Virus record (IMG/VR): IMGVR_UViG_3300020157_000001
Span: 27,206 to 91,205 of that record
Strand: one strand, 5' to 3'
Source of the DNA: a virus
Length of the DNA: 64,000 nucleotides
Shown here: positions 1-64,000 of the stretch, one piece after another
Position numbering within the stretch: position 1 is the stretch's first letter
Layout: the number at the start of each line of letters is the position of its first letter
The notes under the pieces: generated by a model
The model's input: the letters and a program-made list of their open reading frames with translations, nothing else
What the model was told of the DNA's origin: nothing
The model's database searches: none
Program-made: the position numbers and the translations under genes

Positions 1-281
1 CAACGGATGACAGGTTTGATGGAGATAGCAGAGATAGTATCCCCAGTCTCCCCTTCTACGTCATCAAACCCTATAACGAATAGGAGATCTATGCCTCGGG
101 GGGCGACGAAGCCACGTGCAATAGCACATGCTTTAGCTGCTTGGTTGACTGCACTAGCGCCAATGGCACGGAGCTTGGGGGTTTGCCCAGCTACAACGGC
201 CCTTGCGAGAATGCTTCCAACACTTTGCGGGTTACTAGATCCGCCAACACGGATCATGTCATCAGACGGTTCGATACTCAT
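1..281 (-). CDS. spoVS-like: SpoVS-family (Alba-like fold) protein, C-terminus cut by window edge
   Basis: Reading leftward from ATG at 281 gives at least 93 residues with no stop before the edge. The core LRAIGASAVNQAAKACAIAR followed by GFVAPRGIDLLFV matches the SpoVS signature (AIGAGALNQAVKA-IARGFVAPSGVDL) almost residue for residue. Bacterial SpoVS is about 86 residues, so nearly the whole domain is present. SpoVS is a small DNA/RNA-binding regulator of late sporulation in Bacillus and relatives; its biochemical role in a phage is not established. A TAAGGAG ribosome site lies just upstream. It is the last visible gene of the leftward recombination-nuclease operon, 41 nt after the resolvase-like gene. 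The family call is very secure; the function is inferred to be nucleic-acid binding or regulation. Confidence 0.9.
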   Translation of the reverse strand, partial: MSIEPSDDMIRVGGSSNPQSVGSILARAVVAGQTPKLRAIGASAVNQAAKACAIARGFVAPRGIDLLFVIGFDDVEGETGDTISAISIKPVIR

Positions 282-322
282 TGATACTCCTTAGCAAACG
301 ACTTATATCGCTTCTAAGCCTA

Positions 323-679
323 TCAGAGGTATCCTGCGTCTTTTAGGAGATCAGCTAGATCTTCCAATCTAAGTAACGCATACGTATTACCTAGGGTTTT
401 AGTACCTACGCCGGGGCGCTTGAACACCACTACGGGAAGGGCGTTTCCCCCTACCTTAGTCATAGCAGCCTGCGTAACAGCATCATTTAGCCAGCCAGAT
501 AGGTGGAATGTCTTGTGGTTCTTGCACTGTATAATAGATTGTCTATGGGGTGCTTTGATACCGTTGATATCACCGCTATCCAGCGCACCACTTGTGGCAG
601 GGCGGTAGGCATTACCGAAGCCCTTTTCCTTGAGGAAGTCAACTACCTGAGTCTCAAAGGTCGTGCCCTTGGCCTTCAT
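323..679 (-). CDS. PD-(D/E)XK nuclease, Holliday-junction-resolvase-like
   Basis: 118 residues from ATG at 679, which is preceded by AGGAAA; a longer frame exists but would overlap the nuclease upstream far more. The fold signature is visible: an early Glu in TTFETQVVDFL, a Gly/Ser-rich stretch then D in SGDINGI, and Q-C-K in IIQCKNHK, giving E...D...(Q)xK as in Hjc and RecU-type resolvases. A short C-terminal helix with repeated DLADLLK follows. It lies in a cluster of four nucleases just downstream of RecA, so it probably resolves or trims recombination and replication branches. A small restriction-type nuclease is the alternative. Confidence 0.75.
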   Translation of the reverse strand: MKAKGTTFETQVVDFLKEKGFGNAYRPATSGALDSGDINGIKAPHRQSIIQCKNHKTFHLSGWLNDAVTQAAMTKVGGNALPVVVFKRPGVGTKTLGNTYALLRLEDLADLLKDAGYL

Positions 680-693
680 ACGGTTTCCTGAAC

Positions 694-1074
694 TCACGCA
701 GTAGCCACCATGAAAGGGACTCCATGTCCTGCTGCGATAATGCGCTGAGACAGACTGAGGGATGCGTGATCCTGAGCAGGCCAAATGTTGGCTAGCCAGC
801 GACCGAACGAGTCTGCCTTGGCTGTCTCAATGTACAGAGGCCAAGGTGAGCCGTCGTCCCACGACCGGATCATAGCGTCGGTGAAGTTCATAGCCGCCAC
901 TCCTGCAACATGAGAGGCGGTGCGATGAACCTCGGGGCAGTTGACCCCCAGCAGACGCATATGGTCGGTACGAGTGGTACCAAACCCTGTGTCTACGACA
1001 AGCTCAACGGTGTCCCCGTCTACTACTCGTACGAACTTAGCTGGGTAACGATAAAAGAACGGTGCTGTAGCCAT
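694..1074 (-). CDS. Staphylococcal-nuclease-like (SNase/TNase) endonuclease
   Basis: 126 residues. RVVDGDTVELVVDTGFG followed by MRLLGVNCPEV is the SNase OB-fold core, with the Asp of the D-G-D-T calcium site and the Arg of the R-L-x-G-x-(N/D)-x-P-E strand. The later segment KADSFGRWLANIW carries the second conserved Arg region (usually DKYGRxLA). There is no signal peptide, so it acts inside the cell, unlike the secreted staphylococcal enzyme. The start codon overlaps the stop of the upstream gene (TAATG), showing translational coupling. Likely role: degradation of host DNA or trimming of intermediates. The family call is secure. Confidence 0.88.
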   Translation of the reverse strand: MATAPFFYRYPAKFVRVVDGDTVELVVDTGFGTTRTDHMRLLGVNCPEVHRTASHVAGVAAMNFTDAMIRSWDDGSPWPLYIETAKADSFGRWLANIWPAQDHASLSLSQRIIAAGHGVPFMVATA

Positions 1075-1346
1075 TACGGAAGTCTACTATCCAAGATATG
1101 GCCGATGTATGCGAATCCCTCCATCATGGTAATCAAATCATGGAGTTGCTTGGGGTCAAGATTCTTCCAACTGCCCTTGCTATCTTTGTCAACAGATGGC
1201 AGCATCTGTGCAAGTTCGTACCGCTCGTCATCATTAAGACCTATATCAGTAGCCATACTAAAGGCTTTGCGTAGCCTGTTCTGGCGCTTCTCTTCAATGA
1301 TATTCTCGGAATCCTCTGGGAGGGGGCCTCTTACTATGTTTCTCAT
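1074..1346 (-). CDS. Small hypothetical protein in the nuclease operon
   Basis: 90 residues from ATG at 1346, chosen because it overlaps the upstream stop as ATGA and has GGAAG eight bases before it; an ATG 15 bases earlier lacks a ribosome site. It is charged and predicted helical, with a Lys/Arg/Glu-rich N-terminal third and a C-terminal segment resembling helix-loop-helix repeats (GLNDDERYELAQML ... LHDLITMMEGF). I do not recognise the family. The position between a Cas4-like and an SNase-like nuclease suggests a recombination or DNA-metabolism accessory. Confidence 0.7.
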   Translation of the reverse strand: MRNIVRGPLPEDSENIIEEKRQNRLRKAFSMATDIGLNDDERYELAQMLPSVDKDSKGSWKNLDPKQLHDLITMMEGFAYIGHILDSRLP

Positions 1347-2230
1347 ACCGGCTTCCAACATGAAGTCTTGTAGGGACAGTACTTACAGGTATCGCATGTC
1401 TTATGCGTGGCCGATGCGGGCCTATCTGGAGTGGTTTTAGTGTGGAGGGCAGAAATTACTTCGACCGCTCCTACAAGTATGCCATTTACTAGGTTGGGGT
1501 CGAACTTGATGGAGAACTCTTTGATGTCCTGCGTTGGCTTCCACTCGTAGATAACAACAGCATCGTGTACGCCAAAGCAGTACATGTAGAGCTGGATCTG
1601 ACGGTTGTGAGAAGCAAGGGGGCGCTTGATGCGCTTCCATAGTTCGTCTAACCCAATCAAACCATCTGAGTAGGGCTTGTACAGGGCGGGGGCATCCATA
1701 CGGATCGTACCTAGTCCTACGCTCTTGATCTCTACGAGGGCTTGCCCTTTGTCGTCTTCGATAAGACCATCCGCATGACCCATAATCATATGCTCTTCGT
1801 TACGGATAGGAATCTCTGCGTATACGAGGTCCATCTCGTAGCATGAAGGGCAGCGATCAGGGGACTTAGCCCACCACTTGTGGGAGCACCGCTTACACTT
1901 CCAGTCCCCTACGAGCATCCCCGTCTTGTACATCCAGTGCTGCCACTTGGCATGGATGGAATGCCCCTCCTCAAAGATGTTCAGCCGTTGGAAGCTGAAC
2001 GAGTCAGGATCACTTACCTCGGTGTCGGTGATCTTGAAGTAAGACTGACGGGGGCACCAGTTCTCCTTAGCCATTTCGGATGGGTGGAGGTGGACGGTAT
2101 CACGCTGGGCATTACGCTCTGCCGAATCATAGAGCAGCACACGTTCGATAACTCCAAGAAGGCGACGCTCTGCCGTAGAAGACAGCATCTCCTTGTAGGT
2201 CTTAAGGTACCAAGGGATTGTGTCGCTCAT
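1343..2230 (-). CDS. Cas4/RecB-family PD-(D/E)XK exonuclease with Cys cluster and zinc ribbon
   Basis: 295 residues. GHADGLIEDDKGQALVEIK has the D...(D/E)xK order of the RecB/Cas4 nuclease motif (Asp of GHADG, E-I-K of the next strand), followed by the RQIQLYMYCF helix that carries the conserved Q-xx-x-Y motif. A lone Cys near the N-terminus (NWCPRQSYF) and a C-terminal CDTCKYCPYKTSCW cluster are the Cys set that holds a 4Fe-4S cluster in Cas4 and AddB. An extra CKRC...CPSC zinc ribbon is inserted in the first half. No CRISPR array or other cas gene is present, so this is a recombination exonuclease, not an adaptation protein. It overlaps its neighbours by 4 bases on each side. Confidence 0.87.
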   Translation of the reverse strand: MSDTIPWYLKTYKEMLSSTAERRLLGVIERVLLYDSAERNAQRDTVHLHPSEMAKENWCPRQSYFKITDTEVSDPDSFSFQRLNIFEEGHSIHAKWQHWMYKTGMLVGDWKCKRCSHKWWAKSPDRCPSCYEMDLVYAEIPIRNEEHMIMGHADGLIEDDKGQALVEIKSVGLGTIRMDAPALYKPYSDGLIGLDELWKRIKRPLASHNRQIQLYMYCFGVHDAVVIYEWKPTQDIKEFSIKFDPNLVNGILVGAVEVISALHTKTTPDRPASATHKTCDTCKYCPYKTSCWKPV

Positions 2231-2547
2231 TCGATGCCAGCTATCTCTAAGAAGTCGTCTTCCAGTAAGACTACATAGTTGTGACCACCCAAGTCAAACT
2301 GGAGAACAGGAATCCTGCTCGACGCGATGGCGTTCTTGGTTAAATCACGCAAGTCAAGGGCTTTAACGCTATATGACTTGGCGTTGATATCCATCTTGGT
2401 CTTGTTCTCAATAAGGAAGCGCTCGGTAGTCACGTCATTCTTACGTTTCCAGCCAGCTCCAGACATGATGTTTCGGGAGCCGTTGTACTTCTCAGCAGTG
2501 CGCTTCTCTTGAGCGTCTGACTTCTTCTGTACGTCAGTCCTGCTCAT
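2227..2547 (-). CDS. Small PD-(D/E)XK endonuclease, phage resolvase type
   Basis: 106 residues from ATG at 2547, preceded by GAGGA at five bases; two earlier in-frame ATGs lie inside the recA end without a ribosome site. The motif order is SGAGWKRKNDV then RFLIENKTK: Asp, then E-x-K on the next strand, as in small phage Hjc-like nucleases that protect or resolve branched DNA. The C-terminal strand GGHNYVVLLEDDFLEI is typical of that group. It overlaps recA by 14 bases and the Cas4-like gene by 4. This is the second resolvase-like nuclease in 2.3 kb, which is unusual. A restriction-type function is the alternative. Confidence 0.72.
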   Translation of the reverse strand: MSRTDVQKKSDAQEKRTAEKYNGSRNIMSGAGWKRKNDVTTERFLIENKTKMDINAKSYSVKALDLRDLTKNAIASSRIPVLQFDLGGHNYVVLLEDDFLEIAGIE

Positions 2548-3640
2548 CTTCGTCCTCATATGCAAGGTCGCTCACGGGGGCGGTCATGGTATCACGCTCG
2601 GCAACGGCAGCGAAGGCTGACTCCCAGAGGTCACGCTGCAAGTCCAAGTCTTCACGCACGGCAGCAGGGATGATCGTCGTAGCGCAGTCCTTACCACGCC
2701 ACGTGTTCTCCTTAAAGCTGTACGTCGCACCTCGGCGCTCAATGACTCCAAGAGACAGACAGACGTTGACCATATCCTTGATGGTATCGAACTGCCCCAT
2801 CTTGAATGCACCGTTCTTGGTATCTGCGAAGTAGAAGTCAACCTGTGCCACCTGCTGTGGACGATAGGTCTTGTTCTTGAAGACTCGGGTCTTGATGGTC
2901 TGACCCACACGGTCTTCGATGCTGCTACTTTCCTTGATCCACTCGGCATTGGTGACTTCCATGCGAGTGAAGAAGTAATAGTTCTTAGCCTTACCGCCGG
3001 GGGTCGTGCGTGGGTCACCGAACATGACACCGATCTTGTCACGCCACTGGTTGATAGCGATCATCGTACAGCCACGCTCTTCGTCAGTAAGACTACGACG
3101 CTGTGCCACGGCTGACTTCTTGAAGAATCGACTAAGGATCTGTGCGCCCGTAGCAACCGAAGGTTCGTCCATATCCTTGTTCATCTCGGTGACTGTCACC
3201 ATGGCAGGCAGGGAGTCTAGCACGACTAGATCGACGGCACGGTTAGACACGGCCTTGAGCACTAGGTCTAGTGCAGGCTCCATCTCGTTGGTCTCAATGA
3301 CCCACATGCGATCAAGGTCTACCCCGAACGATGATGCGTACGACGGGACGTACTCCTCGGCAGCTACCCATAAGGCAATGAAGTTGGGGTCTAGTGCTTG
3401 GTTGGCAGCGATGGTCTTGTAGCAGAGGGCGGTCTTACCGCTGCTCTCTAGTCCAACGATCTCATTCCATTGGTTCTTAGCCCAGCCCCCACCAAGGGCA
3501 AGGTCATAAGCAAGGATGCCTGTGGTGAGATGAGGCACTTCTTGCCTAGCCTCTGATCCTAAGATCAGGATGGGGGCCTTCATCTTCTTGTTGATATCGG
3601 ATGCTAGCTCTTGTAACGTCCTGAAACGGTCGTCAGCCAT
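2534..3640 (-). CDS. recA-like: RecA-like recombinase
   Basis: 368 residues from ATG at 3640 with GGAGAA eight bases upstream. An in-frame ATG at 3709 overlaps the previous stop as TAATG, but would add a polar 23-residue tail with no ribosome site. The Walker A motif GLESSGKT (residues 63-70) closely matches RecA GPESSGKT. Walker B lies in VDLVVLDSLPAM, and a Gln-containing L2-like region and the strand NQWRDKIGVMFGDPRTTPGG follow the RecA core order. It is longer and more divergent than bacterial RecA and ends in an acidic tail. It would drive strand exchange for phage recombination and replication restart with the flanking nucleases. Confidence 0.9.
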   Translation of the reverse strand: MADDRFRTLQELASDINKKMKAPILILGSEARQEVPHLTTGILAYDLALGGGWAKNQWNEIVGLESSGKTALCYKTIAANQALDPNFIALWVAAEEYVPSYASSFGVDLDRMWVIETNEMEPALDLVLKAVSNRAVDLVVLDSLPAMVTVTEMNKDMDEPSVATGAQILSRFFKKSAVAQRRSLTDEERGCTMIAINQWRDKIGVMFGDPRTTPGGKAKNYYFFTRMEVTNAEWIKESSSIEDRVGQTIKTRVFKNKTYRPQQVAQVDFYFADTKNGAFKMGQFDTIKDMVNVCLSLGVIERRGATYSFKENTWRGKDCATTIIPAAVREDLDLQRDLWESAFAAVAERDTMTAPVSDLAYEDEDEQD

Positions 3641-3708
3641 AGTATTGTTCTCCACTTTATAGTTGTCTTGTGTAATGTCTTGTCTTTTAATGTTCTTACT
3701 ACTAACCA

Positions 3709-4107
3709 TTACACCCAGCTAGATTGATCCCCCTGAGTAATTCCATTGGCTTTCCAGCCACACTCAAAGCATCGGGCAGAGGTGCGTGCCGGTGTTCCCG
3801 AATTGAGGTTATGAATGGCTCCGGTGTTGCTCATACCGAACACGTTTCCAGAGCCACAATTAGGACAGGAGTTATGTCCTTCGGAACGCATAGCTTGCCC
3901 ACCCTTAACGCCCCAAGTGTTAAGGGCATCAATGAAGGTCTTGGGGATAGTTGGATCGTCTTGAGGAATGGGAACGGGTGACTGCTGCTGATATGGGGGT
4001 TGTTGAGGGGGAGGAGCATAAGGTTGCTGATATGGAAGTTGGTATGGCTGCTGCTGGGGTTGGGGGGTTCCACCCAACTTGCGGCTCCACCAATCAGAAT
4101 TGCTCAT
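3709..4107 (-). CDS. Pro/Gln-rich zinc-ribbon protein
   Basis: 132 residues from ATG at 4107, which follows GAGG by nine bases. The N-terminal half is a low-complexity Gln/Pro/Tyr segment (residues about 15-55). The C-terminal half has CPNCGSGNVF and, about 30 residues later, CFECGW, a four-Cys zinc ribbon. Similar disordered-plus-zinc-ribbon proteins occur in other phages next to polymerase or recA, function unknown. It is flanked by recA downstream and a hypothetical gene upstream with a 14-base overlap. Nucleic-acid or protein docking within the replication machinery is a guess from context. Confidence 0.78.
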   Translation of the reverse strand: MSNSDWWSRKLGGTPQPQQQPYQLPYQQPYAPPPQQPPYQQQSPVPIPQDDPTIPKTFIDALNTWGVKGGQAMRSEGHNSCPNCGSGNVFGMSNTGAIHNLNSGTPARTSARCFECGWKANGITQGDQSSWV

Positions 4108-4570
4108 AGTCGTCATCCTCATCATCTTCGTAGTCTGGGTCGAAATCCATATAGCCTATATCTTCTTTGTAACTATATTCTAAGGAATCAATTGGAACTG
4201 CTGTCTCAGTATCAGCATCGTATTCTGCTAACACGATGGTAGGAGAGTACGCCAACATGATGAGACCTTCCTCCTGTAGGCGCATAAGTGTAGCAGCCAT
4301 AAGGGATACGAAAGCACTATAGGTTGATGACATATGGTCGAGATCCCAATCGGGTTGGCACACAAGATGCGTCATCCAACTAGCAGACTCCTTGGTGATA
4401 TCAAGGACTCCTGAGGCGTTGAGTGCCGCCCACCTCCGTAGTACTGCCATGCGCTCAAGGAATACACCTTGGTCATCTGGGGTGCCATACCCGATCTTCG
4501 CCGCCAACTCCTGTCCGTCGGTAACTGACATGTTGAGTATGAAGTTACGATGGTCAAGCATTTTACCCAT
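4094..4570 (-). CDS. Hypothetical protein with strongly acidic C-terminus
   Basis: 158 residues, start ATG at 4570 with AAGGGG about ten bases upstream and six bases after the polymerase stop. The first 110 residues look helical and globular; the last 20 are almost all Asp, Glu and Tyr (DYEDDEDDDYEQF). Such acidic tails occur on DNA-mimic and ssDNA-binding proteins, but there is no recognisable fold and I assign no function. It sits between DNA polymerase and the zinc-ribbon gene, so a replication role is plausible. Confidence 0.7.
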   Translation of the reverse strand: MGKMLDHRNFILNMSVTDGQELAAKIGYGTPDDQGVFLERMAVLRRWAALNASGVLDITKESASWMTHLVCQPDWDLDHMSSTYSAFVSLMAATLMRLQEEGLIMLAYSPTIVLAEYDADTETAVPIDSLEYSYKEDIGYMDFDPDYEDDEDDDYEQF

Positions 4571-4576
4571 ATGGAA

Positions 4577-6700
4577 CTACCCCTTAGCGTCGTACCAAGA
4601 CCCAGCATACCCTGCCGAAACTTTGATAGGTATACCCCTAATGATACTCCCATCTCCCATAGCATGTATGATCTTGGGTTCCCATTCTCCTAGTTCTTCG
4701 GTAGGAACTGAGAGAACCAACTCGTCATGTACCTGAATGAGAAGCTTTACATTCGTGTTACGGATGAGCTTGTCCACGTTAACGATTGCCTGCTTGCACA
4801 TCTCGGCAGCGGTGCCTTGGACAATAGCGTTCACGGCTTGGCGCTCGGCTGTCATGCGGAGAATACGTATCTTCTCATCGTTTCCAATGAGGTTTAGGTC
4901 AGGAAGTCTACGACGACGACCCCCCATAGTCTCAACATATCCAAGACGACGACCACGAACTACCACTTGTAGTTTCCAGTCTGTCATACCTTGATACGCC
5001 CTGTTATATTCCTTAATGACATCCTTAGCCCTGTCAAGGGTGATGACTCCGTTGGTGCTTTCCACCAAGCGCTTAGCTCCTCCACCGAATCCCATGAGGA
5101 AGTTGGGGGTCTTGCCGTACACCTGACGCTCTTCGGAGGTGACATCATCTACGTGCTTGCCAAGGATAAGGGAAGCTGTGCCAGAGTGAACGTCGATACC
5201 GCTCAAGAAGATCTTGGTGAGGTTCTTGTCCCCTGAGAACATAGCGAGGATGCGTAGCTCCACCTGATCGTAGTCAGCATCGAACAGCGAGTTGCCCGGT
5301 TCTGCTGTGAACAAGGAGCGTACCTTACCATCACGGGGGATGTTCTGTAGGTTGGGGCCGCTGCTGCTGAGACGGCCTGTAGCCGTGCGGTGCAAGTGGA
5401 ACTGCGGGTGCAGTCTGCCTGAGTGGAGCATAGGGAGAAGACCTTCAACATATGTTGACTTCATCTTCGTGAGTTCCTGCCAGCCAAGGAGGTGGTCAAC
5501 TACCTCATGCTTACCACGGAAGGACTCTAGTACGTCAGAGTCTACCGATGGGAGGGGGGCAGACTTAGCTCCTCCAGAGGTGAACTTCGTAGCCTTGAGG
5601 CCAAGTCCTCCCTCTTTCTTACCGGAGAATAGAAGCTGTCGCTTGTGCATGTTGGAGTCAGGGTTGAACCCCAGAGGAACGTGAGGGGACATCAGCAGGA
5701 GGAGGTTGTTCATCTCCAGAGTGAGAGACTTACCAAGCTTAGCCATTTCCCGCTTGTTCACCATCACACCAGCCTGCTCCATACGGGCAATAGGTCCGGT
5801 AACGGATATGTCCCCATACATGGCCTTAGTGAGGGAGGGGTGCTTTGTGATCTTACGGACGAGCTGCGAGTAGAGCATCCATGTCCACCGTGCGTCAAGA
5901 TGCACGTAGTAACAAGCCTTGCTGAACGATATGTTCTCCATATCAGCACCCAGCTTGCCGTCACGATAGTACGGCGACCATTGCTCAAACTGGTTGCCGA
6001 TCACCTTCTCCAGCGAGTAGCTCATCAGGTTCTCGCTGGTGATATGCATAAGGATCATGGTGTCGATGAGGCTGCCCTCAGGCATCCCACCGATGCTCTT
6101 AGCAATCGACCTAGCGTCGAACTTGATATTGTGCCCGACCTTAGGTATAGACGGGTCTAAGAACAGGGGGGCTAATGCACCCCATACTTCTGAGGGAGAG
6201 AGTTGCGTTGGGGGAGGGAGGAAGGTTCCCGGTACGAAGTACTTAGCCTTGGCTCCTGACTCCTTACCCGATGCAAGGACGGCGCGCATACCTAGAGGGG
6301 GCACAGTAGTACCATCGCCCCGCTCAGGAGGAGTAAGCATCTCACCGTGGGGATGAGTCATAGGGATAGCCCACGACTGCCCACGCACAGAGATACCAAT
6401 CCAAGTGACCTCGTTACGCAGAGGGTCTAGCGCCAGACTCTTCGTCCATGCCGCTTCCACTACCTGCTTGCTGCGAGCTATAACTGAGAGGTTGGTTGCC
6501 TTTAGCTCAGCCTGCTTGACGAGCCATTCCCGCTCAACCTCTTGGATGACTTCGGGATGGTTGTAGATGTTGCCGCGTGTCTCTACGTCAAAACAGAAGA
6601 TACCTTCCGTAGTGATAGCGTCTACAACCTCTTGTAATGCTTCGGAGGTCGATACGTAGGGGGGCGTTGCCCCCCTACGTACCTCAGTTGGGTTGACCAT
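4577..6700 (-). CDS. polA-like: Family A DNA polymerase with 3'-5' exonuclease domain
   Basis: 707 residues from ATG at 6700; a TTG 36 bases earlier is possible. The N-terminal DEDD exonuclease shows FCFDVETRG (Asp/Glu about residue 38) and GHNIKFDARS. There is no 5'-3' exonuclease domain, as usual for phage enzymes. Polymerase motif A is DADYDQVELRILA (near residue 474). Motif B is around KTPNFLMGFGGG, where the O-helix position equivalent to Klenow 762 is Phe and the usual Tyr at 766 reads Phe; the Arg-Lys spacing is one residue longer than normal. Motif C is QVHDELVL (near 658). A perfect 13-bp hairpin lies within the first 16 codons. It is the replicative polymerase working with the SSB upstream and the helicase-primase genes. 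Confidence 0.97.
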   Translation of the reverse strand: MVNPTEVRRGATPPYVSTSEALQEVVDAITTEGIFCFDVETRGNIYNHPEVIQEVEREWLVKQAELKATNLSVIARSKQVVEAAWTKSLALDPLRNEVTWIGISVRGQSWAIPMTHPHGEMLTPPERGDGTTVPPLGMRAVLASGKESGAKAKYFVPGTFLPPPTQLSPSEVWGALAPLFLDPSIPKVGHNIKFDARSIAKSIGGMPEGSLIDTMILMHITSENLMSYSLEKVIGNQFEQWSPYYRDGKLGADMENISFSKACYYVHLDARWTWMLYSQLVRKITKHPSLTKAMYGDISVTGPIARMEQAGVMVNKREMAKLGKSLTLEMNNLLLLMSPHVPLGFNPDSNMHKRQLLFSGKKEGGLGLKATKFTSGGAKSAPLPSVDSDVLESFRGKHEVVDHLLGWQELTKMKSTYVEGLLPMLHSGRLHPQFHLHRTATGRLSSSGPNLQNIPRDGKVRSLFTAEPGNSLFDADYDQVELRILAMFSGDKNLTKIFLSGIDVHSGTASLILGKHVDDVTSEERQVYGKTPNFLMGFGGGAKRLVESTNGVITLDRAKDVIKEYNRAYQGMTDWKLQVVVRGRRLGYVETMGGRRRRLPDLNLIGNDEKIRILRMTAERQAVNAIVQGTAAEMCKQAIVNVDKLIRNTNVKLLIQVHDELVLSVPTEELGEWEPKIIHAMGDGSIIRGIPIKVSAGYAGSWYDAKG
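6653..6681. repeat. Perfect 13-bp inverted repeat with 3-nt loop inside the polymerase 5' coding region
   Basis: Left arm 6653-6665 (tacgtaggggggc), loop gtt, right arm 6669-6681 as its exact reverse complement. In the polymerase mRNA it would form a 13-bp GC-rich hairpin about 20-48 nt after the ATG, encoding RRGATPPYV. There is no usable start codon after it before the conserved exonuclease core, so it is part of the coding sequence. It could slow early elongation, hide the ribosome site, serve as an RNase processing site between SSB and polymerase messages, or be a binding site in DNA. Presence is certain; role is inferred. Confidence 0.9.
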
Positions 6701-6707
6701 CTTGTGG

Positions 6708-7412
6708 TCAGTCCGCTCCAATATCCTCTGCGGCAATAGCCTGCAAAGTCTTACGTGGAGTGATCTGAATGATGGAGTTGCTGTACACAGTCTTGCTCAA
6801 CTCGCTGAGTTGTGTAGCTGTGAGTGGGGCGTAGTCAGGCCAGTCTTCCTCAACGTCACGCTCCTTGACCAACTGAATGGCTGTGGCAGCGGAACCCTTT
6901 TTACCAGTCAAGGTGCAAGCCCAATAGTTCTTGCTCAGAGGACCTTGGGTTGGATTGTTGTGGAAGTTCTTCAACTGATCCAGCACTCGGGGGCCAACGT
7001 CGAAGCTACGACGGACAGCACCGCCGCCCTTCTCCATGAGGAGGACGTTGAATGAGAAGCGTGCGCTTGGGCGGTCGCCAGCATCGCACAGAGGGCAACC
7101 GCTAGGGTCAACCGATGCGAGGCACGTGAACGACTTCTGTCCCGAACGCTCAATCCAGTGCTGGTGGTAGCTGGCGTATGGATCATCCTCATCGAACTTG
7201 ATAAGGACAGGGACGGATGAGAGCTTCAAACGCTGGGCGAATGGGCTGTCAGCCGCAATGACTGAATCGGCTGCTCCCCAGCCACGCTTGATAACCCGAT
7301 TCGCTGTAGCAGCGACCTCAGGGCTAACTTGCTCACGCTCTGGAGCGGAGGGAGGAGTGTCGATCTCCTCGGTGGATACTGCACTATCGTCGGTGTCGTC
7401 GTAACGGCCCAT
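6708..7412 (-). CDS. gp32-like single-stranded DNA-binding protein
   Basis: 234 residues. The order is a disordered acidic N-terminus, then YHQHWIERSGQKSFTCLA, CPLCDAG and a strand RFSFNVLLMEKGGG. The Cys/His-rich stretch (C...C-x2-C) and the following OB-type strands match phage gp32-like SSBs with a structural zinc. It lies immediately upstream of DNA polymerase (7 bases between stop and ATG), the usual pairing. T4 gp32 is about 300 residues, so this is a shorter version; the C-terminus ends in acidic residues (AAEDIGAD), typical for recruiting partners. The SSB call rests on motif and context. Confidence 0.72.
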   Translation of the reverse strand: MGRYDDTDDSAVSTEEIDTPPSAPEREQVSPEVAATANRVIKRGWGAADSVIAADSPFAQRLKLSSVPVLIKFDEDDPYASYHQHWIERSGQKSFTCLASVDPSGCPLCDAGDRPSARFSFNVLLMEKGGGAVRRSFDVGPRVLDQLKNFHNNPTQGPLSKNYWACTLTGKKGSAATAIQLVKERDVEEDWPDYAPLTATQLSELSKTVYSNSIIQITPRKTLQAIAAEDIGAD

Positions 7413-7436
7413 GGTCTTCTCGTTTCTTGGAGTGTC

Positions 7437-7886
7437 TTAGGTAGTTGGGTATTGCTTGAGGTGCTGAATGAAACCAGTCCAGTCAGCGGTATTCGGTACG
7501 TCCAGTCGGAACTGATCGAACGCTTCGATCAAGTATACCACTTGATCTTGGGTGTACAATCGTCGCCCTTTGACTGGCTTACCTCCTAGGGTAGCACCTT
7601 CGGGGGGGCGTGTCCTAATCTTAGGACGAGGCAACCACCCTTTGAGTTCCCATGATCGGATGGTCACAGGCTTTCTACCAAGGACTTTAGATACCGCCCC
7701 GATGGTGTAGCACTGTTGGGCTACTCCACCAACAGAGTACAGCTTAGAGGGAAGTTCGTTGAGAAACACAACCTTATCGTTCTTCGGAGGAAGTTCCCCA
7801 CCCTTACGATTACGTGGGGTAGTACCACCGGGATAGTCTTTCGTATCCGTATCAGGGTTGTTGAACATGTCTAGTGGATCTCGCAC
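7437..7886 (-). CDS. MerR-like helix-turn-helix protein
   Basis: 149 residues if the GTG at 7886 is used, two bases after the upstream stop; ATG at 7868 is the alternative and neither has a strong ribosome site. The central part YTIGAVSKVLGRKPVTIRSW followed by ELKGWLPRP and, after a loop, GRRLYTQDQV is the MerR-type winged helix: helix-turn-helix, then an R-x-Y-(T/S) strand and wing. The N-terminal 50 residues are polar and disordered. It could regulate the replication operon or bind DNA structurally. There is no effector domain, so it is not a classical MerR sensor. Confidence 0.75.
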   Translation of the reverse strand: MRDPLDMFNNPDTDTKDYPGGTTPRNRKGGELPPKNDKVVFLNELPSKLYSVGGVAQQCYTIGAVSKVLGRKPVTIRSWELKGWLPRPKIRTRPPEGATLGGKPVKGRRLYTQDQVVYLIEAFDQFRLDVPNTADWTGFIQHLKQYPTT

Positions 7887-7888
7887 GG

Positions 7889-8296
7889 TCAGTACTCGTA
7901 CTTCTTCTGAGGTGTGGGGGCGGCGAACGCCCACGTTACCTTCTCGGTATTGAATGAGCGCACGACGCTCTCTACCTCTGGGTGGAGGAATGCGTAGGCT
8001 GCAATCTTGTCAGGGTCAACGAACACCTGAGTTACCGTCGTGGTAACGTCATCAGTGATACCCATTTCCTTGGCCCATGCCTCTGCTGCATCGGCGTTCC
8101 AGAACTTGGATACACGACGCTCACGCTTGAGCAGGTATTCGCCCCCGGCCAGCCAGTAATGCCCTGACGAGTCCTGCTCTCCTGCTTTTTCCACTTGTGC
8201 CATGAGCATGTTCTTGAGTTCATCTTTACGCTCCGTGGCTGCTTTAACGTGTGCGGTCTGCTTCAGGTACTCTTCTGCGAGTCGGTCGATGTTCAT
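7889..8296 (-). CDS. Hypothetical helical protein
   Basis: 135 residues if read from ATG at 8296; an ATG at 8308 has GGGAG but only one base away, and a TTG lies further up. The first 40 residues are rich in Lys, Glu and Ala (EEYLKQTAHVKAATERKDEL) and look like a coiled coil. The rest is a small alpha/beta region without known motifs. It sits between the SNF2-type ATPase and the MerR-like gene with minimal spacing. The family resembles coiled-coil accessory proteins common in phage replication modules; function is unknown. Confidence 0.7.
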   Translation of the reverse strand: MNIDRLAEEYLKQTAHVKAATERKDELKNMLMAQVEKAGEQDSSGHYWLAGGEYLLKRERRVSKFWNADAAEAWAKEMGITDDVTTTVTQVFVDPDKIAAYAFLHPEVESVVRSFNTEKVTWAFAAPTPQKKYEY

Positions 8297-8335
8297 GGAC
8301 GAGACCATACTCCCGCTATCGAAGAAAGTCAATCA

Positions 8336-9877
8336 CTAAACAGTAGATTCTTTTAAGAATGTTGTGAGGGTGCCTACGTCGATGCTCATAGCACCTTGCT
8401 CGTCTTGGTGCTTACCGTCCACGAAGGCTTCGTTGACCTGCCGCTTGTGCATGAGCATCTCGTACTGGCGCTCTTCGATGCTGCCCTGCATGACAAAGCT
8501 GACAATGTTAACGTGCGGAAAGGTAGATGATAGCCGTATGATACGCGCCTCTCGCTGTTCTAACTTACCGCTTGACCACGGGAGGTCGTAGCTGATAAGG
8601 AAGTTAGCCATAGGGAGGTCAACGCCATACCCTCCAGCGTCAGACGATAGGAAGAGACGACACTTGGGGTCGGTAGCGAACTTCTGCTTTGCCTGATCTC
8701 TAGCCTCTGCTGGCATACCTCCCATGAATAGGACGCTGCCAGTCATGTGGGAGGTGGCCTCTTGGATGAGGCGTAGGTTCTTCTTGAAGAAGGAGAAGAG
8801 GACTACCTTGTTCTTGGGGTCTTCCGACAGTACCTCTTCGATGAATTCTACGACTGCCTCTAGCTTGGGAGACTTAGCCACCCCACTCATCCAGCCCTCA
8901 TCCACGATGTCAGATGCGTAAGCGCTGCCCATCGTCGTGGCAGGGTTCTTGTAGTCCGTGGCTGACCCTGTGACTAGAGCGGGGTTGTCGCAGAGCATAC
9001 GCAAGACAGTTAGGCGAGCCATGATCTGACCCTGCGCTTCGTTGTCATCCCCACCGTTGTAGTGGGCAAACAGGCTAAATCCCCCACCGGCCTTACGCAT
9101 CACTGCTGAAAGCTGCGCTAGTAGGTCATTTGATATACGTCGATATGCCTCGGCACCCTTGCTGTCAAACGAAACTGGTACAACTGTGTGAATGATTTTG
9201 GGGAGCTGATCCGCAATGTCTTCTCTTGTCTTACGCACCATACAGTCTTTCATAGCGGTATACATAACGGGTAAGTTGACGTACTTTAGCGCCTTGCCCC
9301 AGTGATCTCTACGAATAAACGTGCTATCAAATAGCTGGAAAGACCCTAATACATCCTTGTCTACGAACTCCATGATGGAGAACAGTTCTTCGGGGCGGTT
9401 CTCAATGGGCTGTCCCGTCAGGGCGTAGCGGTAGTGAATCGTCTTCCCAATCTTCTTGAGCAGCTTGGAGCGCTTGCTCGTACGGTTCTTAATCATGGTG
9501 GCTTCGTCAATAATCATCGCCCCGAAGGTACCCATGAACTTCTGATCGTTGACGAGAGTCTCTGGGTTGACGATGACATAGCGAGAGCCGATGCTCATAC
9601 GCCATGCCTTCTCACGCTGTGCTGGGCTACCGTCGATGACCGTTGCCTTAGCGTCTGTGAACTTAGCGATCTCTCGTAGCCACTGGAACTTGAGGCTAGC
9701 GGGGACGACAACTAGGCAGCGGTCTACCTCGCCTTGATCGTGCAGTTCCTCTAACGCAGAAAGGGTGATGACAGTTTTGCCACCACCCATCACTACGCCA
9801 AGGAGCATCTGACCTCTATCTACCATGCGATCTTTAGCGTCCTGCTGGTATGGCCAGAGGGTTCCGTTAAAGGTCAT
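8336..9877 (-). CDS. SNF2-family DEAD-like helicase/translocase
   Basis: 513 residues. Motif I is GVVMGGGKT, motif II MIIDEATMIKN (DEAT box), motif III RYALTGQPIENRPEE, and the C-terminal domain has VVLFSFF, then GGYGVDLPMANFLISYDLPW and QREARIIRLSS with the motif VI arginines. This order is that of SNF2/Swi2 ATPases, in a single compact phage form without accessory domains. Such enzymes move on duplex DNA or replace proteins; in phages they accompany replication and recombination genes. It overlaps the primase end by ATGA, indicating coupled translation. Confidence 0.94.
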   Translation of the reverse strand: MTFNGTLWPYQQDAKDRMVDRGQMLLGVVMGGGKTVITLSALEELHDQGEVDRCLVVVPASLKFQWLREIAKFTDAKATVIDGSPAQREKAWRMSIGSRYVIVNPETLVNDQKFMGTFGAMIIDEATMIKNRTSKRSKLLKKIGKTIHYRYALTGQPIENRPEELFSIMEFVDKDVLGSFQLFDSTFIRRDHWGKALKYVNLPVMYTAMKDCMVRKTREDIADQLPKIIHTVVPVSFDSKGAEAYRRISNDLLAQLSAVMRKAGGGFSLFAHYNGGDDNEAQGQIMARLTVLRMLCDNPALVTGSATDYKNPATTMGSAYASDIVDEGWMSGVAKSPKLEAVVEFIEEVLSEDPKNKVVLFSFFKKNLRLIQEATSHMTGSVLFMGGMPAEARDQAKQKFATDPKCRLFLSSDAGGYGVDLPMANFLISYDLPWSSGKLEQREARIIRLSSTFPHVNIVSFVMQGSIEERQYEMLMHKRQVNEAFVDGKHQDEQGAMSIDVGTLTTFLKESTV

Positions 9878-10809
9878 GGGCAGAGCTTCGTGGTTTTGAA
9901 CCCTGTGATCTGGGCATCCTGCATATCGCCAACATCCTTATCGGTAGAACCCTTGTAATCCCAGTACGACACACCCTTGCGAAAGGGTAGGCGCAGCTTA
10001 GCGAGACGACGGGTCTCCATAAGGCCAGCCTTATCTACGTATGGATTATCAAGTGCCATGATAAGTCTATCAAACCTTGACAACAGCAATGTAATTTGAT
10101 CTGATGACACATTGGCTCCAAAAGATGCAACAGGGGAGATATCGGTAGTATCCATAAGCCCTGCAAACCTTACGACATCTAAGGGGGACTCCATGAGCAG
10201 GGCGGTATGGCCTGTTGCTTGGGCGATACCGAACAATGTGCGACCCTTGTGTACACCTGTGGGCACGTTGACGAACCTGCCTACCCGCTTGCCTTGCCAC
10301 CCCATAAGCTCACCGAGGGGGGACACGATAGGAATGATCGTCATGTTCTCTTCGGTGCCGCTCTTGTCAATGGCTACCCCGCCCCACCGGACACCAAACT
10401 TGCGTACGGTATCTCCGTCGAGTTGACGTAGGTCAATGATCGACTGAGGGAGGGGGGAGAACTGGGCGTACTTGATCCAGTCAACAGCTACTGCTGGTTC
10501 CTCCCACTCGTCAGAACGGGTAAGCCTGTCAATACCATTGCGTATGAGCAAGGTATTGATAGCCATGATGCTGTCAGGGTTACCAGTGATCTGGCTGACG
10601 AGGACGGGGAGGTTGCCTCGCGCCCCACAGGTGAAGCAATGCCACAGACCTGAGTCGGTGTTCATGTACCAAGAGTAGCGAGACGACTCTCGCCCCTTGG
10701 TCAGATGGTGGACGGGGCAGCGACCATTGATCTCGTCCCCTGACACACGCTTTACGTCCACACCTAGATCCATGATGATGGTGGCTAGGTCTTGTGCCCG
10801 TTCAGTCAT
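9874..10809 (-). CDS. dnaG-like: DnaG-type DNA primase
   Basis: 311 residues. The N-terminal zinc-binding domain reads GRCPVHH and LWHCFTCGARGN (CHC2 pattern, Cys-His-Cys-Cys). The catalytic TOPRIM region shows ALLMESPLDVVRF (Glu) and LIMALDNPYVDKAG (Asp-x-Asn variant of the D-x-D metal site). There is no obvious helicase-interaction domain and the total is about half of bacterial DnaG. It overlaps the helicase gene by 8 bases, so helicase and primase are produced together. It makes RNA primers for lagging-strand synthesis. Confidence 0.9.
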   Translation of the reverse strand: MTERAQDLATIIMDLGVDVKRVSGDEINGRCPVHHLTKGRESSRYSWYMNTDSGLWHCFTCGARGNLPVLVSQITGNPDSIMAINTLLIRNGIDRLTRSDEWEEPAVAVDWIKYAQFSPLPQSIIDLRQLDGDTVRKFGVRWGGVAIDKSGTEENMTIIPIVSPLGELMGWQGKRVGRFVNVPTGVHKGRTLFGIAQATGHTALLMESPLDVVRFAGLMDTTDISPVASFGANVSSDQITLLLSRFDRLIMALDNPYVDKAGLMETRRLAKLRLPFRKGVSYWDYKGSTDKDVGDMQDAQITGFKTTKLCP

Positions 10810-12058
10810 ACGTCTCGTCCATGCCCTCTACGTCGTCCTCATGCACCTCAGAGAACTCCATAGTCTGCCAGTCCCATTTGATATGCACTTCTCCACGGGG
10901 GGCAGTACGGGCTTCGACAACACGGATGATGGACTGGTTGTCGATGTCAGGGTTGCGCTCCACACCAAGTACCAAGTCTGCGTCCTGACCCATAGCGGAT
11001 GAGTAGCCAATGGCATCGGCGGTAATCGCACGCGTACGCTTGTTGTTCAATTTCCAACCAAGAGCCTGCGTGGTACCAATGATAGGGATATCAAACCTCT
11101 GGCATAGACGCTTCATCCCTCGGGATACATTAGTGAGCGCTTGCGGGCTACCCTTTGGCTCACCGTTCTGATCGTCCATCAGATACATACCGTCAACCAC
11201 CACCATGTCAGGCTTCATCTCCTGAATCTTTCCGGCAATAGCATCGACGGTGGTGAGGCTGGACGAGTCTTCGGAGAACATGAACGGATGCATGTTCTTA
11301 CGAGCGACCATCATGTCGTGGATACGAGTCATCTCTGCGTTGCTCATATCGCCACTAAGGATTCTGTCGTAGGGGACTTGAGCGTTGAGAGCGTCCAGAC
11401 GAGAGGCTTGCTCCTCGCTACTCATCTCAAACGAAATGAGTAGAGGCTTCTTGCCGTGACGGTGACATGCCTCTGCCATGATGAGAACGATCAAGCTCTT
11501 ACCACGTTTCTGCTCTCCTGCTACCACGATGAACTGCTGGGGGCGCAGACCCTGAGTGATACGGTCTAGACCGTCGAACCCTGTAGGGATGCCTCGCAGC
11601 GTGTTCGGGTTAGCGCGCATGAACTCGTAGCGTGCAAAGCGATCTTCCCACGTAGAGATTACGTCGATGTCCCGTAGGCGGCTGGCCTCAACGGATGCCT
11701 TCTGCAATCCTTTGGAGAGGATAGACATAGCGCCGTCAACGTCATCAGCCTCAAGGCTGTTCATGGCGTTAGCTGTAGCCTCAAGAACTTCCCGCTGCTT
11801 GTACGCAGTAAGGATCTCCTCAAAGAGTCCGCTGAATGTTTCGTCGGATGAGTCAAGAACCTCTACGTCACCGAACTGAGAATTGAATGCACGCACAGAC
11901 GGCACCGCTGCGTGCTTGCTGTTGTAGTCAAGTATCCATAGGTACTTCGGCTCCCAGATAGGAGAGAAGTGGAACGGCTTGATGCCAGCCTTTACCGACT
12001 CAGTGAGCGACTGTAGCTCAATGATCTTGGAGATAGCTAGGTGCTCATGTGAGGCCAT
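10802..12058 (-). CDS. dnaB-like: DnaB-like replicative helicase
   Basis: 418 residues from ATG at 12058, which overlaps the previous stop as TAATG and has GGGGGGT five bases ahead. The N-terminal 110 residues resemble a DnaB N-domain. The RecA-like core begins at GIPTGFDGLDRITQGLRPQQ, with a Walker A variant GEQKRGKS, a Walker B MVVVDGMYL, a FEMSSEEQASR motif shared with DnaB, and a C-terminal arginine region AMGQDADLVLGVER. It would unwind the fork 5'-3', loaded by the ATPase encoded two genes upstream and coupled to the primase. Confidence 0.94.
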   Translation of the reverse strand: MASHEHLAISKIIELQSLTESVKAGIKPFHFSPIWEPKYLWILDYNSKHAAVPSVRAFNSQFGDVEVLDSSDETFSGLFEEILTAYKQREVLEATANAMNSLEADDVDGAMSILSKGLQKASVEASRLRDIDVISTWEDRFARYEFMRANPNTLRGIPTGFDGLDRITQGLRPQQFIVVAGEQKRGKSLIVLIMAEACHRHGKKPLLISFEMSSEEQASRLDALNAQVPYDRILSGDMSNAEMTRIHDMMVARKNMHPFMFSEDSSSLTTVDAIAGKIQEMKPDMVVVDGMYLMDDQNGEPKGSPQALTNVSRGMKRLCQRFDIPIIGTTQALGWKLNNKRTRAITADAIGYSSAMGQDADLVLGVERNPDIDNQSIIRVVEARTAPRGEVHIKWDWQTMEFSEVHEDDVEGMDETYD

Positions 12059-12513
12059 TAGACCCCCCAAGTTGAGCCGGGGGACATGACTGTACAGCGG
12101 GGGCCGAAGTAGGCAGCGTCGCTCTCAAACGGGGTGTACAGCGTATGCACATCCCTGTTGTACCTAAAGTCGTCCATGAGTCCCTCTGGGTCTTCGTATG
12201 AGTACACGGTTACGGATATTCCCTTACGTGCCAGCCAGTGCTCAATAGGCTCAATGTAGTCGGAGTCGTAGTACGTGTACACATCGACGTTTATCTTGAG
12301 TTGATTGACCATGTGACTCAACGACTTGATCGGCATCTCAGCGGTCTTCCATGACCGTACCACATCGTCTATCGTTATCCCCTGTTGGGGTACTGGCTTC
12401 TGCCAGAACTTCCTCTTCGCAGCGGGGGCATCCTCTTTAGGTATGAGGATCAGACCCTCAAACATGACAGCCACAGAGCTGGTCAGAAACGATCCAATGT
12501 CATTACCTTCCAC
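12058..12513 (-). CDS. Hypothetical protein between helicase and helicase loader
   Basis: 151 residues, overlapping the loader gene by 11 bases and the helicase by TAATG. Alternating hydrophobic strands and helices (FEGLILIPK, INVDVYTYYDS, ISVTVYSYED) suggest a small alpha/beta, perhaps Rossmann- or HAD-like fold, but I see no convincing catalytic motif. It resides in the replication operon in the place where several phages keep uncharacterised replication genes. Function is not assigned. Confidence 0.75.
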   Translation of the reverse strand: MEGNDIGSFLTSSVAVMFEGLILIPKEDAPAAKRKFWQKPVPQQGITIDDVVRSWKTAEMPIKSLSHMVNQLKINVDVYTYYDSDYIEPIEHWLARKGISVTVYSYEDPEGLMDDFRYNRDVHTLYTPFESDAAYFGPRCTVMSPGSTWGV

Positions 12514-13114
12514 GGAGAGTCACCATATCCATATCCTTAGTAGGACCTTCCATCCTACTGGTATAGATATGGCGTATGTCTGCCGCTGAGTGCTCAGAGG
12601 TAATAATCGTCGTAAGCATGTGAGCGTGACGGTGACGGATCAAGCTGCCGATCTCATGCTTGGCAAAGTCGGTGAGGCGCTCCTGCCCTAGACCGTCGAT
12701 GACGAGGATGTCCCATGTTCCCTTGATGTACTTCAAGAGGTGCTGAGATGAGTACATCTCGGGCAGACCCTCGCTGGAGTCAAAGGAATCTTTCACCATG
12801 GCAACGTAGTCATCGGTGTCGATGAACCGCCCACTCACCTTGTGGTTCTCCATAAGGGCGGTGAGCACGTTGACTGCCTGAAAGGTCTTGCCAGTCAATG
12901 CGTAGCCCTGAATGAGCAGGCTCTTGCCGGGGGTGTACGAGGCTACCCACTTGTCAACGGCAGCGATGGATGGGTCTTTCCACGTAGGACTGACCGCACG
13001 TGTAGCAATGGCATGGCGAGCGGGAACCTTGGCGTGATAGACACGCTCTTCTAGTGAGCGGTTACGCCACCAGTTACCGCTCTTCCACTCTCTTGGTGTC
13101 TCAAATGATGTCAC
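12503..13114 (-). CDS. dnaC-like: DnaC/IstB-like AAA+ helicase loader
   Basis: 203 residues. The AAA+ core shows SLLIQGYALTGKTFQAV (Walker A GYALTGKT) and WDILVIDGLGQERL (Walker B, with Asp followed by Gly rather than the usual acidic residue), then the sensor I-like TTIITSEH. Length and order match DnaC and IstB ATPases. It is encoded just upstream of the DnaB-like helicase and overlaps the gene before it by ATGA. The catalytic Glu of Walker B is not visible, so ATP hydrolysis may be weak or use another residue. The loader role follows from family and context. Confidence 0.85.
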   Translation of the reverse strand: MTSFETPREWKSGNWWRNRSLEERVYHAKVPARHAIATRAVSPTWKDPSIAAVDKWVASYTPGKSLLIQGYALTGKTFQAVNVLTALMENHKVSGRFIDTDDYVAMVKDSFDSSEGLPEMYSSQHLLKYIKGTWDILVIDGLGQERLTDFAKHEIGSLIRHRHAHMLTTIITSEHSAADIRHIYTSRMEGPTKDMDMVTLRGR

Positions 13115-13626
13115 AGGTACTCCACGATGATCTCAAACTTAGCCGTGGGTCCGTCCCGTTCACTGACGATACACCTATGGCGTATCTCTTCATCGTGTTC
13201 GGATGACCAAGGCGGCTGGTCGCTGGGGGGAAGACTATCACTCCGCACGTAGTCATTGGCAATGAATGCCAAGATACGTGGTCGGTACTCAATGGGGATT
13301 GGGTTAGCTGCGAGAAGTTTGTCTTGCACTTCCTTTTTGAGGAAGGTAAGGACGGGGCGCGCAACAGTACCCGCAGTGGTTTCGTAGAAGCTATCAATAG
13401 CCTGTTTGATATGCTCCTCTGATATGCCCCGTTTAATCAGTCGGGACATACCGATGAACAAGATCGTCCTGTCATCTTCGGAGAAGACTTGGTGCATCTT
13501 GGTCTTGGGGTGGGAGGTGAAGTACTCTCTGAGTACCGCTGCCCTACCTCCAATGGGTTTACTCTTCTTTGCTTTTGGTGCTACAGAAGGGGGGCTGACA
13601 TCTTCTGATCCTGCTCCATAGATCAT
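13111..13626 (-). CDS. Hypothetical replication-module protein
   Basis: 171 residues from ATG at 13626 with GGAAGG eight bases upstream. The N-terminus is short, basic and disordered, followed by helices (RTILFIGMSRLIKRG, EEHIKQAIDSFYE). The middle resembles a DnaD/DnaC-partner type helical region, but the match is too weak to claim. It precedes the helicase loader (ATGA overlap), a position often held by a replication initiator or loader partner. Its ribosome site begins about ten bases after the base of a large RNA structure (13646-13745), which could control its translation. Confidence 0.72.
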   Translation of the reverse strand: MIYGAGSEDVSPPSVAPKAKKSKPIGGRAAVLREYFTSHPKTKMHQVFSEDDRTILFIGMSRLIKRGISEEHIKQAIDSFYETTAGTVARPVLTFLKKEVQDKLLAANPIPIEYRPRILAFIANDYVRSDSLPPSDQPPWSSEHDEEIRHRCIVSERDGPTAKFEIIVEYL

Positions 13627-13645
13627 ATGTGCCTTCCATGAGAAA

Positions 13646-13745
13646 TTGAGGGGCGGGGGGAAAGGAGGGGAATCCTACTCAGTCACGTGCCGATGCTGGT
13701 ACGGATACCCTCTTCACCCTTGCGGAAGAAGCCCCCGCCCCTCAA
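13646..13745 (-). ncRNA. 100-nt three-way-junction RNA structure between two early genes
   Basis: A 14-bp perfect closing stem joins 13732-13745 to 13646-13659. Inside it, in minus-strand order, is one hairpin with arms CTTCTTCC/GGGTGAAG closed by a GCAA (GNRA) tetraloop. It is followed by a long imperfect arm of about 15 pairs (GAGGG, ATCC, TAC, CAG pairing with CTG, GTA, GGAT, CCCTC) with a 13-nt loop. The short alternative GGTA-TCCG-TACC, a UNCG loop, competes with that arm. It fills almost the whole gap between the Acb2-domain gene and the next gene's ribosome site. I recognise no known riboswitch, ribozyme or tRNA. A leader, translation control or processing element is likely. Confidence 0.7.
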
Positions 13746-13748
13746 GAC

Positions 13749-14771
13749 TTATCCGAGGATGATACCCTTTACTGACCGAGACACAACATCCTCAAGCGCT
13801 TTTAGTGCGAGTGAACGGTGACGGCCTGCGGGAACATTGGAAATGATGTGCTCACCCAACTGGAAGGCGGCGCTGGTGAGGTCGTTGATTGTCTCTGTCT
13901 CTCTACGGCTTGGCTCGCGAGCGTGATCGAAGAGGCTGGCACGAAGTTCCTCATAGCCAACGACTACTGGAGTAGTGGGAGCTGGCAAGGTCAGGTCGCT
14001 ATCACCAAGGGTGACGGGCATGGGCTTACCAATGTGCTGTGAGGGAAGAGGACCTGCCGTAGGCTTGTTCGCTGGATAAGGCTTAGCTGCCTTGGGAGTA
14101 ACGTGTACGGGGAGATCTTCCTTTGGGGGAAGAGCCTGCGCTGGCAAGGTAGTACCAAGGATGACCTTGATGTAGTTGGCCTTGCCTGACACCCCATCGG
14201 GGAGGTTGCCCGTCTCCATAGCGAGTCGCTTGAGCGATGCGACTGGCATGATGTTCAGTTCGTCCTCTGTGAACGCAACGGGGGCATCATCGGTCGGGTC
14301 ATCTTCTACGTACGATGTCGCAGCAGGTGTGACCTCTTCCTTTTCGGGAACAAGGGACAGAGAGATGGGGGCGAGTCCGTTGGACAACTCCAGTACAAGG
14401 GCGCTCTCTGGCACTGTGTCGAACACGAAGTTGACAAGCTCTTCTGCCTCGTTGTCATCCCAGAGGATGAGCACCTTACCCTTGTTCGCCATAGCGCCAA
14501 GGATCTGCTTCTCCACACCGTTCACCTCAAGGGTGCTGCCGGATTCTGCGGATGTGAATGCCTTGGGGGGCTTGTTGTCAGGGTTGTGGTACATGAGGAA
14601 CTGCACGTCGTTGTCAAGAATGTAGTCGTAGGCAGCAGCCAGACCATCGGTTGGCTTGCCGTACCACGGTAGTGCAACTACATCGTCCTCTTCAAGAAGA
14701 TCACGGAGACCTTCTTGGATTACTGTCTTGGGGGCATTACCTGTCCCCAGCAAAGCGTGGATACGTGACAT
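13749..14771 (-). CDS. Three-domain early protein with C-terminal Acb2-like (anti-CBASS/cyclic-nucleotide sponge) domain
   Basis: 340 residues. Residues 1-140 look Rossmann-like, with strands KVLILWDD and SALVLELSNG. Residues 168-206 form a SAP/HeH-like helix-extension-helix (ELNIMPVASLKRLA...GKANYIKVIL). Residues 207-280 are a Pro/Ala/Lys linker. Residues 288-338 resemble the Acb2 helical domain: INDLTSAAFQLGEHI, then VPAGRHRSLALKALED with the P-xx-R-xxx-LA-xxLE pattern, then a final helix. Acb2 proteins bind cyclic nucleotides and block CBASS and related immunity; here the domain is fused to a larger protein. It is the first gene of the leftward early operon, with a promoter-like site upstream, as expected for an anti-defence gene. 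The N-terminal role is unknown. Confidence 0.75.
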   Translation of the reverse strand: MSRIHALLGTGNAPKTVIQEGLRDLLEEDDVVALPWYGKPTDGLAAAYDYILDNDVQFLMYHNPDNKPPKAFTSAESGSTLEVNGVEKQILGAMANKGKVLILWDDNEAEELVNFVFDTVPESALVLELSNGLAPISLSLVPEKEEVTPAATSYVEDDPTDDAPVAFTEDELNIMPVASLKRLAMETGNLPDGVSGKANYIKVILGTTLPAQALPPKEDLPVHVTPKAAKPYPANKPTAGPLPSQHIGKPMPVTLGDSDLTLPAPTTPVVVGYEELRASLFDHAREPSRRETETINDLTSAAFQLGEHIISNVPAGRHRSLALKALEDVVSRSVKGIILG

Positions 14772-14803
14772 CGGGTCTCCCTGTCGTAGGTCTAAGGGTC
14801 GTC

Positions 14804-14832
14804 ACTGTACACCCCCACCAACGTCAATGCAA
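14804..14832 (-). promoter_or_regulatory. Candidate sigma70-like promoter of the replication operon
   Basis: On the minus strand TTGCAT (14827-14832) and TACAGT (14804-14809) are separated by 17 bases and lie about 33-61 bases before the ATG at 14771. Each hexamer matches consensus at four of six positions. The GTGTACA-(A/G)-T around the -10 is also found in the strong plus-strand endolysin promoter at 62558, which supports it. There is no other good promoter in this gap. Confidence 0.5.
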
Positions 14833-14843
14833 GTAAGACTTGG

Positions 14844-14859
14844 TGTGACCCTTGTCACA
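14844..14859. terminator. Short hairpin at the end of the tail-gene operon
   Basis: tgtgac (14844-14849), loop cctt, gtcaca (14854-14859), overlapping the stop codon of the last tail gene. It is only a 6-bp stem without a clear T-run, so it is at best a weak terminator separating the virion operon from the early promoter. It could instead be an operator-like palindrome. Confidence 0.35.
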
Positions 14860-15430
14860 TACCTCGAACAGCGTTGTACGCAACGATTGAGTATTTAGCT
14901 TCCTCGGTGATCGGAAGGGTCGAAGTAAACAAAGTCTGCATTGCACCAACTGTCTTCTGATAGTCCTCGGAATAGATTGATACCGAGTTGTTAGCAGAGC
15001 TTACCCATCGGTAGTCACTGACCGCTGAGAGTATGCCGCCTATGGGCGTTGACCCGTCAAAGTACGTGCCAAGGAAGTTCACCTCTGCAAGGAGGTTTGC
15101 CGCTGTAAACGACCCTACCGACAGGTCAACCATGAACTCAACGAGGCAGTTGGTGTAGGTGGATGCGTTGGTAAAGGCAGTTACTGGGATCTCTACTACA
15201 GATACACCATTGATGATCTTGGAGCCGCTGCTCATCCCGACGATGCGGTTGGCTGAGTCGATGAGCCGCCCCCACTTAATCGCTGTGGTAGTACCTACGG
15301 AGAAGTAAGCACGGTCACCAAGTAACACGGGGATCACACTGTAGGCGGGGGAGAGGCTACCTATAGTAATGACCGCCCCCGTAGAGGGAGTAGTAGCAGT
15401 CCAAGTCTGACCAGAGAGAGTAACAGTCAT
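14855..15430 (-). CDS. Tail-fibre or baseplate-associated protein, unknown family
   Basis: 191 residues from ATG at 15430, one base after the stop of the giant baseplate gene; GGGACGG lies about nine bases upstream. It is rich in Ser, Thr, Val and Tyr with many short beta strands (AVITIGSLSPAYSVIPVLLG, VVEIPVTAFTNASTYT) and few charges, typical of fibre or lectin-like virion domains. No known domain is visible. It is the final gene of the leftward tail operon, so it probably partners the LamG-rich protein at the tail tip. Confidence 0.7.
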   Translation of the reverse strand: MTVTLSGQTWTATTPSTGAVITIGSLSPAYSVIPVLLGDRAYFSVGTTTAIKWGRLIDSANRIVGMSSGSKIINGVSVVEIPVTAFTNASTYTNCLVEFMVDLSVGSFTAANLLAEVNFLGTYFDGSTPIGGILSAVSDYRWVSSANNSVSIYSEDYQKTVGAMQTLFTSTLPITEEAKYSIVAYNAVRGM

Positions 15431-15431
15431 A

Positions 15432-18400
15432 CTAAACCGTCCCGTAGTAGGTGTTGATTGCTGCAATTTCAGTAGCGGTGAGCGCCCGTCGGAATATGGC
15501 TACAGCGAGAAGCTCCATCTGTGCGTATTGTGCCCCCCCAATGTCTTGACGACCTATGGTCATTGGTCCAGAGTTAGCAAGAGTTCCTACGGTGAAGTCT
15601 GTAACGGGTGTTCCCGCTACACCGTTTGTGTACAGAGTAACTTGGTCTGTCGCGGTATCCCGAACGCCAATCACGGTATTTACGGTCCCCGTTGTCGCAG
15701 TCGTATTTCCAGCAGCGATAGTTCCACCTGCGTCTCCAGTGATGGCCATGAATTGGGTGGAGCTTGGATTACCGTTGGTCAGATACCACCCTGAGGAGAC
15801 ACCGACGTTTGACCACTTCATTGCTATACGGGTGTCGGCGGGCGTGGTGCCCCATTGGCGTACAACTCCCACCACTGTGAATGAGTCTGTGGCAGAGAAA
15901 TCAAGTAAGTCGTTGTCTGGCACTTCCATATAGCTGGAAGATCCAAAAAGCCATGTTGGGCGGGTGACAGCTACTGCCTTCTTACCTGCTGCTGTGCTAC
16001 GGTTGATTGCCATTTCTTGACTTGATCTGGCGGGGTCGATCCATAGCACAGCAGTGGAGAGAAGCGCTACTGACTCTGCTGTCTCTTCTCCTTGGTAGTG
16101 CGTATTGATGAGAGCAACTTCAGTTGCAGTGAGAGCACGACGGAATACTGCTGCACCGTACATTTCAAACTCACCAAAGTAGACGGGGGTTCCACCTCCG
16201 TAATCAGAGCCAATGAGGAATGGAGCGGCGTTCGCTACACCCAATGTAGTTATGTCCGTAACACTAGCTCCAGCACTAGCACCAGAGTATGTGACTAGTG
16301 AGTCTGTTGAAGCGTTACGTACCCCAGAGAATACAGTTAGCGCACCAGCAGCAGGAACAGGTGAAAGTGACTCCGAGGTTTGACCTGTGGTACCAGCGTC
16401 TATTCTTAGACTTGTACCAAAGCTTGATTTTTGCAGAAAGCTAATAGTAGGAGAGGAGGGTGTTCCCGCTGATCCTTTAGAGAAGATACGCACATCGTTT
16501 GAGGGAGACCCCCACTGTCGGAGAGCAGCAACCATTGTGAATGAATCAGTAAGAGCAAAGTCAAGCAGGTCGTTGTCTGCTATAGACATGTAGTCGTTAC
16601 CACCGAATAGGAAGGTGGGGCGCACAACCGTCGCCCCCTTGTGTCCAGTGGTAGAACGAACCACAAGCGCCTTCTGTTGTGACGAAGCTGCATCAATCCA
16701 GAACTTAGCTGTATTGAGGATGGTTACAGCAGCGCTATCGAAGGCAGTGGTGTAATGGTTAGTGATCGTTGTGATCTGTGCTGCGCTTAGTGCGGACTTG
16801 AACACTGCTACAGCAATCAACTCAAAGTCTGTGTTAGTTCCGAAGAATGTTCCTAGTTGGCTACCTATACGAAGGGGGGACGTATTGGTCAGAGTTGATG
16901 TAGTGGTATCTGACACAGTAGTGCTAGCTGTGCCGTTGTTGTAGGTACGAAGCAACAAGTTGGCCCGATCACGAACACCTGCCATTACGTTGATTGTTCC
17001 CGCTGTTGGGGCGACAGCGGAAGCTACGTTGGGTGAGGCGGCAGTGTCACTAACAAGGAACTTAGTGGAGGTTGTGGTACCACTGTTATACAGGAGCCAA
17101 CCGGGTGTGTTAATTAAAGAGGTATACGCACCCTTGGTAACGAGTTGACCGTTAGTTTGAATAGTGTTCCATTGTCGGGTAACCGCTATTACCGTGAACG
17201 AGTCTCCTACTGCAAAGTTAATGTCAGCATGATCGGGGGCTTCCATGAAGTCGTCCCCACCAAAAAGCCAGACCGGGGCTTCAACAAGAACACCCCTACG
17301 ACCACTTGTTCCTCTTGAGGCTGTCCACACTCGTCCATTGGACGTTCCACCAGTTTGCCCCATGTCATTAGCTGACCAGTTAAGAACTGGGTTAGCGGTC
17401 ATATCTAATCCTGACCAAATCTTTGCCGCATAGTACTTGCCAGCAGTGAACGCTGCGCCTGCGTTATCTCCACCTACGTTGACGGGGACGGCACTAGCAC
17501 GGATGTTTGTCACACCGGAAGTGGTCACAGTTTCGTAGTTAGTCCAGTTAACCCCATCGGAAGATCGGTAGAAACGACAGGTAAAACCACCCGCACCGTT
17601 GTCAACGTCTAGAGATGCTCCAACCCACATCTTCTTGCCAGCAGGTATGCCATGAGGAACGATTCCATAAGCTGCACCGCTAGTACCTGCTGCTGTATTC
17701 CATACAAACGCTAAGGTTCCGCCTAACGTAGCGCTGCTATGAGCATTCAGTTGGTAGTTGTTAAATGATGAATCTACACCGCTAGCACGCTTTCCAAGAA
17801 GCCCTCTTTCAGAAGTAATATCATCAAGCTGAACCTGAACAGCTACCGCAATATCACCTGTAATACATACATCAGTAGTTGAGGGGGTTGACATGTAGTT
17901 TGCACCGCTGGTGAGACCGGGCTGATACCAATACTTATCCCCGTAGAAAGGCAGGTGCAGGGGGTCAGAAGTATCAGAAGCAGTAGCGTACTTACCGGCT
18001 TTAGCATTGAGAGCAGATCCTGTAGCACCAAGGTTCTTAATCAACTGGGAAGATGACCCCGCAACAGGGATCGAAGTCTGCGTGCCAGAAGTGATTTGCT
18101 TAGTGAAATCAATATCTACAATCGCCTGTCCAGCAATACCATTTCGTACTATAGCCCGATAATGCTTTCCTGTCATTGAGCCGTACCATGTACCCGATGT
18201 GTTCTGTGTAGTTGCACCAAACCCCATTGGATATCCGGTGTTAGCACGGGTGTTAACTATGCGTGTGTCTGTGTTAGCACCGATAGTTGTCCACGTAGTC
18301 GGTTCTGCTACTTGATCGGGGGCGTAGTAGAAGGTGGTAACGCCAGCACTAGCGGAGCGTGTGACCTTCAGCCAAAGTGTTGTACCGTTAGCAGGACGAG

Positions 18401-21400
18401 AAGCTGCTGCCCAAGTAACGGTTGGGTAAACGGCGGGGGCCGACCCCAATCCCAAAACAATGGTGGTAGAGGTAATGTAGAACCAGTAGTCGTTGCCAAA
18501 CCCTTTAGCTACCATAGCAGGAGAAGTACCTATGGTGTCGTACCAGTCGTCCATTGCAACACGGCACACGATTTCTACATCACGGTTACGCTCTATACGA
18601 GCAAAGTTTGTATCAGCCTGAGTTAGGCTAACGGTTGCAGCTAGAGAAGATCGTTCTGTAAACGATTGAGTGAACTGTGTTTGTTGGGTGAAGTCGGCAT
18701 CTATAGCAGCGGCTACTGATGCTCCTCCGATACCATTTCGTACCTTAACATTATAGATTCGCCCACTGAAGTTTCCTAACCCACCATCACGGCTTCCAAA
18801 CTGAACTTGTTGAGCGCCTGCTGTTTCTGGGGCAGTAGCGATTGTCCCCGTGCTGGAAGCTGTCCATGTAGTAGGTTCGTATGCTTGATCGGCTGCGTAG
18901 TAAAAGGACACGGAACCACCTGTTGAGGCACGGGTCACCTTGTACCAGCGAGTTGTCCCCACAACGAAGATGCCAGTGGTACTAACGGCGTTAACAGCCC
19001 AGTTGTTAGCGGAAGTTGAGTAGTGGGCAAGAACAATCTTGCTTGGGTCCGTCCCGTCCATGAGGACTCTCCAAGCAGTGTCTCTGACAACTAGTGCAGC
19101 GTTTGCGTTAACACTAGCGGGAGTGCATCGGAACACTATTTCGTAGTCACCGGGAAGGTCATAGGCGGTGTTAGTGGGGACAGCAACCCTGTAGCCGCTT
19201 GCTTGTGTACCGTGCAAAGACAAGAAGGTTGTTCCACTAGTAATCTTTGATGCGTTGCTAGTGCTAGCAACGGTAACTAGCGCGTTGTTAGCTGACCCTT
19301 CATTAAAGGTGGTTGCAAGTGCTACCTGCTTTGAGAAGTCAGCATCAAATACTGTTGCGCCAGAAGTGGTGTTACGGACAATGACACGGTAGATCTTTCC
19401 AGAAAAGGGGCGAGATAGTCCTGTCATATTACCGATACGCAAATCCATAGTATTATCTGCGATGGTAGTAACCGTGGTGTTTCCTGTGCCAATAGCTGTC
19501 CAAGATGTAGGTTCTATTGGCGAGTCCGCTGCCCAGAAAAAGGCATAAGCTCCGGTTCCCGTAGTCCAAGTTACTCTACCCCAAATGGGTTGACCTGCTG
19601 AAGCGTTGTGGGGGCTAGAGGAAACACCTTGGTTTGTGGTTCCATTACTTATTTGAAAGTTAAAAACTCCACCACTGCTATATACCTCATACCCACCACC
19701 GCTGGGAACACCTGCTCCATTAAGCTTAGAGACAATACGACCTCCAACAGCGGAGGTGTAACTATCAGCAGCAATCCTGAAGACTATCTCTACGCTGCTG
19801 CTTGGCATATCCAGTATGGTGCCGTTATCGGGGGTAGTTGCGTAGTTGCCGTCTATACCAGCCAACGATAGGAAGGTTGAACCGTCAACTATTTGCGCCC
19901 CACCTGCTGCTGTAGCTAAAGCTTTGCAGCGTGATTGGTCGGGGATAACTGTGGCACCGATTTCTGCCGAACTGAAGTCGAGATCAAGGACGGGGTTAGT
20001 CGATGGAGAGGATGGCCTAATAATGGTTCGGTACAACCTGACGTTGCCACCACTACCGGATACAGCTCCAATTGTAAGTGAGCTGGTGTTTGCACCCAAC
20101 GCCCCAGAAGTGACACCCCCCGTACCATTAGTTGCTGTACCCCATGAGGTTGGCTCAGTAGCTTGATCTGGTTGCTGATAAAAAGTAACCGCACCAGTAG
20201 AAGTGAATCGAACGACCTTTAGCCAGAAGGGGGTGCCTAGGGGGTAAGAGAAGCCAGAAGCTATCGCGTACTGGGGAGTACCGGGAGTGGCGGAAAGCTC
20301 TGTGCCGAGGGAGATTCCTCCGGTACCTAGTAACGATAGGAAGAATCCACCTGACGCTCCTAATCCCAATCCCTTTGTGATAAGAAGGTTGTCGTTAGTA
20401 AGGGCGGTATTGGCGAGCTTGTCAACTTGAAGCCTCATTACTATTTCAATAGTAGAAAGGTTGAACTGGTTGAGCACGGCATCGTTAGGTATTTCTACTC
20501 GCGCCCCACCTCCTGTACACGCCAAGAAGTTAGTACCGTTAGAGCCAAGTAATTCCATTGCTCCGTTGTCTGGTATAACAGCATAGTTGTCAGCGCTCTG
20601 ACCTGACGCGCCAACCACGCTACTGGTGGAGTAAAAGTAGTTCTCACCTGTGTGGGTAAGGAGGAGGGGGTCGTTAGTGTCAGGAGTACTTGAGCTACCA
20701 ACCTTTGCAACAAGGGCGCGCCCCCCAGTACCAAGGTTACTAAGGTATTGAGGAGTATAAGTAGACAAGGCTGTCCCCGTGAAAGGTACTGATACTTGAT
20801 TACCTGAGGTAAGACCTGTAGTGAAGTCAACGTCTACAACTGTGGGGCCACCACTTCCATTGCGAATAATGGTTCGGTAAATCTTCCCAGCAAGTGGAAG
20901 CGTTGATCCCGATTCTACGGTTCCTATTTCCAGAGGAGAGGTAGTCTGGAATACACTCAAAGATGCGGAACTTGTAGCAGTAAGAGTAGTGGTATAACTT
21001 GATGGTTCAGCCTGCCCTGTATCTACTGAGTAGCCAACAACCAATGTCCTTGTTGAAGGGGTGTACCTAGCCCGAATCCAATAAGAACTTCCATCGACTA
21101 GGGCGGGGGAGGGGACACCAGTAGTCTCCGAAAAAAAGGTGGATACTCCATCGGTAGAAACAAAGAACTGGAAGTTACCCGTTGCAGTCACTCTGAGGTG
21201 CCATGAATACTGGGTTGCCCTCCACTTACCAACTAGTATCTGACCTCCGGTAGGAGTCCAGTCGTCAAGGGATACACGCATTACAATTTCAATGACACCA
21301 GTCAAAGCCAACGACGGGTTATCGGGAATGGAAACATAGTTGCTTGCAACTCCCGGAAGGTACAGGTGGTTAGTACCTGTGTGCGGAAGGAGGAGGGGGT

Positions 21401-22544
21401 CGTTACCATCTACTCCAGTACCAGAACCGTAACGAGCGTTAAGAACAGACCCACCAGTACCTTGGTTGAGTGCAGCCTGCTCAGCGTTGACTGCTCTACC
21501 AGCATCAATGAAGAACTCAGCCCCCCGTAGAAGGTTAAGAGCAGTACCAGCAGTACTCTCACCGGGGTATGCCTCACGCCATACTGGGTTGACTGATGCA
21601 TTGGTAAGACCAGTCTTGGGGGTCGTGATGTAGTTAGCACGCTGACTCTGAATTGTGTACTGATGGTTTGTGTCGTTGTAGATTACGTTGCTTCCGGTGA
21701 TACCGCCTATCATCTGCTTAACAGCAGCGGGGGTTCCCTTGCTACGCTTGTACACACCGATGTTGTCAACGATGCCACGGAGACGCTGCTCACCAAGTTG
21801 TGACCCTTGGAGAGCGACGTTCATCAGGGATGCCAATGCATCCAAGGTCTCACCGTTAGCTACAAGTGGGTCACTTGAAATCATTACGTAATCTATGAGA
21901 GTACGTAGGTAATCCATATCATACCCAATGATGCTGAGGTACTTGAAGAGGGGGCCGACCTTATCCCCATGCGTCGTACCAATGTTCGATGAGTAGTTGG
22001 TAGTACCCTGCCGTATGTCTGCTGTGCGGGCGTATTCGGGAAGCTGATTCCACAAGGTAAGAGCTGACCCGTAATCTACTGGGACTAGGACTTCCAACTC
22101 AGCTACTTTGACAAAGTAGTTATCACCAGCGGTAGAGGTGTAGTTAATGAACAGTCCGTAGTATGCCCAAGACCCACTAGCCAAACTATCGTGCGTGAAA
22201 TCGCTGATACCGTTAGTAGTGCTAACGATTCGCTGACCGGACGATACAGTCTGAGGAACACCCGCTGGGGAATACACGACTGCAAGAGATGTCGGCCCAA
22301 CCGCAGAAGAGGCAGTTACTAGCGGTACTGACCAGTCAAGAAGAACAGACTGGTAAGTAATGGTCGTAGCGCTAAAGGTGCTCAGACCTGTGGCGGCGGC
22401 AGGAAGCTGAAGGCCGTCAGCACGGAGGGCACTGTCGTAGTCAGTACGAGCAGGGAATGCTCCACCTGTTACTTCTGGGTAACGGAGGAAACCACCTGAC
22501 CCGCTAGAGGGCAGTTGGCGTAGAACAAAAGATACTCTTGCCAT
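15432..22544 (-). CDS. Giant baseplate/tail-tip protein with about nine LamG-like domains
   Basis: 2370 residues. The first 150 form a small beta domain. Residues about 170-310 (YGSALTLWNQLPEYAR..., FKYLSIIGYDMDYLRTLIDY) resemble the P2 gpI-type tail protein that follows gpJ in contractile phages. From about 380 to the end run concanavalin/LamG-like domains. Six share a D-N-(x)n-EIV-(F/M)-R strand and end in KIYRTIIRNG...DFTT. The last three share a variant core DLLDFSATDSFTVV-VRQW and end in AVFRRALTATEIA. The mixture of near-identical and divergent copies suggests expansion by duplication. It probably binds host-surface sugars during adsorption. No frameshift is seen. Confidence 0.85.
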   Translation of the reverse strand: MARVSFVLRQLPSSGSGGFLRYPEVTGGAFPARTDYDSALRADGLQLPAAATGLSTFSATTITYQSVLLDWSVPLVTASSAVGPTSLAVVYSPAGVPQTVSSGQRIVSTTNGISDFTHDSLASGSWAYYGLFINYTSTAGDNYFVKVAELEVLVPVDYGSALTLWNQLPEYARTADIRQGTTNYSSNIGTTHGDKVGPLFKYLSIIGYDMDYLRTLIDYVMISSDPLVANGETLDALASLMNVALQGSQLGEQRLRGIVDNIGVYKRSKGTPAAVKQMIGGITGSNVIYNDTNHQYTIQSQRANYITTPKTGLTNASVNPVWREAYPGESTAGTALNLLRGAEFFIDAGRAVNAEQAALNQGTGGSVLNARYGSGTGVDGNDPLLLPHTGTNHLYLPGVASNYVSIPDNPSLALTGVIEIVMRVSLDDWTPTGGQILVGKWRATQYSWHLRVTATGNFQFFVSTDGVSTFFSETTGVPSPALVDGSSYWIRARYTPSTRTLVVGYSVDTGQAEPSSYTTTLTATSSASLSVFQTTSPLEIGTVESGSTLPLAGKIYRTIIRNGSGGPTVVDVDFTTGLTSGNQVSVPFTGTALSTYTPQYLSNLGTGGRALVAKVGSSSTPDTNDPLLLTHTGENYFYSTSSVVGASGQSADNYAVIPDNGAMELLGSNGTNFLACTGGGARVEIPNDAVLNQFNLSTIEIVMRLQVDKLANTALTNDNLLITKGLGLGASGGFFLSLLGTGGISLGTELSATPGTPQYAIASGFSYPLGTPFWLKVVRFTSTGAVTFYQQPDQATEPTSWGTATNGTGGVTSGALGANTSSLTIGAVSGSGGNVRLYRTIIRPSSPSTNPVLDLDFSSAEIGATVIPDQSRCKALATAAGGAQIVDGSTFLSLAGIDGNYATTPDNGTILDMPSSSVEIVFRIAADSYTSAVGGRIVSKLNGAGVPSGGGYEVYSSGGVFNFQISNGTTNQGVSSSPHNASAGQPIWGRVTWTTGTGAYAFFWAADSPIEPTSWTAIGTGNTTVTTIADNTMDLRIGNMTGLSRPFSGKIYRVIVRNTTSGATVFDADFSKQVALATTFNEGSANNALVTVASTSNASKITSGTTFLSLHGTQASGYRVAVPTNTAYDLPGDYEIVFRCTPASVNANAALVVRDTAWRVLMDGTDPSKIVLAHYSTSANNWAVNAVSTTGIFVVGTTRWYKVTRASTGGSVSFYYAADQAYEPTTWTASSTGTIATAPETAGAQQVQFGSRDGGLGNFSGRIYNVKVRNGIGGASVAAAIDADFTQQTQFTQSFTERSSLAATVSLTQADTNFARIERNRDVEIVCRVAMDDWYDTIGTSPAMVAKGFGNDYWFYITSTTIVLGLGSAPAVYPTVTWAAASRPANGTTLWLKVTRSASAGVTTFYYAPDQVAEPTTWTTIGANTDTRIVNTRANTGYPMGFGATTQNTSGTWYGSMTGKHYRAIVRNGIAGQAIVDIDFTKQITSGTQTSIPVAGSSSQLIKNLGATGSALNAKAGKYATASDTSDPLHLPFYGDKYWYQPGLTSGANYMSTPSTTDVCITGDIAVAVQVQLDDITSERGLLGKRASGVDSSFNNYQLNAHSSATLGGTLAFVWNTAAGTSGAAYGIVPHGIPAGKKMWVGASLDVDNGAGGFTCRFYRSSDGVNWTNYETVTTSGVTNIRASAVPVNVGGDNAGAAFTAGKYYAAKIWSGLDMTANPVLNWSANDMGQTGGTSNGRVWTASRGTSGRRGVLVEAPVWLFGGDDFMEAPDHADINFAVGDSFTVIAVTRQWNTIQTNGQLVTKGAYTSLINTPGWLLYNSGTTTSTKFLVSDTAASPNVASAVAPTAGTINVMAGVRDRANLLLRTYNNGTASTTVSDTTTSTLTNTSPLRIGSQLGTFFGTNTDFELIAVAVFKSALSAAQITTITNHYTTAFDSAAVTILNTAKFWIDAASSQQKALVVRSTTGHKGATVVRPTFLFGGNDYMSIADNDLLDFALTDSFTMVAALRQWGSPSNDVRIFSKGSAGTPSSPTISFLQKSSFGTSLRIDAGTTGQTSESLSPVPAAGALTVFSGVRNASTDSLVTYSGASAGASVTDITTLGVANAAPFLIGSDYGGGTPVYFGEFEMYGAAVFRRALTATEVALINTHYQGEETAESVALLSTAVLWIDPARSSQEMAINRSTAAGKKAVAVTRPTWLFGSSSYMEVPDNDLLDFSATDSFTVVGVVRQWGTTPADTRIAMKWSNVGVSSGWYLTNGNPSSTQFMAITGDAGGTIAAGNTTATTGTVNTVIGVRDTATDQVTLYTNGVAGTPVTDFTVGTLANSGPMTIGRQDIGGAQYAQMELLAVAIFRRALTATEIAAINTYYGTV

Positions 22545-22547
22545 GGG

Positions 22548-24005
22548 TTAAACAGTTCCTCCAGATGTGGAGAACGTATAGCTACCCTTTTTAGGTAGCT
22601 TTAGAACGTCTATCAATATGTAGCTTTGAACTGCTGTACCGGGGTTTGCGTCAAACTTGGTAATGATCGCATAGTCCACACCAGTAACATTGTTTATTAT
22701 TCGGTACACCTGACCGAGGTGAATACGCTGACCAAAGAATACGTTGTCAAACGAGAACAATTCGTCTAGGGCGGTAGACACGGCAGTCTGGACATCGGCC
22801 CGAACAAACCTGTCCTGAACGACCAAGGTGATACCAAGGTCGATGTATGTCCAAGCAACAGCGGAAGCACTGAGCACACTCACGCCAAGAAGGGCGAGTG
22901 GTTGGAGAGTGTTGATAACTGCCAAGGAAGTTGCTGTAGAAACAGTTTCCGCTGACGCTGTAGTGGTGAGATAGTCTGACCTGTAGATCTGAGGATAGAT
23001 GGTAACGGAAGAGTTAGAGCTTGCCCCACCCTGCACGAATGAGAGCGACGCTTTAGCTACGCCCGGTACTTGCGATGCAAGAGCGATGAAGTCAGCGCGG
23101 GTTACAGCCCTGTTGTTGGTACCAGATATGGCTGGGATAGACCGCTTCATTGATGTGATTGATTCGTTGTCTGTGCCTCCTGTAAAGGAAGTACTAGACG
23201 TAATGGAGATACCAGTGGGGGTAGTCCCCGAGAACGCAGTGATGCAGTTAGCAGGGATGTTACCATCTGCGCCTGATGACTCTGTGTAAGTAGCTTTGAT
23301 CTTGGCTCCGGTAGGGGGGACGAAACCGTTTAGGTAAGTTCCAAAAATAACCTGAGTAGAACCGTCAGCAGCAGAGTAAATAGCGAATACCCGGTCTCCG
23401 GTGGGGGCATCAATGATCCGAGTAACACGTCGGTACTGGGTAGCAGTCAGTCCGTCCTCCAGTACATACACATAGATCGAATACGGATCAACATTGGTCG
23501 TGGTCAGGGAGTATCGCTGCCCAACGGTGCCGTCAGAACTTGAGGCAAGAACCTCTTCTACGTGGCGGGTACCCTCAGATACTGTTACCGCTGCGTTGTT
23601 TCCTGCGTTGATAGTTACGTTGCTAGTGGTGTAACACTGGTAACTCTTGCTGTTGTACTGAGCAATAAGGGGTGTGTACTGCGGCACTGAAATAGACGCT
23701 GCGGTTGAGTTCGTCAGGGTCAAGGTAGATACTGCACTGCTGCGCCCCCGAGGGGTGTAGTCCATAAGGTTAGCTATAGCAAGAAGACTTTCTCGCTGTG
23801 TAGCTGTGGTTATGGAAGTCTCCCCTGCTGCCCGATCAATGTAGTAGTGCATGATATCAGCAGCGTGCGCCCACAGGTCAACAAGCAACATACCGAAGTC
23901 AGAAGGATCTCGCTCTGTCCATTCAGGCATAACTTCTGTAGCGCGAGCCAACATATCCGCACGGATAGTATCGAAATCTCTTGAAGTGTAGTTAAATGCT
24001 GCCAT
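22548..24005 (-). CDS. Baseplate wedge protein, gpJ/Mu gp47 family
   Basis: 485 residues. The N-terminus FNYTSRDFDTIRADMLARA followed by EWTERDPSDFGMLLVDLWAHA is the hallmark of baseplate_J proteins. A beta domain (IPQYTPLIAQYN), a central GFVPPTGAKIKATYTESSG-type region and a C-terminal FVRADVQTAVSTALDEL helix region follow. The length fits the family. It lies between gp25 and the gpI/LamG protein, the conserved order of contractile baseplates, and forms the wedge that links hub and fibres. Confidence 0.92.
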   Translation of the reverse strand: MAAFNYTSRDFDTIRADMLARATEVMPEWTERDPSDFGMLLVDLWAHAADIMHYYIDRAAGETSITTATQRESLLAIANLMDYTPRGRSSAVSTLTLTNSTAASISVPQYTPLIAQYNSKSYQCYTTSNVTINAGNNAAVTVSEGTRHVEEVLASSSDGTVGQRYSLTTTNVDPYSIYVYVLEDGLTATQYRRVTRIIDAPTGDRVFAIYSAADGSTQVIFGTYLNGFVPPTGAKIKATYTESSGADGNIPANCITAFSGTTPTGISITSSTSFTGGTDNESITSMKRSIPAISGTNNRAVTRADFIALASQVPGVAKASLSFVQGGASSNSSVTIYPQIYRSDYLTTTASAETVSTATSLAVINTLQPLALLGVSVLSASAVAWTYIDLGITLVVQDRFVRADVQTAVSTALDELFSFDNVFFGQRIHLGQVYRIINNVTGVDYAIITKFDANPGTAVQSYILIDVLKLPKKGSYTFSTSGGTV

Positions 24006-24007
24006 AA

Positions 24008-24397
24008 CTAGAAACCAGTCTCTTCTGATAGGTCGCCGGGGAGAGCGACGCGGAAGGTTGTCTGGCGGGCAGGTGCCAAAGGAAACTTGTAGTACACAGT
24101 TATGTCCGCTTCTGAATCGTTTACTCCAACAACTTTTACATCCATAAAGATAATACCACTTATTCTGTCTGACAGTTCCGTCATTGCTTCCATACGGAAG
24201 TCTGCTGATATCAAATCGTCAATGGGGCCAAACAGAAGCTGGTTAATCCCCGCCCCATATGAGGGTATGCCAATACGCTCATACCTATCAGTGGTAAGTA
24301 CGTTGAGCATCTTTTGTTCAGCCTGAGTTACAAGGTCTGTTGTCTGTCCAATGTGCCCACCTGTAACTGAGAAGGGGGTCAATATTGTTGTTGGCAT
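24008..24397 (-). CDS. Baseplate wedge protein, GPW/gp25 family
   Basis: 129 residues. The region DLVTQAEQKMLNVLTTDRYE followed by RIGIPSYGAGINQLLFGPID is the gp25 signature (N-x-x-x-L-x-T-x-x-G-E-R with P-x-(F/Y)-G-xxxxxLLF), except that the usual G-E-R-x-(M/V) loop reads YERIGI. The C-terminal strands carry DVKVVGVN and ADITVYYK. In contractile phages gp25 is the core wedge subunit that starts sheath polymerisation. It is followed 3 bases later by gpJ. Confidence 0.9.
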   Translation of the reverse strand: MPTTILTPFSVTGGHIGQTTDLVTQAEQKMLNVLTTDRYERIGIPSYGAGINQLLFGPIDDLISADFRMEAMTELSDRISGIIFMDVKVVGVNDSEADITVYYKFPLAPARQTTFRVALPGDLSEETGF

Positions 24398-24410
24398 TAG
24401 TTAGATCCTG

Positions 24411-24551
24411 TCAGGGGGCTTTGAGGGATGCGTTCTCTTCTTCAAGTTCTTCTATACGAAGAATAAGTAGAGCACGCTCTATGATGTGGGGCGCATCGCG
24501 CTGGATGATCGCTAACACTTTGTTTCCGTCGATCTCTTTATTGTCTGACAT
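24411..24551 (-). CDS. Tiny coiled-coil protein in the baseplate region
   Basis: 46 residues from ATG at 24551, which follows AAAGG by about ten bases. It is helical with KVLAIIQRDAPHIIERALLI then a heptad-like RIEELEEENASLK tail. Small coiled-coil genes at this place occur in many tailed phages; function is unknown. It has its own ribosome site and good coding content, so it is likely real. Confidence 0.72.
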   Translation of the reverse strand: MSDNKEIDGNKVLAIIQRDAPHIIERALLILRIEELEEENASLKAP

Positions 24552-24626
24552 TTTATGTACCTTTCTGGGTTGAGTGAATACTACACGCCCGCTACTGGAT
24601 GCCAGCAACAGTAAGGCGACTCTTTC

Positions 24627-26576
24627 TTATGGGATTTGGGTCTCAAGGTATTCTATTCTGGTCAATGCACCTTGCAGAGCACCGACTACATCTGCGATCG
24701 TTGCAAATAAGTTCCACATGACTGGTACTGCATCGTTTAGATCAGGTTGGTTATCCATTAGCTCAATAGACAAAGTCCGATACTCGTCTTCTGGGTCAAC
24801 CCACCCCCAAGAAGCTAGGTAGTGATCAACTAGAGCGACCTCTTCTGCGACGAAACCTCTCTGAAGATGCAGCGAGGTGTACTCGTTATCGTCAGATAAA
24901 ACGCCCCTCTTGAAATAGAACTCAACTGGACGTAGACCCATTATCCGAGCAGTTGAATCTGAGTTCGGGATGCTTTGAATACGCTCTTTCAACACCTGCC
25001 GAGATGCGACTGTAGTCATAACTCCGAAGCCGTCTGGAGTGCAAACATTTCCTCCGTTAGCTACGGCCATGTTGATGGCTACAGCTCCACTTGTTCCGTT
25101 AATGGCTAGACGCTGCGCTCCGTTCGCATTCATGGAGACTCCTCCGGCTGTTATCGTGAACCCTCCGGAGCTAACGGTCAAACCGCCTGCAACGGTCACT
25201 ACGGTATTACTTACCTGAACTTGATGACTGGCATCGTTAGCCGGTCCTCTTATGTATGTACCTCCTGAACCAGAACTAATAAAAGTATCCGATGTAGTCA
25301 TTAGCATACCGTAACCATTACCGCCCGTCATTCCTGTAACGGTTATAGCGGAATGAGCTGTCGATAGGGTTCCACCGGGACTCCACACGGTACCTAGTTG
25401 CATTTGGGGGCTTCCACGCCCACCAATCAAGGCGTTACCAGTGCTGGTGCTTATTTCACCATTGGTAACCGTGAACGCTCCAGCGTTTACTGTTAACCCA
25501 GAGGAGTTTACCGTAGTACGGGCGGTTGTCAGTGTTCCATCCCTTACCTGAACGGAGGTCGCCCCAATTAAGATCAGGGGGGAACCGGAGTCAGCAACTA
25601 AACGAACATCCGAACCGACAACCCCCTGCAAATACCCAGTTCTTACAGCTGCACCTGTATCCCACATACTTAGGTAAGGGTTATTGCCAGACATGCGTAC
25701 CGCTTCACCTGTAGCTGCGAACGTAGACATTGCAGAAGCTATAAACGATGTCGTCGTAAGAGCGCCAGTAGGTGCAAGGGAAGCAATACTAGTAGCATTA
25801 GAGAACCATTTGAAAGATGCTCCTGTGGGGGCTGACGACCATAAAGTGCCACTGTTTATACCTATGGCGTAATCAGCATTAGAAGCGTCTAATGATGGGT
25901 AAAGAACTGCCTTAGTTCCTACTGACCTAGTGGTAGTAGCGGGGGCACCAAGACCAGCGTTGTTCCACTCCAACCAGTTAGATGTAACGCCCCCTAAGGC
26001 TAACTTGACTCCAGCAGCATTGTTTAGAGTAGCGGAAGCAAAGGTAGGAGCAGACGTAGTGTTAATGCTTTGCGGGGTTGATAGAGTAACGGAGTTAGCA
26101 GCGTGGGTAACTACTACTTGATCGGTTGTTCCTGCAACTGTCTTGTACTCGGGGGCCGTGGCAGCAGCATTCATGCCGACTACCTGATTGGCTGTTCCCT
26201 TTGCTAAACGAGTGAACGCAGATGCCCCCGTGGTTGCAGCATAGATAGTGTCTCCTGCAACATATGCTGAGGCACCAGTGCCCCCCTTAGAGGTGACAAG
26301 GGTAGTAGACAGAGTATCAGCGATTCCATTTCGCTGTTCCGATACAAAGAACACTCGGTCAGACACTCGGTTAGATGCTACAAAAACTGTGGAACCTACG
26401 GCAGGCACGTTGTAGAGACCAGCGACCATGGACAGTCCGATGTTGGATACATAGGTAAGAACCCCCGCTCCAGTTAGTTCAGGTATCTCAACTTGGCATA
26501 TGCCGGTAGAGGCATTAGTTACTCGTACTACGGCTCTGTGCGCTACATACCCTACGGAATGGTTAGACGTAAACAT
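24627..26576 (-). CDS. Spike-fibre fusion: OB-like N-terminus and C-terminal S74 intramolecular chaperone
   Basis: 649 residues. Residues 1-95 carry the beta strands and RVTNASTGICQVEIPELTG...PAVGSTVFVAS typical of gpV/gp5-like spike OB domains. A long Ser/Thr/Gly fibre follows, with many copies of short strands (GGLTVSSGGFTI, VNAGAFTVTNG). The C-terminal 150 residues form a Peptidase_S74 chaperone: ASRQVLKERIQ (the Ser-Lys dyad motif S-x-x-x-L-K), GLRPVEFYFK, RGFVAEEVALVDHYL and a final trimerising helix. The chaperone is expected to cleave itself off after trimerisation. It overlaps the gpD-like gene by 14 bases. Confidence 0.85.
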   Translation of the reverse strand: MFTSNHSVGYVAHRAVVRVTNASTGICQVEIPELTGAGVLTYVSNIGLSMVAGLYNVPAVGSTVFVASNRVSDRVFFVSEQRNGIADTLSTTLVTSKGGTGASAYVAGDTIYAATTGASAFTRLAKGTANQVVGMNAAATAPEYKTVAGTTDQVVVTHAANSVTLSTPQSINTTSAPTFASATLNNAAGVKLALGGVTSNWLEWNNAGLGAPATTTRSVGTKAVLYPSLDASNADYAIGINSGTLWSSAPTGASFKWFSNATSIASLAPTGALTTTSFIASAMSTFAATGEAVRMSGNNPYLSMWDTGAAVRTGYLQGVVGSDVRLVADSGSPLILIGATSVQVRDGTLTTARTTVNSSGLTVNAGAFTVTNGEISTSTGNALIGGRGSPQMQLGTVWSPGGTLSTAHSAITVTGMTGGNGYGMLMTTSDTFISSGSGGTYIRGPANDASHQVQVSNTVVTVAGGLTVSSGGFTITAGGVSMNANGAQRLAINGTSGAVAINMAVANGGNVCTPDGFGVMTTVASRQVLKERIQSIPNSDSTARIMGLRPVEFYFKRGVLSDDNEYTSLHLQRGFVAEEVALVDHYLASWGWVDPEDEYRTLSIELMDNQPDLNDAVPVMWNLFATIADVVGALQGALTRIEYLETQIP

Positions 26577-27708
26577 TTACTGTCCTATATGAGCTAGTCC
26601 ATTGGTCATTGACATAGGTTGGCTTGGGGGGCAGTGAGTACGCTTGAGTACCTTTATCCCACAATACATCTACTTTGTTCTTGCGAAGGTCTAAGGTTGT
26701 AACAAACATTCCTGTCCTAAGGAAATGTCGAACACCTTCTACATACCATAGTCCATCAAATAGCCCGTCATACCTATCCAAGTTAACTATCCCACCGGGA
26801 AGTGCCCCAAGTAATCCAATTACAACTGCTGTTGCGGTGTAGTCGTAGTCTTCTCGTTGGGTGGATTTGAGGAGTCGAACAGCTTGGTCGTATGTGTTAA
26901 CAGCCGTATTAAGAGAAGTAGTTATCTCCCCAGCAACATCTAGCTTCTCAACATCGCTGGTAGAAACATCAAAGATTACGCCTAAGTCGGTATGCACAGT
27001 GGTGCTGGCATCTAGGTACGTGCCGTCTATTGTCATTCTAGAAAACTTTCCATCAAAGGAAGTGATCTGTCCGGGGGAAGGCTTAGACCCCGTACGAGTA
27101 ATGGTGGAGATCTTATGCACGGAAGTGCTTCTTCCAAAGGCTTTGTGGGGGTCAAAGATATGCATATGGGTACCGTGTACGGTTACGCAATACCCCATGA
27201 TGTCACAGTACCTAACCAAGAACTGCCAATCGGATTCGTTGGATTGAGTAAGGTTTTCAAATACCAGATCGTCTTTTGGTACGTCAAGAGACAGTCCGTA
27301 TGTACTACAGAACTCTCTGGCTACGTACTCCAATGTGTTATTGGCCCACACTCGGCTAATCATTCCCCTCATTTTGTAGGAGGTTCCGAAGCAGACAAAC
27401 ACTACCTCTTGAAGGAGGCTTCGGTTAACCGTTCCGTCAGCGGTAACAGACAACGGTTTAACGAATTCTATAGTTCCATAGAACTCTGATACATATGAGG
27501 GGCCGCTATCCATACGGACAAACACAGGCTTACCTATGTACTCAGTAACGAATCGTGCAGGAACTCCAGCCATAGTTACCTCGCACATATCGTGTGAGTC
27601 AGACTTAAGGTCAATAGTTACAGCAACAACTGAGTTGTAATCGACAGGTACATCACCAATGGTAATGGTAAGAGTTGGAGATATGCCTGTGGCGCTCTGA
27701 CGGATCAT
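26563..27708 (-). CDS. Baseplate hub protein, gpD / gp27-like
   Basis: 381 residues. An N-terminal beta barrel (TLTITIGDVPVDYNSVVAVTI), then YVAREFCSTYGLSLDVPKDDL and SDWQFLVRYCDIMGYCVTV are typical of the late-control-D/VgrG N-domain fold, where W-x-F-L-x-R-x-a-x-x-x-G-x-x-(V/L) is the key segment. A gpD-like C-terminal barrel follows (VEGVRHFLRTGMFVTTLDLR). It lies next to the LysM protein and the spike-fibre, the expected hub trio. It forms the trimeric hub at the tube end. Confidence 0.87.
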   Translation of the reverse strand: MIRQSATGISPTLTITIGDVPVDYNSVVAVTIDLKSDSHDMCEVTMAGVPARFVTEYIGKPVFVRMDSGPSYVSEFYGTIEFVKPLSVTADGTVNRSLLQEVVFVCFGTSYKMRGMISRVWANNTLEYVAREFCSTYGLSLDVPKDDLVFENLTQSNESDWQFLVRYCDIMGYCVTVHGTHMHIFDPHKAFGRSTSVHKISTITRTGSKPSPGQITSFDGKFSRMTIDGTYLDASTTVHTDLGVIFDVSTSDVEKLDVAGEITTSLNTAVNTYDQAVRLLKSTQREDYDYTATAVVIGLLGALPGGIVNLDRYDGLFDGLWYVEGVRHFLRTGMFVTTLDLRKNKVDVLWDKGTQAYSLPPKPTYVNDQWTSSYRTVNVYV

Positions 27709-27950
27709 CTAGGAATCCGTAGATAATCCCCAACGACAAGATCTTCGGGGAACTTAACCTGAGGATTGATATCAGCAATCTCCCACCAACGGCGATCATT
27801 GCCCAGAAGACGAGCAGCGACATTGCTAATAGTATCTCCCTGAGCAATTAGGTGTAGGGAGTACTGAACACCGTCAGTATTGACTTTGACAGAAGCTGTC
27901 TGTCCAGAAGCGTCTAGTGCGTAACGAGAGGTGGTGTCAAGTGCAACCAT
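27705..27950 (-). CDS. LysM-domain baseplate protein (gpX/gp53-like)
   Basis: 81 residues from ATG at 27950, one base after the hub-adaptor stop; a longer upstream reading would overlap that gene heavily. The LysM motif is clear: YSLHLIAQGDTISNVAARLL, then WWEIADINP and DLVVGDYLRIPR. In myoviruses a LysM protein sits at the hub to contact the tube and wall. Here it overlaps the gpD-like gene by ATGA. The family call is secure and the role follows from position. Confidence 0.88.
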   Translation of the reverse strand: MVALDTTSRYALDASGQTASVKVNTDGVQYSLHLIAQGDTISNVAARLLGNDRRWWEIADINPQVKFPEDLVVGDYLRIPR

Positions 27951-27951
27951 A

Positions 27952-29763
27952 TCAGCGACCCGGCCTTGAGATAGATGGTTTTGGATTAACCGTAGTGGTG
28001 GTAGCACCAACAGTAGAGGAGGTACCGGGAACTAGAGACCCTGCTCTACTTTGCGAGGGCTTCACTACGGGAGGAGTGACAAATACTGTGGAGGGGGACA
28101 CAGAAGGATTTGATTGGGGACCGTTAGCTGGGGGTAAGGTAGATCCCGGCATGATTCCACCATCCCAGTTAATAACTACATCATTCCAAATAGTTGCGGA
28201 GTCGTTGTTCTCTGCGGGGTTGGACACTGATTTGTAGGACTTTCCATGTCCAGTAACTGAGTCTGCCCCGATAGTAACAGTAACCGACACGTTGAAAACC
28301 ATCATCCATACAGAGTTACCTCCAAACCAGTCACTTGTATCCACTAGGGTTCCCTCGGGAGGGGTTGATTTGGAAGTAACAACTTTTCCAACTGTACTTT
28401 TATTTAAGTAGTTTGTCCTGTAGTTGGTGTCAGAACCCCAGTTAGTGTTAGCAATCTTCTCTATTCCGTATAGATGTGACCAGTCTGGAATGTCAGATTG
28501 AACTGAGGAGGACAACTTGTGTAGTTTGGAGTCAAGAGTCCCGTCGTCAACAAAATCAGTTGTCTTAAGAAGTGGACCATACACATCCACACTTGCATCT
28601 ACGTGGATAGTTGCGTCTTGGTCGGATGTTGAATCTAGTTTATTCTTTATCTTGTCAGTTGTAGACCACGCGCACACAGCCTGAAGCCAATCAGATCCAT
28701 ACTTTTGGCTACCCATGCTTTTAACATTAGCTACTCTAAGGGTGGTATCAGGACCGTTCCAATTATCTTTATAAAGGAGAGCTACCTTTACGGAAGGGAA
28801 CGATTGAATGAGTGAGTTTGCATGTGCTATCTGAGCAGCGGTTGCTGCGGATTGCGTAGCTACCCACGTGTCATGCTGAGACTTCAGAGACTCAGTGGTG
28901 AACGTAGACTTCTTAGCGTATCCGACGTACGTTGCAACCATCTGTAATGTGCATCGTGCTCGCATAGGAACCATTGTCGAAGTAAACTTCTGATACTCAA
29001 TATCCACGTTGCTAACAAAACCCTCAACGATAAAGAGTGAGGAGAACACAACACGAACAGGAAGAGGCTGCAAGAACGCCGAGTTACCGAAGTTAACAGC
29101 TCCAATGATATTAGGAACATTGGTTTTAGCTTTTTCGTACTTCGCGGCATCGGCTGATGAACCTTGAGCTTCCTGCTCAGCCACGATCTGCCGCATAGCT
29201 ACCTTCTGTGCGTAGTCAACGCTTTGGGGGGTGAGTCCAACTCCGATGACAGCGTTAAGAGCAGCGATGTCCCTGAGTACACCAACTTGGTTAGGGTTCA
29301 AATCCAAGAGCATGTTGTTAGCCATATCTGGATTCACCCCTGACAAGTTACTTGACTCATTCAGTTCCATGGATCTATCGAAGTCAATGGAAAACTGAAA
29401 GTTGGTATTGGCTGCAACTGGGACTGAGAACTGACCTATGTCCTGCTGCATCATGTTCAAAAGGTCTTGTGCCATAGCTACGGAAGTGGCTAAGCGTTCT
29501 GGATTAAACTGAAAGGCGCACTTGCGTATCTGTAAGGATACGCCTTCCATATCTGTCATAAGAGATCTGATATACCCACGTTGAATCTTTGTGGTGTATA
29601 CGTTTCCAGAACTAGATTGATTGCGTATGGTATTGCCGGGGAACTTAAAGGGTGGATTGTCTGCGGAGCCGGTAGCCCAGTGACCATTAGGTCCTGCGGA
29701 TAGTTGTTCTTCTCCAGCCTTACCAGCACCGAAGAACTGATCGTTGTTAAATCCTGTGCTCAT
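27952..29763 (-). CDS. Baseplate hub-adaptor, contractile-injection tube-type protein
   Basis: 603 residues. The first half contains RKCAFQFNPERLATSV and a second block VRVVFSSLFIVEGFVSNVDIEY then EYQKFTSTMVPMRARCTLQM, a pair seen in the tube/hub adaptor family of contractile injection systems (CIS_tube and T4 gp53 type). The second half is a beta-rich extension with no clear motif, ending in a Ser/Thr/Pro-rich tail (PPVVKPSQSRAGS). It overlaps the tape-measure end by ATGA and precedes the LysM gene, fitting a role in joining tube to hub. Confidence 0.7.
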   Translation of the reverse strand: MSTGFNNDQFFGAGKAGEEQLSAGPNGHWATGSADNPPFKFPGNTIRNQSSSGNVYTTKIQRGYIRSLMTDMEGVSLQIRKCAFQFNPERLATSVAMAQDLLNMMQQDIGQFSVPVAANTNFQFSIDFDRSMELNESSNLSGVNPDMANNMLLDLNPNQVGVLRDIAALNAVIGVGLTPQSVDYAQKVAMRQIVAEQEAQGSSADAAKYEKAKTNVPNIIGAVNFGNSAFLQPLPVRVVFSSLFIVEGFVSNVDIEYQKFTSTMVPMRARCTLQMVATYVGYAKKSTFTTESLKSQHDTWVATQSAATAAQIAHANSLIQSFPSVKVALLYKDNWNGPDTTLRVANVKSMGSQKYGSDWLQAVCAWSTTDKIKNKLDSTSDQDATIHVDASVDVYGPLLKTTDFVDDGTLDSKLHKLSSSVQSDIPDWSHLYGIEKIANTNWGSDTNYRTNYLNKSTVGKVVTSKSTPPEGTLVDTSDWFGGNSVWMMVFNVSVTVTIGADSVTGHGKSYKSVSNPAENNDSATIWNDVVINWDGGIMPGSTLPPANGPQSNPSVSPSTVFVTPPVVKPSQSRAGSLVPGTSSTVGATTTTVNPKPSISRPGR

Positions 29764-32700
29764 CGCGTCCTCAATAATTCAGTGTCTAGTTCTGACTTGA
29801 TCGCGTCTCGAACCTGATTGGCTATCTTTCTGATATCAACATCTGCTGGTACCCCTTGAAACGTGAAGTTCATAGGCATCGTTATAGACGGGGATGAGTT
29901 GATATGCACGGTGCTGTTACCGCTAGTCGGTGGAGCCATATTCCCAGAAGACCTAGGCATGGGGTCACCGGATACTGAGACCCTGCTAGATGAAACTGGC
30001 GTGCCACCAACTGGTAGGTTTTGGATAGGCATAGGGTCACCGCTATTAAACCCTGCCTGCTTAACTCCATCTATTGCAAGGGGCATCTGCTTCTGAATGG
30101 CGGGGGAATCTATACCGTTCTCTGGCTTGTAACCTAGCCAGTCGTAAAGAGCTTTATCACCCTTAGCAGATCCACCCCTCTTTGAATACGCCGCAAAGGC
30201 TGCTTTAGCAGCAATGTTAGGATCAAGGAGTTGAGATCCTGTGTACCCTAGTTTGGTCATTAGGGGGCCGAGTGCTTCTGGGCGCATGTTGATCTGCCAG
30301 AGACCATAGGATTGATCCTTGGTCGTGTTATTCATGTTCATGCTGCTTGGGTGACCACTGGATTCACGAAGAGCTACAGCGACCATTGTTGTTAGATCTT
30401 TGCCACGGAACCCAGCGTTGAAAGCTACTTGAGCGATCTGTGCTGGTGTCATAGTTCCATCTTTGGGAATGGAAAGACTAGCTCCCGTAGGTGCGGGGGA
30501 AGCTCCCGACGACGTACCGGCTAATGTATTCTGACCTTGGCTATTCCCTCCTGACCCCATAGCTTCCCCTAGGGAAAGTCGTGGTCGTACTCTTCCACGA
30601 TCTAGGGTAAGTCCAAGGTTACCTCTGCCCGTACTCAGCGGATTAGGTGATGAGGTAGTTCCAGCTACGTTTGCACCATCAGTGATGCTTATTGCTGGGG
30701 GAGATCCTGCGGTGGCCTCTTTGGGAAGGGGGGAATCGGTAGAGCCGTCTGCGTACTTACCCTTTGCAACGCCCTTCTCATACTCTCCTCTACCTGCTGG
30801 AAACTCTGAAGGTTGAGTATGCCAAGGCTCTGAGTTCTCATTAGCAAACGTCTTCAGACCAAAGCGAGCAGCATTGGATTGCCACCAGTTGAGGTCTCCC
30901 TTAAGGTCAGCGGCAAGACCGATCTCATGCATGGACTGGCCGGGAGGGGCGGCATCCGCACCCTTAACTTTTATCCAGTTAGACCCTTGCCACTCAACTG
31001 TGTCTTTCGTCTTCGTAGCAGTCTTGCGATACCTGTCCAAGAAGGTACGCTCTTGAGTAGCTGAGCTTCTCCAACCTTCACCTATACCGAGGGCTGGATG
31101 TTCACGGAATGCTTTAAGAAGACGTTCCTTCAGAATCGGCTTGAGCTGAGCAAACGTGGACCAAGACTTTAGTTGAGTAAGGGTCTTTGTCTCGTTCTTC
31201 CAACCAACTGGGATGGAAATGTTATCGTCGTTAGCTGCTGAGGCAGAATTGGCCGGAGGGGTGGGGGTGGGCTGAGCGGACGGAGTAGCGGCAGGTGCTG
31301 GAGAGGCTGACGGTACTGGAGATACGGAGCCGGGGTTGGCGGTAGAAGAAGACCCAGCAGTGGCTGTAGACACATCGGCTGGGTTAGCGGGGGCACCGTC
31401 GCCACCTGTTGCTACCGACGAAACTCCACTGACTACTCCTCCTGCAAGAGCAAGTGGGATACCAATTTCTGGGGCGATAAAGCTCATGGCGGCACCGGCA
31501 GTACCCATAGCATTGCCAACGAACTTGCCAATTCCTCCTAGTGCTTGCTGGAAACCACGGGTATTAGCGCGAGCACCTATAAGGCCACTCAGTTTGTCTT
31601 CAACCTTACCCAAAGCTTTAATCAGAGACTGGTTTGACTTCTCAAGCTTGGAGTAATTATCAGCTTGCCTGCGATACATGTTCTCTTCGCGCTGACCCTG
31701 TACACGCTTGGTCTCTTCAGACTGGTTAGCGAAGTTATCCTCAACGCCCATGCGCTTGCGGTCAGCCTTCTTGCTAGGGTCGTAGTCCCCCTTGCCACCC
31801 TTCTTCTTAAACTGGATGTTCTCTTGGGCGTACTGAAGCATCAAGTCTTGAGCTTGAGCGTCAAGTCCTAGGTTGGAGAGGTTTGCTCGTACAGCGGAAC
31901 CTTGCTGGAAGGCTCCTTTAAGAGTCTTCTCATTACCAAGACCGGACATCTTTCCAATCTTCTGGAAAGACTGGAACATGTCTGCTGCCCCGCCACCCAT
32001 CTTATTGAAGTTAGTACCTCCAGTAAGGGCGAACATTCGGTTAGCAACTTGAGGACCCATCAATGAGTTCTGCATACCAACGAGGTCTTGCGTTGATACG
32101 GAGTATCCAGTCGCAGCACGCATCGCCTCATATCCAGCAGCTTGTTTACCTGCGTCGATACCATATCGAACTTGATTAGAGAGAAGGGCGTTGAGTCCAC
32201 CATCTCCAAGCTTGTAGTTGGTGAGAGGTTTACGAAGGTTGTTAGCAACCTGATTCTGGGACATGCCCGTCATCTGTTGCTGCACCATGCTTAGACGATC
32301 AGCGGGGAGGGCGTACGCCATGTTCTCGTCAATGCGACGGTCTGCTAGTTGAACACCTTTACTCGCAATTGATGTTGCTGCGGCAAAGGCCCCCGCAACA
32401 ATAGATCCTTTAGACGTTCCAGAGGACTCAGCGATAGCGCCGCCAATGCCCTTAATCTTGGACATGAACCCACCGGCTTCGGGGGGACCGGAGGTGGAAG
32501 GAACGGAACTACCGGGGGCACCGATAGTAGTGGACTTAAGCTTACCTACGGTTTTAGGACCACCGCTTGGTGTACTGGTGGACACTGCTCCCGCTACAGA
32601 GGTACCAGCTTTAGTAGCGTCAGAGATTAAACCTTGAAACTCTGCTCTGGCCTTCTTAATGGCTTGAGTGAGGCTATTAAAGGCTGTGGTGATTGACCTG

Positions 32701-32789
32701 ACAGAAGACGTGTCAGCGGTAACACCTGTTTTAGACGAAGCTATAGAGCGGGTGTGTTCACCGCCAATACCTGCCTCTGAATCTGCCAT
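29760..32789 (-). CDS. Tape-measure protein with M15 peptidase and lytic transglycosylase domains
   Basis: 1009 residues, start with GGAGG five bases ahead. The N-terminal half is helical with Gly/Ala/Ser linkers, as in tape measures. Residues about 570-690 match a VanY-type M15 D,D-/L,D-peptidase: EGWRSSATQERTF, the zinc motif SMHEIGLAADL and EPWHTQPSEF. Residues about 790-910 match an SLT transglycosylase: VALRESSGHPSSMN with the catalytic Glu, then QSYGLWQINM. Thus two wall-degrading activities sit in one injected protein, a sign of entry through thick peptidoglycan. The C-terminus ends in a helix likely to bind the tail tip. Confidence 0.9.
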   Translation of the reverse strand: MADSEAGIGGEHTRSIASSKTGVTADTSSVRSITTAFNSLTQAIKKARAEFQGLISDATKAGTSVAGAVSTSTPSGGPKTVGKLKSTTIGAPGSSVPSTSGPPEAGGFMSKIKGIGGAIAESSGTSKGSIVAGAFAAATSIASKGVQLADRRIDENMAYALPADRLSMVQQQMTGMSQNQVANNLRKPLTNYKLGDGGLNALLSNQVRYGIDAGKQAAGYEAMRAATGYSVSTQDLVGMQNSLMGPQVANRMFALTGGTNFNKMGGGAADMFQSFQKIGKMSGLGNEKTLKGAFQQGSAVRANLSNLGLDAQAQDLMLQYAQENIQFKKKGGKGDYDPSKKADRKRMGVEDNFANQSEETKRVQGQREENMYRRQADNYSKLEKSNQSLIKALGKVEDKLSGLIGARANTRGFQQALGGIGKFVGNAMGTAGAAMSFIAPEIGIPLALAGGVVSGVSSVATGGDGAPANPADVSTATAGSSSTANPGSVSPVPSASPAPAATPSAQPTPTPPANSASAANDDNISIPVGWKNETKTLTQLKSWSTFAQLKPILKERLLKAFREHPALGIGEGWRSSATQERTFLDRYRKTATKTKDTVEWQGSNWIKVKGADAAPPGQSMHEIGLAADLKGDLNWWQSNAARFGLKTFANENSEPWHTQPSEFPAGRGEYEKGVAKGKYADGSTDSPLPKEATAGSPPAISITDGANVAGTTSSPNPLSTGRGNLGLTLDRGRVRPRLSLGEAMGSGGNSQGQNTLAGTSSGASPAPTGASLSIPKDGTMTPAQIAQVAFNAGFRGKDLTTMVAVALRESSGHPSSMNMNNTTKDQSYGLWQINMRPEALGPLMTKLGYTGSQLLDPNIAAKAAFAAYSKRGGSAKGDKALYDWLGYKPENGIDSPAIQKQMPLAIDGVKQAGFNSGDPMPIQNLPVGGTPVSSSRVSVSGDPMPRSSGNMAPPTSGNSTVHINSSPSITMPMNFTFQGVPADVDIRKIANQVRDAIKSELDTELLRTR

Positions 32790-32801
32790 TGCCGCCTCCG
32801 T

Positions 32802-32972
32802 CTACTTACTACGCCAGACCGCCATTCGGAACCAGTAATCCCGAGCACGAACTGACATGTTCTTTATTGATTCTAGATTAAACCCTTTGTAGACAGAGGC
32901 TATGGCTTCGTATTCCCAATAAAGTTCTCCGATATTAACCGAGTAGAAGTGAGACCCAGTTGAGCGCAACTG
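32802..32972 (-). CDS. +1-frame extension of the tail chaperone (possible programmed frameshift)
   Basis: Just past and overlapping the end of the gp26-like gene, the +1 frame stays open for 56 codons. It encodes a protein-like stretch (IGELYWEYEAIASVYKGF, then NLESIKNMSVRARDYWF, ending AVWRSK) without a good start codon or ribosome site of its own; a TTG at 32969 is the only candidate. Tail phages commonly make a longer chaperone form by frameshift right before the tape measure, and the aromatic, helical character fits those extensions. A +1 (or -2) slip within about twelve codons before the frame-0 stop at 32935 would join the two. This is inference from open frame and position. Confidence 0.65.
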   Translation of the reverse strand, partial: QLRSTGSHFYSVNIGELYWEYEAIASVYKGFNLESIKNMSVRARDYWFRMAVWRSK

Positions 32973-33726
32973 TCATATCAACTTCACAATGGGCACAATG
33001 GGTATTCACCGCCCCCAACTTTGGTCCTAGCTCGATACTAAGAAGTCGGTCAACAATCTTATGGCGGTCACCTAAGTTTATCTTACGCGCCCACTCCAAA
33101 CGGTTAGAAGGCTCATCCTCAGCAGAGAATACTGCACACCGAGAGAGGATAAGGGTGTTGGCTTCTGCATCGTTCTTACACTTTGATGCAGCAGTTGTGT
33201 CTGCTCCTGTGGGAATGTTGAAGAGGTAGGTGCGATTACGGCCCTTGATCTCTATTGGGGAATCAACTTTGAAGTCAGGCTTCTTGTAGATGAAGTCCTT
33301 ATCAAGTTCAATATCAATATCGTTCTTCTCTCCGCAAGAGTTGCAAGCAGCTTGCACGGTGCGGATCAACCCATAGGTAGCACGGATAACAGCAAGATAC
33401 AGAATGTCCCGATCCCCATTGATAAGGGTATCAAGAACACTAGGACTGGTGATAGGGGTATCACCTATGCTGATAACTGTTCTGCCAAGGAGGGCAGTTA
33501 GGTATTCACCAAAACTTACTCCATCCTTGGCAGCTAGAACAGCTAATGCCTCTTCGTCGGTACCATCCATCTCACGAACTTGTGCCTTAGTGTCAAACTG
33601 ATTGGTATCAGCGTTCCACAACCCACGTATAAGTTCTGTTTCAGTTGATAGTGCTGGCTGCATATAGGGGGCTTTTTCTTCCGCTATAGCATCGTTGATT
33701 GAATCTACCCCTGCGGTAGCGCTCAT
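32935..33726 (-). CDS. Tail assembly chaperone / T4 gp26-like protein with zinc sites
   Basis: 263 residues. Two CxxC pairs, CNSCGEKNDI near the middle and CAHCEVDMTV near the end, resemble the zinc-binding baseplate-hub/chaperone proteins of the T4 gp26 type. Most of the rest is helical. It lies directly upstream of the tape measure, where the tail assembly chaperone is found in nearly all long-tailed phages, and its 3' end overlaps the +1-frame reading at 32802-32972. It probably chaperones the tape measure during tube assembly. Confidence 0.75.
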   Translation of the reverse strand: MSATAGVDSINDAIAEEKAPYMQPALSTETELIRGLWNADTNQFDTKAQVREMDGTDEEALAVLAAKDGVSFGEYLTALLGRTVISIGDTPITSPSVLDTLINGDRDILYLAVIRATYGLIRTVQAACNSCGEKNDIDIELDKDFIYKKPDFKVDSPIEIKGRNRTYLFNIPTGADTTAASKCKNDAEANTLILSRCAVFSAEDEPSNRLEWARKINLGDRHKIVDRLLSIELGPKLGAVNTHCAHCEVDMTVALNWVSLLLG

Positions 33727-33768
33727 GGTGTTCTCCTAGTGTAAGACGTATGTATAACTAACTCAGAA

Positions 33769-34383
33769 TTAGAGTCCGGTGAGTGGTGCTTCTCCGTTAG
33801 CGTCCGAAGCAAACGACACAGCGAAACCTTCATGGTTGATAACCATCTGCTGAATCATAATGCTGCTTTCGCCAGCCGACAAGTCGGTGAGCGAGTACGA
33901 AGCTGGCCAACAGTTGTACAGCTTGAAAGCAAGCTTACGCCTGCCGGGGCTGGCGTTGTTGTTAACAGCTTCACCGGGGGTGGTGTAACTGCCGCTTGAT
34001 ACGGGATGATCATATACTGATACGAGGATATCGGCGCGGTAGTCATTGTCGTTGGACGATGAGCCGCCACCAACACCACCCTGAGTCCAGTTATGCATGA
34101 AGGTTTGCCACTTGTACAGGCTTGCTTCGTGGGCAAAAAGGCCCTTGCTAAAGGTGACTGGGGCGTAATCAGACTGCCCGATCATCTTATGAGGGTGGGT
34201 ATTCATGCCACCCTCACGGTACTGGATGAGTTCGTTGCTGACCGAAAGACCGGAGACAACCGCGAAGCCAAGTGTACCTATCTGCTGATCACCGACTTGG
34301 TTCTTCAGGGCTGCTCCCTGAGGAAGAATCTGCACTCGGAACTTAAAGTTGCGAATTGGATCTGTTTTATTTGGACGTGCCAT
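33769..34383 (-). CDS. Tail tube protein, T4 gp19-like
   Basis: 204 residues. RNFKFRVQILPQG, GFAVVSGLSVSNELIQYREG, then KMIGQSDYAPVTFSKGLF and WQTFMHNW are the gp19/T4-like tube order (F-x-F-x-V, V-S-G-L, Y-R-x-G, and the P-x-T-L-x-x-G-x strand). The length is a little above the usual 150-170 residues because of a Gly-rich insertion near the middle. It follows sheath, as in other contractile phages, and forms the inner hexameric tube. Confidence 0.93.
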   Translation of the reverse strand: MARPNKTDPIRNFKFRVQILPQGAALKNQVGDQQIGTLGFAVVSGLSVSNELIQYREGGMNTHPHKMIGQSDYAPVTFSKGLFAHEASLYKWQTFMHNWTQGGVGGGSSSNDNDYRADILVSVYDHPVSSGSYTTPGEAVNNNASPGRRKLAFKLYNCWPASYSLTDLSAGESSIMIQQMVINHEGFAVSFASDANGEAPLTGL

Positions 34384-34401
34384 TGCTAACTCCTAGGGTA
34401 C

Positions 34402-35970
34402 TTAGACGTTGATCTCTGCTGCATTGCTGCCACCAGTCCACTGGCTGAGGTTAATCACAATGAACTCTGCGGGATAGACAAGTGCTACGCCGACAGATAC
34501 GTTGACTATGCCTTGGTCAATCGAAGTGGCGTTGTTGTTAGTCGAATCGCAGACAACAAAGAATGCGTCAGTTGACTTCGCGCCCTTGAGTCCACCTGCA
34601 CGCCAGAAGTTGAGCAAGAAGTTACTAATACCATTGTTAACTTCGATCCACAAGTTGGCATCATTAGGCTCAAACACCGAAGGCTGAACAATTTCCTTAA
34701 TGGATTTACGGATGTAGTTAAGCGACCGGCGAACAGGGATGAACTTATCGGGGTTAACTTTCTCAAGGGTACGGGTACCGTTGATAAATACACCTGCGCC
34801 CGGTACCGCTTTAAATGTGTTGCAAGGAGGGGTGAGGTCATACAGCTCACCAACTTGAGCGTCGGAAAGTTTAATAGTCAAACCAAGAGCACCAACAATG
34901 GTGGAATCATAACCAGCAGGAGCCTTTGCAACCGACCGAGCAAGTTCGGTGCGAACGTACACACCTGCAACCGCGCCTCCGGGGAAGGTAGTACGCAATG
35001 CACCGGGGCCAGTCTTCAGTGGGTCAACCATCTCAAGCATAGGAGTGTATTGAGCGACGAAGTTTCCTCCCGTGACGCCACTGGCACCTGTAGCGGTGGT
35101 TTTCAAACTACTGTAGCTAGCGTCAGTACCGTTAGGGTCTGCGATAACAAAGCTATCACCTCGGGAGGCTGCCTTAGTAGCAAGGTACTGCACAACTGTT
35201 GTACCCTTGCCCACTGCATTAAGCAGCAAGTTACCGGGAATGCTGTCAATAAGATCAATACCGCTAGCTCCGTTGTAGGCTGTGTCGCCTACAGATCCTC
35301 CGCTTGCTCCACCAGAAAGACTGGCTGAGGCGGATGTAAACGTACCAAGTGTTGAGGCGGCAGCAACCGAGCTAGATGTGATTGTAGAAATACTTGACGC
35401 AGTAATAAACTTACTGTATCGGTTTAGCATCTCTGGGAAGAATCGGTTTGCATTTTCATCCATAGAAAGCTCTTTCCAGCTTTCTACCTCTACGTTATTT
35501 AGAGCAACAGACAAGTTAAAGGTTGGCTTTGCTACTGACGAACTTGTCACAAGGCCAGTCGAGGTAGTTAGCTTTAGGCTGTTACCCCATGTACCGGGAC
35601 TGTTAGCCGAGAATGTAGCTAGGGATACAGATCCACCTACGCTACTTCCAGTGTAAACCGTAATAGAGGAAGCTCCAGTAGAGGGGCTGGTAGAAGCAGA
35701 AGTGGCAGAGCTATTATAAATACGGATAATGTAAGCCGAGCGACCACCATTAGCGAAGTAGTGGTACACGCTGTAGCACATGTCGTAAGCGTTGTCAAGA
35801 TCCCCAAACAGAGTCTTGTAGGACTGCCAATCAGTAATAAGCGTTGGACCTTGGGGGCCGCGGGGCGACTCACCAAGGAACACAGCAGCGGTAGGACCAC
35901 TAGGTGCCTGAATCAGTGATGCGAGCTGCGATTCCGCGATGTAAACGCCGGGAACATTATAGGTTGCCAT
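34402..35970 (-). CDS. Tail sheath protein
   Basis: 522 residues. The N-terminus YNVPGVYIAE, then PTAAVFLGESPRGPQGP and WQSYKTLFGD with NGGRSAYIIRI is the sheath N-domain signature. The C-terminus shows GTRTLEKVNPDKFIPVRRSL, NYIRKSIKEIVQPSVFEPN and VNVSVGVALVYPAEFIVINLS, the conserved C-terminal sheath strands. The TAATG overlap with the upstream neck gene gives coupling. It contracts to drive the tube through the host wall. Confidence 0.95.
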   Translation of the reverse strand: MATYNVPGVYIAESQLASLIQAPSGPTAAVFLGESPRGPQGPTLITDWQSYKTLFGDLDNAYDMCYSVYHYFANGGRSAYIIRIYNSSATSASTSPSTGASSITVYTGSSVGGSVSLATFSANSPGTWGNSLKLTTSTGLVTSSSVAKPTFNLSVALNNVEVESWKELSMDENANRFFPEMLNRYSKFITASSISTITSSSVAAASTLGTFTSASASLSGGASGGSVGDTAYNGASGIDLIDSIPGNLLLNAVGKGTTVVQYLATKAASRGDSFVIADPNGTDASYSSLKTTATGASGVTGGNFVAQYTPMLEMVDPLKTGPGALRTTFPGGAVAGVYVRTELARSVAKAPAGYDSTIVGALGLTIKLSDAQVGELYDLTPPCNTFKAVPGAGVFINGTRTLEKVNPDKFIPVRRSLNYIRKSIKEIVQPSVFEPNDANLWIEVNNGISNFLLNFWRAGGLKGAKSTDAFFVVCDSTNNNATSIDQGIVNVSVGVALVYPAEFIVINLSQWTGGSNAAEINV

Positions 35971-36743
35971 TAGAAAGCCTCCGTGAGGTCGTAGTTGTTA
36001 TTAGCGGTAGGGGGCGAATGGTTTTCCACGTTCAACGTCGGCTTGAAGGCCCATACACTATTTGTAAGAGAAAGATCAGATGCGGGTATCTCTGCGTTCA
36101 TCCGAAGGGTAAATACCTTTCGGAATATACGTTTTGTGTACGCCGCCTCTACGTCAAGAAGATTAGATGAAGACCAGTTTAGTAGATCTAATCGTCTAAT
36201 TGTGCCATCTTCGGGTATATCAATAAATCCCCTTCTAAAAGGAGTTATACGACGAAGCATGGTGTTTGTTATCTGCCTATCGTGATCTTGTGATCTTGCA
36301 TAGGAAGTAACCTGATACATCAGATCCACAGGTACGAATGAGTCAGTAGACATAAATGACCCAGCGGGAGTCAGTGCGTCCAATTGGTCATGGGTATACG
36401 TGGACGGATAATATGCTAAGTCATCTCGGTACCAAGCAGCTTGGGCAGCGGTCATGCGAGATGTATCCGACACATTGTAATACGTAGTCTCTGATTGCTG
36501 ACGATCAGTAGCATGGTTTATATTGAGAAGATCTATAGTTAAAAATGGATATGACTTTTCGGTGACATCATGAGGATATCGAAAGAATACATCGCATATC
36601 CGTTGACTCTTGCGATCATCTGTAACGGGGATATTCGCTATACGACGCTTGATAGCAGCGTCTTCTGCTCGTATGAAGTTGGTGGTAACAGGGGCAATAC
36701 TTGCCCGAGTATTCCTCCACGTACGATAGACCAGAAGTGTCAT
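35970..36743 (-). CDS. Tail terminator / neck protein, unknown family
   Basis: 257 residues, overlapping the sheath start by TAATG. A mixed alpha/beta protein with a helical start and later segments YPFLTIDLLNINHATD and DLMYQVTSYARSQDHDRQI. The position directly upstream of the sheath is that of the tail terminator or completion protein (T4 gp15-like) and the size fits, but I see no diagnostic motif. The role is inferred from order alone. Confidence 0.7.
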   Translation of the reverse strand: MTLLVYRTWRNTRASIAPVTTNFIRAEDAAIKRRIANIPVTDDRKSQRICDVFFRYPHDVTEKSYPFLTIDLLNINHATDRQQSETTYYNVSDTSRMTAAQAAWYRDDLAYYPSTYTHDQLDALTPAGSFMSTDSFVPVDLMYQVTSYARSQDHDRQITNTMLRRITPFRRGFIDIPEDGTIRRLDLLNWSSSNLLDVEAAYTKRIFRKVFTLRMNAEIPASDLSLTNSVWAFKPTLNVENHSPPTANNNYDLTEAF

Positions 36744-37135
36744 TAAGGAGTCAACTCCGTACCAATAAGAGAACCGCTGCCGTCAGCAGCCCATGTAGCG
36801 TAAAGCGTTCCAGTATAAATTGGTGTTGGCATTACCCAATATCCATTTGCTGGGATCGACACAACAAACGCAGTAGAAGAAGCTACCGCTCCGTAGTTTA
36901 CGTATACGGCGTTGGCATCGGTGTTTGTTAGAATAAGACCGATACGAGCGCTATTAGAAGCTTTAAGTGTTTGAGATGTTGCTAATGACGCTACCGAAAT
37001 AGCAGTAACGTTACCTGCTTTAGGGTATGAGTCTGCAATGGTTACGCGCTGCGTGTTGGCATCGACTGCCCCTACACCTGTGGTAACGGAGTAGTCGTTC
37101 CCTAGACCTGTTGCATTTCCAATAGTAATAGCCAT
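36743..37135 (-). CDS. Small virion structural protein (decoration/jelly-roll type)
   Basis: 130 residues. It begins with a stretch like other phage decoration proteins (TGVGAVDANTQRVTIAD) followed by a beta-rich half containing ARIGLILTNTDANAVYVNYG and IPANGYWVMPTPIYTGTLYA. The second half resembles small beta-sandwiches that sit on the capsid or neck. It has an AAAGGAT ribosome site and touches the neck gene downstream. A decoration or fibre-attachment role is plausible; not proven. Confidence 0.72.
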   Translation of the reverse strand: MAITIGNATGLGNDYSVTTGVGAVDANTQRVTIADSYPKAGNVTAISVASLATSQTLKASNSARIGLILTNTDANAVYVNYGAVASSTAFVVSIPANGYWVMPTPIYTGTLYATWAADGSGSLIGTELTP

Positions 37136-37148
37136 GAGTCAATATCCT

Positions 37149-37550
37149 TTACAGGTTCATTCGCAGAGTAAGTTGCCTACTGATTGCATCGGTGTTACGT
37201 ACTGCGGTGGATCTAACGATGGGGGCAGGTTCAAGTTGAGGACTGCCATGCTCTAACTCGCGCATGTGCTGCAACTCTTCATCGGTTCCACGGAGCATGT
37301 ACAGGAAGCCCTGCTCCTTAGGACTGTACTGCACATACATCTGGTCGGCGTACTCTGCCCAATGCTCGTTATGCTCTGCGGCGGATTGGAGAGCATGAGT
37401 GGCATACGCTGCGGCACTACGGGTAGCGGCGGCGTACTCGTCCCCAAAGTTTGAGAGGAAAGAATCCGCTGCATCCAGTACGCCTAGATCCCCAGAAAAG
37501 ATGGGTTTAGGTGCGCCAGAACTAGGGGATACAGATTGAGAATGAGCCAT
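37149..37550 (-). CDS. Hypothetical neck-region protein
   Basis: 133 residues, start with GGGGAAG upstream. Mostly helical with a short disordered Ser/Pro N-terminus. The middle shows AAAYATHALQSAAEHNEHW and EYADQMYVQYSP, and the C-terminus is polar. No family is recognised. It lies between the connector and decoration-type genes. A 74-nt gap precedes it, with an imperfect palindrome (tacagg-n6-cctgta at about 37591) that might be a small regulatory site. Confidence 0.68.
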   Translation of the reverse strand: MAHSQSVSPSSGAPKPIFSGDLGVLDAADSFLSNFGDEYAAATRSAAAYATHALQSAAEHNEHWAEYADQMYVQYSPKEQGFLYMLRGTDEELQHMRELEHGSPQLEPAPIVRSTAVRNTDAISRQLTLRMNL

Positions 37551-37624
37551 AAGGCTTCCCCAGTTCTAGGCGATGAACATACAGGCGCACACCTGTAATG
37601 ACTTCATACTAGCATAAGAAGATA

Positions 37625-38152
37625 TCAGGGGAGCGTATCTGGCCAAGGAAGGTCTTGTATATTTGGATGATTAGAGCTAAACACATCGTTCATCATCTCT
37701 TGATCGACATACACTTCCTTACCACTTACACGGACAAGGACTTCTCCACGAAGGCGACCCCTTACCGTGTAAGTAGCCACTGAGTAATACCGACCATCGT
37801 ACAGGAACAGATCCTTCATACGTGGTTGGTATTCCCATGGGGTGGTAATGCCTGCACCGATCATGGCCTTCATGGAGATAACAATATCGGTGTTCTGAGT
37901 CGGTTGACGACCAGTGTCGATAGCTCGGTTGTTATCTTCCTCTTCACTAACAAAGAGAGTGGGGACTGTTACTCCAGCTTTATAGGTAAGACCAGTAACT
38001 CCTCGGGGGGACTCGTCATATACATCGTCGTACACGCTCCCCTCTGACAAAGACAAGAACTCGTACCACACAACTGCCTCTCCAGCCTGTCGCTGGTGGC
38101 GCTCGTAGTGCTTGTTAATGTTATTTAGTTCTCTACGAAGGTCGAGGCTCAC
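37625..38152 (-). CDS. Head-tail connector protein (head-closure candidate)
   Basis: 175 residues, ATGA overlap with the upstream adaptor. N-terminal helix rich in Arg/His/Glu (RRELNNINKHYERHQRQ), then a beta barrel with SMKAMIGAGITTP and KDLFLYDGRYYSVATYTVRG, resembling head-closure or stopper proteins that cap the portal channel. The gene order of adaptor, closure, terminator, sheath supports this. The family is not certain. Confidence 0.72.
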   Translation of the reverse strand: MSLDLRRELNNINKHYERHQRQAGEAVVWYEFLSLSEGSVYDDVYDESPRGVTGLTYKAGVTVPTLFVSEEEDNNRAIDTGRQPTQNTDIVISMKAMIGAGITTPWEYQPRMKDLFLYDGRYYSVATYTVRGRLRGEVLVRVSGKEVYVDQEMMNDVFSSNHPNIQDLPWPDTLP

Positions 38153-38958
38153 TGGAAGAAGATGTCACTTACGTAGGTAACAGGGGGGTCGCCTTCCACA
38201 AACACGTCCTCGCGAAGTGGATCGCCTTCATCAGCAGTGTGAATCATACCGCTATCAATAGCTGGCCACAGGCGTTCGATTGGACTGTAGTCTCCAACCT
38301 CACGCTCACGGTAGATGGGAACAAGGCGTTCTGTGGTGTGACTGCGGCGGCGAAGAGTAAATACTTCGATGCGGTCAAGGCCAACATTAAGAGCCTGTGC
38401 TCGCTTCTTGTATTCTTCTTGCCAGTATGACAGCAACCCCTGAACCATACGGTATCGCTGAGATGCTGATATATGCACGCTCTCGGATGTGATGACATCA
38501 ATGTCTCGGCTGAACTCTGACACTAGCCCCCAGAGAGCTTCAACCAGAGTGAGGACGCCTACAAGGTCACGAACTACGGGAGCCAAGTTATCCAAAGGAG
38601 TATGGATATTATGAGTAATGAGATTGATAGCCATTTCGGAGTAGAAATCAAGGTCATCATCGGATAACCACTCGTAGTGATATCCCTCTACTAGAAGTTT
38701 GTAAGCATCAACTAGGGGTGTCTTGAGACGGAGGATGCTGTTTCGGGAATCCAAATCGTATTGAGTTGACGAAAGAACGGTAGCTGATCCTGCCGATGCG
38801 CTGTTTGATATATACGCACACCATAACGATGTGGGGTCGATATTAGGAGACGACAACTCATAGGTTCTACCTGACGGGGAGAACTCCATCTGGAAGAAGG
38901 TGGGAAAGTCTCTCAGGTAGTTCCGTGCTACCCTAATGATATTGGCTTTAGTTTCCAT
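38149..38958 (-). CDS. Head-tail adaptor protein
   Basis: 269 residues from ATG at 38958 (GGGAGGAAG just ahead); a GTG 21 bases earlier is possible. Helical with motifs TKANIIRVARNYLRDFP near the start, then a beta region (LWCAYISNSASAGSATVL), and long helices (VGVLTLVEALWGLVSEFSRD, RYRMVQGLLSYWQEEYKKRA). Size and position match portal-adjacent adaptor/connector proteins. It overlaps the small gene upstream by 11 bases. Exact family unknown. Confidence 0.7.
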   Translation of the reverse strand: METKANIIRVARNYLRDFPTFFQMEFSPSGRTYELSSPNIDPTSLWCAYISNSASAGSATVLSSTQYDLDSRNSILRLKTPLVDAYKLLVEGYHYEWLSDDDLDFYSEMAINLITHNIHTPLDNLAPVVRDLVGVLTLVEALWGLVSEFSRDIDVITSESVHISASQRYRMVQGLLSYWQEEYKKRAQALNVGLDRIEVFTLRRRSHTTERLVPIYREREVGDYSPIERLWPAIDSGMIHTADEGDPLREDVFVEGDPPVTYVSDIFFQ

Positions 38959-39115
38959 GAGCTTCCTCCCAATCGGCACTTCCTAAGCCTTGGATAACGT
39001 CCATTGCAGCTTGGTTAACGCCGGGGTGGGCATCTCTGAATTTATGCGTGGTTGTGCCACGGCGCAGAGAGTGGTCAGCTAAAGTTCCACTATCAATAGG
39101 TGGGATGCTAGTCAC
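38948..39115 (-). CDS. Very small protein between fibre and adaptor genes
   Basis: 55 residues if the GTG at 39115 is used, which overlaps the stop of the fibre gene as GTGA; a TTG 18 bases earlier would also work. It is polar, Gly/His-rich in the middle (LADHSLRRGTTTHKFRDAH) and ends ADWEEAHGN. It fills the only gap in the operon, and the junctions look coupled, so it is probably translated. No known family, no membrane segment. Confidence 0.55.
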   Translation of the reverse strand: MTSIPPIDSGTLADHSLRRGTTTHKFRDAHPGVNQAAMDVIQGLGSADWEEAHGN

Positions 39116-40641
39116 AGCGCCCGAATGATCCAACGAATATACTTAGAAGCCTGAACCATGCTCATAGCGGTTCCGCTACCCACGGTGTTGGTAGATGCCC
39201 CCGTACCAGAAGTACCGTTAGACATGGTTGCACTTGATGTGGCGTTACCCACTGGCTGGCCAGTACTGGTGAGGGTGTGACTGTGATCACCTATGATTCC
39301 ACCGTTGGTGATAGGAGTATGAGTGTGGGAAGCAGCCGCCGTTAGAGTTGCAGCATCTACTATAAAAGGTTGAAGAGTTACCGTTCCTCCTGCTGGAGAT
39401 GAAGTGTTAATGGTTACTAAACTCGCACCAATAGCAGTACCGCCAGCGCCGTAGTATGACATTGTTCCAAATCCTCCAGCACCAAAGGATGTTCCTCCGT
39501 TGCGAAGATAGGTGCCAGTTAGTCCGACCTGAGAGTCTGTAGTAGGAGTCATGGTAATAGCATGGCCATGATCTCCAGTACCTGTAGCGGGAGAGACGGG
39601 TGCAGCCGTGTTGCTCAGCACTCCAGAGGTATGGGTATGGCCGAAGGTATGAGTGTGATCCACCAAGTGTTGGTGGACTGCCATTTCACCTACTGTCATT
39701 GACCGAGTATCTGAACCGACTGATGCACCGGGAGAAGTAGATTGACCGGAGGTATTAGTGGTAGTACCTTTAGGAACGTACCCACCACTACCATTAAAGT
39801 CAGGAATATAGAAGTGGGTGGAATCTGCAACTCCATATAAGGCACCTGATGCATAAGTACCAAACAATGTTGGGTAATCAGTCCTAGTTAAAGACTGCCC
39901 GTCAGCGGACAGATATCCACTAGGAAGATTTCCTATTGTTGGCCACCCAATCATTCCACCGATAGGTATAAACGCTGCGGGGGCATTAGCTGCCAACTCA
40001 GTCCAGTTACCATCTGAGGCACCTACGTACAGGTTTGAACCTGACCCTGAGGGGGCGGAGGCATTGTTGTAGTACAACTGCCCTTTTGTAGCGGTGCCTG
40101 CGGTAGGAACGGCAGCGGCCTGCTTGCTTACAAGCTGTGTCTTACCGAAAGCTCGCTTGTCTACGATATGAGTAGAGCCAACAGTTGCAGCAACTGGACG
40201 GTAAATAGCAGCCAATATAACGTCAGTATTACTATCGAAATGTATTGTGCTATCAAAGGTAGCAGTTGTAATAGCCCTAGACGCGGGGTACGTAGGGTTG
40301 GTAGCGTTCTCTGTTCCACGTATAACAGCCAACGCTGCCACTGTGCTACTACTCGCTCGGATAACAACGAGGTCAAACCTCTTGTCAGTGGGAGTGGGGG
40401 TCGGAAGCGACAGGGCAGAGTTGGCTGCAATAGTGTAGTAGTTACCGTCTATCACTACTGAAGCAGCAGAGACGTTAACGGTAGTGCTATTACTGTTAGT
40501 GGTTACTGCCCCACCCGATATAACGAACGTGCGGGAGATGTTACCGAGAGCTTCAAAGTCAAGAGAGTCTGGCTCACTTTGATCTAGGACAGCAAAGGGA
40601 GTGCCAGTTGCATCGGGGGCGTTAGGCAGTAGGTATGTCAT
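39112..40641 (-). CDS. Collar/tail-fibre protein with phage tail-collar domain
   Basis: 509 residues. Residues about 215-300 form a tail-collar (T4 wac/gp12-like) domain: PIGGMIGWPTIGNLPSGYLS, ADGQSLTRTDYPTLFGTYA and HFYIPDFNG. A His-rich stretch (HQHLVDHTHTFGHTHTSG) like those in phage receptor-binding tips follows. The N-terminal 150 residues are repeating short beta strands with VNVSAASVVIDGNYYTIAAN. It lies among head/neck genes, not with the tail fibres, so it may be a neck or whisker fibre; an adsorption fibre is the alternative. Confidence 0.8.
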   Translation of the reverse strand: MTYLLPNAPDATGTPFAVLDQSEPDSLDFEALGNISRTFVISGGAVTTNSNSTTVNVSAASVVIDGNYYTIAANSALSLPTPTPTDKRFDLVVIRASSSTVAALAVIRGTENATNPTYPASRAITTATFDSTIHFDSNTDVILAAIYRPVAATVGSTHIVDKRAFGKTQLVSKQAAAVPTAGTATKGQLYYNNASAPSGSGSNLYVGASDGNWTELAANAPAAFIPIGGMIGWPTIGNLPSGYLSADGQSLTRTDYPTLFGTYASGALYGVADSTHFYIPDFNGSGGYVPKGTTTNTSGQSTSPGASVGSDTRSMTVGEMAVHQHLVDHTHTFGHTHTSGVLSNTAAPVSPATGTGDHGHAITMTPTTDSQVGLTGTYLRNGGTSFGAGGFGTMSYYGAGGTAIGASLVTINTSSPAGGTVTLQPFIVDAATLTAAASHTHTPITNGGIIGDHSHTLTSTGQPVGNATSSATMSNGTSGTGASTNTVGSGTAMSMVQASKYIRWIIRAL

Positions 40642-40650
40642 TTGTGTCCC

Positions 40651-40887
40651 TTACAGAGTGTCGTAAATGTTACCAGCAGACAGCAGATAATGGTAGAGAT
40701 CAAGAGGAAGGTCATAGCGTTGCTTATCCACGAAGTCGTAGTAAGTACCATCAAAGTGCAAAGTCCAAGTACCCTTGACTCGTCCAGACTTGATGTATGG
40801 GTTGACCACCACTTCTGGAGAGGAGTCCACAACAACTGCCTCTGGTTCCTCGGTAAATGCTTCAACTGCTTTTTGTAATGCGCTCAT
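40651..40887 (-). CDS. Small conserved-type virion-region protein
   Basis: 78 residues. After an acidic N-terminus it reads GTWTLHFDGTYYDFVDKQRY then DLPLDLYHYLLSAGNIYDTL, an aromatic module found in several phage head regions; function is unknown. Upstream, a hairpin terminator and a palindrome (TATACC-n4-GGTATA) hint that this gene starts a new transcription unit after the capsid gene. A promoter TTGTAG-17-TACCAT is weak but possible. Confidence 0.72.
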   Translation of the reverse strand: MSALQKAVEAFTEEPEAVVVDSSPEVVVNPYIKSGRVKGTWTLHFDGTYYDFVDKQRYDLPLDLYHYLLSAGNIYDTL

Positions 40888-40952
40888 AGAGGTATTCTCC
40901 TTATGGTATGAAATTACACTTACTGCTACAACTATACCATAGGGTATATGGA

Positions 40953-40976
40953 AAGGCCCCCCTTGCGGGGGGCCTT
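40953..40976. terminator. Hairpin terminator after the major capsid gene
   Basis: aaggcccccc (40953-40962), loop ttgc, ggggggcctt (40967-40976): a perfect 10-bp GC-rich stem lying about 30-54 bases beyond the capsid stop. In the minus-strand transcript the loop is GCAA and the stem is followed by TTTCC rather than a long U-run, so intrinsic termination may be partial. Such partial stops after the capsid gene raise capsid dosage over downstream genes. Confidence 0.75.
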
Positions 40977-41006
40977 CCCACTAATATCAGAAGCGAGGTA
41001 CTACCA

Positions 41007-42113
41007 TTACGAGATAGCGCCACCCTTGGTAGCAATAAGAACTCGGCTTTCGTGAGTGATCACACCGAAGCCCCAAATCGAGTACCAAGCGAGGCCATGC
41101 TCACGACCGAAGTCAAGAACGCCGCCGTCTCGCAACTCAACTGGGAGGCTGATTGCGTGACCGAATGCGTTGTCACCGATCATAATTCCACCGTAAACGC
41201 CCGCTCCCAAGCTGCCTTGGCCACCGATAGCTATACCGGATTCAACCTGAGTGGTCTCAATGAAAACCACGTCGTAGATGCGGCCGATTTCACCAAGCAT
41301 GAAGTTACCGGGGGCGGCGTACTTCGATACTTCGATGAATTCTGGCCAGTCACGAAGCGAACGGCTCTGGGCTGGGTTCACGAAGCAAACATAAGTATCG
41401 CCAATGCGAGGAATGTTTGCCTGAGCAAGAACCGTGACGGCATCCTTGACAGTAGCTGGCGACATGAAACCAGCGTTATAAGCACCGGAAGAACCACCAG
41501 TTACAAGGCTAGCGCTAGTAGACGCACTGAGGCTTGCGCTCAGAGTACCTGCATCGTACGGGGCGATTGCGCCACGGACTGAACCCAGCGTGGAGCGGCC
41601 GAATATGATGTTAGGAGGGGTAGAGGTAGTCGAACCGAATGGGCAACTGTTGGTGTACAGAGCGTTACGTGCCTCGTAGTCCATGGTCTGCGCCATGTGG
41701 CGACCGAGCAAACGCGAGCTTGATGCCATCACGTCATCGAACGCTGCGTTGAGCAACAGTTCGGTAACTGCAACGGCCTTACCGCGCTCTGCCACCGTGA
41801 TCGAAATCTGGCTAGCGGTGAGGTTAACCGGCTCCATACGAACACCTTCAACGAGCGACGCACCTGCCGAGGCGGAGATGTTGTTATAGCGCATGAAGTT
41901 AATCTGCAAACCGGGCTGAACACCAAGTTCCGTCTTCTTAACAGCGAACTGCTCAAAACGAAGGACTGGCATGGCCTGAAAGAGGATCTCTTTCGACCAA
42001 ATGGTCTGGATAGCGCCGGTAAGACCGAAAGCAGAACCAGAGGTGTAACCGCTAGTGGTAGTAATGTTGGCAGTTGACGTGATAGCGCCGCCTGCGGCTG
42101 CGGGGAAGGCCAT
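41007..42113 (-). CDS. Major capsid protein, HK97 fold (N4-gp56-like)
   Basis: 368 residues, strong RBS (TTGGAGGATTTAAC before ATG). The order WSKEILFQAMPVLRFEQFA, GLQINFMRYNNI, VEGVRMEPVNLTASQISIT then ERGKAVAVTELLLN and LLGRHMAQTMDYEARNALYT is the N4-gp56-family major capsid layout. Later comes the strand FVNPAQSRSLRDWPEFIEV. Its single-copy position after portal and scaffold, and the terminator behind it, fit the most abundant virion protein. Confidence 0.93.
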   Translation of the reverse strand: MAFPAAAGGAITSTANITTTSGYTSGSAFGLTGAIQTIWSKEILFQAMPVLRFEQFAVKKTELGVQPGLQINFMRYNNISASAGASLVEGVRMEPVNLTASQISITVAERGKAVAVTELLLNAAFDDVMASSSRLLGRHMAQTMDYEARNALYTNSCPFGSTTSTPPNIIFGRSTLGSVRGAIAPYDAGTLSASLSASTSASLVTGGSSGAYNAGFMSPATVKDAVTVLAQANIPRIGDTYVCFVNPAQSRSLRDWPEFIEVSKYAAPGNFMLGEIGRIYDVVFIETTQVESGIAIGGQGSLGAGVYGGIMIGDNAFGHAISLPVELRDGGVLDFGREHGLAWYSIWGFGVITHESRVLIATKGGAIS

Positions 42114-42162
42114 GTTAAATCCTCCAAGGATTAGGTAGTTATGTTGTTAGGAGTGTTGCAAC

Positions 42163-42984
42163 TCACCCACGATATGGGCGAGTCTGTGCCATGAGCCTGT
42201 CTCGTACCTTAGCGTAATCCGCCAATGACATATTCTTAATGTCATTTGCTGTCACTGTCTGCTGCTCCATAATGTTGTCCAGTGGCCCGGTGGGGGCACC
42301 CCCAGTTGGGGATACCCCACGCAGTCGCTGCTGTTGCGTTGACTGCTGGATATTCTCAAGCATACTAGAAGATTTAGTTACAAGAGCCGAAATAGCCCTT
42401 TCTACTTCTTCTTCTGAATTTCCGAACCCAGATGTCTCTTCCAACAACTGTACAAATTCGGGAACAATAGATTCTGCAACTTCGTTGAGACGGCGGTTCT
42501 TATATGAGAGAACTGCTTGGAAGTGCTGCTCTTGAGCAAGGAGTGCTGCTGCTGCGTCGCGCTCAGCTTGAAGAGCATCAATTCTCTGACTCCAGCTATT
42601 CTCTGCTGCGGTAAGTTTCTGATTCCATTCTGACTCTTTAACAGAAATCAGTTCTTTGGCAGACAGCTCTTCTTGCTCACGTGCTTTACGAGCTTCGTCC
42701 TGACGATTGGCTTCCTCAGCCATAATTCGGGCAGCTTCTTCTCGCTCTTTTGTGTACTGGTCAAGTTGATTGGAAAGGAGGTTTACTCGTTCCTTTTCCT
42801 TCTCAATAGTCTGATACAACTTGTCCTTTTCCTGCTTGCGAATAGCCTCTACTTCTTCTTCGGTGAATACTCGACCGGGAGTAGAAGTGTTAGTAGCGGG
42901 GGGCGCTTTGGCAGGAACGTCAATAATGAAAGCAGACTCCGAAAGGTCGTTGAGCTGCTCTGGGGTAACTTGCTTAGCTGGCAT
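42163..42984 (-). CDS. Capsid scaffolding protein
   Basis: 273 residues, about 60% charged, with a long continuous coiled coil (EVEAIRKQEKDKLYQTIEKE through ELSAKELISVKESEWNQKLT) and no Cys. It ends in a basic tail (LMAQTRPYRG), as used by scaffold proteins to bind capsid. It lies between portal and capsid genes, as scaffolds do, and is expected to be absent from mature heads. It carries no protease motif. Confidence 0.85.
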   Translation of the reverse strand: MPAKQVTPEQLNDLSESAFIIDVPAKAPPATNTSTPGRVFTEEEVEAIRKQEKDKLYQTIEKEKERVNLLSNQLDQYTKEREEAARIMAEEANRQDEARKAREQEELSAKELISVKESEWNQKLTAAENSWSQRIDALQAERDAAAALLAQEQHFQAVLSYKNRRLNEVAESIVPEFVQLLEETSGFGNSEEEVERAISALVTKSSSMLENIQQSTQQQRLRGVSPTGGAPTGPLDNIMEQQTVTANDIKNMSLADYAKVRDRLMAQTRPYRG

Positions 42985-43038
42985 GGGTTAATCCTCAAGT
43001 TGTTTGGCTAATAATGAAATGTATTGGAGACCGTATGG

Positions 43039-44727
43039 TTAGCTAGGTTCCGGTACTCGGGTTTGGGCAAGCTGCCCACCGAATGCTCGGGTTGTCAATT
43101 GGTTTACAACATCTCCATCGACTTGTACGCCGGGGAGAATTCCGTTACCGCCACCAGAAGTGCCGGTACTATTTACACCTTCACCACCGGCTGGTGCTGT
43201 CTCAACTGGACCGTATCCACCTTTTCCGGTGGGAGCCACTCCAGTCATAGCCATAACAGCCGCTGATATGTGTGATTGAATCATATCAAGAGCGCCTTGG
43301 TCGTAAGCGTCATCTCGCAGTTCTTGATAGATTTCTGCAATCTTTTCATTCGGGAACTCTTCGCCCAAAGCTGCAAGAGCACCACGCTTTGACTCAAGAC
43401 CAACAGCCATTTTAGCCTGAATTTCGTTGAGCTTAATAAGTACATCAACTGGAAGAGGCTCTGGCCAATGACAGGTAGTCCTGTATGTGTTGGGATTACG
43501 GGGGTCAAGAATAGTAAGTTGATCTGACTCTGGGGGCGATGATGATCCGGGAGTCCACTGCAATGTCTCAGGCTTGTGGACTGCTGAGGTACGAATAATC
43601 AATTCGTTGATGCGCTCAAGACCCTTAGAGAAATGAACCTTCTTCATAAAGTATCGGTTCATCATTGGCTGGTACTGAATAGCAAGTGCAACGCCTGAGG
43701 TGTTACTAATGGGCTGGGTCTTACCGAGGGCTGTCTCGGGGACACCAATCAATTCGTGCATAACCATTTTGATGAATGCGATGTATTGCATGGCTCCAGC
43801 CATTTCACCTGAGGACTCAAGGTTGAATACGTGGGCATCTTTGGGTAGACCTGCCCAGACCTTCTTAGCACCTCGCTCCAACTGTGAAGCTTTAGCACCT
43901 GTGATAATAGTCACGGGGGCTGAGTGATAATTGATGATGTCTGACACTTCAGTCATCTTGTCGTTTAGCTCACGGTTTAGAGAGATGATATCCCAGATAT
44001 CAGATTGGCCCCAAGGAGACGATGAGATGGTCACGTTGGGAATATGCACGATTGGAACAGTTCCAATAGGATTTGGATAGCTATCAATCAACTCATCATT
44101 GATGTACTGCTCAACCATGTCATCGGTGAGGATCTCCACGAATGTGAATACCTGACGAGTACCTTCTGGAGATGTGCCCCAGAAACGGTACTTCAGCTTA
44201 AACCGTTGTAACCGCTCACGGTCATGGGGGTGATACTCGGGAAACGCATGAGCAGGGTTGATCGGGATGATACGGATACGACCGGGGTGCTGGACACCGA
44301 TGCTGTCTTCCCATGGATCTTCGTAGGCAACCTTAACGAAGCAATCACCAGTAACGCTGGCGAGTTGACCCATCTCCCAAAGAGTGTGAGCCTTGTTGTT
44401 ATCCACTTCCCAGACATCGTGGAGAAGGCGGGGGATGATAGCTGAGTTCTCTTCGGGGGCACGGAACTGAATGGGCTTTCCAAAGCAGAAGTTGGTGATG
44501 TAGTCAGACAGGGCGCGGGTGTAGTTGAGAGTGATTGCCTCTTCGCCCATCTCACGTCGCTGCGAATGGTGGTGACCCAAGTACCACGCCCAGCACGATG
44601 CATACCGATTAAGGCGGGGGCCATGGACTTCAAACTCTTCGTCGGCAAGCTCAACCAGCCCCAATGGGGAAATGGCTATTGCAAGATCGCTAGAAGAGGC
44701 TCTACCTGAGGGAGACCAGAAGTCCAT
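43039..44727 (-). CDS. Portal protein
   Basis: 562 residues. Helical with NYTRALSDYITNFCFGKPIQF at the start, then NPNTYRTTCHW-type strands and the central FNLESSGEMAGAMQYIAFIK region. Order and size match portal proteins of this class: wing, stem, clip, crown. The C-terminal 60 residues are Gly/Thr/Pro-rich and disordered. It is followed by scaffold and capsid. The RBS is weak (ACGAG), so it may rely on the gap upstream for expression. Confidence 0.87.
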   Translation of the reverse strand: MDFWSPSGRASSSDLAIAISPLGLVELADEEFEVHGPRLNRYASCWAWYLGHHHSQRREMGEEAITLNYTRALSDYITNFCFGKPIQFRAPEENSAIIPRLLHDVWEVDNNKAHTLWEMGQLASVTGDCFVKVAYEDPWEDSIGVQHPGRIRIIPINPAHAFPEYHPHDRERLQRFKLKYRFWGTSPEGTRQVFTFVEILTDDMVEQYINDELIDSYPNPIGTVPIVHIPNVTISSSPWGQSDIWDIISLNRELNDKMTEVSDIINYHSAPVTIITGAKASQLERGAKKVWAGLPKDAHVFNLESSGEMAGAMQYIAFIKMVMHELIGVPETALGKTQPISNTSGVALAIQYQPMMNRYFMKKVHFSKGLERINELIIRTSAVHKPETLQWTPGSSSPPESDQLTILDPRNPNTYRTTCHWPEPLPVDVLIKLNEIQAKMAVGLESKRGALAALGEEFPNEKIAEIYQELRDDAYDQGALDMIQSHISAAVMAMTGVAPTGKGGYGPVETAPAGGEGVNSTGTSGGGNGILPGVQVDGDVVNQLTTRAFGGQLAQTRVPEPS

Positions 44728-44782
44728 GGTGCTCGTTTCGTGTATAATGTAGGTCGCTTATATCCTACCACGCAGCGTAAAT

Positions 44783-45247
44783 CTATCTTACCTTTTGAGA
44801 CGTTATCAATGCAGTCTCAAAGTCCCATCCAGCATCTAATCTCTCCCAGAGTATCTTATATGATACTGCACATCTGGGATCTTCTGCCCACTGAGATAGA
44901 GATTGCTCCACCCCGTCAAACAGAACTATCTTGTTATTGCCCTTATTACGGTTCTGTTCGGTGACCGTTGCCCACCTACAGTTCTCTGGGCAGTAGTTGC
45001 CGTCAGAGTTGATGCGGTCAATAGTTAGCCCCGGCTCCCAACCTGACTCCATAGCCCACCTACGGAACATGGGGTAGCTATTCCATATAGCTTCTACACG
45101 AATACCTCTAGCACCATAGCGGTGGTAACGGTTGTGCTTAGGGTTCTCACAGCGGGCGTGCATTGTAGACCAAACTGGATACAGGTCTTCCTTGGATATG
45201 GCTACCTTAGCGAGGGGCTTCCTTCTTGGAAGGGGGTTCTTCTCCAT
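44783..45247 (-). CDS. HNH endonuclease, homing-type
   Basis: 154 residues from ATG at 45247, overlapping the previous stop as TAATG. The module YHRYGARGIRVEAIW...LTIDRINSDGNYCPENCRWA is the common HNH/AP2-type homing nuclease block (usually YGGRGI, LDRIDNDGNYEPGNCRWAT). A C-terminal LFDGVEQSLSQWAED motif resembles NUMOD-like DNA-binding repeats. It is inserted between the small gene and the portal. A free-standing mobile gene is the simplest reading, and it has no intron signs. Confidence 0.87.
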   Translation of the reverse strand: MEKNPLPRRKPLAKVAISKEDLYPVWSTMHARCENPKHNRYHRYGARGIRVEAIWNSYPMFRRWAMESGWEPGLTIDRINSDGNYCPENCRWATVTEQNRNKGNNKIVLFDGVEQSLSQWAEDPRCAVSYKILWERLDAGWDFETALITSQKVR

Positions 45248-45486
45248 TACGTGAGTGTCTTTATCCCAGCAATGCAAGCGATGGGTATATTGAACGTCCC
45301 ACGAACGTCTCCCTCTTCAGTCTTGGTATGAGTCACCGTAATGTACTTCTTCGTCTTCTTGACGAGGATTCCTACTGTCACTACCTTCATACCTACAGCT
45401 ACAGCTTTGGGGGCAACCCACTCACCAAGGTGAGCGTCATGTGCGTCGTGCCATGAGATCTCAACGTAATGAAGTTTAGATGCCAT
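45247..45486 (-). CDS. Small beta-rich hypothetical protein
   Basis: 79 residues from ATG at 45486 with GGGAAG four to five bases upstream; it overlaps the phosphoesterase end by 11 bases. Several strands (VGMKVVTVGILVKKTKKYIT, GTFNIPIACIAGIKTL) suggest a small barrel such as OB or SH3. No family is recognised. It resides between the homing nuclease and the metallophosphoesterase. Confidence 0.7.
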   Translation of the reverse strand: MASKLHYVEISWHDAHDAHLGEWVAPKAVAVGMKVVTVGILVKKTKKYITVTHTKTEEGDVRGTFNIPIACIAGIKTLT

Positions 45487-46642
45487 AGATCTTCCCATTA
45501 TATAAAGCAGCACCATTGTGGAACGGAACCTGCTCGTAGAAGAATCGGTGATCACCATCGGTCTCGTATGTTACTACGCCCAGTCCTTGCTGCCAGTCTT
45601 CTACAACTGTGAGGGGGCGACCGTGGAGGTCAAGAGCACCTTTGGTGGAGGGTACTTCGCCAGTGGTCTTAGCGAGACAGCCGGGGGACGCAGCCATGAT
45701 TGTCTTAGCACCATCCCACTTATCGAACGTCTGCTCTGCCCACTCACGGCGGTGAATGTGACCGTACAGGACGCTCGTCTTCTCGCTGTGCAAGTAGACA
45801 TGGGCGGTGCTCCCGCTGGACTTTACGCGGGTACCGTGGATGACCTTGAGTCGTTCGTTGACCCAGAACTTGCCAGCAGGATACCCAGCGATGTACTCCA
45901 CATCGGACTCGTCAAGTCTGCACAGGTGGGGGACGCTGAGAACAGGCCAGCCCTCAGGAGTATTGCCCTGACGGAGACCAAAGGCTGCTGCTGCATTATC
46001 TAAAATGTAGTTGCAAAGTCTTTCCTCATGGTTGCCAGCGAGCCACACGATGCGTGCTGATGGGGCAACAGCCCTAATGCGGAACATCAAGGTAGTTGCG
46101 TAGTCAATAGCTTCTTGGGTGGTGCGGTTGAATGCTGGGCTAAGCCTGTATTTGCCAAACTCTGGAAGGTCTAGGTTGTCACCGACTAATACGACTAGTT
46201 CTGGATTGATCGACTTAGTAATAGAAAGAGCAAGATCAATAGCATCTTCATCGTGGGTTGATACAAGCCCGTCCTTCCCTTGGAAGTATCCTATTTGCAT
46301 ATCGGGCCATATGACTGCCCGCTGAAACTGCAAAGATGCCTTAACAGCTCCTGCTTTAGGAGCTGGGATCTTGACAGATGGGCCGGGTTGTACCACGGGC
46401 CATTCGGGGCCGGATTCCCACTTAGGACTAAGGACGATGGAAGCCATGTCCTTAACTTCTAGCTCTTCGTAAGCCTTGCCATTGGCATCGGTCTTACCTA
46501 CTTTGGCAAGTCCCTGATAAAGACGAACGTCTTTAATACGATGCAGTTGTCCTACGTCACTCGGCTCAATGCCGTTACGGGTAAGAAGATCTCGTATCGC
46601 CCCAAGGCCGACAGCGTAATCAAGGTCATTGGCTAATGTCAC
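45476..46642 (-). CDS. Calcineurin-like metallophosphoesterase
   Basis: 388 residues. The five motifs are AVIWPDMQIGY (Asp of the first site, with Gln in place of His), LVVLVGDNLD (GD), WLAGNHEER (GNHE), KVIHGTR and LYGHIHRREW (GHxH). An N-terminal helical extension of about 120 residues is present, resembling the MPE/DNA-binding type encoded near terminase in other phages. The Gln replacing the first-site His is a known tolerated variant. Substrate is unknown; nucleic-acid or small-molecule phosphodiester cleavage is likely. Confidence 0.9.
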   Translation of the reverse strand: MTLANDLDYAVGLGAIRDLLTRNGIEPSDVGQLHRIKDVRLYQGLAKVGKTDANGKAYEELEVKDMASIVLSPKWESGPEWPVVQPGPSVKIPAPKAGAVKASLQFQRAVIWPDMQIGYFQGKDGLVSTHDEDAIDLALSITKSINPELVVLVGDNLDLPEFGKYRLSPAFNRTTQEAIDYATTLMFRIRAVAPSARIVWLAGNHEERLCNYILDNAAAAFGLRQGNTPEGWPVLSVPHLCRLDESDVEYIAGYPAGKFWVNERLKVIHGTRVKSSGSTAHVYLHSEKTSVLYGHIHRREWAEQTFDKWDGAKTIMAASPGCLAKTTGEVPSTKGALDLHGRPLTVVEDWQQGLGVVTYETDGDHRFFYEQVPFHNGAALYNGKIYGI

Positions 46643-46904
46643 AGGAGCACCTCTCGTTGATGTGCTCGGAGATTACTGTCCTGCCGATTTCATGCCCCCA
46701 AGAACTCAGGGACTGCTCTAGCCATGCAGCAGTAAACGCTCGCTTATGTACCTGAAGGCTCTTATCTTCCCGAGCTTTCTCCACGTACAGAACTAACGCT
46801 TCACTGGTCGCTGGGTCAAGAGCCTTAATAAGCTCACCGAGTTTGCATCGCTTGGGAAGCGATCCTTCACCGTGCTTACGAAGAAGATCATCTACAAGTG
46901 CCAC
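46626..46904 (-). CDS. Helix-turn-helix DNA-binding protein
   Basis: 92 residues, GTG start at 46904 with AGGAGAG just upstream. Helical throughout, with a C-terminal LSSWGHEIGRTVISEHINER that fits the helix-turn-helix and ends ...CSCDISQ, a pattern of phage HTH proteins (S-x-x-t-v-x-x-H...C-x-C). It is the first gene after the 46939-46968 promoter. It could regulate the late operon or act as a small-terminase-like component; nothing decides. Confidence 0.72.
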   Translation of the reverse strand: MALVDDLLRKHGEGSLPKRCKLGELIKALDPATSEALVLYVEKAREDKSLQVHKRAFTAAWLEQSLSSWGHEIGRTVISEHINERCSCDISQ

Positions 46905-46938
46905 AGAAGACTCTCCTACTACATATAGGTAATGTCTT

Positions 46939-46968
46939 ACTATAGCCGATATACCACCGTCATGTCAA
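46939..46968 (-). promoter_or_regulatory. Strong sigma70-like promoter for the late operon
   Basis: Minus-strand TTGACA (46963-46968, consensus) and TATAGT (46939-46944) separated by 18 bases, about 27-30 bases before the GTG of the HTH gene at 46904. The predicted start lies near 46932. It drives the 46904-to-43039 region (HTH, phosphoesterase, small gene, HNH, portal) and beyond. It lies in a clear intergenic gap, which supports it. Confidence 0.75.
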
Positions 46969-47002
46969 CGTAAGCACGCCGTAACCATTAAAGGTGGGAA
47001 GA

Positions 47003-47107
47003 TTACTTGCTAACGGATTTCCTTGCCTTAGAGCACATAGCGCATTTGCATTTGCAGCCCTTCTCTGGCTTACCGGCCTTGCACTTACAATCACATGATG
47101 CACACAT
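47003..47107 (-). CDS. 34-residue metallothionein-like Cys-rich protein
   Basis: ATG at 47107, stop TAA at 47003. The 34 residues contain eight Cys in C-x2-C-x-C-x-C then C-x-C-x-C-x2-C (SCDCKC and GCKCKCAMC), with many Lys and no aromatic residue, the composition of small metallothioneins. It lies between the Dps/Lys-rich genes upstream and the late promoter downstream. The RBS is weak (AAAGAAAG). It could bind zinc, copper or cadmium, or be a zinc-knuckle regulator. The Cys pattern is certain; metal storage is inferred. Confidence 0.68.
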   Translation of the reverse strand: MCASCDCKCKAGKPEKGCKCKCAMCSKARKSVSK

Positions 47108-47129
47108 CAGTTTCACACTTTCTTTGTTG

Positions 47130-47405
47130 TTAGCAATCCCATGCCCGAAGGGACTTGTTGATTCTACTATTTGGATCATTAGCAGTCTTTGCAGAAGTGT
47201 TCTTCTTCTTCATGCCTTCCATACGATCACAGAACGACTCACGTCGTGCAGCACTCTTTGGGGACTTAGCTGCTTCGGCCTTCTTAACGGGGGGTTTCAG
47301 GTTGCTTCCGGGGTTGGCCTTCTCGTAGGACTTGCGCCCCTTCTCGTTCAGGCCACCCTTAGGATTCTTACCCTCTGCGCGAGTCCATGCTTCTGACTTA
47401 GCCAT
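47130..47405 (-). CDS. Lys-rich DUF6321-type protein
   Basis: 91 residues from ATG at 47405 (AAGGA six bases ahead); an ATG two codons earlier is too close to the ribosome site. The core EAWTRAEGKNPKGGLNEKGR followed by KSYEKANPGSNLKPPV is a short conserved module seen in phages and bacteria as a DUF. Overall pI is high, with Lys-Pro and Lys-Ala runs, so nucleic-acid binding is likely. It precedes the metallothionein-like gene by 22 bases and follows Dps by 9. Confidence 0.8.
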   Translation of the reverse strand: MAKSEAWTRAEGKNPKGGLNEKGRKSYEKANPGSNLKPPVKKAEAAKSPKSAARRESFCDRMEGMKKKNTSAKTANDPNSRINKSLRAWDC

Positions 47406-47414
47406 GCCCATTCC

Positions 47415-47849
47415 TTACTTAGTTGATGCTCGGAGCTGCCAGCCCCATTTGCTATGCATATCAATACGTTCTGCTAAGAAGTTAGCGATGCCCTGCTCGT
47501 CCTCATCCATTGCTGCTTTGAACGTCTTATTCAAACTAGCAATGATGGAGACGTTTGACTTAAGCAGAGCTTTAGCCATAGCGCTAGGGGACTGTTGGGC
47601 TGCACCAAAGTCGAAGGTACGAAGGCTCATAAACTGCTTCAGAGCAAAGGGGGCGTACTGGTCAAGTTTGCGAATGTTCTCAGCAATGGGGTCGATGGAG
47701 GAATACACATCCTCATAGATCGACTCAAAGAGAGAGTGATACTGAGAGAAGTCCTGACCCTCTACGTTCCAGTGGTAACCATGCGCCTGAAAATACATGG
47801 TTACCGCATCTCCCAAAAGGGATGAAAGGGCTTCAGTTAGCTTGCTCAT
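47415..47849 (-). CDS. dps-like: Dps/ferritin-like protein
   Basis: 144 residues. AVTMYFQAHGYHWNVEGQDF then SQYHSLFESIYEDVYSSIDPIAENI matches the Dps signature (H-xx-H-W-N-V-x-G-xx-F and the D-xx-A-E of the ferroxidase site, here D-P-I-A-E). The family stores iron and protects DNA from peroxide as a dodecamer, though phage versions are often virion-associated or truncated. The length is slightly under the usual 160-170. It sits beside the metallothionein-like gene, giving a possible metal/oxidative-stress cassette. Confidence 0.9.
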   Translation of the reverse strand: MSKLTEALSSLLGDAVTMYFQAHGYHWNVEGQDFSQYHSLFESIYEDVYSSIDPIAENIRKLDQYAPFALKQFMSLRTFDFGAAQQSPSAMAKALLKSNVSIIASLNKTFKAAMDEDEQGIANFLAERIDMHSKWGWQLRASTK

Positions 47850-47862
47850 GTTGAGCTATATC

Positions 47863-48267
47863 TCAGCCTTCGACGCGCATCTTATTGGGTCGAGCCTGAT
47901 GACCGCCGCTGTTGAACGCACGCTCCCAGCCGCCCAACGACGAACCGACATCGCCACTCTGTGTACCGATAACGAAGTCGCTCAGAACTTCAGGAGCCTC
48001 AACCCATGCAGCCGAGCCGATGTGGGCGCGCTCACGCATGGTGACTTCTGCACGCTTGTAGTTCGACTCCACGATCTGATGATTGCGGCTGTCGCCTGCG
48101 GTGTCTTGGTATGCGCCAATGCCAAAGTCGCGAGGAACATCGGTCTCGGTAGCAACGCCTTCTTCAAAACGAAGAGGGCCACGGTTGCCGGGGATGTTTG
48201 GAGCCATGGTGCGCTCAAAGACATTAATGCCTTTTTCTGGTGCGCCATTCGATGGTGAAATTGCCAT
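47863..48267 (-). CDS. Putative small virion protein near terminase
   Basis: 134 residues from ATG at 48267 with AGGAGGAATCCAC directly upstream, one of the best ribosome sites in the window, hinting at high expression. Sequence is polar, with blocks PEKGINVFERTMAPNIPGN and RDFGIGAYQDTAG, rich in Gly, Pro and Asn. The strong RBS and location beside the terminase suggest a structural or accessory virion protein. No known family. Confidence 0.68.
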   Translation of the reverse strand: MAISPSNGAPEKGINVFERTMAPNIPGNRGPLRFEEGVATETDVPRDFGIGAYQDTAGDSRNHQIVESNYKRAEVTMRERAHIGSAAWVEAPEVLSDFVIGTQSGDVGSSLGGWERAFNSGGHQARPNKMRVEG

Positions 48268-48358
48268 GTGGATTCCTCCTAGAGGGTTTACTGTAGTATA
48301 AGAGTAGCACATATGAGCTTATATGAGGTGAAAACCTGTAGCCTCTGGATATATAAGA

Positions 48359-49912
48359 TCAGCGGAAGAACGGGTTATCTGATGCAGTTACAGTGGGCAT
48401 GGTGTCACGTATGGACATGGAGCACGCAATGGCTAAAGAATCGGGGTAGTCGTCAAAGGCACCCCTCTCGTCGGGGGCAGCAGCCAACATGTACGGACCT
48501 CGCTGCACCTTCTCAAGGTCGCTCATCTGCTGGTTGAACCTCTTCCAAGGTCGGGTGCGGCGAGCTTTACTATGGCCGGGTACCAACATCTGGTCTCGCT
48601 GAATCAACTGAGTCAAATGAGTCCATCGGTCGTTCTGAGTTTTCGCATCTGACGAAACAGACACGACCTCACATTGCGGGAGCAAAAGAGCTAAACGCTC
48701 GGCTACAGCACCGCCAACGCCTTGAGCATCGACCCCCACTCGGAGGATGTTGTATTGACGTAGGAAGTCAACGATCTCAAAGTACTGAGTCTCCCACTCC
48801 ACATTGTTGATCTCCAACCAGTTGAGTACTCGGTGCTCATAGAACCCAAAGCCGTCTGGATGATCCCAGTCAACCCAAACGGGGGTGACGATGGTGGAGT
48901 CGTTACTACGAGCAACGTCGATACCTACAACAATGGGGGTCTTCCACCAAGTCTTGACAAGTCCCATCGACGGGTCGTACATCCGCTCAAGGCGCTCATC
49001 CGACACGAACATGCCCTTCTCCAGAAGCCACTGGTTCGCATACGACATGCGGAACTCATCGGAGTCCTCACCGATACGAAGCTTCTCTTTGGCAATGTAC
49101 TTAGCGTAGTTAGGGTTGTATTTGGCTGCGATCTTCCAGTCATACTCATGGTGTGACTGGCGGTGGCCGCGGGCGCTGTTGATGTCTCGTCGCCTGTTGT
49201 ACTGGATAGCTGCGTAGAAGTATGACTTCTCTCGACGGGCGGTTCCACCAAGTACAAGGGTTCCGTTGTTCCACGCAAGCATGGGCTTGATGGAACGCTT
49301 AATCATGCCCTCGTCTGCTTCTTGGGCCTCGTCAATGAACGCAAAGTGATACGTCTTAGATTCAATCTTTGCCTTGGGGTTGCAGGTCTGCATACGGCAG
49401 AACGAACCGCTACGACGCAGGGAGATGATCTTTCCCTTACCTCGGCTACCTCCCGCATGAGCCTTATCGTCAATCTCTGGATCTAAGAGAAAGTCAACTG
49501 CGTGGTCACTCGTCAGCTTAGATACGACTCGTCCAAACACTGTATCTGCCTGATCTTCGGTGGGGGCGAACACGCCTACCATGAATCCCTGTTTGAACTT
49601 GCCTAACCATACGGGATAGACATCAGCCAAGCGAGGGAGAATAACCATCAGCCCAGCGATGACATTAGAGAGAATCTCGGACTTGCCGCTCTGACGAGTA
49701 GCGATGATAGTCTTCTCTTCACCATCACCAAGGACGATGCTTTCGATGATGTTGTACGCAATAGGTGCTTGATATGGAAAGAACTTAGTATCACAAAAGG
49801 TTTCAATGAATACAAGCAGCTTCTTGACAAGATCGTCTACAAATTCAGAACTAGTTTCATCTAGGGCTGACTTGTCTTCCTCGTCATCTACGTCAGAAGC
49901 AATAGTGCTCAT
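48359..49912 (-). CDS. terL: Large terminase subunit
   Basis: 517 residues. The ATPase domain has ATRQSGKSE (Walker A, residues 71-79) and the Walker B stretch HFAFIDEAQEAD, followed by GGTARREKSYF (coupling motif). The nuclease domain has VVGIDVARSND (first Asp), GVDAQGVGGAVAERL and a later Asp near AFDDYPDSL. It packages DNA into the prohead through the portal and cuts the concatemer. Its start abuts the upstream gene's stop (TAGATG), giving coupling. Confidence 0.95.
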   Translation of the reverse strand: MSTIASDVDDEEDKSALDETSSEFVDDLVKKLLVFIETFCDTKFFPYQAPIAYNIIESIVLGDGEEKTIIATRQSGKSEILSNVIAGLMVILPRLADVYPVWLGKFKQGFMVGVFAPTEDQADTVFGRVVSKLTSDHAVDFLLDPEIDDKAHAGGSRGKGKIISLRRSGSFCRMQTCNPKAKIESKTYHFAFIDEAQEADEGMIKRSIKPMLAWNNGTLVLGGTARREKSYFYAAIQYNRRRDINSARGHRQSHHEYDWKIAAKYNPNYAKYIAKEKLRIGEDSDEFRMSYANQWLLEKGMFVSDERLERMYDPSMGLVKTWWKTPIVVGIDVARSNDSTIVTPVWVDWDHPDGFGFYEHRVLNWLEINNVEWETQYFEIVDFLRQYNILRVGVDAQGVGGAVAERLALLLPQCEVVSVSSDAKTQNDRWTHLTQLIQRDQMLVPGHSKARRTRPWKRFNQQMSDLEKVQRGPYMLAAAPDERGAFDDYPDSLAIACSMSIRDTMPTVTASDNPFFR

Positions 49913-50209
49913 CTATGCCCCTCTTGCCTGAAGTTCAGTCCATATAGCATAAAACGCATCAATGCACATTGTCACTTCTTCTGGGTCTCCTTTATGGAAG
50001 CGCCACCTGTCGGTAGCCACTCCAAGAGACATCGCTGTCGTATCCAACCATCCAAGAAGCATTGGTGTCTCAGTCTTGCTAGCCCTCCTCACCATTTGAG
50101 GGGAAACAATCCTCTTGATGGGCTTACGTCGAAACTTACCCACGCTTGGCGGCATCGTGGTATACGCCAGATTCATCGTAGTAACCAATTTCTCTGCCCT
50201 CAAGGACAT
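49913..50209 (-). CDS. Small protein upstream of terminase, small-terminase candidate
   Basis: 98 residues from ATG at 50209, which has GGAG six bases ahead but overlaps the membrane-protein gene by 74 bases; later ATGs at 50176 or 50155 would give shorter forms. Basic N-terminal segment (KFRRKPIKRIVSPQ) then helices (TPMLLGWLDTTAMSLGV, MCIDAFYAIWTEL). It abuts the terminase start. Position and size fit a small terminase or packaging accessory, but no motif proves it. Confidence 0.6.
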   Translation of the reverse strand: MSLRAEKLVTTMNLAYTTMPPSVGKFRRKPIKRIVSPQMVRRASKTETPMLLGWLDTTAMSLGVATDRWRFHKGDPEEVTMCIDAFYAIWTELQARGA

Positions 50210-50498
50210 TCATTACTCCGGTGAATTCATCGTCGGTTTGAACACCACTTCGGCAGATACCAAATTGGAATGTATGAGTACCAAAACGTACCTGAATACC
50301 ATGTCCCTGTTTCCACGGGGGGGAAAGTTGCCACGCTCGCGCCCTAAAGGATATGAAAGAACTACCGGGAACACCGTTATCTCGGGTAACCCAATACACG
50401 GGACCGAAGTATTGGAATAGGTTCATAGAACCACGAAAGACCATGTATGAGAGCAGGGCAGAATAGAGTGCTAAAAAAAGCATTACTACAGTAAACAT
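50136..50498 (-). CDS. Membrane-anchored hypothetical protein
   Basis: 120 residues, RBS AGGAG. Residues 3-22 (TVVMLFLALYSALLSYMVF) form a membrane segment; the remainder is a soluble beta domain with FISFRARAWQLSPPWKQGH and QVRFGTHTFQFGICRSG. The final part overlaps the next gene. It lies in the run of small genes before the terminase. Function is unknown; superinfection exclusion or lysis are possibilities. Confidence 0.72.
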   Translation of the reverse strand: MFTVVMLFLALYSALLSYMVFRGSMNLFQYFGPVYWVTRDNGVPGSSFISFRARAWQLSPPWKQGHGIQVRFGTHTFQFGICRSGVQTDDEFTGVMNVLEGREIGYYDESGVYHDAAKRG

Positions 50499-50909
50499 TT
50501 ATACTCCTGTGAACATGTCCATCTCTGAACTGGATGCTGGATAGTGAGAGGTGTAGTTTAAGGTTGAGTTGATGTATTTGCCCTTTGAGGGGGCGGCATC
50601 AAAAGCTTCAAATAGTGCTGGGTATACATCATCATACACCCAAGGTGTCTTGCCGTTCTGCCAAGTGATGTAAAGAGAATTAGAACTGTAGTCGTACATG
50701 TAGGCACGTACTCGGGAGGAATCTGGGTATTTCCATGGAGTAGTGAGTGGAGTAGCTGGCGGCTTGTTTTCACCGAACAGGCCACGACCGTAGTTCTGTG
50801 TCTGCTCAGGGTCGAACTGGTCAGTAAGCCTATCTTTTCCCCAACTACCAAGTCCAGACTGCTTAGCTGGCCCAGCCTGTTTCGGGGAACGGGGGTTACG
50901 AGTTACCAT
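50499..50909 (-). CDS. KTSC-domain protein
   Basis: 136 residues. The C-terminal half MYDYSSNSLYITWQNGKTPW then VYDDVYPALFEAFDAAPSKG matches the KTSC domain (I/Y-x-Y-D-x-x-S-x-x-L-x-I-x-F-x-x-G and the later G-(K/R)-(Y/F)-(I/F)). The N-terminal half is disordered and basic. KTSC is found on phage and bacterial proteins linked to nucleic acid, often with lysyl-tRNA synthetase; function is unknown. Adjacent to small membrane genes. Confidence 0.8.
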   Translation of the reverse strand: MVTRNPRSPKQAGPAKQSGLGSWGKDRLTDQFDPEQTQNYGRGLFGENKPPATPLTTPWKYPDSSRVRAYMYDYSSNSLYITWQNGKTPWVYDDVYPALFEAFDAAPSKGKYINSTLNYTSHYPASSSEMDMFTGV

Positions 50910-50923
50910 GTCCGCAGCTTACC

Positions 50924-51202
50924 CTAGTGGATTACTACTCGTTCTTGGGTTTTAGCTATTTGCTCCCGAGAACGTGCAATGTTTATGTCGGTAACCTGAG
51001 TGTGAGTAAGAGCCACATTCTTGGATGGGGTCACCTTAGTGCGTACCACAGCAGAGATAGCGGCAATCCACCCAGAGAGGGCTACCGAAATAGCTCCAAC
51101 TAGCTGGGGATCTACCTTGAAGTAGAGCAGGATAGCGATGGTGGACACTGCGGCAGAGTTGATCAATCCGCCAATAGCTACAGGTTCATTCGATACAGCC
51201 AT
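50924..51202 (-). CDS. Holin candidate with two membrane segments
   Basis: 92 residues. Two hydrophobic segments, VAIGGLINSAAVSTIAILLY and LVGAISVALSGWIAAISAVV, with a short turn (FKVDPQL) and a charged C-terminal tail (TQVTDINIARSREQIAKTQE). This is the topology of many small phage holins. It is 11 kb away from the endolysin on the other strand, so linkage is weak, but no better holin is present. A membrane fusion or inhibitor role is the alternative. Confidence 0.6.
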   Translation of the reverse strand: MAVSNEPVAIGGLINSAAVSTIAILLYFKVDPQLVGAISVALSGWIAAISAVVRTKVTPSKNVALTHTQVTDINIARSREQIAKTQERVVIH

Positions 51203-51215
51203 GCCATTCTCCTAT

Positions 51216-51509
51216 CTAAGTTTCTGGGGGATCTAACCCGTCTATGCGGTCTTCAAGTGCTTCAGTCCTATGTACTAGCTTATCTACAGCATCTCGGAGA
51301 GATGAACCACCGTTTGGCCGAAGTTCTTTCTCCACAAAGTCTACTGCCGCCATAATGCGATGTTGACGCTCTAAGAATCCCCGCACACCCCACACAAATG
51401 GCTTAACAGTATAACGATATATGATACCTATAGACACAAGTGTTGCTGATATCAGTATCAGTACGTTGGCAGGTTCTTGCCAAAAGATCGTAGAAAGAAG
51501 GGAAGACAT
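51216..51509 (-). CDS. Small membrane protein, second holin-like gene
   Basis: 97 residues. One clear segment ANVLILISATLVSIGIIYRY near the N-terminus, then an amphipathic helix and a charged coiled coil (DFVEKELRPNG, LVHRTEALEDRI). It resembles DUF2746-type phage membrane proteins that pair with a holin. It follows the palindromic region 51535-51557 by about 25 bases and precedes the two-segment gene, suggesting a holin/antiholin pair, unproven. Confidence 0.6.
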   Translation of the reverse strand: MSSLLSTIFWQEPANVLILISATLVSIGIIYRYTVKPFVWGVRGFLERQHRIMAAVDFVEKELRPNGGSSLRDAVDKLVHRTEALEDRIDGLDPPET

Positions 51510-51534
51510 AGCTATGGGCTACCTCCGAGAACGT

Positions 51535-51557
51535 GTACATGTACTCTTGTGTACACA
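51535..51557. promoter_or_regulatory. Two adjacent GTAC-centred palindromes upstream of the membrane-protein genes
   Basis: gtacatgtac (51535-51544) and tgtgtacaca (51548-51557), each a perfect 10-bp palindrome, separated by 3 bases. They lie in the 120-nt gap before the small membrane gene at 51509. Paired palindromes of this kind are typical operators for a dimeric regulator; a similar GTGTACA string is part of two promoter candidates (14804 and 62558). No matching regulator can be assigned. Confidence 0.5.
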
Positions 51558-51629
51558 TGTCCCTATGCTACTACAGGCCAGAGGTTCTTCACTAAAAGAA
51601 TGTGACCAAAGTCATATCTACTTTAGATT

Positions 51630-53354
51630 TTATGCGTTGATAGTTACCCACTGAGATGTAGTGGGGTCGTAAGCCTTAGCGCGGTAGTCAACGCCCCAAG
51701 ATCCCCCATTCCACATCCTCTCATACTTAGGTGCCCACGCAGTGCCGTTCCATACCTTGGCTCGTAGTAGCAGTTCCAACTTAGCCACATTGAGTAAATA
51801 CAACGTACTAGTAGAAGAAATGCTAGAAACAAGTATAAGAGCGTAAGAGGTAACTACCGATAGAGGTATTGCTGTGGTTGATCTGTTTATAGGGGCCGTT
51901 ACGTTCCCAGTTGCCTTAAACGTAATAGCGTTAGGAGTAGCTACAGCAGCTACAACGGGGGCCTGAGCCGTAGATACTACGTATGCTGAAGTAGAAATGG
52001 CTGTAGCTAAACACGGTATGACGGAAGAGGAAGCTATACGGGAAGAGGAGACAACAGGAGAAATGGGGGAAGACAGGCATATCAAAGTGCTAGTTGAAAC
52101 GCTAGCCGTCGAACTTAAAGTAAGGGAATATGTAGTTACAGAGGAAGAAACAACGGGGGAAGTAATCGTTATTCCAGAAGTTACTGGGGTAGTAGATAGA
52201 GACGACGACGTTGAGATAGTAGAAGAAGTGACGCTAGCCGTAGTGCTCAACGCTGGCGTTACCGCTGAAGATGACGTTGAGATAGTAGGAGAAGTGACAC
52301 TGGCAGAAGTACTCAACGCTGGCGTTACCGCTGAAGATGACGTTGAAATTGTAGACGAAGTGACGCTAGCCGTAGTTTTTAGCGAAGGTGATATCGCTGA
52401 CGATGAAGTTGAAATTGTAGGAGAAGTGACGCTAGCTGTAGTGCTCAACGCTGGCGTTACCACCGATGATGTCGTTGAGATAGTGCTAGGGGTAATAGTC
52501 GTACTAACAGAACTAGAGAATGTTACGGATATAGAGGAACAAGTACTCAGCGAAGAGATAGTAGGAGAAGTGACGCTAGCTGTAGTGCTCAACGCTGGCG
52601 TTACCGCTGAGGATGACGTTGAAATAGTGGATGCCGGTACTGGTATAGCAGTACTCAACGCTGGCGTTACCGCTGAAGATGACGTTGAAATTGTAGACGA
52701 AGTGACGCTAGCCGTAGTGCTCAACGCTGGCGTTACCGCTGAGGATGACGTTGAAATTGTAGACGAAGTGACGCTAGCCGTAGTTTTTAGCGAAGGTGAT
52801 ATCGCTGAAGATGAAGTTGAAATCGTAGACGAAGTGACGCTGGCATAAGTACTCAGCGCTGGCGTTACCGCTGACGATGACGTTGAGATAGTAGAAGATG
52901 ATACGGACGCTGCTGACGATACAAGAGCCGTGGGAAGAGAAGACAGCGCCCCAATGGTTGAGACGTTGATCGTAGTGGTAGGTGCAGATGTCGTTGCTGG
53001 CAGTTCAAAGTCAGCCCAAGAAACTACTAGTTGCTTGGATGCTGCCCCAAAGAAGGTACCAGTTATCCATAGCTCAAGGGAAGTAGTCGAAGTTATAGCT
53101 GAGGATTCAGCGAGCGTTAGGTACCTAGTGAAGATTTGGAAGCTACTGGATACAACAGCGCTAAGGGTTGCACGTAAAACCCCTGACTCACGCAGTTCAG
53201 CGGTGAGTACACCTGCACCGTCCCCCCCTACTCCTTTAGCTCTTATGTTTATAAGCCCATAGAAGGGGGCGGAGGTACCATCGTTGAGTAGAAAGTCACT
53301 CCCATCCTGCTGAATAAGAGTATCTACTCCGTTTTGGAGCAGGAAGGATGACAC
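51630..53354 (-). CDS. Minor structural/fibre protein with Ser-Thr-rich repeats
   Basis: 574 residues, GTG start at 53354 with AGAGGAG six bases ahead. The N-terminal 125 residues form a beta domain (FLLQNGVDTLIQQDGSDFLL, LELWITGTFF). The centre is a chain of 22-residue repeats around TISTSSSAVTPALSTTASVT, about ten copies with variants. The C-terminal 60 residues are KVWNGTAWAPKYERMWNGGS-type, a tip module with Trp-Asn-Gly. The repeats likely form a flexible or glycosylated stalk. The opposite strand also shows a long open frame, which is a shadow of the repeat. Confidence 0.78.
   Translation of the reverse strand: MSSFLLQNGVDTLIQQDGSDFLLNDGTSAPFYGLINIRAKGVGGDGAGVLTAELRESGVLRATLSAVVSSSFQIFTRYLTLAESSAITSTTSLELWITGTFFGAASKQLVVSWADFELPATTSAPTTTINVSTIGALSSLPTALVSSAASVSSSTISTSSSAVTPALSTYASVTSSTISTSSSAISPSLKTTASVTSSTISTSSSAVTPALSTTASVTSSTISTSSSAVTPALSTAIPVPASTISTSSSAVTPALSTTASVTSPTISSLSTCSSISVTFSSSVSTTITPSTISTTSSVVTPALSTTASVTSPTISTSSSAISPSLKTTASVTSSTISTSSSAVTPALSTSASVTSPTISTSSSAVTPALSTTASVTSSTISTSSSLSTTPVTSGITITSPVVSSSVTTYSLTLSSTASVSTSTLICLSSPISPVVSSSRIASSSVIPCLATAISTSAYVVSTAQAPVVAAVATPNAITFKATGNVTAPINRSTTAIPLSVVTSYALILVSSISSTSTLYLLNVAKLELLLRAKVWNGTAWAPKYERMWNGGSWGVDYRAKAYDPTTSQWVTINA
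52200..52910. repeat. 66-bp tandem repeat array within the minor fibre gene
   Basis: About ten head-to-tail copies with near-identical cores, e.g. gtgctcaacgctggcgttac recurs several times with gctgaagatgacgttga. Each unit is 66 bases, equal to 22 codons, so expansion keeps the frame. Such arrays change copy number by slippage or recombination. The repeats look like a microsatellite array, not CRISPR: there are no unique spacers. Confidence 0.9.
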
Positions 53355-53371
53355 AGTACTCCTCTAACTAA

Positions 53372-54019
53372 CTAAGTTGAAGAGGAAATGTTGCAGCCAA
53401 ATACCGTAAATCCACTACCTGCCTTCATCTGGCAACCACTACCTCCACCCTCATCAAACACAAGCATGGATACTCTATTCATAGTAAAGTACGCGTATCC
53501 TCCACCATTCCCAGAAAATGACATAATGTCGTTATAGGTAACATTACTCCAGTTGTACCAATGTGTGGTACTAGCAAAAGTTGGAAACTTGTAAGTGGCG
53601 GTTATATGCCTAGAAGTTACAGATTTTGGAGATGCACCTGCGCTTGGAGGACTCTTTATATACATAGTTCCGGCAGAAGGAGTACTTTGAATAAATCCAG
53701 CATTGGCTTGAATGAAGGGTTCACCTATTGCTGAGGAATCGTCAAGGATCACCGCCCATGGATAAGGGTAAAGCAGGTAGTCTTGCCACTGCTGGCCAGT
53801 GGTATAATGTGGCCTATAAGCATAATACATGTTTTGATCTGTGTTAAACGATTCAAGTCCTGAGGTAAAGAATAGTCTTCCACTAGGAACACTTCCAGTA
53901 AGACCTGTGCATTTCCAGCAAATCATAAGAAAATCTGTTGTAGGCCATTGCAGGGATAATGCCTGAGTATCAACATCTGCTTCTACAGTTCCTAAATTAA
54001 CCCAGTTTTTATAGTCCAA
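53372..54019 (-). CDS. Minor virion protein, paralogue of the next upstream gene
   Basis: 215 residues, TTG start at 54019 (GGGTG upstream), overlapping the previous gene by 11 bases. Beta-rich, aromatic. The C-terminus MKAGSGFTVFGCNISSST matches LLQAKSGFIAWGCNIGL of the adjacent gene, so both share an end module (K-x-G-S-G-F-x-x-(W/F)-G-C-N-I). A structural or fibre-tip role fits the run of minor virion genes. TTG use is a mild oddity. Confidence 0.75.
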   Translation of the reverse strand: MDYKNWVNLGTVEADVDTQALSLQWPTTDFLMICWKCTGLTGSVPSGRLFFTSGLESFNTDQNMYYAYRPHYTTGQQWQDYLLYPYPWAVILDDSSAIGEPFIQANAGFIQSTPSAGTMYIKSPPSAGASPKSVTSRHITATYKFPTFASTTHWYNWSNVTYNDIMSFSGNGGGYAYFTMNRVSMLVFDEGGGSGCQMKAGSGFTVFGCNISSST

Positions 54020-54557
54020 TGTTACACCCCCATGCTATGAAGCCGGATTTAGCTTGTAGTAAAGATCCGTTAGCTGTGTAAAATTCAATAGAAGATATAT
54101 CAGAAGATGATTTGTAGTCTCCAGCTCCTAGTAACTCAATGCCAAGTGGGTTGGTATACGCAGAGTAGTTCATTGTGCTATTAGCTATAGTCATAAGGTT
54201 ATGACCAGTACTAGGCATCGTAGTTATATGTATTGATCCAGATTGACTAACGTATATACCTGATTGAAACGCTGATATACGAATACCTGAGGCGGAGGGG
54301 GATGTAAACTCAGTGGGGGCGAGTAGCATGTTAGATGAAGTGTATCCAATTACGTGATTTGCGTAACTAGCACCAGTTTCTCCGTTAAACCTGACAAGTA
54401 TGTCGTCATTACCGCCTGAACCATCGTCTACTCCTGTAAAACTGTAGTAGAGATGGATGAAATCTACGGAGCTTATATATACAGGACCTGTGGATATGGC
54501 GGGGCCTTGCAGATACGTTTTTCCTAACTCAAACCAGTTTAAGGAACCTAAAGCCAT
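54009..54557 (-). CDS. Minor virion protein, paralogue of the downstream gene
   Basis: 182 residues from ATG at 54557; the ribosome site GGGAGAG lies inside the WWER-coding end of the upstream gene. Beta strands such as NWFELGKTYLQGPAISTGPV and the shared end module (KSGFIAWGCNI) pair it with the next gene. Likely part of a receptor-binding or surface assembly. Confidence 0.75.
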   Translation of the reverse strand: MALGSLNWFELGKTYLQGPAISTGPVYISSVDFIHLYYSFTGVDDGSGGNDDILVRFNGETGASYANHVIGYTSSNMLLAPTEFTSPSASGIRISAFQSGIYVSQSGSIHITTMPSTGHNLMTIANSTMNYSAYTNPLGIELLGAGDYKSSSDISSIEFYTANGSLLQAKSGFIAWGCNIGL

Positions 54558-54558
54558 G

Positions 54559-55362
54559 TTATCTCTCCCACCATCCAACTTCTAGGTCTAGAGTAGACGG
54601 TGTAAGAACAGTACTGTTACACCAAATATGAAATGCCATAAACTGACCGGGACCAAGAATAAGTGGACCTGTCGATGCAGCGTACTGACCAGCTAGAGAT
54701 GCTGAGTACGATTGACCTTCACTTTTATGGTCACCAAAATCTAAGGTATATACATCACCTAAAACATATGGAGAAAGAGTTGCCGTTCCAGCATCCTTAA
54801 ACTTACCACGTGCATGAATATTTAGCTTTGATCCTGAGAACCCTCCTAGCGTTAGCAGGTTTCCAGAAGTAGCCGAGGTAGCGGTAGACGAATATACTTT
54901 TGCAATGGGAGATGTAGTAACTACGGAGTTAGTAGAGTATGTAATTAGGGCAGTAGCACCGGCAGATGCTGACCCAAACCTATCGTATGGGTTGGTAGTG
55001 ACTGCGTAAAGAACTTTGGCACCAGCTAGTGCTGAGTTGGAGGAAGTCATGGCTACGCGGATATAGTCTATGGATATGTTATGCATCGGATTACCGCTTG
55101 AATTAACAATAGCCATAGTAGCTGAGGAATCATTAAGTTTTGAGTCAGCGGCAGCTATCGAAGCAATATGAGATCCAAATGATGCGTTTCCTGCTGGGGT
55201 ACTTGCCTTAAAGTATGCCCCTTCGTCTGATATGCAACTATGGTTATCAAGCAACTGAATAGTCTTAAGTTCACCTCTATGCGTAAGAGATAAGTTTAAG
55301 TTAGAAGTATCGGATGCTGACGTTGGCTTGTCTCTGCTTGTAAGACCTAAGAATTTTGGCAT
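54559..55362 (-). CDS. Tandem paralogue 3 of the WWER family (minor virion protein)
   Basis: 267 residues. It shares with its two upstream neighbours the start MP-x-(F/Y)-x-(G/R), an N-terminal motif KTIQLLDNHSCISDEGAYFK, the middle strand ISIDYIRVAM and the end MAFHIWCN...LEVGWWER. It is the most divergent of the three. All three run head-to-tail with no gap, and the W-W-E-R-stop codons also serve as the ribosome site for the next gene. It is a virion protein by context; function unknown. Confidence 0.8.
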   Translation of the reverse strand: MPKFLGLTSRDKPTSASDTSNLNLSLTHRGELKTIQLLDNHSCISDEGAYFKASTPAGNASFGSHIASIAAADSKLNDSSATMAIVNSSGNPMHNISIDYIRVAMTSSNSALAGAKVLYAVTTNPYDRFGSASAGATALITYSTNSVVTTSPIAKVYSSTATSATSGNLLTLGGFSGSKLNIHARGKFKDAGTATLSPYVLGDVYTLDFGDHKSEGQSYSASLAGQYAASTGPLILGPGQFMAFHIWCNSTVLTPSTLDLEVGWWER

Positions 55363-56226
55363 TTATCTCTCCCACCATGCTATTTCATATTCCATATGAA
55401 CGGGGTTGGACACTGCTCCATAGCCGGGATACCATAAATAAAATAGAAAAGAACTACCACCAGCTATAACTACGGGTCCAGAAGATGCTGGGACTGACTT
55501 AGACGTGCCGGATACGAAGGCAGTTGACGATGCGATATGATCTCCAAAATCCACAGTGTACATATCCCCAGCAGTTGGTATACCGACTGTTGAGGAGTTA
55601 GTTGAAGCTGCCGATCTAAACATATGACGGAATACAGTTCGATAGCTAGCAGATGTGGAGGCAGATATCCTATTAGAGTTAGCTAAGGTTAACGTGGTAA
55701 CACCATTACCAAACCATAAGGACGTATTAGAGGCTAGTTGGTTATTTACGTTCGCATTAAATGGGGAAGATACCAAGCCACCTGATCTGTATGCATTAGT
55801 TGGATCAAGCCAAGCAACGCATTGAACTCCTGTAGCAGTTGATGCTCCTGTCGTATTAGTGGATACAGAACTATTAGAAGAACTATTAGAAACTACCCCT
55901 ATGCGTATATAGTCCAAAAATATCCTTTTACCACCTACTGGGCTGTTGTTGTACATCATAAACACGGGACTAGCAGGAGTAAATGAGGATGTGGTAGTTG
56001 TATAAACCCCTGTAACTGAGGTAAAGGAGGGGGCGGTTCCTGCGGAAGCAGTGAATCCGTATGTAGCTTTGAAGTAGCTTCCTTCATCTGCTAATGCATT
56101 ATGAGAGTCCCCTAATTGAATTGTGTAAGTATCACCTAAATGCGATACACGTTGCTGTAGTTGCAGGTACTCAACGCTAGCGGACGTTGGCTTAGTCCGT
56201 AACACACGACCATATACTCTTGGCAT
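55363..56226 (-). CDS. Tandem paralogue 2 of the WWER family (minor virion protein)
   Basis: 287 residues. N-terminal PRVYGRVLRTKPTS, core YTIQLGDSHNALADEGSYFK, strand KRIFLDYIRIGV, C-terminus MEYEIAWWER. Closest to its upstream paralogue across the first 60 residues. The middle (residues about 70-180) is Ser/Thr/Asn-rich and divergent, as expected of a receptor-contact region. No known domain. Confidence 0.8.
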   Translation of the reverse strand: MPRVYGRVLRTKPTSASVEYLQLQQRVSHLGDTYTIQLGDSHNALADEGSYFKATYGFTASAGTAPSFTSVTGVYTTTTSSFTPASPVFMMYNNSPVGGKRIFLDYIRIGVVSNSSSNSSVSTNTTGASTATGVQCVAWLDPTNAYRSGGLVSSPFNANVNNQLASNTSLWFGNGVTTLTLANSNRISASTSASYRTVFRHMFRSAASTNSSTVGIPTAGDMYTVDFGDHIASSTAFVSGTSKSVPASSGPVVIAGGSSFLFYLWYPGYGAVSNPVHMEYEIAWWER

Positions 56227-56985
56227 CTATCGTTCCCACCAACCTATTTCGTATTCAAAGGAGGGAGCAGCAGCAGCAGGATACCATAAGTAAAAAAGGA
56301 GGGAGTGGCCGGGACCGATAACTGCTGGTCCTACGGAAAGAGCGTAGGCTCCAGCGGAAGATCCAGTAAGCGATCCAGATCCAGCAGAGTGCTCCCCAAA
56401 ATCCATAGCATAGATATCCCCTTGGACTAGTGGAGACGTTAAAGTAGCTTGAGTCTTAAAAGGACTACGAACTATTTGCTTAGGGTTACCAGTGGAGCTA
56501 CATACAAGTCCGCCTCCTAGTAAAAAAGTAGAAACCGTACTAACGGAAGATGCCGAATTAACATTGAATACGTTTCCTGCCGACCCACCTGATGTATACC
56601 TACTGGTAACAGTATTATCATCTAGAACTACTGCACATTGAATAGATTGACTGGCAGCGGAAGCTCCAGTAGCAGAGGCTACGAACAAGCGCACGTAGTC
56701 AAGAAACACCCTCTTACCAGTAGCTGCTCCTGACGCATTTGTAAGAATAAACACTGGGGAAGCCGCTGTATACGTAGAGACTGATGCTGCCAAGACACCA
56801 GATCCAAAGGTGGAACTGGCGTTGGTAGCCTTGAAGTAGCTTCCTTCATCGGCAAGTGAACTGTGGTTATCACCGAGTTGTGTTGTGACAAGATCACCGT
56901 AACCAGTGACTCTCTGCTGAACTTGAGTGTTGTCGGAGTTAATGATTGGGAGTGCTCTAGATACTTTTCCAAAGATTTGTGGCAT
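56227..56985 (-). CDS. Tandem paralogue 1 of the WWER family (minor virion protein)
   Basis: 252 residues. N-terminal PQIFGKVSRALPII, core LVTTQLGDNHSSLADEGSYFK, strand KRVFLDYVRLFV, end FEYEIGWWER. The first of three head-to-tail copies. Duplicates that keep the N-terminal and end motifs but vary in the middle point to diversifying surface proteins. It starts 4 bases after a GTG-start gene of unrelated type. Confidence 0.8.
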   Translation of the reverse strand: MPQIFGKVSRALPIINSDNTQVQQRVTGYGDLVTTQLGDNHSSLADEGSYFKATNASSTFGSGVLAASVSTYTAASPVFILTNASGAATGKRVFLDYVRLFVASATGASAASQSIQCAVVLDDNTVTSRYTSGGSAGNVFNVNSASSVSTVSTFLLGGGLVCSSTGNPKQIVRSPFKTQATLTSPLVQGDIYAMDFGEHSAGSGSLTGSSAGAYALSVGPAVIGPGHSLLFYLWYPAAAAPSFEYEIGWWER

Positions 56986-56988
56986 TGT

Positions 56989-57402
56989 CTATCCGATCAG
57001 GTAACAAAGGACGATGGTTTCGGTTGGATTGGATTCAGTGGGGTCGCCCATACCCCAGTCAAGACACGCAATATCAACGTCAAATCCGGTACTAGCAATT
57101 ATGTTGCACACATTAGCTATGTACATATAGCCCAAGTTGTCAGAATCTAATGAAGTAGAGGGGCGCTGGACACTAACAACTATCTTAGAATCTGAGGCAA
57201 CGGTAACGTCTGGAACATTAAACCTAACGTAGGGATCGCCTGTGAAGGTGTACGAGTAAGTACCAATCATGGATTTACGGAGATTAGCTACCGTAACTTT
57301 GTTGTCCGCTGGGGTACTACCGGGAGTTACCACGACTGGGAGAACGGCATCAAATGCTACGGAAGTAGCTTCGGTTAAGGCTTGAATCTTCTGACTAGCC
57401 AC
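56989..57402 (-). CDS. Minor structural protein, unknown
   Basis: 137 residues, GTG at 57402 (AGAGAGG six bases ahead). Helical first 20 residues, then beta strands (YTFTGDPYVRFNVPDVTVAS). A later segment DIACLDWGMGDPTESNPTE contains Cys and Trp. It lies between the WWER genes and the STISTSSS-motif gene. No family match; likely virion. Confidence 0.68.
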   Translation of the reverse strand: MASQKIQALTEATSVAFDAVLPVVVTPGSTPADNKVTVANLRKSMIGTYSYTFTGDPYVRFNVPDVTVASDSKIVVSVQRPSTSLDSDNLGYMYIANVCNIIASTGFDVDIACLDWGMGDPTESNPTETIVLCYLIG

Positions 57403-57438
57403 CAACTACCTCTCTCTCGTATAAGTATCCATATCCTA

Positions 57439-57915
57439 TCAGACTAGAGTTAGCGCCAACTTAGCTATAGACGTTGTGCCATAGGTAAGTGCCTCTGAGG
57501 TTATGAAGTCTGAGTCGTCGTAGGCTGCTTCGTCCACCTTTGACCAAAGGGGAGAAATTGTCCAAGATCCAGAGAAAGTGTCACCAGTTGGACGTAGGTA
57601 CCTACGATCCGTAAGTGCTACAACACTACCGTATGCAACTACCCCATAAATAGAAGGAGCACCAGCAAGAACAACGCTAAACAAAGAAACACTAGATAGG
57701 GATGAGGATGTAGAAATGGTGCTAGGAAGAACAATGTTGTTAATTCCTACATTAGGAGAAACAACACTAGCTGCCGAGGTAATCGTTGAGACGGAAATAT
57801 TTACACTAGAAGATACAAGTGCCTGAGCTACGGATGATGAGGTATCTACCGTTGGAGCAGTAGGGGCGGCAGGATTAAATACTCCGCCAGAACTTAAGAG
57901 AAGGATTACAGACAT
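57439..57915 (-). CDS. Minor structural protein sharing a repeat motif with the fibre gene
   Basis: 158 residues. The N-terminal half (VSTITSAASVVSPN, LPSTISTSSSLSSVSL) shares the TISTSSS-type unit with the repeat gene at 51630-53354, suggesting that the array grew from a common module. The C-terminal half is a beta domain (RRYLRPTGDTFSGSWTISPL). Virion role by context. Confidence 0.72.
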   Translation of the reverse strand: MSVILLLSSGGVFNPAAPTAPTVDTSSSVAQALVSSSVNISVSTITSAASVVSPNVGINNIVLPSTISTSSSLSSVSLFSVVLAGAPSIYGVVAYGSVVALTDRRYLRPTGDTFSGSWTISPLWSKVDEAAYDDSDFITSEALTYGTTSIAKLALTLV

Positions 57916-58722
57916 TTAACGCCTTGTGCGTACAGGTATGGTGGTCTGTACCAGTGAGGGTCGAGGACAGCGTTCTAAGGTGGTCAAAGTTCCACCAACA
58001 GTTGGAGCAATTTGAGAATAAATGCTAGAAACAGGAGTCCAGTCGTATGGAGGAGTTGTCAAGTTAAATAAAGTACGATTTGGTAGAGGATCAGACATGG
58101 GAGAAATAGGGGAACTAAGCCATGCTGGAGTAACTATTGACTCTAGTATCAGTTGTTCCTCTAAGGAAGTAATAGTTCCTACGGTAGCAATTTGGTAAAT
58201 ACTGGTAACTGGACCAAATCCTTCAAAGTTATCTAACTGACCAATAAATGGGGTTGTTAAGGCAGATGTATTACCTATTTGACTAATAAAAGCGGTAGTA
58301 GCAATAGTTGAGGCTGCTGCCGGAACATTAGCGGTTAACGTAGCCGCCACGGGAGGATCAGTGGTAGACCCAAGCCACAGTCGGACAGCTTGCGATATGG
58401 GAGCGGTAGTAGTTGTAGTCACTAAGCAAAAAAACCTCCACTCATTAACTACGACAGCAGCTCCAGAGGTCGTGTAACTAGCTGAGGTATCAGCTAAGGT
58501 ACTGCTGTTAATCCTAGAGAGAACGAATAGTAATTCCGATGATCCGGTTAAAGACAAGGTATTATTTGCTGCTGCAAAAAGAGGTCTTCCCGACGTGAAT
58601 GTTGTCGGCTTAAACCACCCCCACATATAGGTAGAAGAGCCAGCTCCATAACCTACTCTAGCGCTATTAACTGCCGTAAATTGAAGCACGTCACCAGTGG
58701 TCGCTCCAAAAGTGACCGCCAT
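57916..58722 (-). CDS. LamG/concanavalin-like virion protein
   Basis: 268 residues. SSTYMWGWFKPTTFTSGRPLF, then VNEWRFFCLVTTTTTAPISQ and QLDNFEGFGPVTSI are the strands of a LamG-type sandwich: W-x-W at the first strand, the E-W-(R/H)-F-F strand and the I-G-x-L-D-N-F strand. A Pro/Thr-rich C-terminal tail follows. It probably binds sugars. It is a single-domain relative of the LamG array in the giant protein. Confidence 0.8.
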   Translation of the reverse strand: MAVTFGATTGDVLQFTAVNSARVGYGAGSSTYMWGWFKPTTFTSGRPLFAAANNTLSLTGSSELLFVLSRINSSTLADTSASYTTSGAAVVVNEWRFFCLVTTTTTAPISQAVRLWLGSTTDPPVAATLTANVPAAASTIATTAFISQIGNTSALTTPFIGQLDNFEGFGPVTSIYQIATVGTITSLEEQLILESIVTPAWLSSPISPMSDPLPNRTLFNLTTPPYDWTPVSSIYSQIAPTVGGTLTTLERCPRPSLVQTTIPVRTRR

Positions 58723-58723
58723 G

Positions 58724-59383
58724 TCAGTTTCTTTCTACATAGACATTTAGTGTAAGTATGTTTGCGGTAGCAAACGTAACACCAGATCGACCAATTATGT
58801 ATGCAAATAACGAGGTACTGCCAGAAGCACAAACATACGGTATAGCAATGTTTATTGCTTGAGAAATACGTCCAGCAGATGCTGCTGTAGCTCCAAGTGC
58901 ATAAGCTCCAGCAGCTTGAGCTACACCTTGTACTTTAGTATAATCTGTAAGGGGAGAAAAGCTAAAGGCTGTGTTGTTGCCACTAACAGTAGTAAATGAT
59001 GAGTTAGTAAAAAGAATATCTACAGCACCTAAAACTATTCCTGAGGCTAACACGTTAGCTCCTACTATAGTTCCAGAACCACCTGCAATAGTTGCGGCAT
59101 TAGCAATAGTGCTTACTCCACCGATAGAGTTTCCAGAACTATAAGATGAGGCGGTATTAGCTACCGCAACGGATATTACTTGAAGATCTCTACGAGCAAC
59201 GATATTCAGTGATCCCGCCAGTGTTCCTGCGGAACCTGCTGTAATGGGGGCCAACCCACCGTTTGTCCCATCAACAAGCTTCATGTACTGAACATGACCT
59301 ACTGCTGGGTTACCCGTGACCTGCACTTCGTCGGTAGCTACCGTGGTACCAGCACCTGCCGTGATGGAGATATTGTCAGCCAC
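58724..59383 (-). CDS. Structural protein, decoration-like
   Basis: 219 residues. N-terminal TVATDEVQVTGNPAVGHVQYMKLVDGTNGG-type strands are shared by phage decoration and tail proteins (the V-x-x-V-K-L-x-D-G-T pattern). Many Gly/Ala/Ser, few charges, no Cys except one. The C-terminal strand FATANILTLNVYVER is typical for a beta sandwich. It is one base after the LamG gene's start. Virion assignment is likely. Confidence 0.75.
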   Translation of the reverse strand: MADNISITAGAGTTVATDEVQVTGNPAVGHVQYMKLVDGTNGGLAPITAGSAGTLAGSLNIVARRDLQVISVAVANTASSYSSGNSIGGVSTIANAATIAGGSGTIVGANVLASGIVLGAVDILFTNSSFTTVSGNNTAFSFSPLTDYTKVQGVAQAAGAYALGATAASAGRISQAINIAIPYVCASGSTSLFAYIIGRSGVTFATANILTLNVYVERN

Positions 59384-59386
59384 GGG

Positions 59387-59992
59387 TTAAACCGTAATAG
59401 TAAATAGGGTGTTGTTAGTAGCAGTGATAGTAAGGGTTCCCGACGTAACACCGTAGCTAGACCCACCAAAGTACCAGAACCCAACACCTGCACTAGCAGC
59501 CGAGCCGCCACCAGCGGTGGTTGTATTAGGGAAGTAAATGAACATGCCACCTACGTTAGACAAGGTAACAGCAGAGGCGTTAGACGTAGGTAAGCACTGG
59601 AATCCGACGGAACAGCCTGTCGCAAAATCCGTTCGGGCAAGGGATGGAGTATTTATATCCCTTCCACCTACTACCCAATCAGTGGCGTTAGTTCCAACTG
59701 ACCCATACACCTGAGCACTAGCAGCATTTCCGGTACCAGCAGATCCACTAGTGCTACCAAGCGCTGTCCAAGGAGAACCAACACCTCCATACCCAAGTAG
59801 TGCTCCTGTCGCAGATGCGCTTGGCGTAACAGAAAGATCATACAACGCCATTCGGGCACATGATCCAGCCGTCGTCTGGTTAAAGTCCATAGCAATAGAT
59901 GCTGCGGTGTAGTTAAACGCAAGAATGTCAAGAAGACTTTGAGCTATAAGATGAGAACCTGCGGATGACGCAGTAAGACCCGACCATGCCAT
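59387..59992 (-). CDS. Structural protein, beta-rich, unknown
   Basis: 201 residues, AAGGG ribosome site. Gly/Ala/Ser/Thr-rich with NYTAASIAMDFNQTTAGSCA, then RMALYDLSVTP and GGMFIYFPNT strands. The end TITATNNTLFTITV is a beta strand. No family recognised; part of the minor virion run. Confidence 0.68.
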   Translation of the reverse strand: MAWSGLTASSAGSHLIAQSLLDILAFNYTAASIAMDFNQTTAGSCARMALYDLSVTPSASATGALLGYGGVGSPWTALGSTSGSAGTGNAASAQVYGSVGTNATDWVVGGRDINTPSLARTDFATGCSVGFQCLPTSNASAVTLSNVGGMFIYFPNTTTAGGGSAASAGVGFWYFGGSSYGVTSGTLTITATNNTLFTITV

Positions 59993-59994
59993 AG

Positions 59995-60276
59995 TTAATT
60001 ACCCTTCAAAAGAGAAACTGCTTCTGAAGAGGAAGCAAGAGTATCGACGTTAATGGAAGTAAGCCCTTCAGTGGGAGGGGGGGCATCCACTGCTGCTATG
60101 TAATCACGGATACCGCCCCAGTACAGGCTCAATGCTCCCCACTCCTGTGAAGCCGCCAGCCAACGATCACCATCGGTGTGGCGTGTTTCCCGAGCTTCTT
60201 CAAGTTCGACCACAATAGGGGTAATAGATTGATAAAAGGCAAGATCGTTTTGTAGCTTCTCTATGTGTGAAGTCAT
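59995..60276 (-). CDS. Small hypothetical protein
   Basis: 93 residues. Helical first 30 residues (IEKLQNDLAFYQSITPIVVE), then an acidic, Trp-rich middle (WLAASQEWGALSLYWGG). Similar to small assembly helpers next to tail fibres, which would be helix/Trp-rich, but not assigned. It abuts its neighbours within 2-3 bases. Confidence 0.7.
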   Translation of the reverse strand: MTSHIEKLQNDLAFYQSITPIVVELEEARETRHTDGDRWLAASQEWGALSLYWGGIRDYIAAVDAPPPTEGLTSINVDTLASSSEAVSLLKGN

Positions 60277-60278
60277 AT

Positions 60279-60485
60279 CTAGTCCATGTCTCCCATGCTC
60301 AACTTCTTTTGAATAGTGGGGGCTACTATCGTGGCATCAACTCGTCCAGACCAATGCTCGGTATGGAACCCTCCAATAGCGCCGTTGTCTTCACGGCGAA
60401 CTGGAATGTCACGATTTGTACCCGCGTAGCGCCCGTATCTAACTTGACGTTGCCCCACACCAATCTTGGCTTGAAACTCATTCAT
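60279..60485 (-). CDS. Small basic hypothetical protein
   Basis: 68 residues from ATG at 60485; a TTG 15 bases earlier is possible. The first part is basic (GQRQVRYGRYAGTNRDIPV), then HTEHWSGRVDATI. There is no ribosome site, but a TATGAT hexamer six bases before the ATG would fit a leaderless message. The 57-nt gap before it holds a GC hairpin. Real coding is likely; function unknown. Confidence 0.65.
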   Translation of the reverse strand: MNEFQAKIGVGQRQVRYGRYAGTNRDIPVRREDNGAIGGFHTEHWSGRVDATIVAPTIQKKLSMGDMD

Positions 60486-60515
60486 TGGTATATCATACAA
60501 CTATACGAGGTATCA

Positions 60516-60532
60516 GGGGGGCCAAAACCCCC
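60516..60532. terminator. Short GC hairpin in the gap before the 60485 gene
   Basis: ggggg (60516-60520) pairs with ccccc (60528-60532) across gccaaaa. In the minus transcript it reads GGGGG-TTTTGGC-CCCCC. It is short, without a U-run, so weak termination or RNA stabilisation is all that can be said. Confidence 0.35.
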
Positions 60533-60542
60533 ATGAGGATGA

Positions 60543-61337
60543 TCAAACTTGCTGGATGGTCGCCACAACTGACGAGGTAGTCGGACTATACGCAGTAACA
60601 GGTGGGGTGTCCAGAACTATCCCTGAGTTGATAGTTGAAGCCACATCAGATGCCCATATGAACTGAAAGTACTGTCCAGCAGTGAATGGGTGGATGAAGT
60701 TCCACCCAGACACAATATGACCCTCATTACCGGGCACTGTAACTACTCCAGTAGATCCGACCCATGGGGTACCGTCAATGCTAATCCAAATACGAACATC
60801 TGTGGCGACGTTGTTTTGGTGGTTAGTAAACTGCCCAGACCACTGAAAGTTGTACACACCTGTTCGACTAATAGTTATCCTGCTACCATTTACAAGTGAG
60901 ATTCCGTTTGTGGAATCTAACCCATCAAACATTATGGGTTGACCAGTACTTGCTGAGGTACACCATTGCCGAGCTGTGGAGTACAGAGACCCATAATGCC
61001 CAAGCGCCCCGTTAGAAACAATAGGAACACTGGTATCAACCCATACTAAAGTTGTATCGGCGGGGGCCGTGGGACCCACATATACGCCGGGATCTCCGGT
61101 ATCCCCTTTTGCACCAGCAGCACCAGCAGGTCCTGACTGCCCAACATCAGCGGCTATGACCGTACTGACTTGGACGTGAGTGACTACCTCTTGGTTGGAC
61201 TTGGTAGTGACTACAGACCTAATGGGGGGCTGAGTCTCAGAAACCCCCCCACCTGATTGTGAAGTAGAGACAGTATCAGGGGAAGAGGTTGTAGTTACAG
61301 TCCTTACAGGGGGCTTAACTACAGATACTGTGGTCAC
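60543..61337 (-). CDS. Fibre/receptor-binding protein with collagen-like and C1q/TNF-like domains
   Basis: 264 residues, GTG start at 61337 (GTGA overlap). A Ser/Thr/Val N-terminal strand region, then a short collagen-like GPAGAAGAKGDTGDPG (five Gly-X-Y units). A C-terminal jelly roll follows: SRITISRTGVYNFQWSGQFT, DVRIWISIDGTPWVGSTG, GWNFIHPFTAGQYFQFIWAS. This trimer-forming C1q/TNF-like head on a collagen stalk is a common receptor-binding design. Confidence 0.82.
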   Translation of the reverse strand: MTTVSVVKPPVRTVTTTSSPDTVSTSQSGGGVSETQPPIRSVVTTKSNQEVVTHVQVSTVIAADVGQSGPAGAAGAKGDTGDPGVYVGPTAPADTTLVWVDTSVPIVSNGALGHYGSLYSTARQWCTSASTGQPIMFDGLDSTNGISLVNGSRITISRTGVYNFQWSGQFTNHQNNVATDVRIWISIDGTPWVGSTGVVTVPGNEGHIVSGWNFIHPFTAGQYFQFIWASDVASTINSGIVLDTPPVTAYSPTTSSVVATIQQV

Positions 61338-62053
61338 GTGGATCTATCAGTAATCGAAGCCACTACAACAAGCGTGCCAGTGGCTACGGTATCCCAATCA
61401 CCTGCCGCGTCCATTGCTTGTATATCAAATGGATAGCTTCCAGCGGCAATGGTATTAGTGTCTGAGATGTGCATCGTCAGACTTGTTCCTGTTTTAGGAG
61501 CAAGGTACCCGCGGGTGTAGGTTGGAGTGAGAGCTACAACAGTCGATTCAGAAGGAGCAGTCGCATACCATTTAAGGTCAAGGGCAATAGCGCTTGCTGA
61601 GGTCCTCGCCTGCATACGAGCACTAGCGGCAGTAATAAGAGACCCAGACGAATCAGTCCAAGAGAAGTCAAGACGGTAGTCAGTACGCTGACGGTAGGTG
61701 ATCTGCATGTCGAACGTGCCCTCCAATGGGGTGATCTGAGCGATAGTGGATACCTCTATGGTGCCAGTTTCGATGGTCCTCAGTCGGACAGCATCAGCTA
61801 CGACATCGTAAGAGTACGTACCATCAACTAGGTCTGAAGTCTCTGCCTCAGACATAACCAGCAAAATACTGCCACGATAAGAGTCAACCACGCACGTAAT
61901 GGGGATCTTTATATTGGAAGTAGATGCTTGCATCATTGCAGAAGCCACAGTAACGGGGACGATCCTACGGGTGCGTTTATCTTTGACGATAATAAGACGC
62001 TGCCAGTACTCACCTCTACGTATATGTCGGGTTGAACTTTGAAGCATCCCCAT
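61334..62053 (-). CDS. BppU-like virion protein with duplicated Ig-like domains
   Basis: 239 residues; ATG at 62053 or 62047. Two copies of a beta domain: YWQRLIIVKD...VASAMMQASTSN...GTYSYDVVAD and DYRLDFSWTDSSG...AASARMQARTSA...AGSYPFDIQA. The shared A-S-A-x-M-Q-A-(S/R)-T-S core looks like an internal duplication of the BppU-type N-domain. It overlaps the fibre gene by GTGA. Probably an adaptor between baseplate and fibre. Confidence 0.78.
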   Translation of the reverse strand: MGMLQSSTRHIRRGEYWQRLIIVKDKRTRRIVPVTVASAMMQASTSNIKIPITCVVDSYRGSILLVMSEAETSDLVDGTYSYDVVADAVRLRTIETGTIEVSTIAQITPLEGTFDMQITYRQRTDYRLDFSWTDSSGSLITAASARMQARTSASAIALDLKWYATAPSESTVVALTPTYTRGYLAPKTGTSLTMHISDTNTIAAGSYPFDIQAMDAAGDWDTVATGTLVVVASITDRST

Positions 62054-62103
62054 ATGATATCAGAGCGAAGGGGGCTGGGGGTCCCCATCACAACATGTAG
62101 TCC

Positions 62104-62460
62104 TCATTCCACATTGTTTACATTTGGAGTGAGCGTGTTCTGGGACAAGAGGTCCTCCACCGCAGAAGTCACATTGTCTTGAGTCTTCCATTTGTTGACC
62201 CCTTCCATCCAGTCTGGCCTCTGCCGAGCATAGCTCAAAGAGGGAACCTCAGCGACGTTAACACCGGCAACAGCCTCTGGAACGATGTTAAACATCTGCA
62301 TTTGACCGTCAGGTTGGGCAGGGGGGTTGTAGTCGATGCGTTGGTTGGTGCAGGAAATGACAATACCGGGGGCATTTTCATACTCGTTGAGGATTCCAAG
62401 AAGTTGGTACCCAGCGCTATCAGGTGCGGTTTTGAACCATGTGATGAGGTTGGATGACAT
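62104..62460 (-). CDS. Small hypothetical virion-region protein
   Basis: 118 residues from ATG at 62460 with AAGGTG upstream; a TTG nine bases earlier is possible. The middle is a beta strand with YENAPGIVISCTNQRIDYN, the C-terminus is Asn/Val-rich. It is the first gene of the minus-strand virion run and faces the lysis operon across a 290-base divergent gap. A weak TTGACT-18-TAAGGT promoter is possible in that gap. Confidence 0.7.
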   Translation of the reverse strand: MSSNLITWFKTAPDSAGYQLLGILNEYENAPGIVISCTNQRIDYNPPAQPDGQMQMFNIVPEAVAGVNVAEVPSLSYARQRPDWMEGVNKWKTQDNVTSAVEDLLSQNTLTPNVNNVE

Positions 62461-62534
62461 GGGGAGCACCTTACCACCATCATCTCTAAAAAGTCAAGAT
62501 CCCAAAACCCCCAGACCCTTCACGACAGCGCTAT

Positions 62535-62563
62535 TTGACACGGGTCCTAAAAATGTGTACAAT
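62535..62563 (+). promoter_or_regulatory. Strong sigma70-like promoter of the endolysin operon
   Basis: TTGACA (62535-62540, perfect) and TACAAT (62558-62563) with a 17-base spacer, the best promoter in the window. Predicted start near 62570, leaving a leader of about 180 nt before the 62752 ATG. It is the only plus-strand promoter and belongs to the lysis unit. The shared GTGTACAAT is also part of the early promoter candidate at 14804. Confidence 0.82.
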
Positions 62564-62597
62564 GCGAGCGGAGCGAGCCAAGTAGTAGTGGAAGCGA

Positions 62598-62669
62598 TGA
62601 GCCGTAGGCTCACCACCACGTGAACGTCAGGGCCTTGGGGGTAGGGGTAATCTCTTGTTCAACCCCTAC
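62598..62669 (+). other. Structured 5' leader of the endolysin transcript
   Basis: Two stem-loops: tgagcc-gta-ggctca (62598-62612), which may extend with flanking gtgg/ccac, and gtaggggt...acccctac (62641-62648 with 62662-62669, 13-nt loop). They lie between the promoter and the first gene, so they would be in the 180-nt leader. The leader could delay or tune lysis. No known riboswitch is recognised. Confidence 0.5.
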
Positions 62670-62751
62670 TTCAGTGGAGTTAAGGTGAAGTCTGCCTAAA
62701 TCCATGTCATAATAGAGTAAGCTACGTATTCCCCTTAACGGAAGGAACTGT

Positions 62752-62877
62752 ATGACTACCCCAGAATGGATTGAAAGTGATGACGAATTTGAAGGTGTTG
62801 GAGCGCACCGAGACAATCCCCGCTACACCCCCGTTGACGAACCCGGCTACAACCCAGAAACAGGGGTTCCACAATGA
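62752..62877 (+). CDS. 41-residue protein in front of the endolysin
   Basis: ATG at 62752 preceded by GGAAGGA, stop TGA overlapping the endolysin start (ATGA). Acidic, with EWIESDDEFEGVGAHRDNP and a Pro-rich end (GYNPETGVPQ). No membrane segment, so it is not a holin. It may couple translation of the lysin or inhibit it; function unknown. The RBS and overlap make it very likely real. Confidence 0.8.
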   Translation: MTTPEWIESDDEFEGVGAHRDNPRYTPVDEPGYNPETGVPQ

Positions 62878-63830
62878 CTATCACAGCAGCAGAACTAGTA
62901 CACCGTTTGGACGGGCCGGATTGCTCACATTACCAATCGGATGCTGGGCACTTAGATCTCTCTGTGACCAGAGCCGTGCCAACTCACTTTCTCGGTTGGA
63001 AAGCAACTCAAAGCACCGCGTACATCGACCCATCATTTAACACGTTCCGAGGTATTGCTTCGGCTCTTAAGTTCAACTGGGTGCTCCCCTACCACTGGCT
63101 CAGTTCCACTACTGATCCAGTAGCTCAGGCTGACCATTACCTCGCAGCAGTCGGTACTTTCCGACCAAGCGAAGGGGCGATGCTTGACGCTGAAGAGGCA
63201 GGTATTACTGTCGAAAAGTGCCTCGCATGGCTTGAGCGCGTTGAGGATGTTACTCATCGTCCTTCGTCTGTGTACACGGGTATTTACGTTGCGGGGGGCA
63301 GTATTTGGAAAGATGCTCGTATCCGCACCTCAAAGTACGGTCCCCGTATGATGCATCTTGCTGCATATGTTTCCTCGGATAACCTCGTAGCCCGTCTAAC
63401 AGCACTTGGTTTGCTTGAACTTCCTATTGATGCTTGGCAGTGGTCATCGAATGGTCCAGTTCCCGGCATTACTGGTCGCTGCGACATGAATGCAGTATTC
63501 AACCTCAAGGGTTACGACTCCATCGTTGCCCCTGCTCCACCTCCTGCACCTTGGCCCCCATTTGATCCAGTGAATGGTAAGTGGGGACTTTACCCAATCG
63601 CAGTCAAACCAGTCATCAAAGAAGGTGCCCAAGGCACTAACAAGGATCTGGTGCGGTACCTGCAAGGAGTCATCTTGGTTAAGGCTGGTGGCGCTATCGT
63701 TGTTGACGGTACTTTTGGCCCCCAGACGACAAAGCGAGTCAAAGACTTCCAGAAGTTCTTCGGCCTTTACATTGACGGAATTGTTGGACCCAAGACTTGG
63801 GCCGCGATAGATTACGTGTCACAACGCTAG
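62874..63830 (+). CDS. lys: Endolysin: GH25 muramidase with peptidoglycan-binding domain
   Basis: 318 residues. GH25 core: GPDCSHYQSDAGHLDLS (Asp of the active pocket), later GAMLDAEEAGITVEKCLAW (catalytic D-x-E) and PIDAWQWSSNGPVPGITGR. Residues about 245-316 form a PG_binding_1 domain: VRYLQGVILVKAGGAIVVDG, TFGPQTTKRVKDFQKFF and VGPKTWAAI. There is no signal peptide, so it needs a holin. GH25 with PG_binding_1 is typical of phages of Gram-positive hosts. Confidence 0.95.
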   Translation: MTITAAELVHRLDGPDCSHYQSDAGHLDLSVTRAVPTHFLGWKATQSTAYIDPSFNTFRGIASALKFNWVLPYHWLSSTTDPVAQADHYLAAVGTFRPSEGAMLDAEEAGITVEKCLAWLERVEDVTHRPSSVYTGIYVAGGSIWKDARIRTSKYGPRMMHLAAYVSSDNLVARLTALGLLELPIDAWQWSSNGPVPGITGRCDMNAVFNLKGYDSIVAPAPPPAPWPPFDPVNGKWGLYPIAVKPVIKEGAQGTNKDLVRYLQGVILVKAGGAIVVDGTFGPQTTKRVKDFQKFFGLYIDGIVGPKTWAAIDYVSQR

Positions 63831-63891
63831 TATCAATAGGTATCAATATACCTATACCGATATCAGTGACTGGTGTCACTTTTGGTAATAA

Positions 63892-63919
63892 GAAAAGCCC
63901 CCCAAATGGGGGGCTTTTC
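63892..63919. terminator. Strong hairpin terminator after the endolysin, works in both directions
   Basis: gaaaagcccccc (63892-63903), loop aaat, ggggggcttttc (63908-63919): a perfect 12-bp stem with a tttt run in the plus transcript and aaaa in the left arm, so it can stop transcription from both sides. It ends the lysin unit and meets the minus gene entering from the right. A second small hairpin (gtgac-tggt-gtcac) precedes it. Confidence 0.9.
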
Positions 63920-63938
63920 CATTGATACCGTTAAACCC

Positions 63939-64000
63939 TTAGGCCCAAGGATTGGGACGGTAAATCTCGTATGGGACATACGGTGGATACGGGTTCTTAG
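63939..64000 (-). CDS. C-terminal end of a Pro/Tyr-rich protein entering from the right edge
   Basis: The window edge cuts the gene. The last 19 codons before TAA (63939-63941) read KNPYPPYVPYEIYRPNPWA. Tyr/Pro-rich ends are seen on virion and fibre proteins, but the rest is unseen. It shares the bidirectional terminator with the endolysin. Confidence 0.6.
   Translation of the reverse strand, partial: KNPYPPYVPYEIYRPNPWA

Follow-up and report, generated by a model that had tools for sequence, protein, structure and literature searches.

A 100-nt region between an acb2-like gene and the first gene of the replication module (positions 13745–13646, minus strand, 5' to 3') is predicted to fold as a three-way junction, and with roughly even confidence we read it as a cis-acting structured region of mRNA that would give the replication transcript a control of translation and/or stability separate from that of acb2. 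The window, i.e. the 64-kb stretch of DNA analysed here, is part of a 91-kb virus record, and since every gene around the element lies on the minus strand, this is the strand relevant to the element. Most likely it is a fast-evolving, lineage-specific leader of an ordinary kind; it is a further example of structured phage mRNA leaders, outside any named family and not a new class.

The gene preceding the element (13749–14771, minus strand) encodes a 340-aa acb2-like protein with a C-terminal match to the Acb2/Tad1 hairpin domain (phrog_1454 and Pfam PF24729, the latter a weak match of 22.3 bits, below the cut-off of 27). It is followed by the gap, a 171-aa protein (13111–13626), a DnaC-like loader, a 151-aa protein, DnaB, a primase and a SNF2-type helicase, all on the minus strand. 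From alignment and neighbouring genes, the 171-aa protein would be the initiator-like first member of the replication module, its function being read from the genes around it. It aligns with the N-terminal part of syntenic proteins of 237–240 aa and of a 436-aa protein that has an N-terminal winged-helix match; the version in the window (171 aa) is thus shorter than those of the relatives (∼237–240 aa or 436 aa). The gap between the acb2-like and 171-aa genes measures 122 nt, and the element occupies everything except the Shine-Dalgarno (SD) region: its closing stem, P1, begins 4 nt past the acb2 stop and ends ∼20 nt before the 171-aa gene, whose SD-like GGAAGG (13632–13637, minus strand) lies 5 nt ahead of the ATG (13626–13624). 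The limits given in the initial annotation (13646–13745) were exact, both flanking genes are on the minus strand, and its description of the element as filling the space between the Acb2-fusion gene and the next gene's ribosome site was accurate.

Three parts of the predicted fold, each described in that annotation, were reproduced on the minus strand: a perfect 14-bp closing stem (P1; 5' arm TTGAGGGGCGGGGG at 13732–13745, 3' arm CCCCCGCCCCTCAA at 13646–13659; pair probability ∼1.0), a hairpin capped by a GCAA (GNRA) loop (13713–13730, loop 13720–13723; pair probabilities 0.68–0.94), and a long imperfect arm (13665–13712; pair probabilities 0.5–1.0). The minus-strand minimum free energy (MFE) was −54.3 kcal/mol with a z-score of −5.3, and none of 200 shuffles folded equally well. 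Among 1,280 minus-strand segments of 100 nt the element had the lowest energy and ranked approximately 8th by z-score, about seven segments being better. Across the 64 kb, no perfect inverted repeat other than P1 reaches 14 bp within a 120-nt span; dinucleotide shuffles produced a mean of 0.03 repeats of this kind per window. A competing UNCG hairpin had also been proposed, and its sequence, GGUA-UCCG-UACC, is present on the minus strand (13698–13709), but the hairpin is unpopulated: alone it reaches −2.7 kcal/mol, and every one of its pairs stays below 2% in the ensemble. The suggestion that GNRA and UNCG loops are hallmarks of selection therefore amounts to weak evidence, given that a terminator-like hairpin elsewhere in the window (40949–40980, minus strand) carries the CCGCAAGG loop that also caps the element's GNRA hairpin. 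That hairpin and another at 63892–63919 (minus strand) are both terminator-like GC hairpins with T-rich tails. Rfam 15 gave no match at the gathering threshold in the whole window or in ten relatives' loci (the one match below threshold was mir-H1, E 2.7, on the plus strand), which agrees with the earlier view that no known riboswitch or ribozyme is present; the element shows no sign of binding a ligand or of being catalytic.

The close relative of the window is one viral contig (L001 plus overlapping loci), which carries the same genes at 87–95% DNA identity (acb2 at 95%; 91% overall). Both the fold and the spacing are retained in L001, and the differences within the element fall in the stem and in a C-rich tract. 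One exact compensatory double change in P1 replaces G-C by A-U, a G-C to G-U change keeps its pair on the gene-sense strand only, and a gap removes one pair at the base of the arm. A 63-nt core is identical between the two genomes; this was dropped as a sign of selection because neighbouring genes hold similar runs (five, of 65 to 149 bases) and the local identity permits it. A leader peptide was likewise rejected, as no frame is conserved and flanking indels shift the frame between the window and L001.

When viral contigs were searched for further copies with the core pattern CCGCAAGGNTGAAGAGGGNA, L001 was the only one to contain the element; phage records matched neither the DNA of positions 11000–16000 nor the 171-aa protein, and a DnaB search of bacterial and archaeal genomes found none. 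The element is known from two closely related phages only. The initial annotation had called for a search for compensatory changes and for retained pairing and spacing in homologues: pairing and spacing were both kept in the one close relative, and the compensatory change from G-C to A-U was found there once, set against a sample of two genomes and one lost arm pair. Two genomes cannot prove selection on the fold. It is nevertheless plausible, with moderate support, that the gap holds a selected RNA structure, in that L001 keeps the stem and its spacing with one compensatory pair and relatives have structured leaders, although the element is known from two phages and some relatives have no gap at all.

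DnaB-based searches yielded about 80 syntenic loci, to which an initiator-based search added further leaders, and the acb2/initiator boundary took three arrangements among these relatives. Long-gap loci have terminator-like hairpins with T-rich tails after acb2, plus opposite-strand ORFs; in the one long-gap member tested (L017), the initiator-like protein has an N-terminal winged-helix match. Short-gap loci have 108–163 nt in the same syntenic place between the acb2-like and initiator-like genes, and their leader (L097, L099, L107, L109, L110, L112, L114 and L117; L113 in part) comprises a promoter, a GGCACC/GGUGUC hairpin at the predicted start and a long GC hairpin directly before the SD. 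In no-gap loci (L020, L022, L023 and L065) acb2 abuts the initiator gene directly, so that, where present, the gap separates the expression of the two. On a DnaB tree the short-gap and no-gap loci have the window and L001 as their sister group, on a long branch; the short-gap leader requires at least two changes on this tree. Opposite-strand ORFs upstream of the initiator-like gene were seen in the long-gap loci L026, L066, L055 and L121, and one such ORF looks, by eye, like a Dps/ferritin-like protein.

The short-gap leader is itself covarying: 7 of 14 pairs were changed on both sides, a count reached by none of 500 shuffles. These counts used a hand-set alignment of the helix arms because the RNAalifold structure in the covariance model was poor; the arms were picked as paired, which biases the percentage of paired cells, while the both-side changes are real sequence differences. 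Seven of the nine short-gap leaders, as well as L119, had promoter-like matches of at least 9/12 positions, where chance would give 0.03 per 220 nt. Relatives mostly scored 9–10/12 versus 8/12 in the window, whose gap has no good promoter: the best candidate, TTGTGT-16-TATCAT (13759–13786, minus strand), is weak and located inside the acb2 end, with 0.1 such matches expected by chance per 220 nt and an equal score in L001. This leader and the element occupy the same gap between the same flanking genes, both strongly structured and directly before the SD of the initiator-like gene; unlike the element, the short-gap leader has a near-consensus promoter, and its hairpins stand in series where the element has a closing stem. 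A covariance model of the short-gap leader (R1, a weak model with 11 pairs) found no match in the window or L001 at E up to 10, so homology of the element to this leader is not shown, and the two share only their position and being strongly structured. An apparent second copy of the leader motif (G011:C1:2716) was discarded, as it looks like a ribosome site read on the opposite strand.

Our preferred reading is that the three-way junction would fold between the acb2 end and the SD of the replication module's first gene, and would probably set how well the replication transcript is translated and/or how stable it is, independently of acb2. It could act as a structured block beside the SD on a transcript reading through acb2, or as the 5'-proximal structure of a transcript beginning near the acb2 end. 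Most economically, such a setting of its own would replace the close two-gene coupling of the no-gap relatives. What the data show is the predicted fold, its place, its retention in L001 and the structured leaders with promoters at this place in relatives; that the element is transcribed, where the transcript begins and whether translation or decay is affected are inferred. The reading is favored because the stability of the fold exceeds chance, because L001 keeps the fold with compensatory and G-U pairs, because no reading frame is conserved across the two genomes, and because syntenic relatives hold structured, covarying leaders with promoters in the same gap. Against it stand the two close genomes, the absence of a good promoter in the gap, the lack of a match to the relatives' leader under the weak model R1, the lost arm pair and the equally stable plus strand. 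If it is true, this phage group sets the expression of its replication module from a module boundary where RNA leaders turn over quickly, some of them accompanied by a promoter, and where the gap is in some cases missing altogether; this would provide a natural series for the gain, loss and replacement of regulatory RNA amid fixed genes; the window alone would hold a modest regulatory element that has no described family.

A terminator or attenuator at the acb2/replication boundary, in which P1 and the short U-rich tail UUUCUC right after it (13640–13645, minus strand; the same in L001) would pass part of the acb2 transcript onward, is unlikely but has some points in its favor. The stem lies just past the acb2 stop, the GC-rich stem followed by a few U resembles intrinsic terminators, and the terminator-like hairpins after acb2 in long-gap relatives indicate an old module boundary. 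Unlike intrinsic terminators, however, the element has a branched loop of 72 nt and a weak U-tract and sits directly ahead of a gene's SD, whereas the phage's own terminator-like hairpins are compact. A scan for intrinsic terminators (GC stem, loop of 3–8 nt, at least 5 T in the 8 positions afterwards) did not list the site, whose tail TTTCTCAT has 5/8 T. Moreover, in short-gap relatives the long hairpins have a promoter upstream and no U-tract, and the ∼20 nt between stem and gene leave no space for a new promoter.

RNA structures at gene starts are well described in phage T4, where the mRNAs of genes e, soc, 49 and I-TevI have structured translation-initiation regions and where gp43 and gp32 each use upstream RNA structure to repress translation of their own mRNA (PMC3014915). 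The element resembles these initiation regions in having RNA structure at a phage gene start, with nearby promoters and read-through from upstream genes; it differs in that the T4 SD/AUG lies inside a helix, and here the SD lies just outside P1. It likewise resembles the autogenous operators of genes 32 and 43 as structured mRNA ahead of replication genes, but the folds differ, and in T4 a protein site forms part of the structure. It is doubtful that the junction is a regulated switch or phage-protein-bound operator coupling the onset of replication to another signal, with the gap a hotspot of repeatedly evolved, unrelated structured RNAs. Slightly more doubtful still is an RNA switch or autogenous operator in which P1 would hold a pyrimidine tract (TCCCCTCCTTTC, 13660–13671, minus strand), a potential partner of the SD, away from it until a protein or other signal shifts the balance. 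The T4 precedents would fit such a switch, as would L001, in which CCUUCC is predicted to pair with the SD GGAAGG once the 5' arm of P1 is removed. However, pairing between tract and SD was not above that of shuffled sequences (p 0.66 in the window, p 0.19 in L001) and was significant in two of nine relatives' leaders, and no ligand or protein is implicated. In its folded context the SD region of the window is ∼34% unpaired, through weak pairs. General sequestration of the SD by the pyrimidine tract was rejected, being non-significant in most leaders.

Less probable again is a chance, unselected structure in a G-rich/C-rich spacer. There are two genomes, with an overall identity of 91%, local identity is high enough to account for the unchanged 63-nt core, and several relatives have no gap, all of which would suit this explanation; it sits poorly with a z-score of −5.3, the lowest energy in the window, a stem of which 0.03 are expected per window, and the exact compensatory double change in L001. 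We consider least probable a DNA-level element, such as a cruciform or a protein-binding inverted repeat forming part of a replication origin: the two strands fold equally well (plus-strand MFE −53.2 kcal/mol), the element adjoins the initiator-like gene and iteron-like repeats lie close to the counterpart of this gene in L121-type relatives, but no iterons were seen near the element in the window, cumulative GC skew has no clear turn there, and it is only the gene-sense strand that has GNRA and UNCG-type loops and that preserves the pair changed from G-C to G-U in L001. Near-equal folding of the plus strand is expected because the element is an inverted repeat, and energy alone therefore cannot tell an RNA from a DNA role, nor which strand is preferred. 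In L121–L131, iteron-like repeats around GGGGTCACCAGTGACC lie ∼100–220 bases upstream of the initiator-like gene and are followed by a 13-bp hairpin before the SD; together these possibly represent a replication origin.

A side result concerns the region upstream of acb2 (L005, L008, L010, L011, L020, L021, L023 and L065; window positions 14804–14832). Relatives have a promoter-like site at −55 to −60; most also have a hairpin (7–10 bp in most) in which the acb2 SD is paired to sequence located at the predicted start site, e.g. AACUCUCC..GGAGAGUU (L011), GCUGCUCC..GGAGCAGC (L020) and CUGCUCC..GGAGCAG (L021). Transcripts from acb2's own promoter would lose part of the 5' arm of this hairpin, while read-through transcripts would carry it whole and be silenced, a logic like that described for T4 gene e. 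At this place the window has a hairpin of just 4 bp and a promoter match of 7/12. This observation may equal the main finding in worth.

Elsewhere in the window, the best folding z-score (−8.85) belongs to a perfect 13-bp hairpin, TACGTAGGGGGGC/GCCCCCCTACGTA (6653–6681, minus strand), which lies inside the apparent first codons of a DNA polymerase A gene (about 4577–6699). The second-best z-score (−6.8) was found at 37701–37800 (minus strand), overlapping the gene at 37625–38152.

Follow-up and report, generated by a model that had tools for sequence, protein, structure and literature searches.

An Acb2-family module at the C-terminus of a phage protein with predicted SLOG-like and Rho_N domains

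Proteins of the Acb2 family sequester bacterial alarm molecules. The family, typified by Acb2 (anti-CBASS 2; Vs.4 of phage T4 and gp24 of Pseudomonas phage PaMx33), forms a hexamer with pockets for cyclic di- and trinucleotides and inhibits CBASS in cells. A second relevant group is the LOG/SLOG family, which takes in the sensor domain of ThsA and viral SLOG proteins, and in which the PGGxGTxxE motif is the catalytic motif of the LOG clade. Sponges have so far been studied mostly as small proteins. The hairpins of Acb2 and of Tad1 (Thoeris anti-defence 1) assemble hexamers, and Tad1 is built from a four-stranded beta-sheet N-terminal part followed by two long C-terminal helices (PMC12043709). 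In T4 Acb2, Y8 and F82 were reported to be important for ligand binding (PMC12657218). For phage SLOG domains, a survey proposed that they sense or degrade ADP-ribose-type immune signals; some of them are fused to nucleic-acid-binding domains, and regulation by the SLOG sensor was proposed for such fusions (PMC9503650).

The window analysed here is a stretch of 64,000 nucleotides within a virus record of 91,205 bases, from a phage that encodes a contractile-tail sheath, a family A DNA polymerase, DnaB, a primase and a GH25 lysozyme. The gene under study occupies positions 13749-14771 on the minus strand and consists, in the list of open reading frames, of 340 codons plus a stop codon. A second virus contig, from what we call the sister phage, carries the gene at full length with 95% identity (L001/L025; L025:5287-6309), and purifying selection on the gene was observed between the two phages, with a Ka/Ks of 0.057 over its whole length. 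The first-pass annotation had described an Acb2 unit fused to a larger protein, and this arrangement held up; the 340-codon frame is unbroken and is found in the second phage as well.

The C-terminal unit covers residues 273-340 (positions 13752-13955, minus strand), and its membership of the Acb2/Tad1 hairpin family can be regarded as established. It contains the sequence P314-A-G-R317-H-R-S-L-A-L-K-A-L-E327-D. PF24729, the Pfam model of the Acb2/Tad1 hairpin, matched residues 285-337 with an E-value of 1.5e-4 and 22.3 bits, which is under the 27-bit gathering cut-off, and PHROG 1454 was matched at E 9e-6. An independent Acb2-family HMM was made from 15 members, with the T4-type Vs.4 included and the window protein left out. 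In a search of ~130 family sequences it gave E 1.3e-13 for the window protein, and outside the two near-identical phages nothing in these sequences scored better than E 1.3. The results of hhalign also placed the unit with the Acb2 family (98.1%, 7.6e-14), and the family profile with the window protein included matched the solved Acb2 homologue 9ptq (E 2.3e-6). When the C-terminus was used in tblastn, stand-alone hairpin proteins of Microbacterium phages were retrieved (44% identity, E 3e-7); those tested exceed the Pfam cut-off, and one match is already annotated as 'cyclic oligonucleotide sequestering protein'.

Structure prediction with AlphaFold2 from two sequences gave a mean pLDDT of 37, and the structural results reported here rest on a run with 42 sequences. 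This run predicted a short helix at residues 274-280 with low confidence, followed by two helices at 289-312 and 317-339, with pLDDT of ~70-86. Foldseek with the C-terminal unit found many Acb2/Tad1 hairpin proteins among its matches, the best at 7.9e-3 with prob 1.00, and the Ka/Ks of the unit was 0.085. The profile and structure matches agree with the first-pass annotation in making an Acb2-family unit the last domain.

Like Acb2, the window protein shows a short first helix and a two-helix hairpin, with the profiles matching residues 273-340; however, the Acb2 members used as yardstick are stand-alone proteins of 65-96 residues, whereas the unit is here the tail of 340 residues. With Tad1 it shares the PF24729 hairpin placed after an N-terminal domain, which is a beta-sheet in Tad1 and is replaced here by a Rossmann-like domain and Rho_N. 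A further case is SUFG_00048 of Sulfitobacter phage phiCB2047-B (L005:2138-2704), a protein of 188 residues in which a C-terminal Acb2/Tad1 hairpin also lies behind an unrelated domain, a RyR domain in place of the SLOG-like and Rho_N domains. The fusion, presented at first as a departure from the stand-alone form, is therefore unusual but not unique, given the RyR-hairpin protein and the beta domain with two helices in Tad1 (PMC12043709). No report of a SLOG-like/Acb2 fusion was found in the literature searched (full text, incomplete coverage). At the level of single residues, the turn P-x-G-R-x-R-S-L-A and E327-D328 are close to the sponge family. By alignment the position of T4 F82 is I338 in the window protein, and F281 lies within ~1 residue of the position of Y8, where the alignment is ambiguous. 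The stacking aromatics of T4 Acb2 thus appear not to be clearly kept.

Residues 1-140 (positions 14352-14771, minus strand) were predicted to form a Rossmann-like domain with pLDDT mostly 90+. The first reading had called the N-terminus Rossmann-like, and Foldseek of these residues against the PDB narrowed this to LOG/SLOG, since the top six matches were all LOG/lysine-decarboxylase-like chains (LOG-family matches with E 2.6e-3 to 1e-2, prob 0.99-1.00 and TMt 0.43-0.50). The alignment of 114 rows showed conservation of G9-x-G11, Y48, D53, W104-D105 and N131-G-L-x-P135, and the Ka/Ks of the domain was 0.02. The predicted fold and the G-x-G after the first strand are shared with LOG/SLOG proteins, but LOG enzymes carry the PGG motif, which was present in 0 of the 114 aligned rows. 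Because the LOG motif PGGxGT is missing, the domain is described as SLOG-like by fold and is not filed as a LOG enzyme. By sequence, the N-terminal domain matched no Pfam or NCBIfam model, and a sequence search of the PDB with the single window protein returned nothing. With moderate confidence, residues 1-140 can be considered SLOG-like in fold.

The middle of the protein, residues 165-210 (positions 14142-14279, minus strand), was predicted with pLDDT of ~90 as a Rho_N/SAP-like (HeH) domain. Of 42 orthologues, 7 matched PF07498, with 1e-4 as the best value, while the window protein itself did not reach E 1 against this model; the family profile matched the N-terminus of Rho (PDB 3l0o) at E 0.027. 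These matches are consistent with the SAP/HeH-like middle suggested at first. Between it and the Acb2 unit lies a proline-rich linker at residues 211-272 (positions 13956-14141, minus strand), predicted to be disordered (pLDDT 30-46).

Relatives were collected with the neighbouring DnaB as query, which gave 80 related phage loci. An open reading frame matching the window protein at E <1e-5 was present in 59 of these, and 50 of the matches were non-identical; all of them except the sister end at 207-295 residues and have no Acb2 tail. When the N-terminal domain served as query instead, 80 loci were obtained, in partial overlap with the DnaB-derived set, and the alignment of the conserved part kept 100 non-identical rows after trimming. 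The non-Acb2 part is thus a conserved phage family of which ~100 distinct members were found, and which has no Pfam name. When phage records and IMG/VR were searched with the N-terminal domain of a single protein, only the 95% sister came up. Among the family members found, a recognisable Acb2 tail occurs only in the window phage and its near-identical sister, and the usual ending in the family is a short 'strand-DG-strand-helix' tail of the type VVVVFxDGTxxxF...helix. What this phage group conserves as a gene is the non-Acb2 part, so the exchangeable component is the Acb2 unit. In most orthologues a strand-strand-helix module of the 'VVVVVFKDQTTKTFKST...' type stands in place of Acb2, for example in L085:5030-5710 and L104:3992-4798.

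More distant relatives were found in Streptomyces phages, which HMMER and hhalign from few sequences had missed and which the 42-sequence profile recovered (hhalign 86.8%, 4.3e-6). BRock gp120 and GiJojo gp96 share the genome position of the window gene and a remotely homologous N-terminal domain; unlike the window protein, they have an alanine/lysine-rich middle and no Acb2 tail. A P-loop reading of GSGKTT in the Streptomyces proteins was set aside, as BRock does not retain the lysine. BRock and a related IMG/VR phage with the distant core gene (the record behind L018) carry separate stand-alone Acb2-family genes, and both parts therefore also exist separately. Matches to PF24729 in two relatives (17 bits) were rejected as chance, the frame in one being a portal protein. 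These stand-alone genes of BRock and the related phage (L105:620-832 and L106:1492-1704) encode 70 residues each and lie near terminase or portal genes, in BRock away from the distant core gene; the BRock product is annotated as a hypothetical protein.

A tree built from 69 family members places the window protein as sister to a clade with mostly short helical tails, and support for the joint clade is 100/99. The tails of the sister clade were not matched by Pfam or by the Acb2 HMM. Aligned to Acb2 by hhalign, they gave E 9e-4 with a probability of 24% and a score above all 200 column shuffles, and they align in register with the second Acb2 helix. This is suggestive only, but the helical tails may be eroded Acb2 hairpins. 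Either the hairpin was gained once before the joint clade and was then eroded, or helical tails were gained twice. Along the gene, Ks between the window phage and the sister phage was 0.95, 0.48, 0.04 and 0.15; the first of these values belongs to the N-terminal domain, the third to the linker and the last to the Acb2 unit. This drop suggests recombination near the Rho_N/linker boundary, by which the 3' part of the gene may recently have been exchanged.

Set beside the observed domain make-up, the conserved front part, the lineage-restricted recognisable Acb2 tail and the purifying selection, the best explanation, to which we give a probability of roughly 55%, is that a SLOG-like/Rho_N protein of the phage acquired a tail predicted to function as a cyclic-oligonucleotide sponge. 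The flexible linker would join the SLOG-like/Rho_N part to the terminal Acb2-family module, which would still oligomerise and would sequester a host-made cyclic oligonucleotide, a CBASS or related signal. For the SLOG-like domain, non-catalytic binding of a second ligand derived from a nucleotide is likely, and Rho_N is likely to keep the assembly close to nucleic acid. One protein would thereby bring together two classes of nucleotide-signal-binding modules. Against the sponge function, the little or no Acb2 signal in the sister-clade tails could mean that this function is not needed. The Pfam score under the cut-off, the T4 ligand aromatics, which seem not to be clearly kept, and a SLOG assignment made by predicted fold also count against the explanation.

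It is possible, although distinctly less probable, that the Acb2 hairpin was kept only for oligomerisation, so that it multimerises the SLOG-like/Rho_N protein and binds no cyclic nucleotide. Known Acb2/Tad1 hairpins form hexamers (PMC12043709), other small modules occupy the C-terminal slot across the family, which makes a structural role possible, and the short tails of other members might likewise multimerise; the doubtful conservation of the T4 aromatics would fit as well. However, the turn and E327-D328 have stayed close to the sponge family, and the Ka/Ks of 0.085 shows that the unit itself is constrained.

A more speculative extension of the sponge reading, which we hold to be somewhat less probable still, is that the protein captures two signals. 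The SLOG-like domain would take up an ADP-ribose-type messenger non-catalytically, the Acb2 module a cyclic oligonucleotide and Rho_N would act as the tether, with the C-terminal module swapped between lineages and tracking host defences. A single polypeptide may then sense, or neutralise, two or more immune signals. The unnamed family is in this respect a candidate counter-defence or signal-sensing platform, and it raises the question of whether its SLOG-like domain binds immune messengers.

The order of genes bears on another alternative, which we consider unlikely, namely that the protein is a sensor and not a sponge. A cyclic nucleotide at the tail, or an ADP-ribose-type ligand at the SLOG-like domain, would alter the action of Rho_N on nucleic acid and so regulate phage transcription or replication. 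The 340-codon gene follows the tail genes and precedes a DnaC-like loader and DnaB; the family gene sits where the tail genes meet the replication genes, and its placement is similar in relatives. This neighbourhood, the conservation of Rho_N across the family alongside the N-terminal domain, and the sensor regulation proposed for fusions of SLOG to nucleic-acid-binding domains (PMC9503650) are in favour of a sensor, but Rho_N could merely localise the protein, and neither a target site nor a regulated promoter is known. That the resemblance arose by chance, or that an annotation artefact such as a frameshift joined two genes, is hardly credible despite the Pfam score under the gathering cut-off, in view of the one open frame that both phage contigs share at a Ka/Ks of 0.057, the E-value of 1.3e-13 from the independent profile and the prediction of the whole three-helix unit.

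The proposal that this is the first gene behind an early promoter found no support: the gene comes after tail genes and a consensus scan of the region found no sigma-70-like site just upstream; the tail-gene neighbourhood is no demonstration of early expression. A possible promoter that the consensus scan did not pick up, TTGCAT-N17-TACAGT, is located ~32 bases before the start codon (positions 14804-14832, minus strand). The pair TTGC[AG]T-N17-TACAGT is common to the window phage and the sister phage, with hexamers nearly unchanged and a spacer that differs. On the other side of the gene, a GC-rich stem of 14 pairs on the minus strand (positions 13646-13745) separates it from the next gene; this stretch has a folding energy of -55 kcal/mol (z -4.2), and in the same stem of the sister phage one G-C pair has apparently become A-U. 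The stem may be a terminator, an attenuator or another RNA element. Elsewhere in the window, at positions 47415-47849, the phage encodes a ferritin-like (Dps-type) protein.

Follow-up and report, generated by a model that had tools for sequence, protein, structure and literature searches.

We identified a 34-residue metallothionein-like (MT-like) gene encoding MCASCDCKCKAGKPEKGCKCKCAMCSKARKSVSK at positions 47003-47107, on the minus strand, of a 64,000-nucleotide stretch of virus DNA (hereafter the window), taken from a virus record of 91,205 bases (bases 27206-91205). The assignment rests on the translation, on at least 95 distinct homologous proteins and on three sister loci (L001, L002 and L003), and the peptide is present once in that record. 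Translation places its ATG at 47107-47105 and its stop at 47005-47003, and reveals nothing notable on the plus strand of the same interval. Eight cysteines, at residues 2, 5, 7, 9, 18, 20, 22 and 25, are spaced C-x2-C-x-C-x-C-x8-C-x-C-x-C-x2-C, so that the two halves are mirror images. Cysteine thus makes up 8 of the 34 residues, largely in Cys-x-Cys motifs with adjoining lysines; ten Lys or Arg residues stand alongside the cysteines, and aromatic residues and histidine are absent. An earlier sequence-only reading had described an ATG frame of this length with eight cysteines in these two clusters, leaving the strand unstated, and the minus-strand frame matches that description exactly. In 60 first-order shuffles of the window we found neither the eight-cysteine scaffold nor any eight cysteines within 25 residues, whereas the real window holds one such peptide.

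The same frame is open upstream as far as an ATG at 47179, which would give a 58-residue product. We rejected this start since it overlaps the end of the neighbouring DUF6321 gene and adds residues that are not conserved, and since the DNA upstream of the ATG at 47107 is unrelated in L001 and L003. The four close relatives (the window and its three sister loci) have terminases that are 97-98% identical, and all four have the whole 34-residue frame starting from one and the same ATG, while genes for DUF6321, a phrog_34011-like protein and a 496-residue protein vary around it. This persistence fixes the start at 47107 and indicates that the gene is discrete and that the 58-residue version is wrong. 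The Shine-Dalgarno sequence of the window copy is weak. With the first cysteine already at residue 2, there is no room for a signal peptide.

All identified neighbours lie on the minus strand. Upstream are the large terminase subunit (48359-49912; PF17289 and several PHROG terminase families), which is 46% identical to that of Streptomyces phage BRock, a conserved 149-residue protein with no assigned function (47863-48312; kept in L001 and L003), a 144-residue Dps/ferritin-like protein (47415-47849; PF00210, E=6e-18; phrog_3636, annotated as a DNA binding protein) two genes from the MT-like gene, and a 93-residue small basic DUF6321 protein (47130-47411; PF19846, E=3e-25) that stops 22 nt before the MT-like ATG. 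No homologue from a cultured phage in the collection reaches 60% identity with the Dps-like ferritin of the window. The DUF6321 domain is small, basic and unstudied; it matches 474 cultured cyanophage and pelagiphage records, and in Syn9 gp114 and in S-SCSM1 it is C-terminal in a larger protein adjoining structural or terminase genes. The next gene downstream encodes a 92-residue protein with no assigned function (46626-46904; kept in L001 and L003). Between it and the MT-like gene lies a sigma-70-like promoter, TTGACA-18-TATAGT (46939-46968), with 11 of 12 consensus matches in a region whose total of such sites equals the number expected by chance. L001 and L002 retain both hexamers despite differences at some flanking bases, and the position of the promoter suggests that the MT-like gene is the last of its transcription unit. 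The window and L002 (for its identified genes) share the order TerL, 149-residue gene, Dps, DUF6321, MT-like gene, 92-residue gene; L001 has this order without DUF6321, its Dps gene stopping 14 nt before the MT-like ATG; and L003 has a 56-residue phrog_34011-type basic gene upstream and the 496-residue gene downstream.

A search for homologues in other phages, which the sequence-only reading had proposed as a check, bore out that the gene is real: eight-cysteine pattern scans, each returning at least about 120 stretches, located the scaffold in more than 100 IMG/VR phage contigs, with the cysteines conserved. Scaling from a fully scanned IMG/VR subset (25 stretches; the subset accounts for 14 of the 119 stretches listed) gives an estimate of roughly 200 contigs. 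When the scan was anchored on an ATG, nearly all matches listed formed one coherent family with the consensus MCAKCGCKCKxGKPxKGCKCxCATCKxAR; the unanchored scan also picked up poly-cysteine noise, and many non-ATG matches to the loose pattern were discarded as low-complexity cysteine runs. Contigs other than that of the window contribute at least 95 distinct member proteins among the matches listed. The window peptide follows the family rule MC-x2-C-x-C-x-C-x8-C-x-C-x-C-x2-C with its central KGCKC motif. The family core is 32% Cys and 20% Lys, and among the matches listed none of 95 members has an aromatic residue in its first 30 positions and four have a histidine there.

Conservation of the cysteines was also tested without assuming it, by searching each half of the scaffold separately. 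The C-terminal half retrieved 104 distinct matches among those listed, all with the four N-terminal cysteines in register, and the N-terminal half retrieved 87 distinct matches in a complete scan, 86 of them with the four C-terminal cysteines in register; the sole exception looks like a frameshift. The second result is the cleaner one because its scan was complete, while the pool for the first already contained earlier loci. In an alignment of 37 members, 11 columns are invariant, K16 and G17 among them, and K19 is almost invariant. At non-cysteine codons pN/pS was 0.15 in close pairs, which are not independent of one another, and these codons are under purifying selection.

Most MT-like genes show stop-start coupling to a small basic gene. 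At 91 of 100 loci the upstream stop and the ATG are at most 2 nt apart, a TAATG overlap occurs at 58 of 103, and SD-like motifs precede 24 of 103 starts against a background of 7%. ORFs directly upstream are small and basic, with a median of 56 residues and 27% K+R. The short length of the ORF and the weak Shine-Dalgarno sequence of the window copy would fit a chance open frame, but the shuffles, the pN/pS value, the upstream coupling, the cysteine register and the persistence in the sister loci all speak against one. Family-wide conservation removes chance as an explanation, and this reading, to which we give almost no credence, is in practice refuted by conservation and by changes that, judging from the codon comparisons, are biased towards synonymous ones.

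Most members are stand-alone peptides of 28-36 residues. Others reach about 70-90 residues with a Lys-rich tail, and a third form is fused at the N-terminus of proteins of 138-352 residues, many with Gly-rich hydrophobic stretches. The fusions in L189, L273, L287, L291, L293, L306, L338, L360, L366 and L379 have recurring VEK/VSK motifs. The window copy terminates in ...ARKSVSK, at which point the fused member of L189 continues as ...ARQSVSKGFLVSK... In L169, L227, L256 and L284 the MT-like gene is directly preceded by a "half" version, MCxxCGC-KKK followed by a Lys-rich tail. This tail resembles those of the long forms in L302 and L336 and suggests tail swapping.

Profile searches of Pfam, PHROG and NCBIfam retrieved nothing for the family, and a Pfam scan of 37 members at E<=10 returned zero matches, PF00131 included. 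The same scan recognised human MT2A (PF00131, 6e-23) and SmtA (PF02069, 5e-21) as positive controls, which places the family outside the known metallothionein Pfam families; it did not recognise the 26-residue Neurospora metallothionein, so very short metallothioneins can escape it. Profile homology to known metallothioneins was rejected because their alignments to the family profile were no better than those of their shuffled versions. Sequence and fold searches of the PDB with the MT-like peptide found nothing. Among cultured phages, tblastn gave only a marginal match (E=10) to a faecal phage and the family consensus gave zero matches, in searches where masking may hide short, low-complexity queries; the BRock and S-SCSM1 records gave no MT-like match in a search run without a positive control. 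The sole match to the exact MC-start scaffold in about 85,000 prokaryote genomes, L382, was rejected as a poly-cysteine run in a Flavobacteriaceae MAG. The exact scaffold is restricted to viruses in the collections searched, and the family is previously undescribed and missing from Pfam, NCBIfam, PHROG and the cultured-phage records searched. Phage metallothioneins had been called rarely described, which understates the case, since we found none among the openly licensed papers searched. A review of phage small proteins mentions neither metals nor cysteine (PMC11323111).

In its make-up the peptide resembles metallothioneins generally, including mammalian PF00131 proteins and the Neurospora protein, which are likewise short, rich in Cys-x-Cys and have Lys next to Cys; like them, the window copy lacks aromatic residues and histidine, whereas the spacing of its cysteines, C-x2-C-x-C-x-C-x8-C-x-C-x-C-x2-C, differs from theirs. 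SmtA/BmtA proteins (PF02069) are similarly small, bacterial-type cytosolic and Cys-rich, but SmtA has nine cysteines together with His and aromatic residues and matches PF02069, while the window peptide lacks both of these residue types and has no such match. Mycobacterial MymT is also small and Cys-rich; it has seven cysteines with a spacing unlike the phage scaffold, and contains His and aromatic residues. CXC (Tesmin/TSO1) domains share Cys-x-Cys motifs and basic residues, and theirs form a Zn-thiolate cluster. Their signature is C-x-C-[KR]-K-S-x-C, and in that form it occurs in none of the 95 members, which also lack a Pfam match to the domain. The window peptide has the sequence features expected of metallothioneins as a functional class, namely short length, a high content of cysteine in Cys-x-Cys and Cys-x2-Cys, and few or no aromatic residues. 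The term metallothionein-like therefore holds for a real, conserved small gene with a metallothionein-type make-up, though it lies outside every catalogued metallothionein family tested. It is plausible from this composition that the peptide works like a metallothionein, without being a member of a known family.

Most carriers have contractile tails and are distant relatives of Streptomyces phage BRock; among cultured phages, the terminases closest to that of the window are those of BRock and its relatives (46% identity). The window phage, which is uncultured, encodes a sheath as well as an SPP1-type portal and a capsid protein. Among 21 long carrier contigs, a contractile-tail sheath domain is found in 18, DUF6321 in 13, a terminase 51-75% identical to that of the window in 12, and Dps above the cut-off in five. 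At 35 of 56 well-flanked loci tail-completion-like and tail-sheath genes lie downstream of the MT-like gene; collagen-like genes are nearby at 15 of the 56, DUF6321 is closely upstream at 11 and Dps is present at six. The gene context is one of late structural genes and small Lys-rich proteins, with DUF6321 and sometimes Dps. The carriers of fused forms G005 and G008 have neither a terminase nor a sheath match, indicating that the MT-like domain crosses lineages. In addition, among 14 contigs of 43-99 kb with a related terminase, several being fragments, only L003 carries the gene and the other 13 lack it; the gene is thus accessory cargo and not a core part.

We consider it barely better than an even proposition that this accessory gene of contractile-tailed phages encodes a stand-alone, cytosolic metal-thiolate peptide with MT-like buffering late in infection. 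The eight thiolates of its two mirror-image clusters (CxxCxCxC ... CxCxCxxC) would wrap a small number of d10 metal ions, either Zn(II) or, under stress, Cu(I) or Cd(II), with the ten Lys/Arg residues offsetting the thiolate charge. We infer metal binding and such a fold from the composition, the exact cysteine spacing and the lack of a hydrophobic core. The gene neighbourhood suggests late expression, alongside structural proteins, small basic proteins and, in the window lineage, the Dps-like ferritin. The peptide may buffer metal and limit thiol- or Fenton-type damage, both to phage DNA and to virions under assembly. A metal-buffering, damage-limiting role is favoured because the gene is accessory, is mostly stand-alone and lies near Dps in the window lineage. 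Several results count against this reading. The AlphaFold2 model of the peptide is ordered, with a basic C-terminal helix (pLDDT 83), and this order, the invariant K16 and G17 and the near-invariant K19 exceed what a classical metallothionein needs; the N-terminal fusions to larger Gly-rich proteins suggest a domain usable as a module; and Dps was not found in most carrier contigs.

The strongest rival, which the present data do not separate from a buffer, is a zinc-folded member of the small basic set, and we regard it as possible but appreciably less probable. The eight cysteines would coordinate two or three structural Zn ions in a module that binds DNA, RNA or a virion protein. This module would belong to a group of short, mutually interchangeable Lys-rich proteins located between the head/neck and tail genes, the others being DUF6321, the PNLVDN protein phrog_34011 and a CWxGY...VPNCVP protein. 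Consistent with this are the small, basic ORFs immediately upstream, the presence of DUF6321 in the majority of long carriers, and the position of cyanophage DUF6321 as the C-terminus of a larger protein adjoining structural or terminase genes, annotated in S-SCSM1 as a virion protein. PHROG profiles combine VPNCVP and DUF6321 modules within a single protein, the MT-like domain is itself N-terminal in larger fusion proteins, and the conserved non-cysteine residues and predicted helix would fit too. On the other hand, a Cys-x-Cys-rich eight-cysteine layout without a hydrophobic or aromatic core is atypical for zinc fingers, the PDB offered no structural match, and the patchy distribution is contrary to a core virion part. 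Alternatively, the cysteines may serve as a reservoir of reductant against late-infection oxidative stress, metal binding being incidental. The high cysteine density and the Dps-like neighbour in the window lineage are in keeping with such a thiol/redox peptide, but a simple reservoir does not need all eight cysteines to keep their exact spacing and Dps is not general across carriers, making this quite improbable.

If the metallothionein-like reading is true, this is the first clear phage-encoded peptide family of its kind that we have found, with an estimated 200 or so metagenomic phage contigs, in a field where phage metal handling during infection is little explored. Short Cys-rich genes can be hidden by gene callers and low-complexity filters, as here, and a peptide of 34 residues can be directly synthesised and tested. 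A bolder and rather unlikely extension is that this is a virus-born metallothionein family without a cellular counterpart, carried in a cassette of very small, interchangeable basic proteins (in some lineages with Dps) and made late by contractile-tailed phages, which would protect or condense DNA and possibly travel in the virion to the next host. As a separate observation, the L300 record (G008) has at 112453-112869 a Dps-like frame interrupted by one TAG, which could reflect stop-codon recoding or a broken gene.
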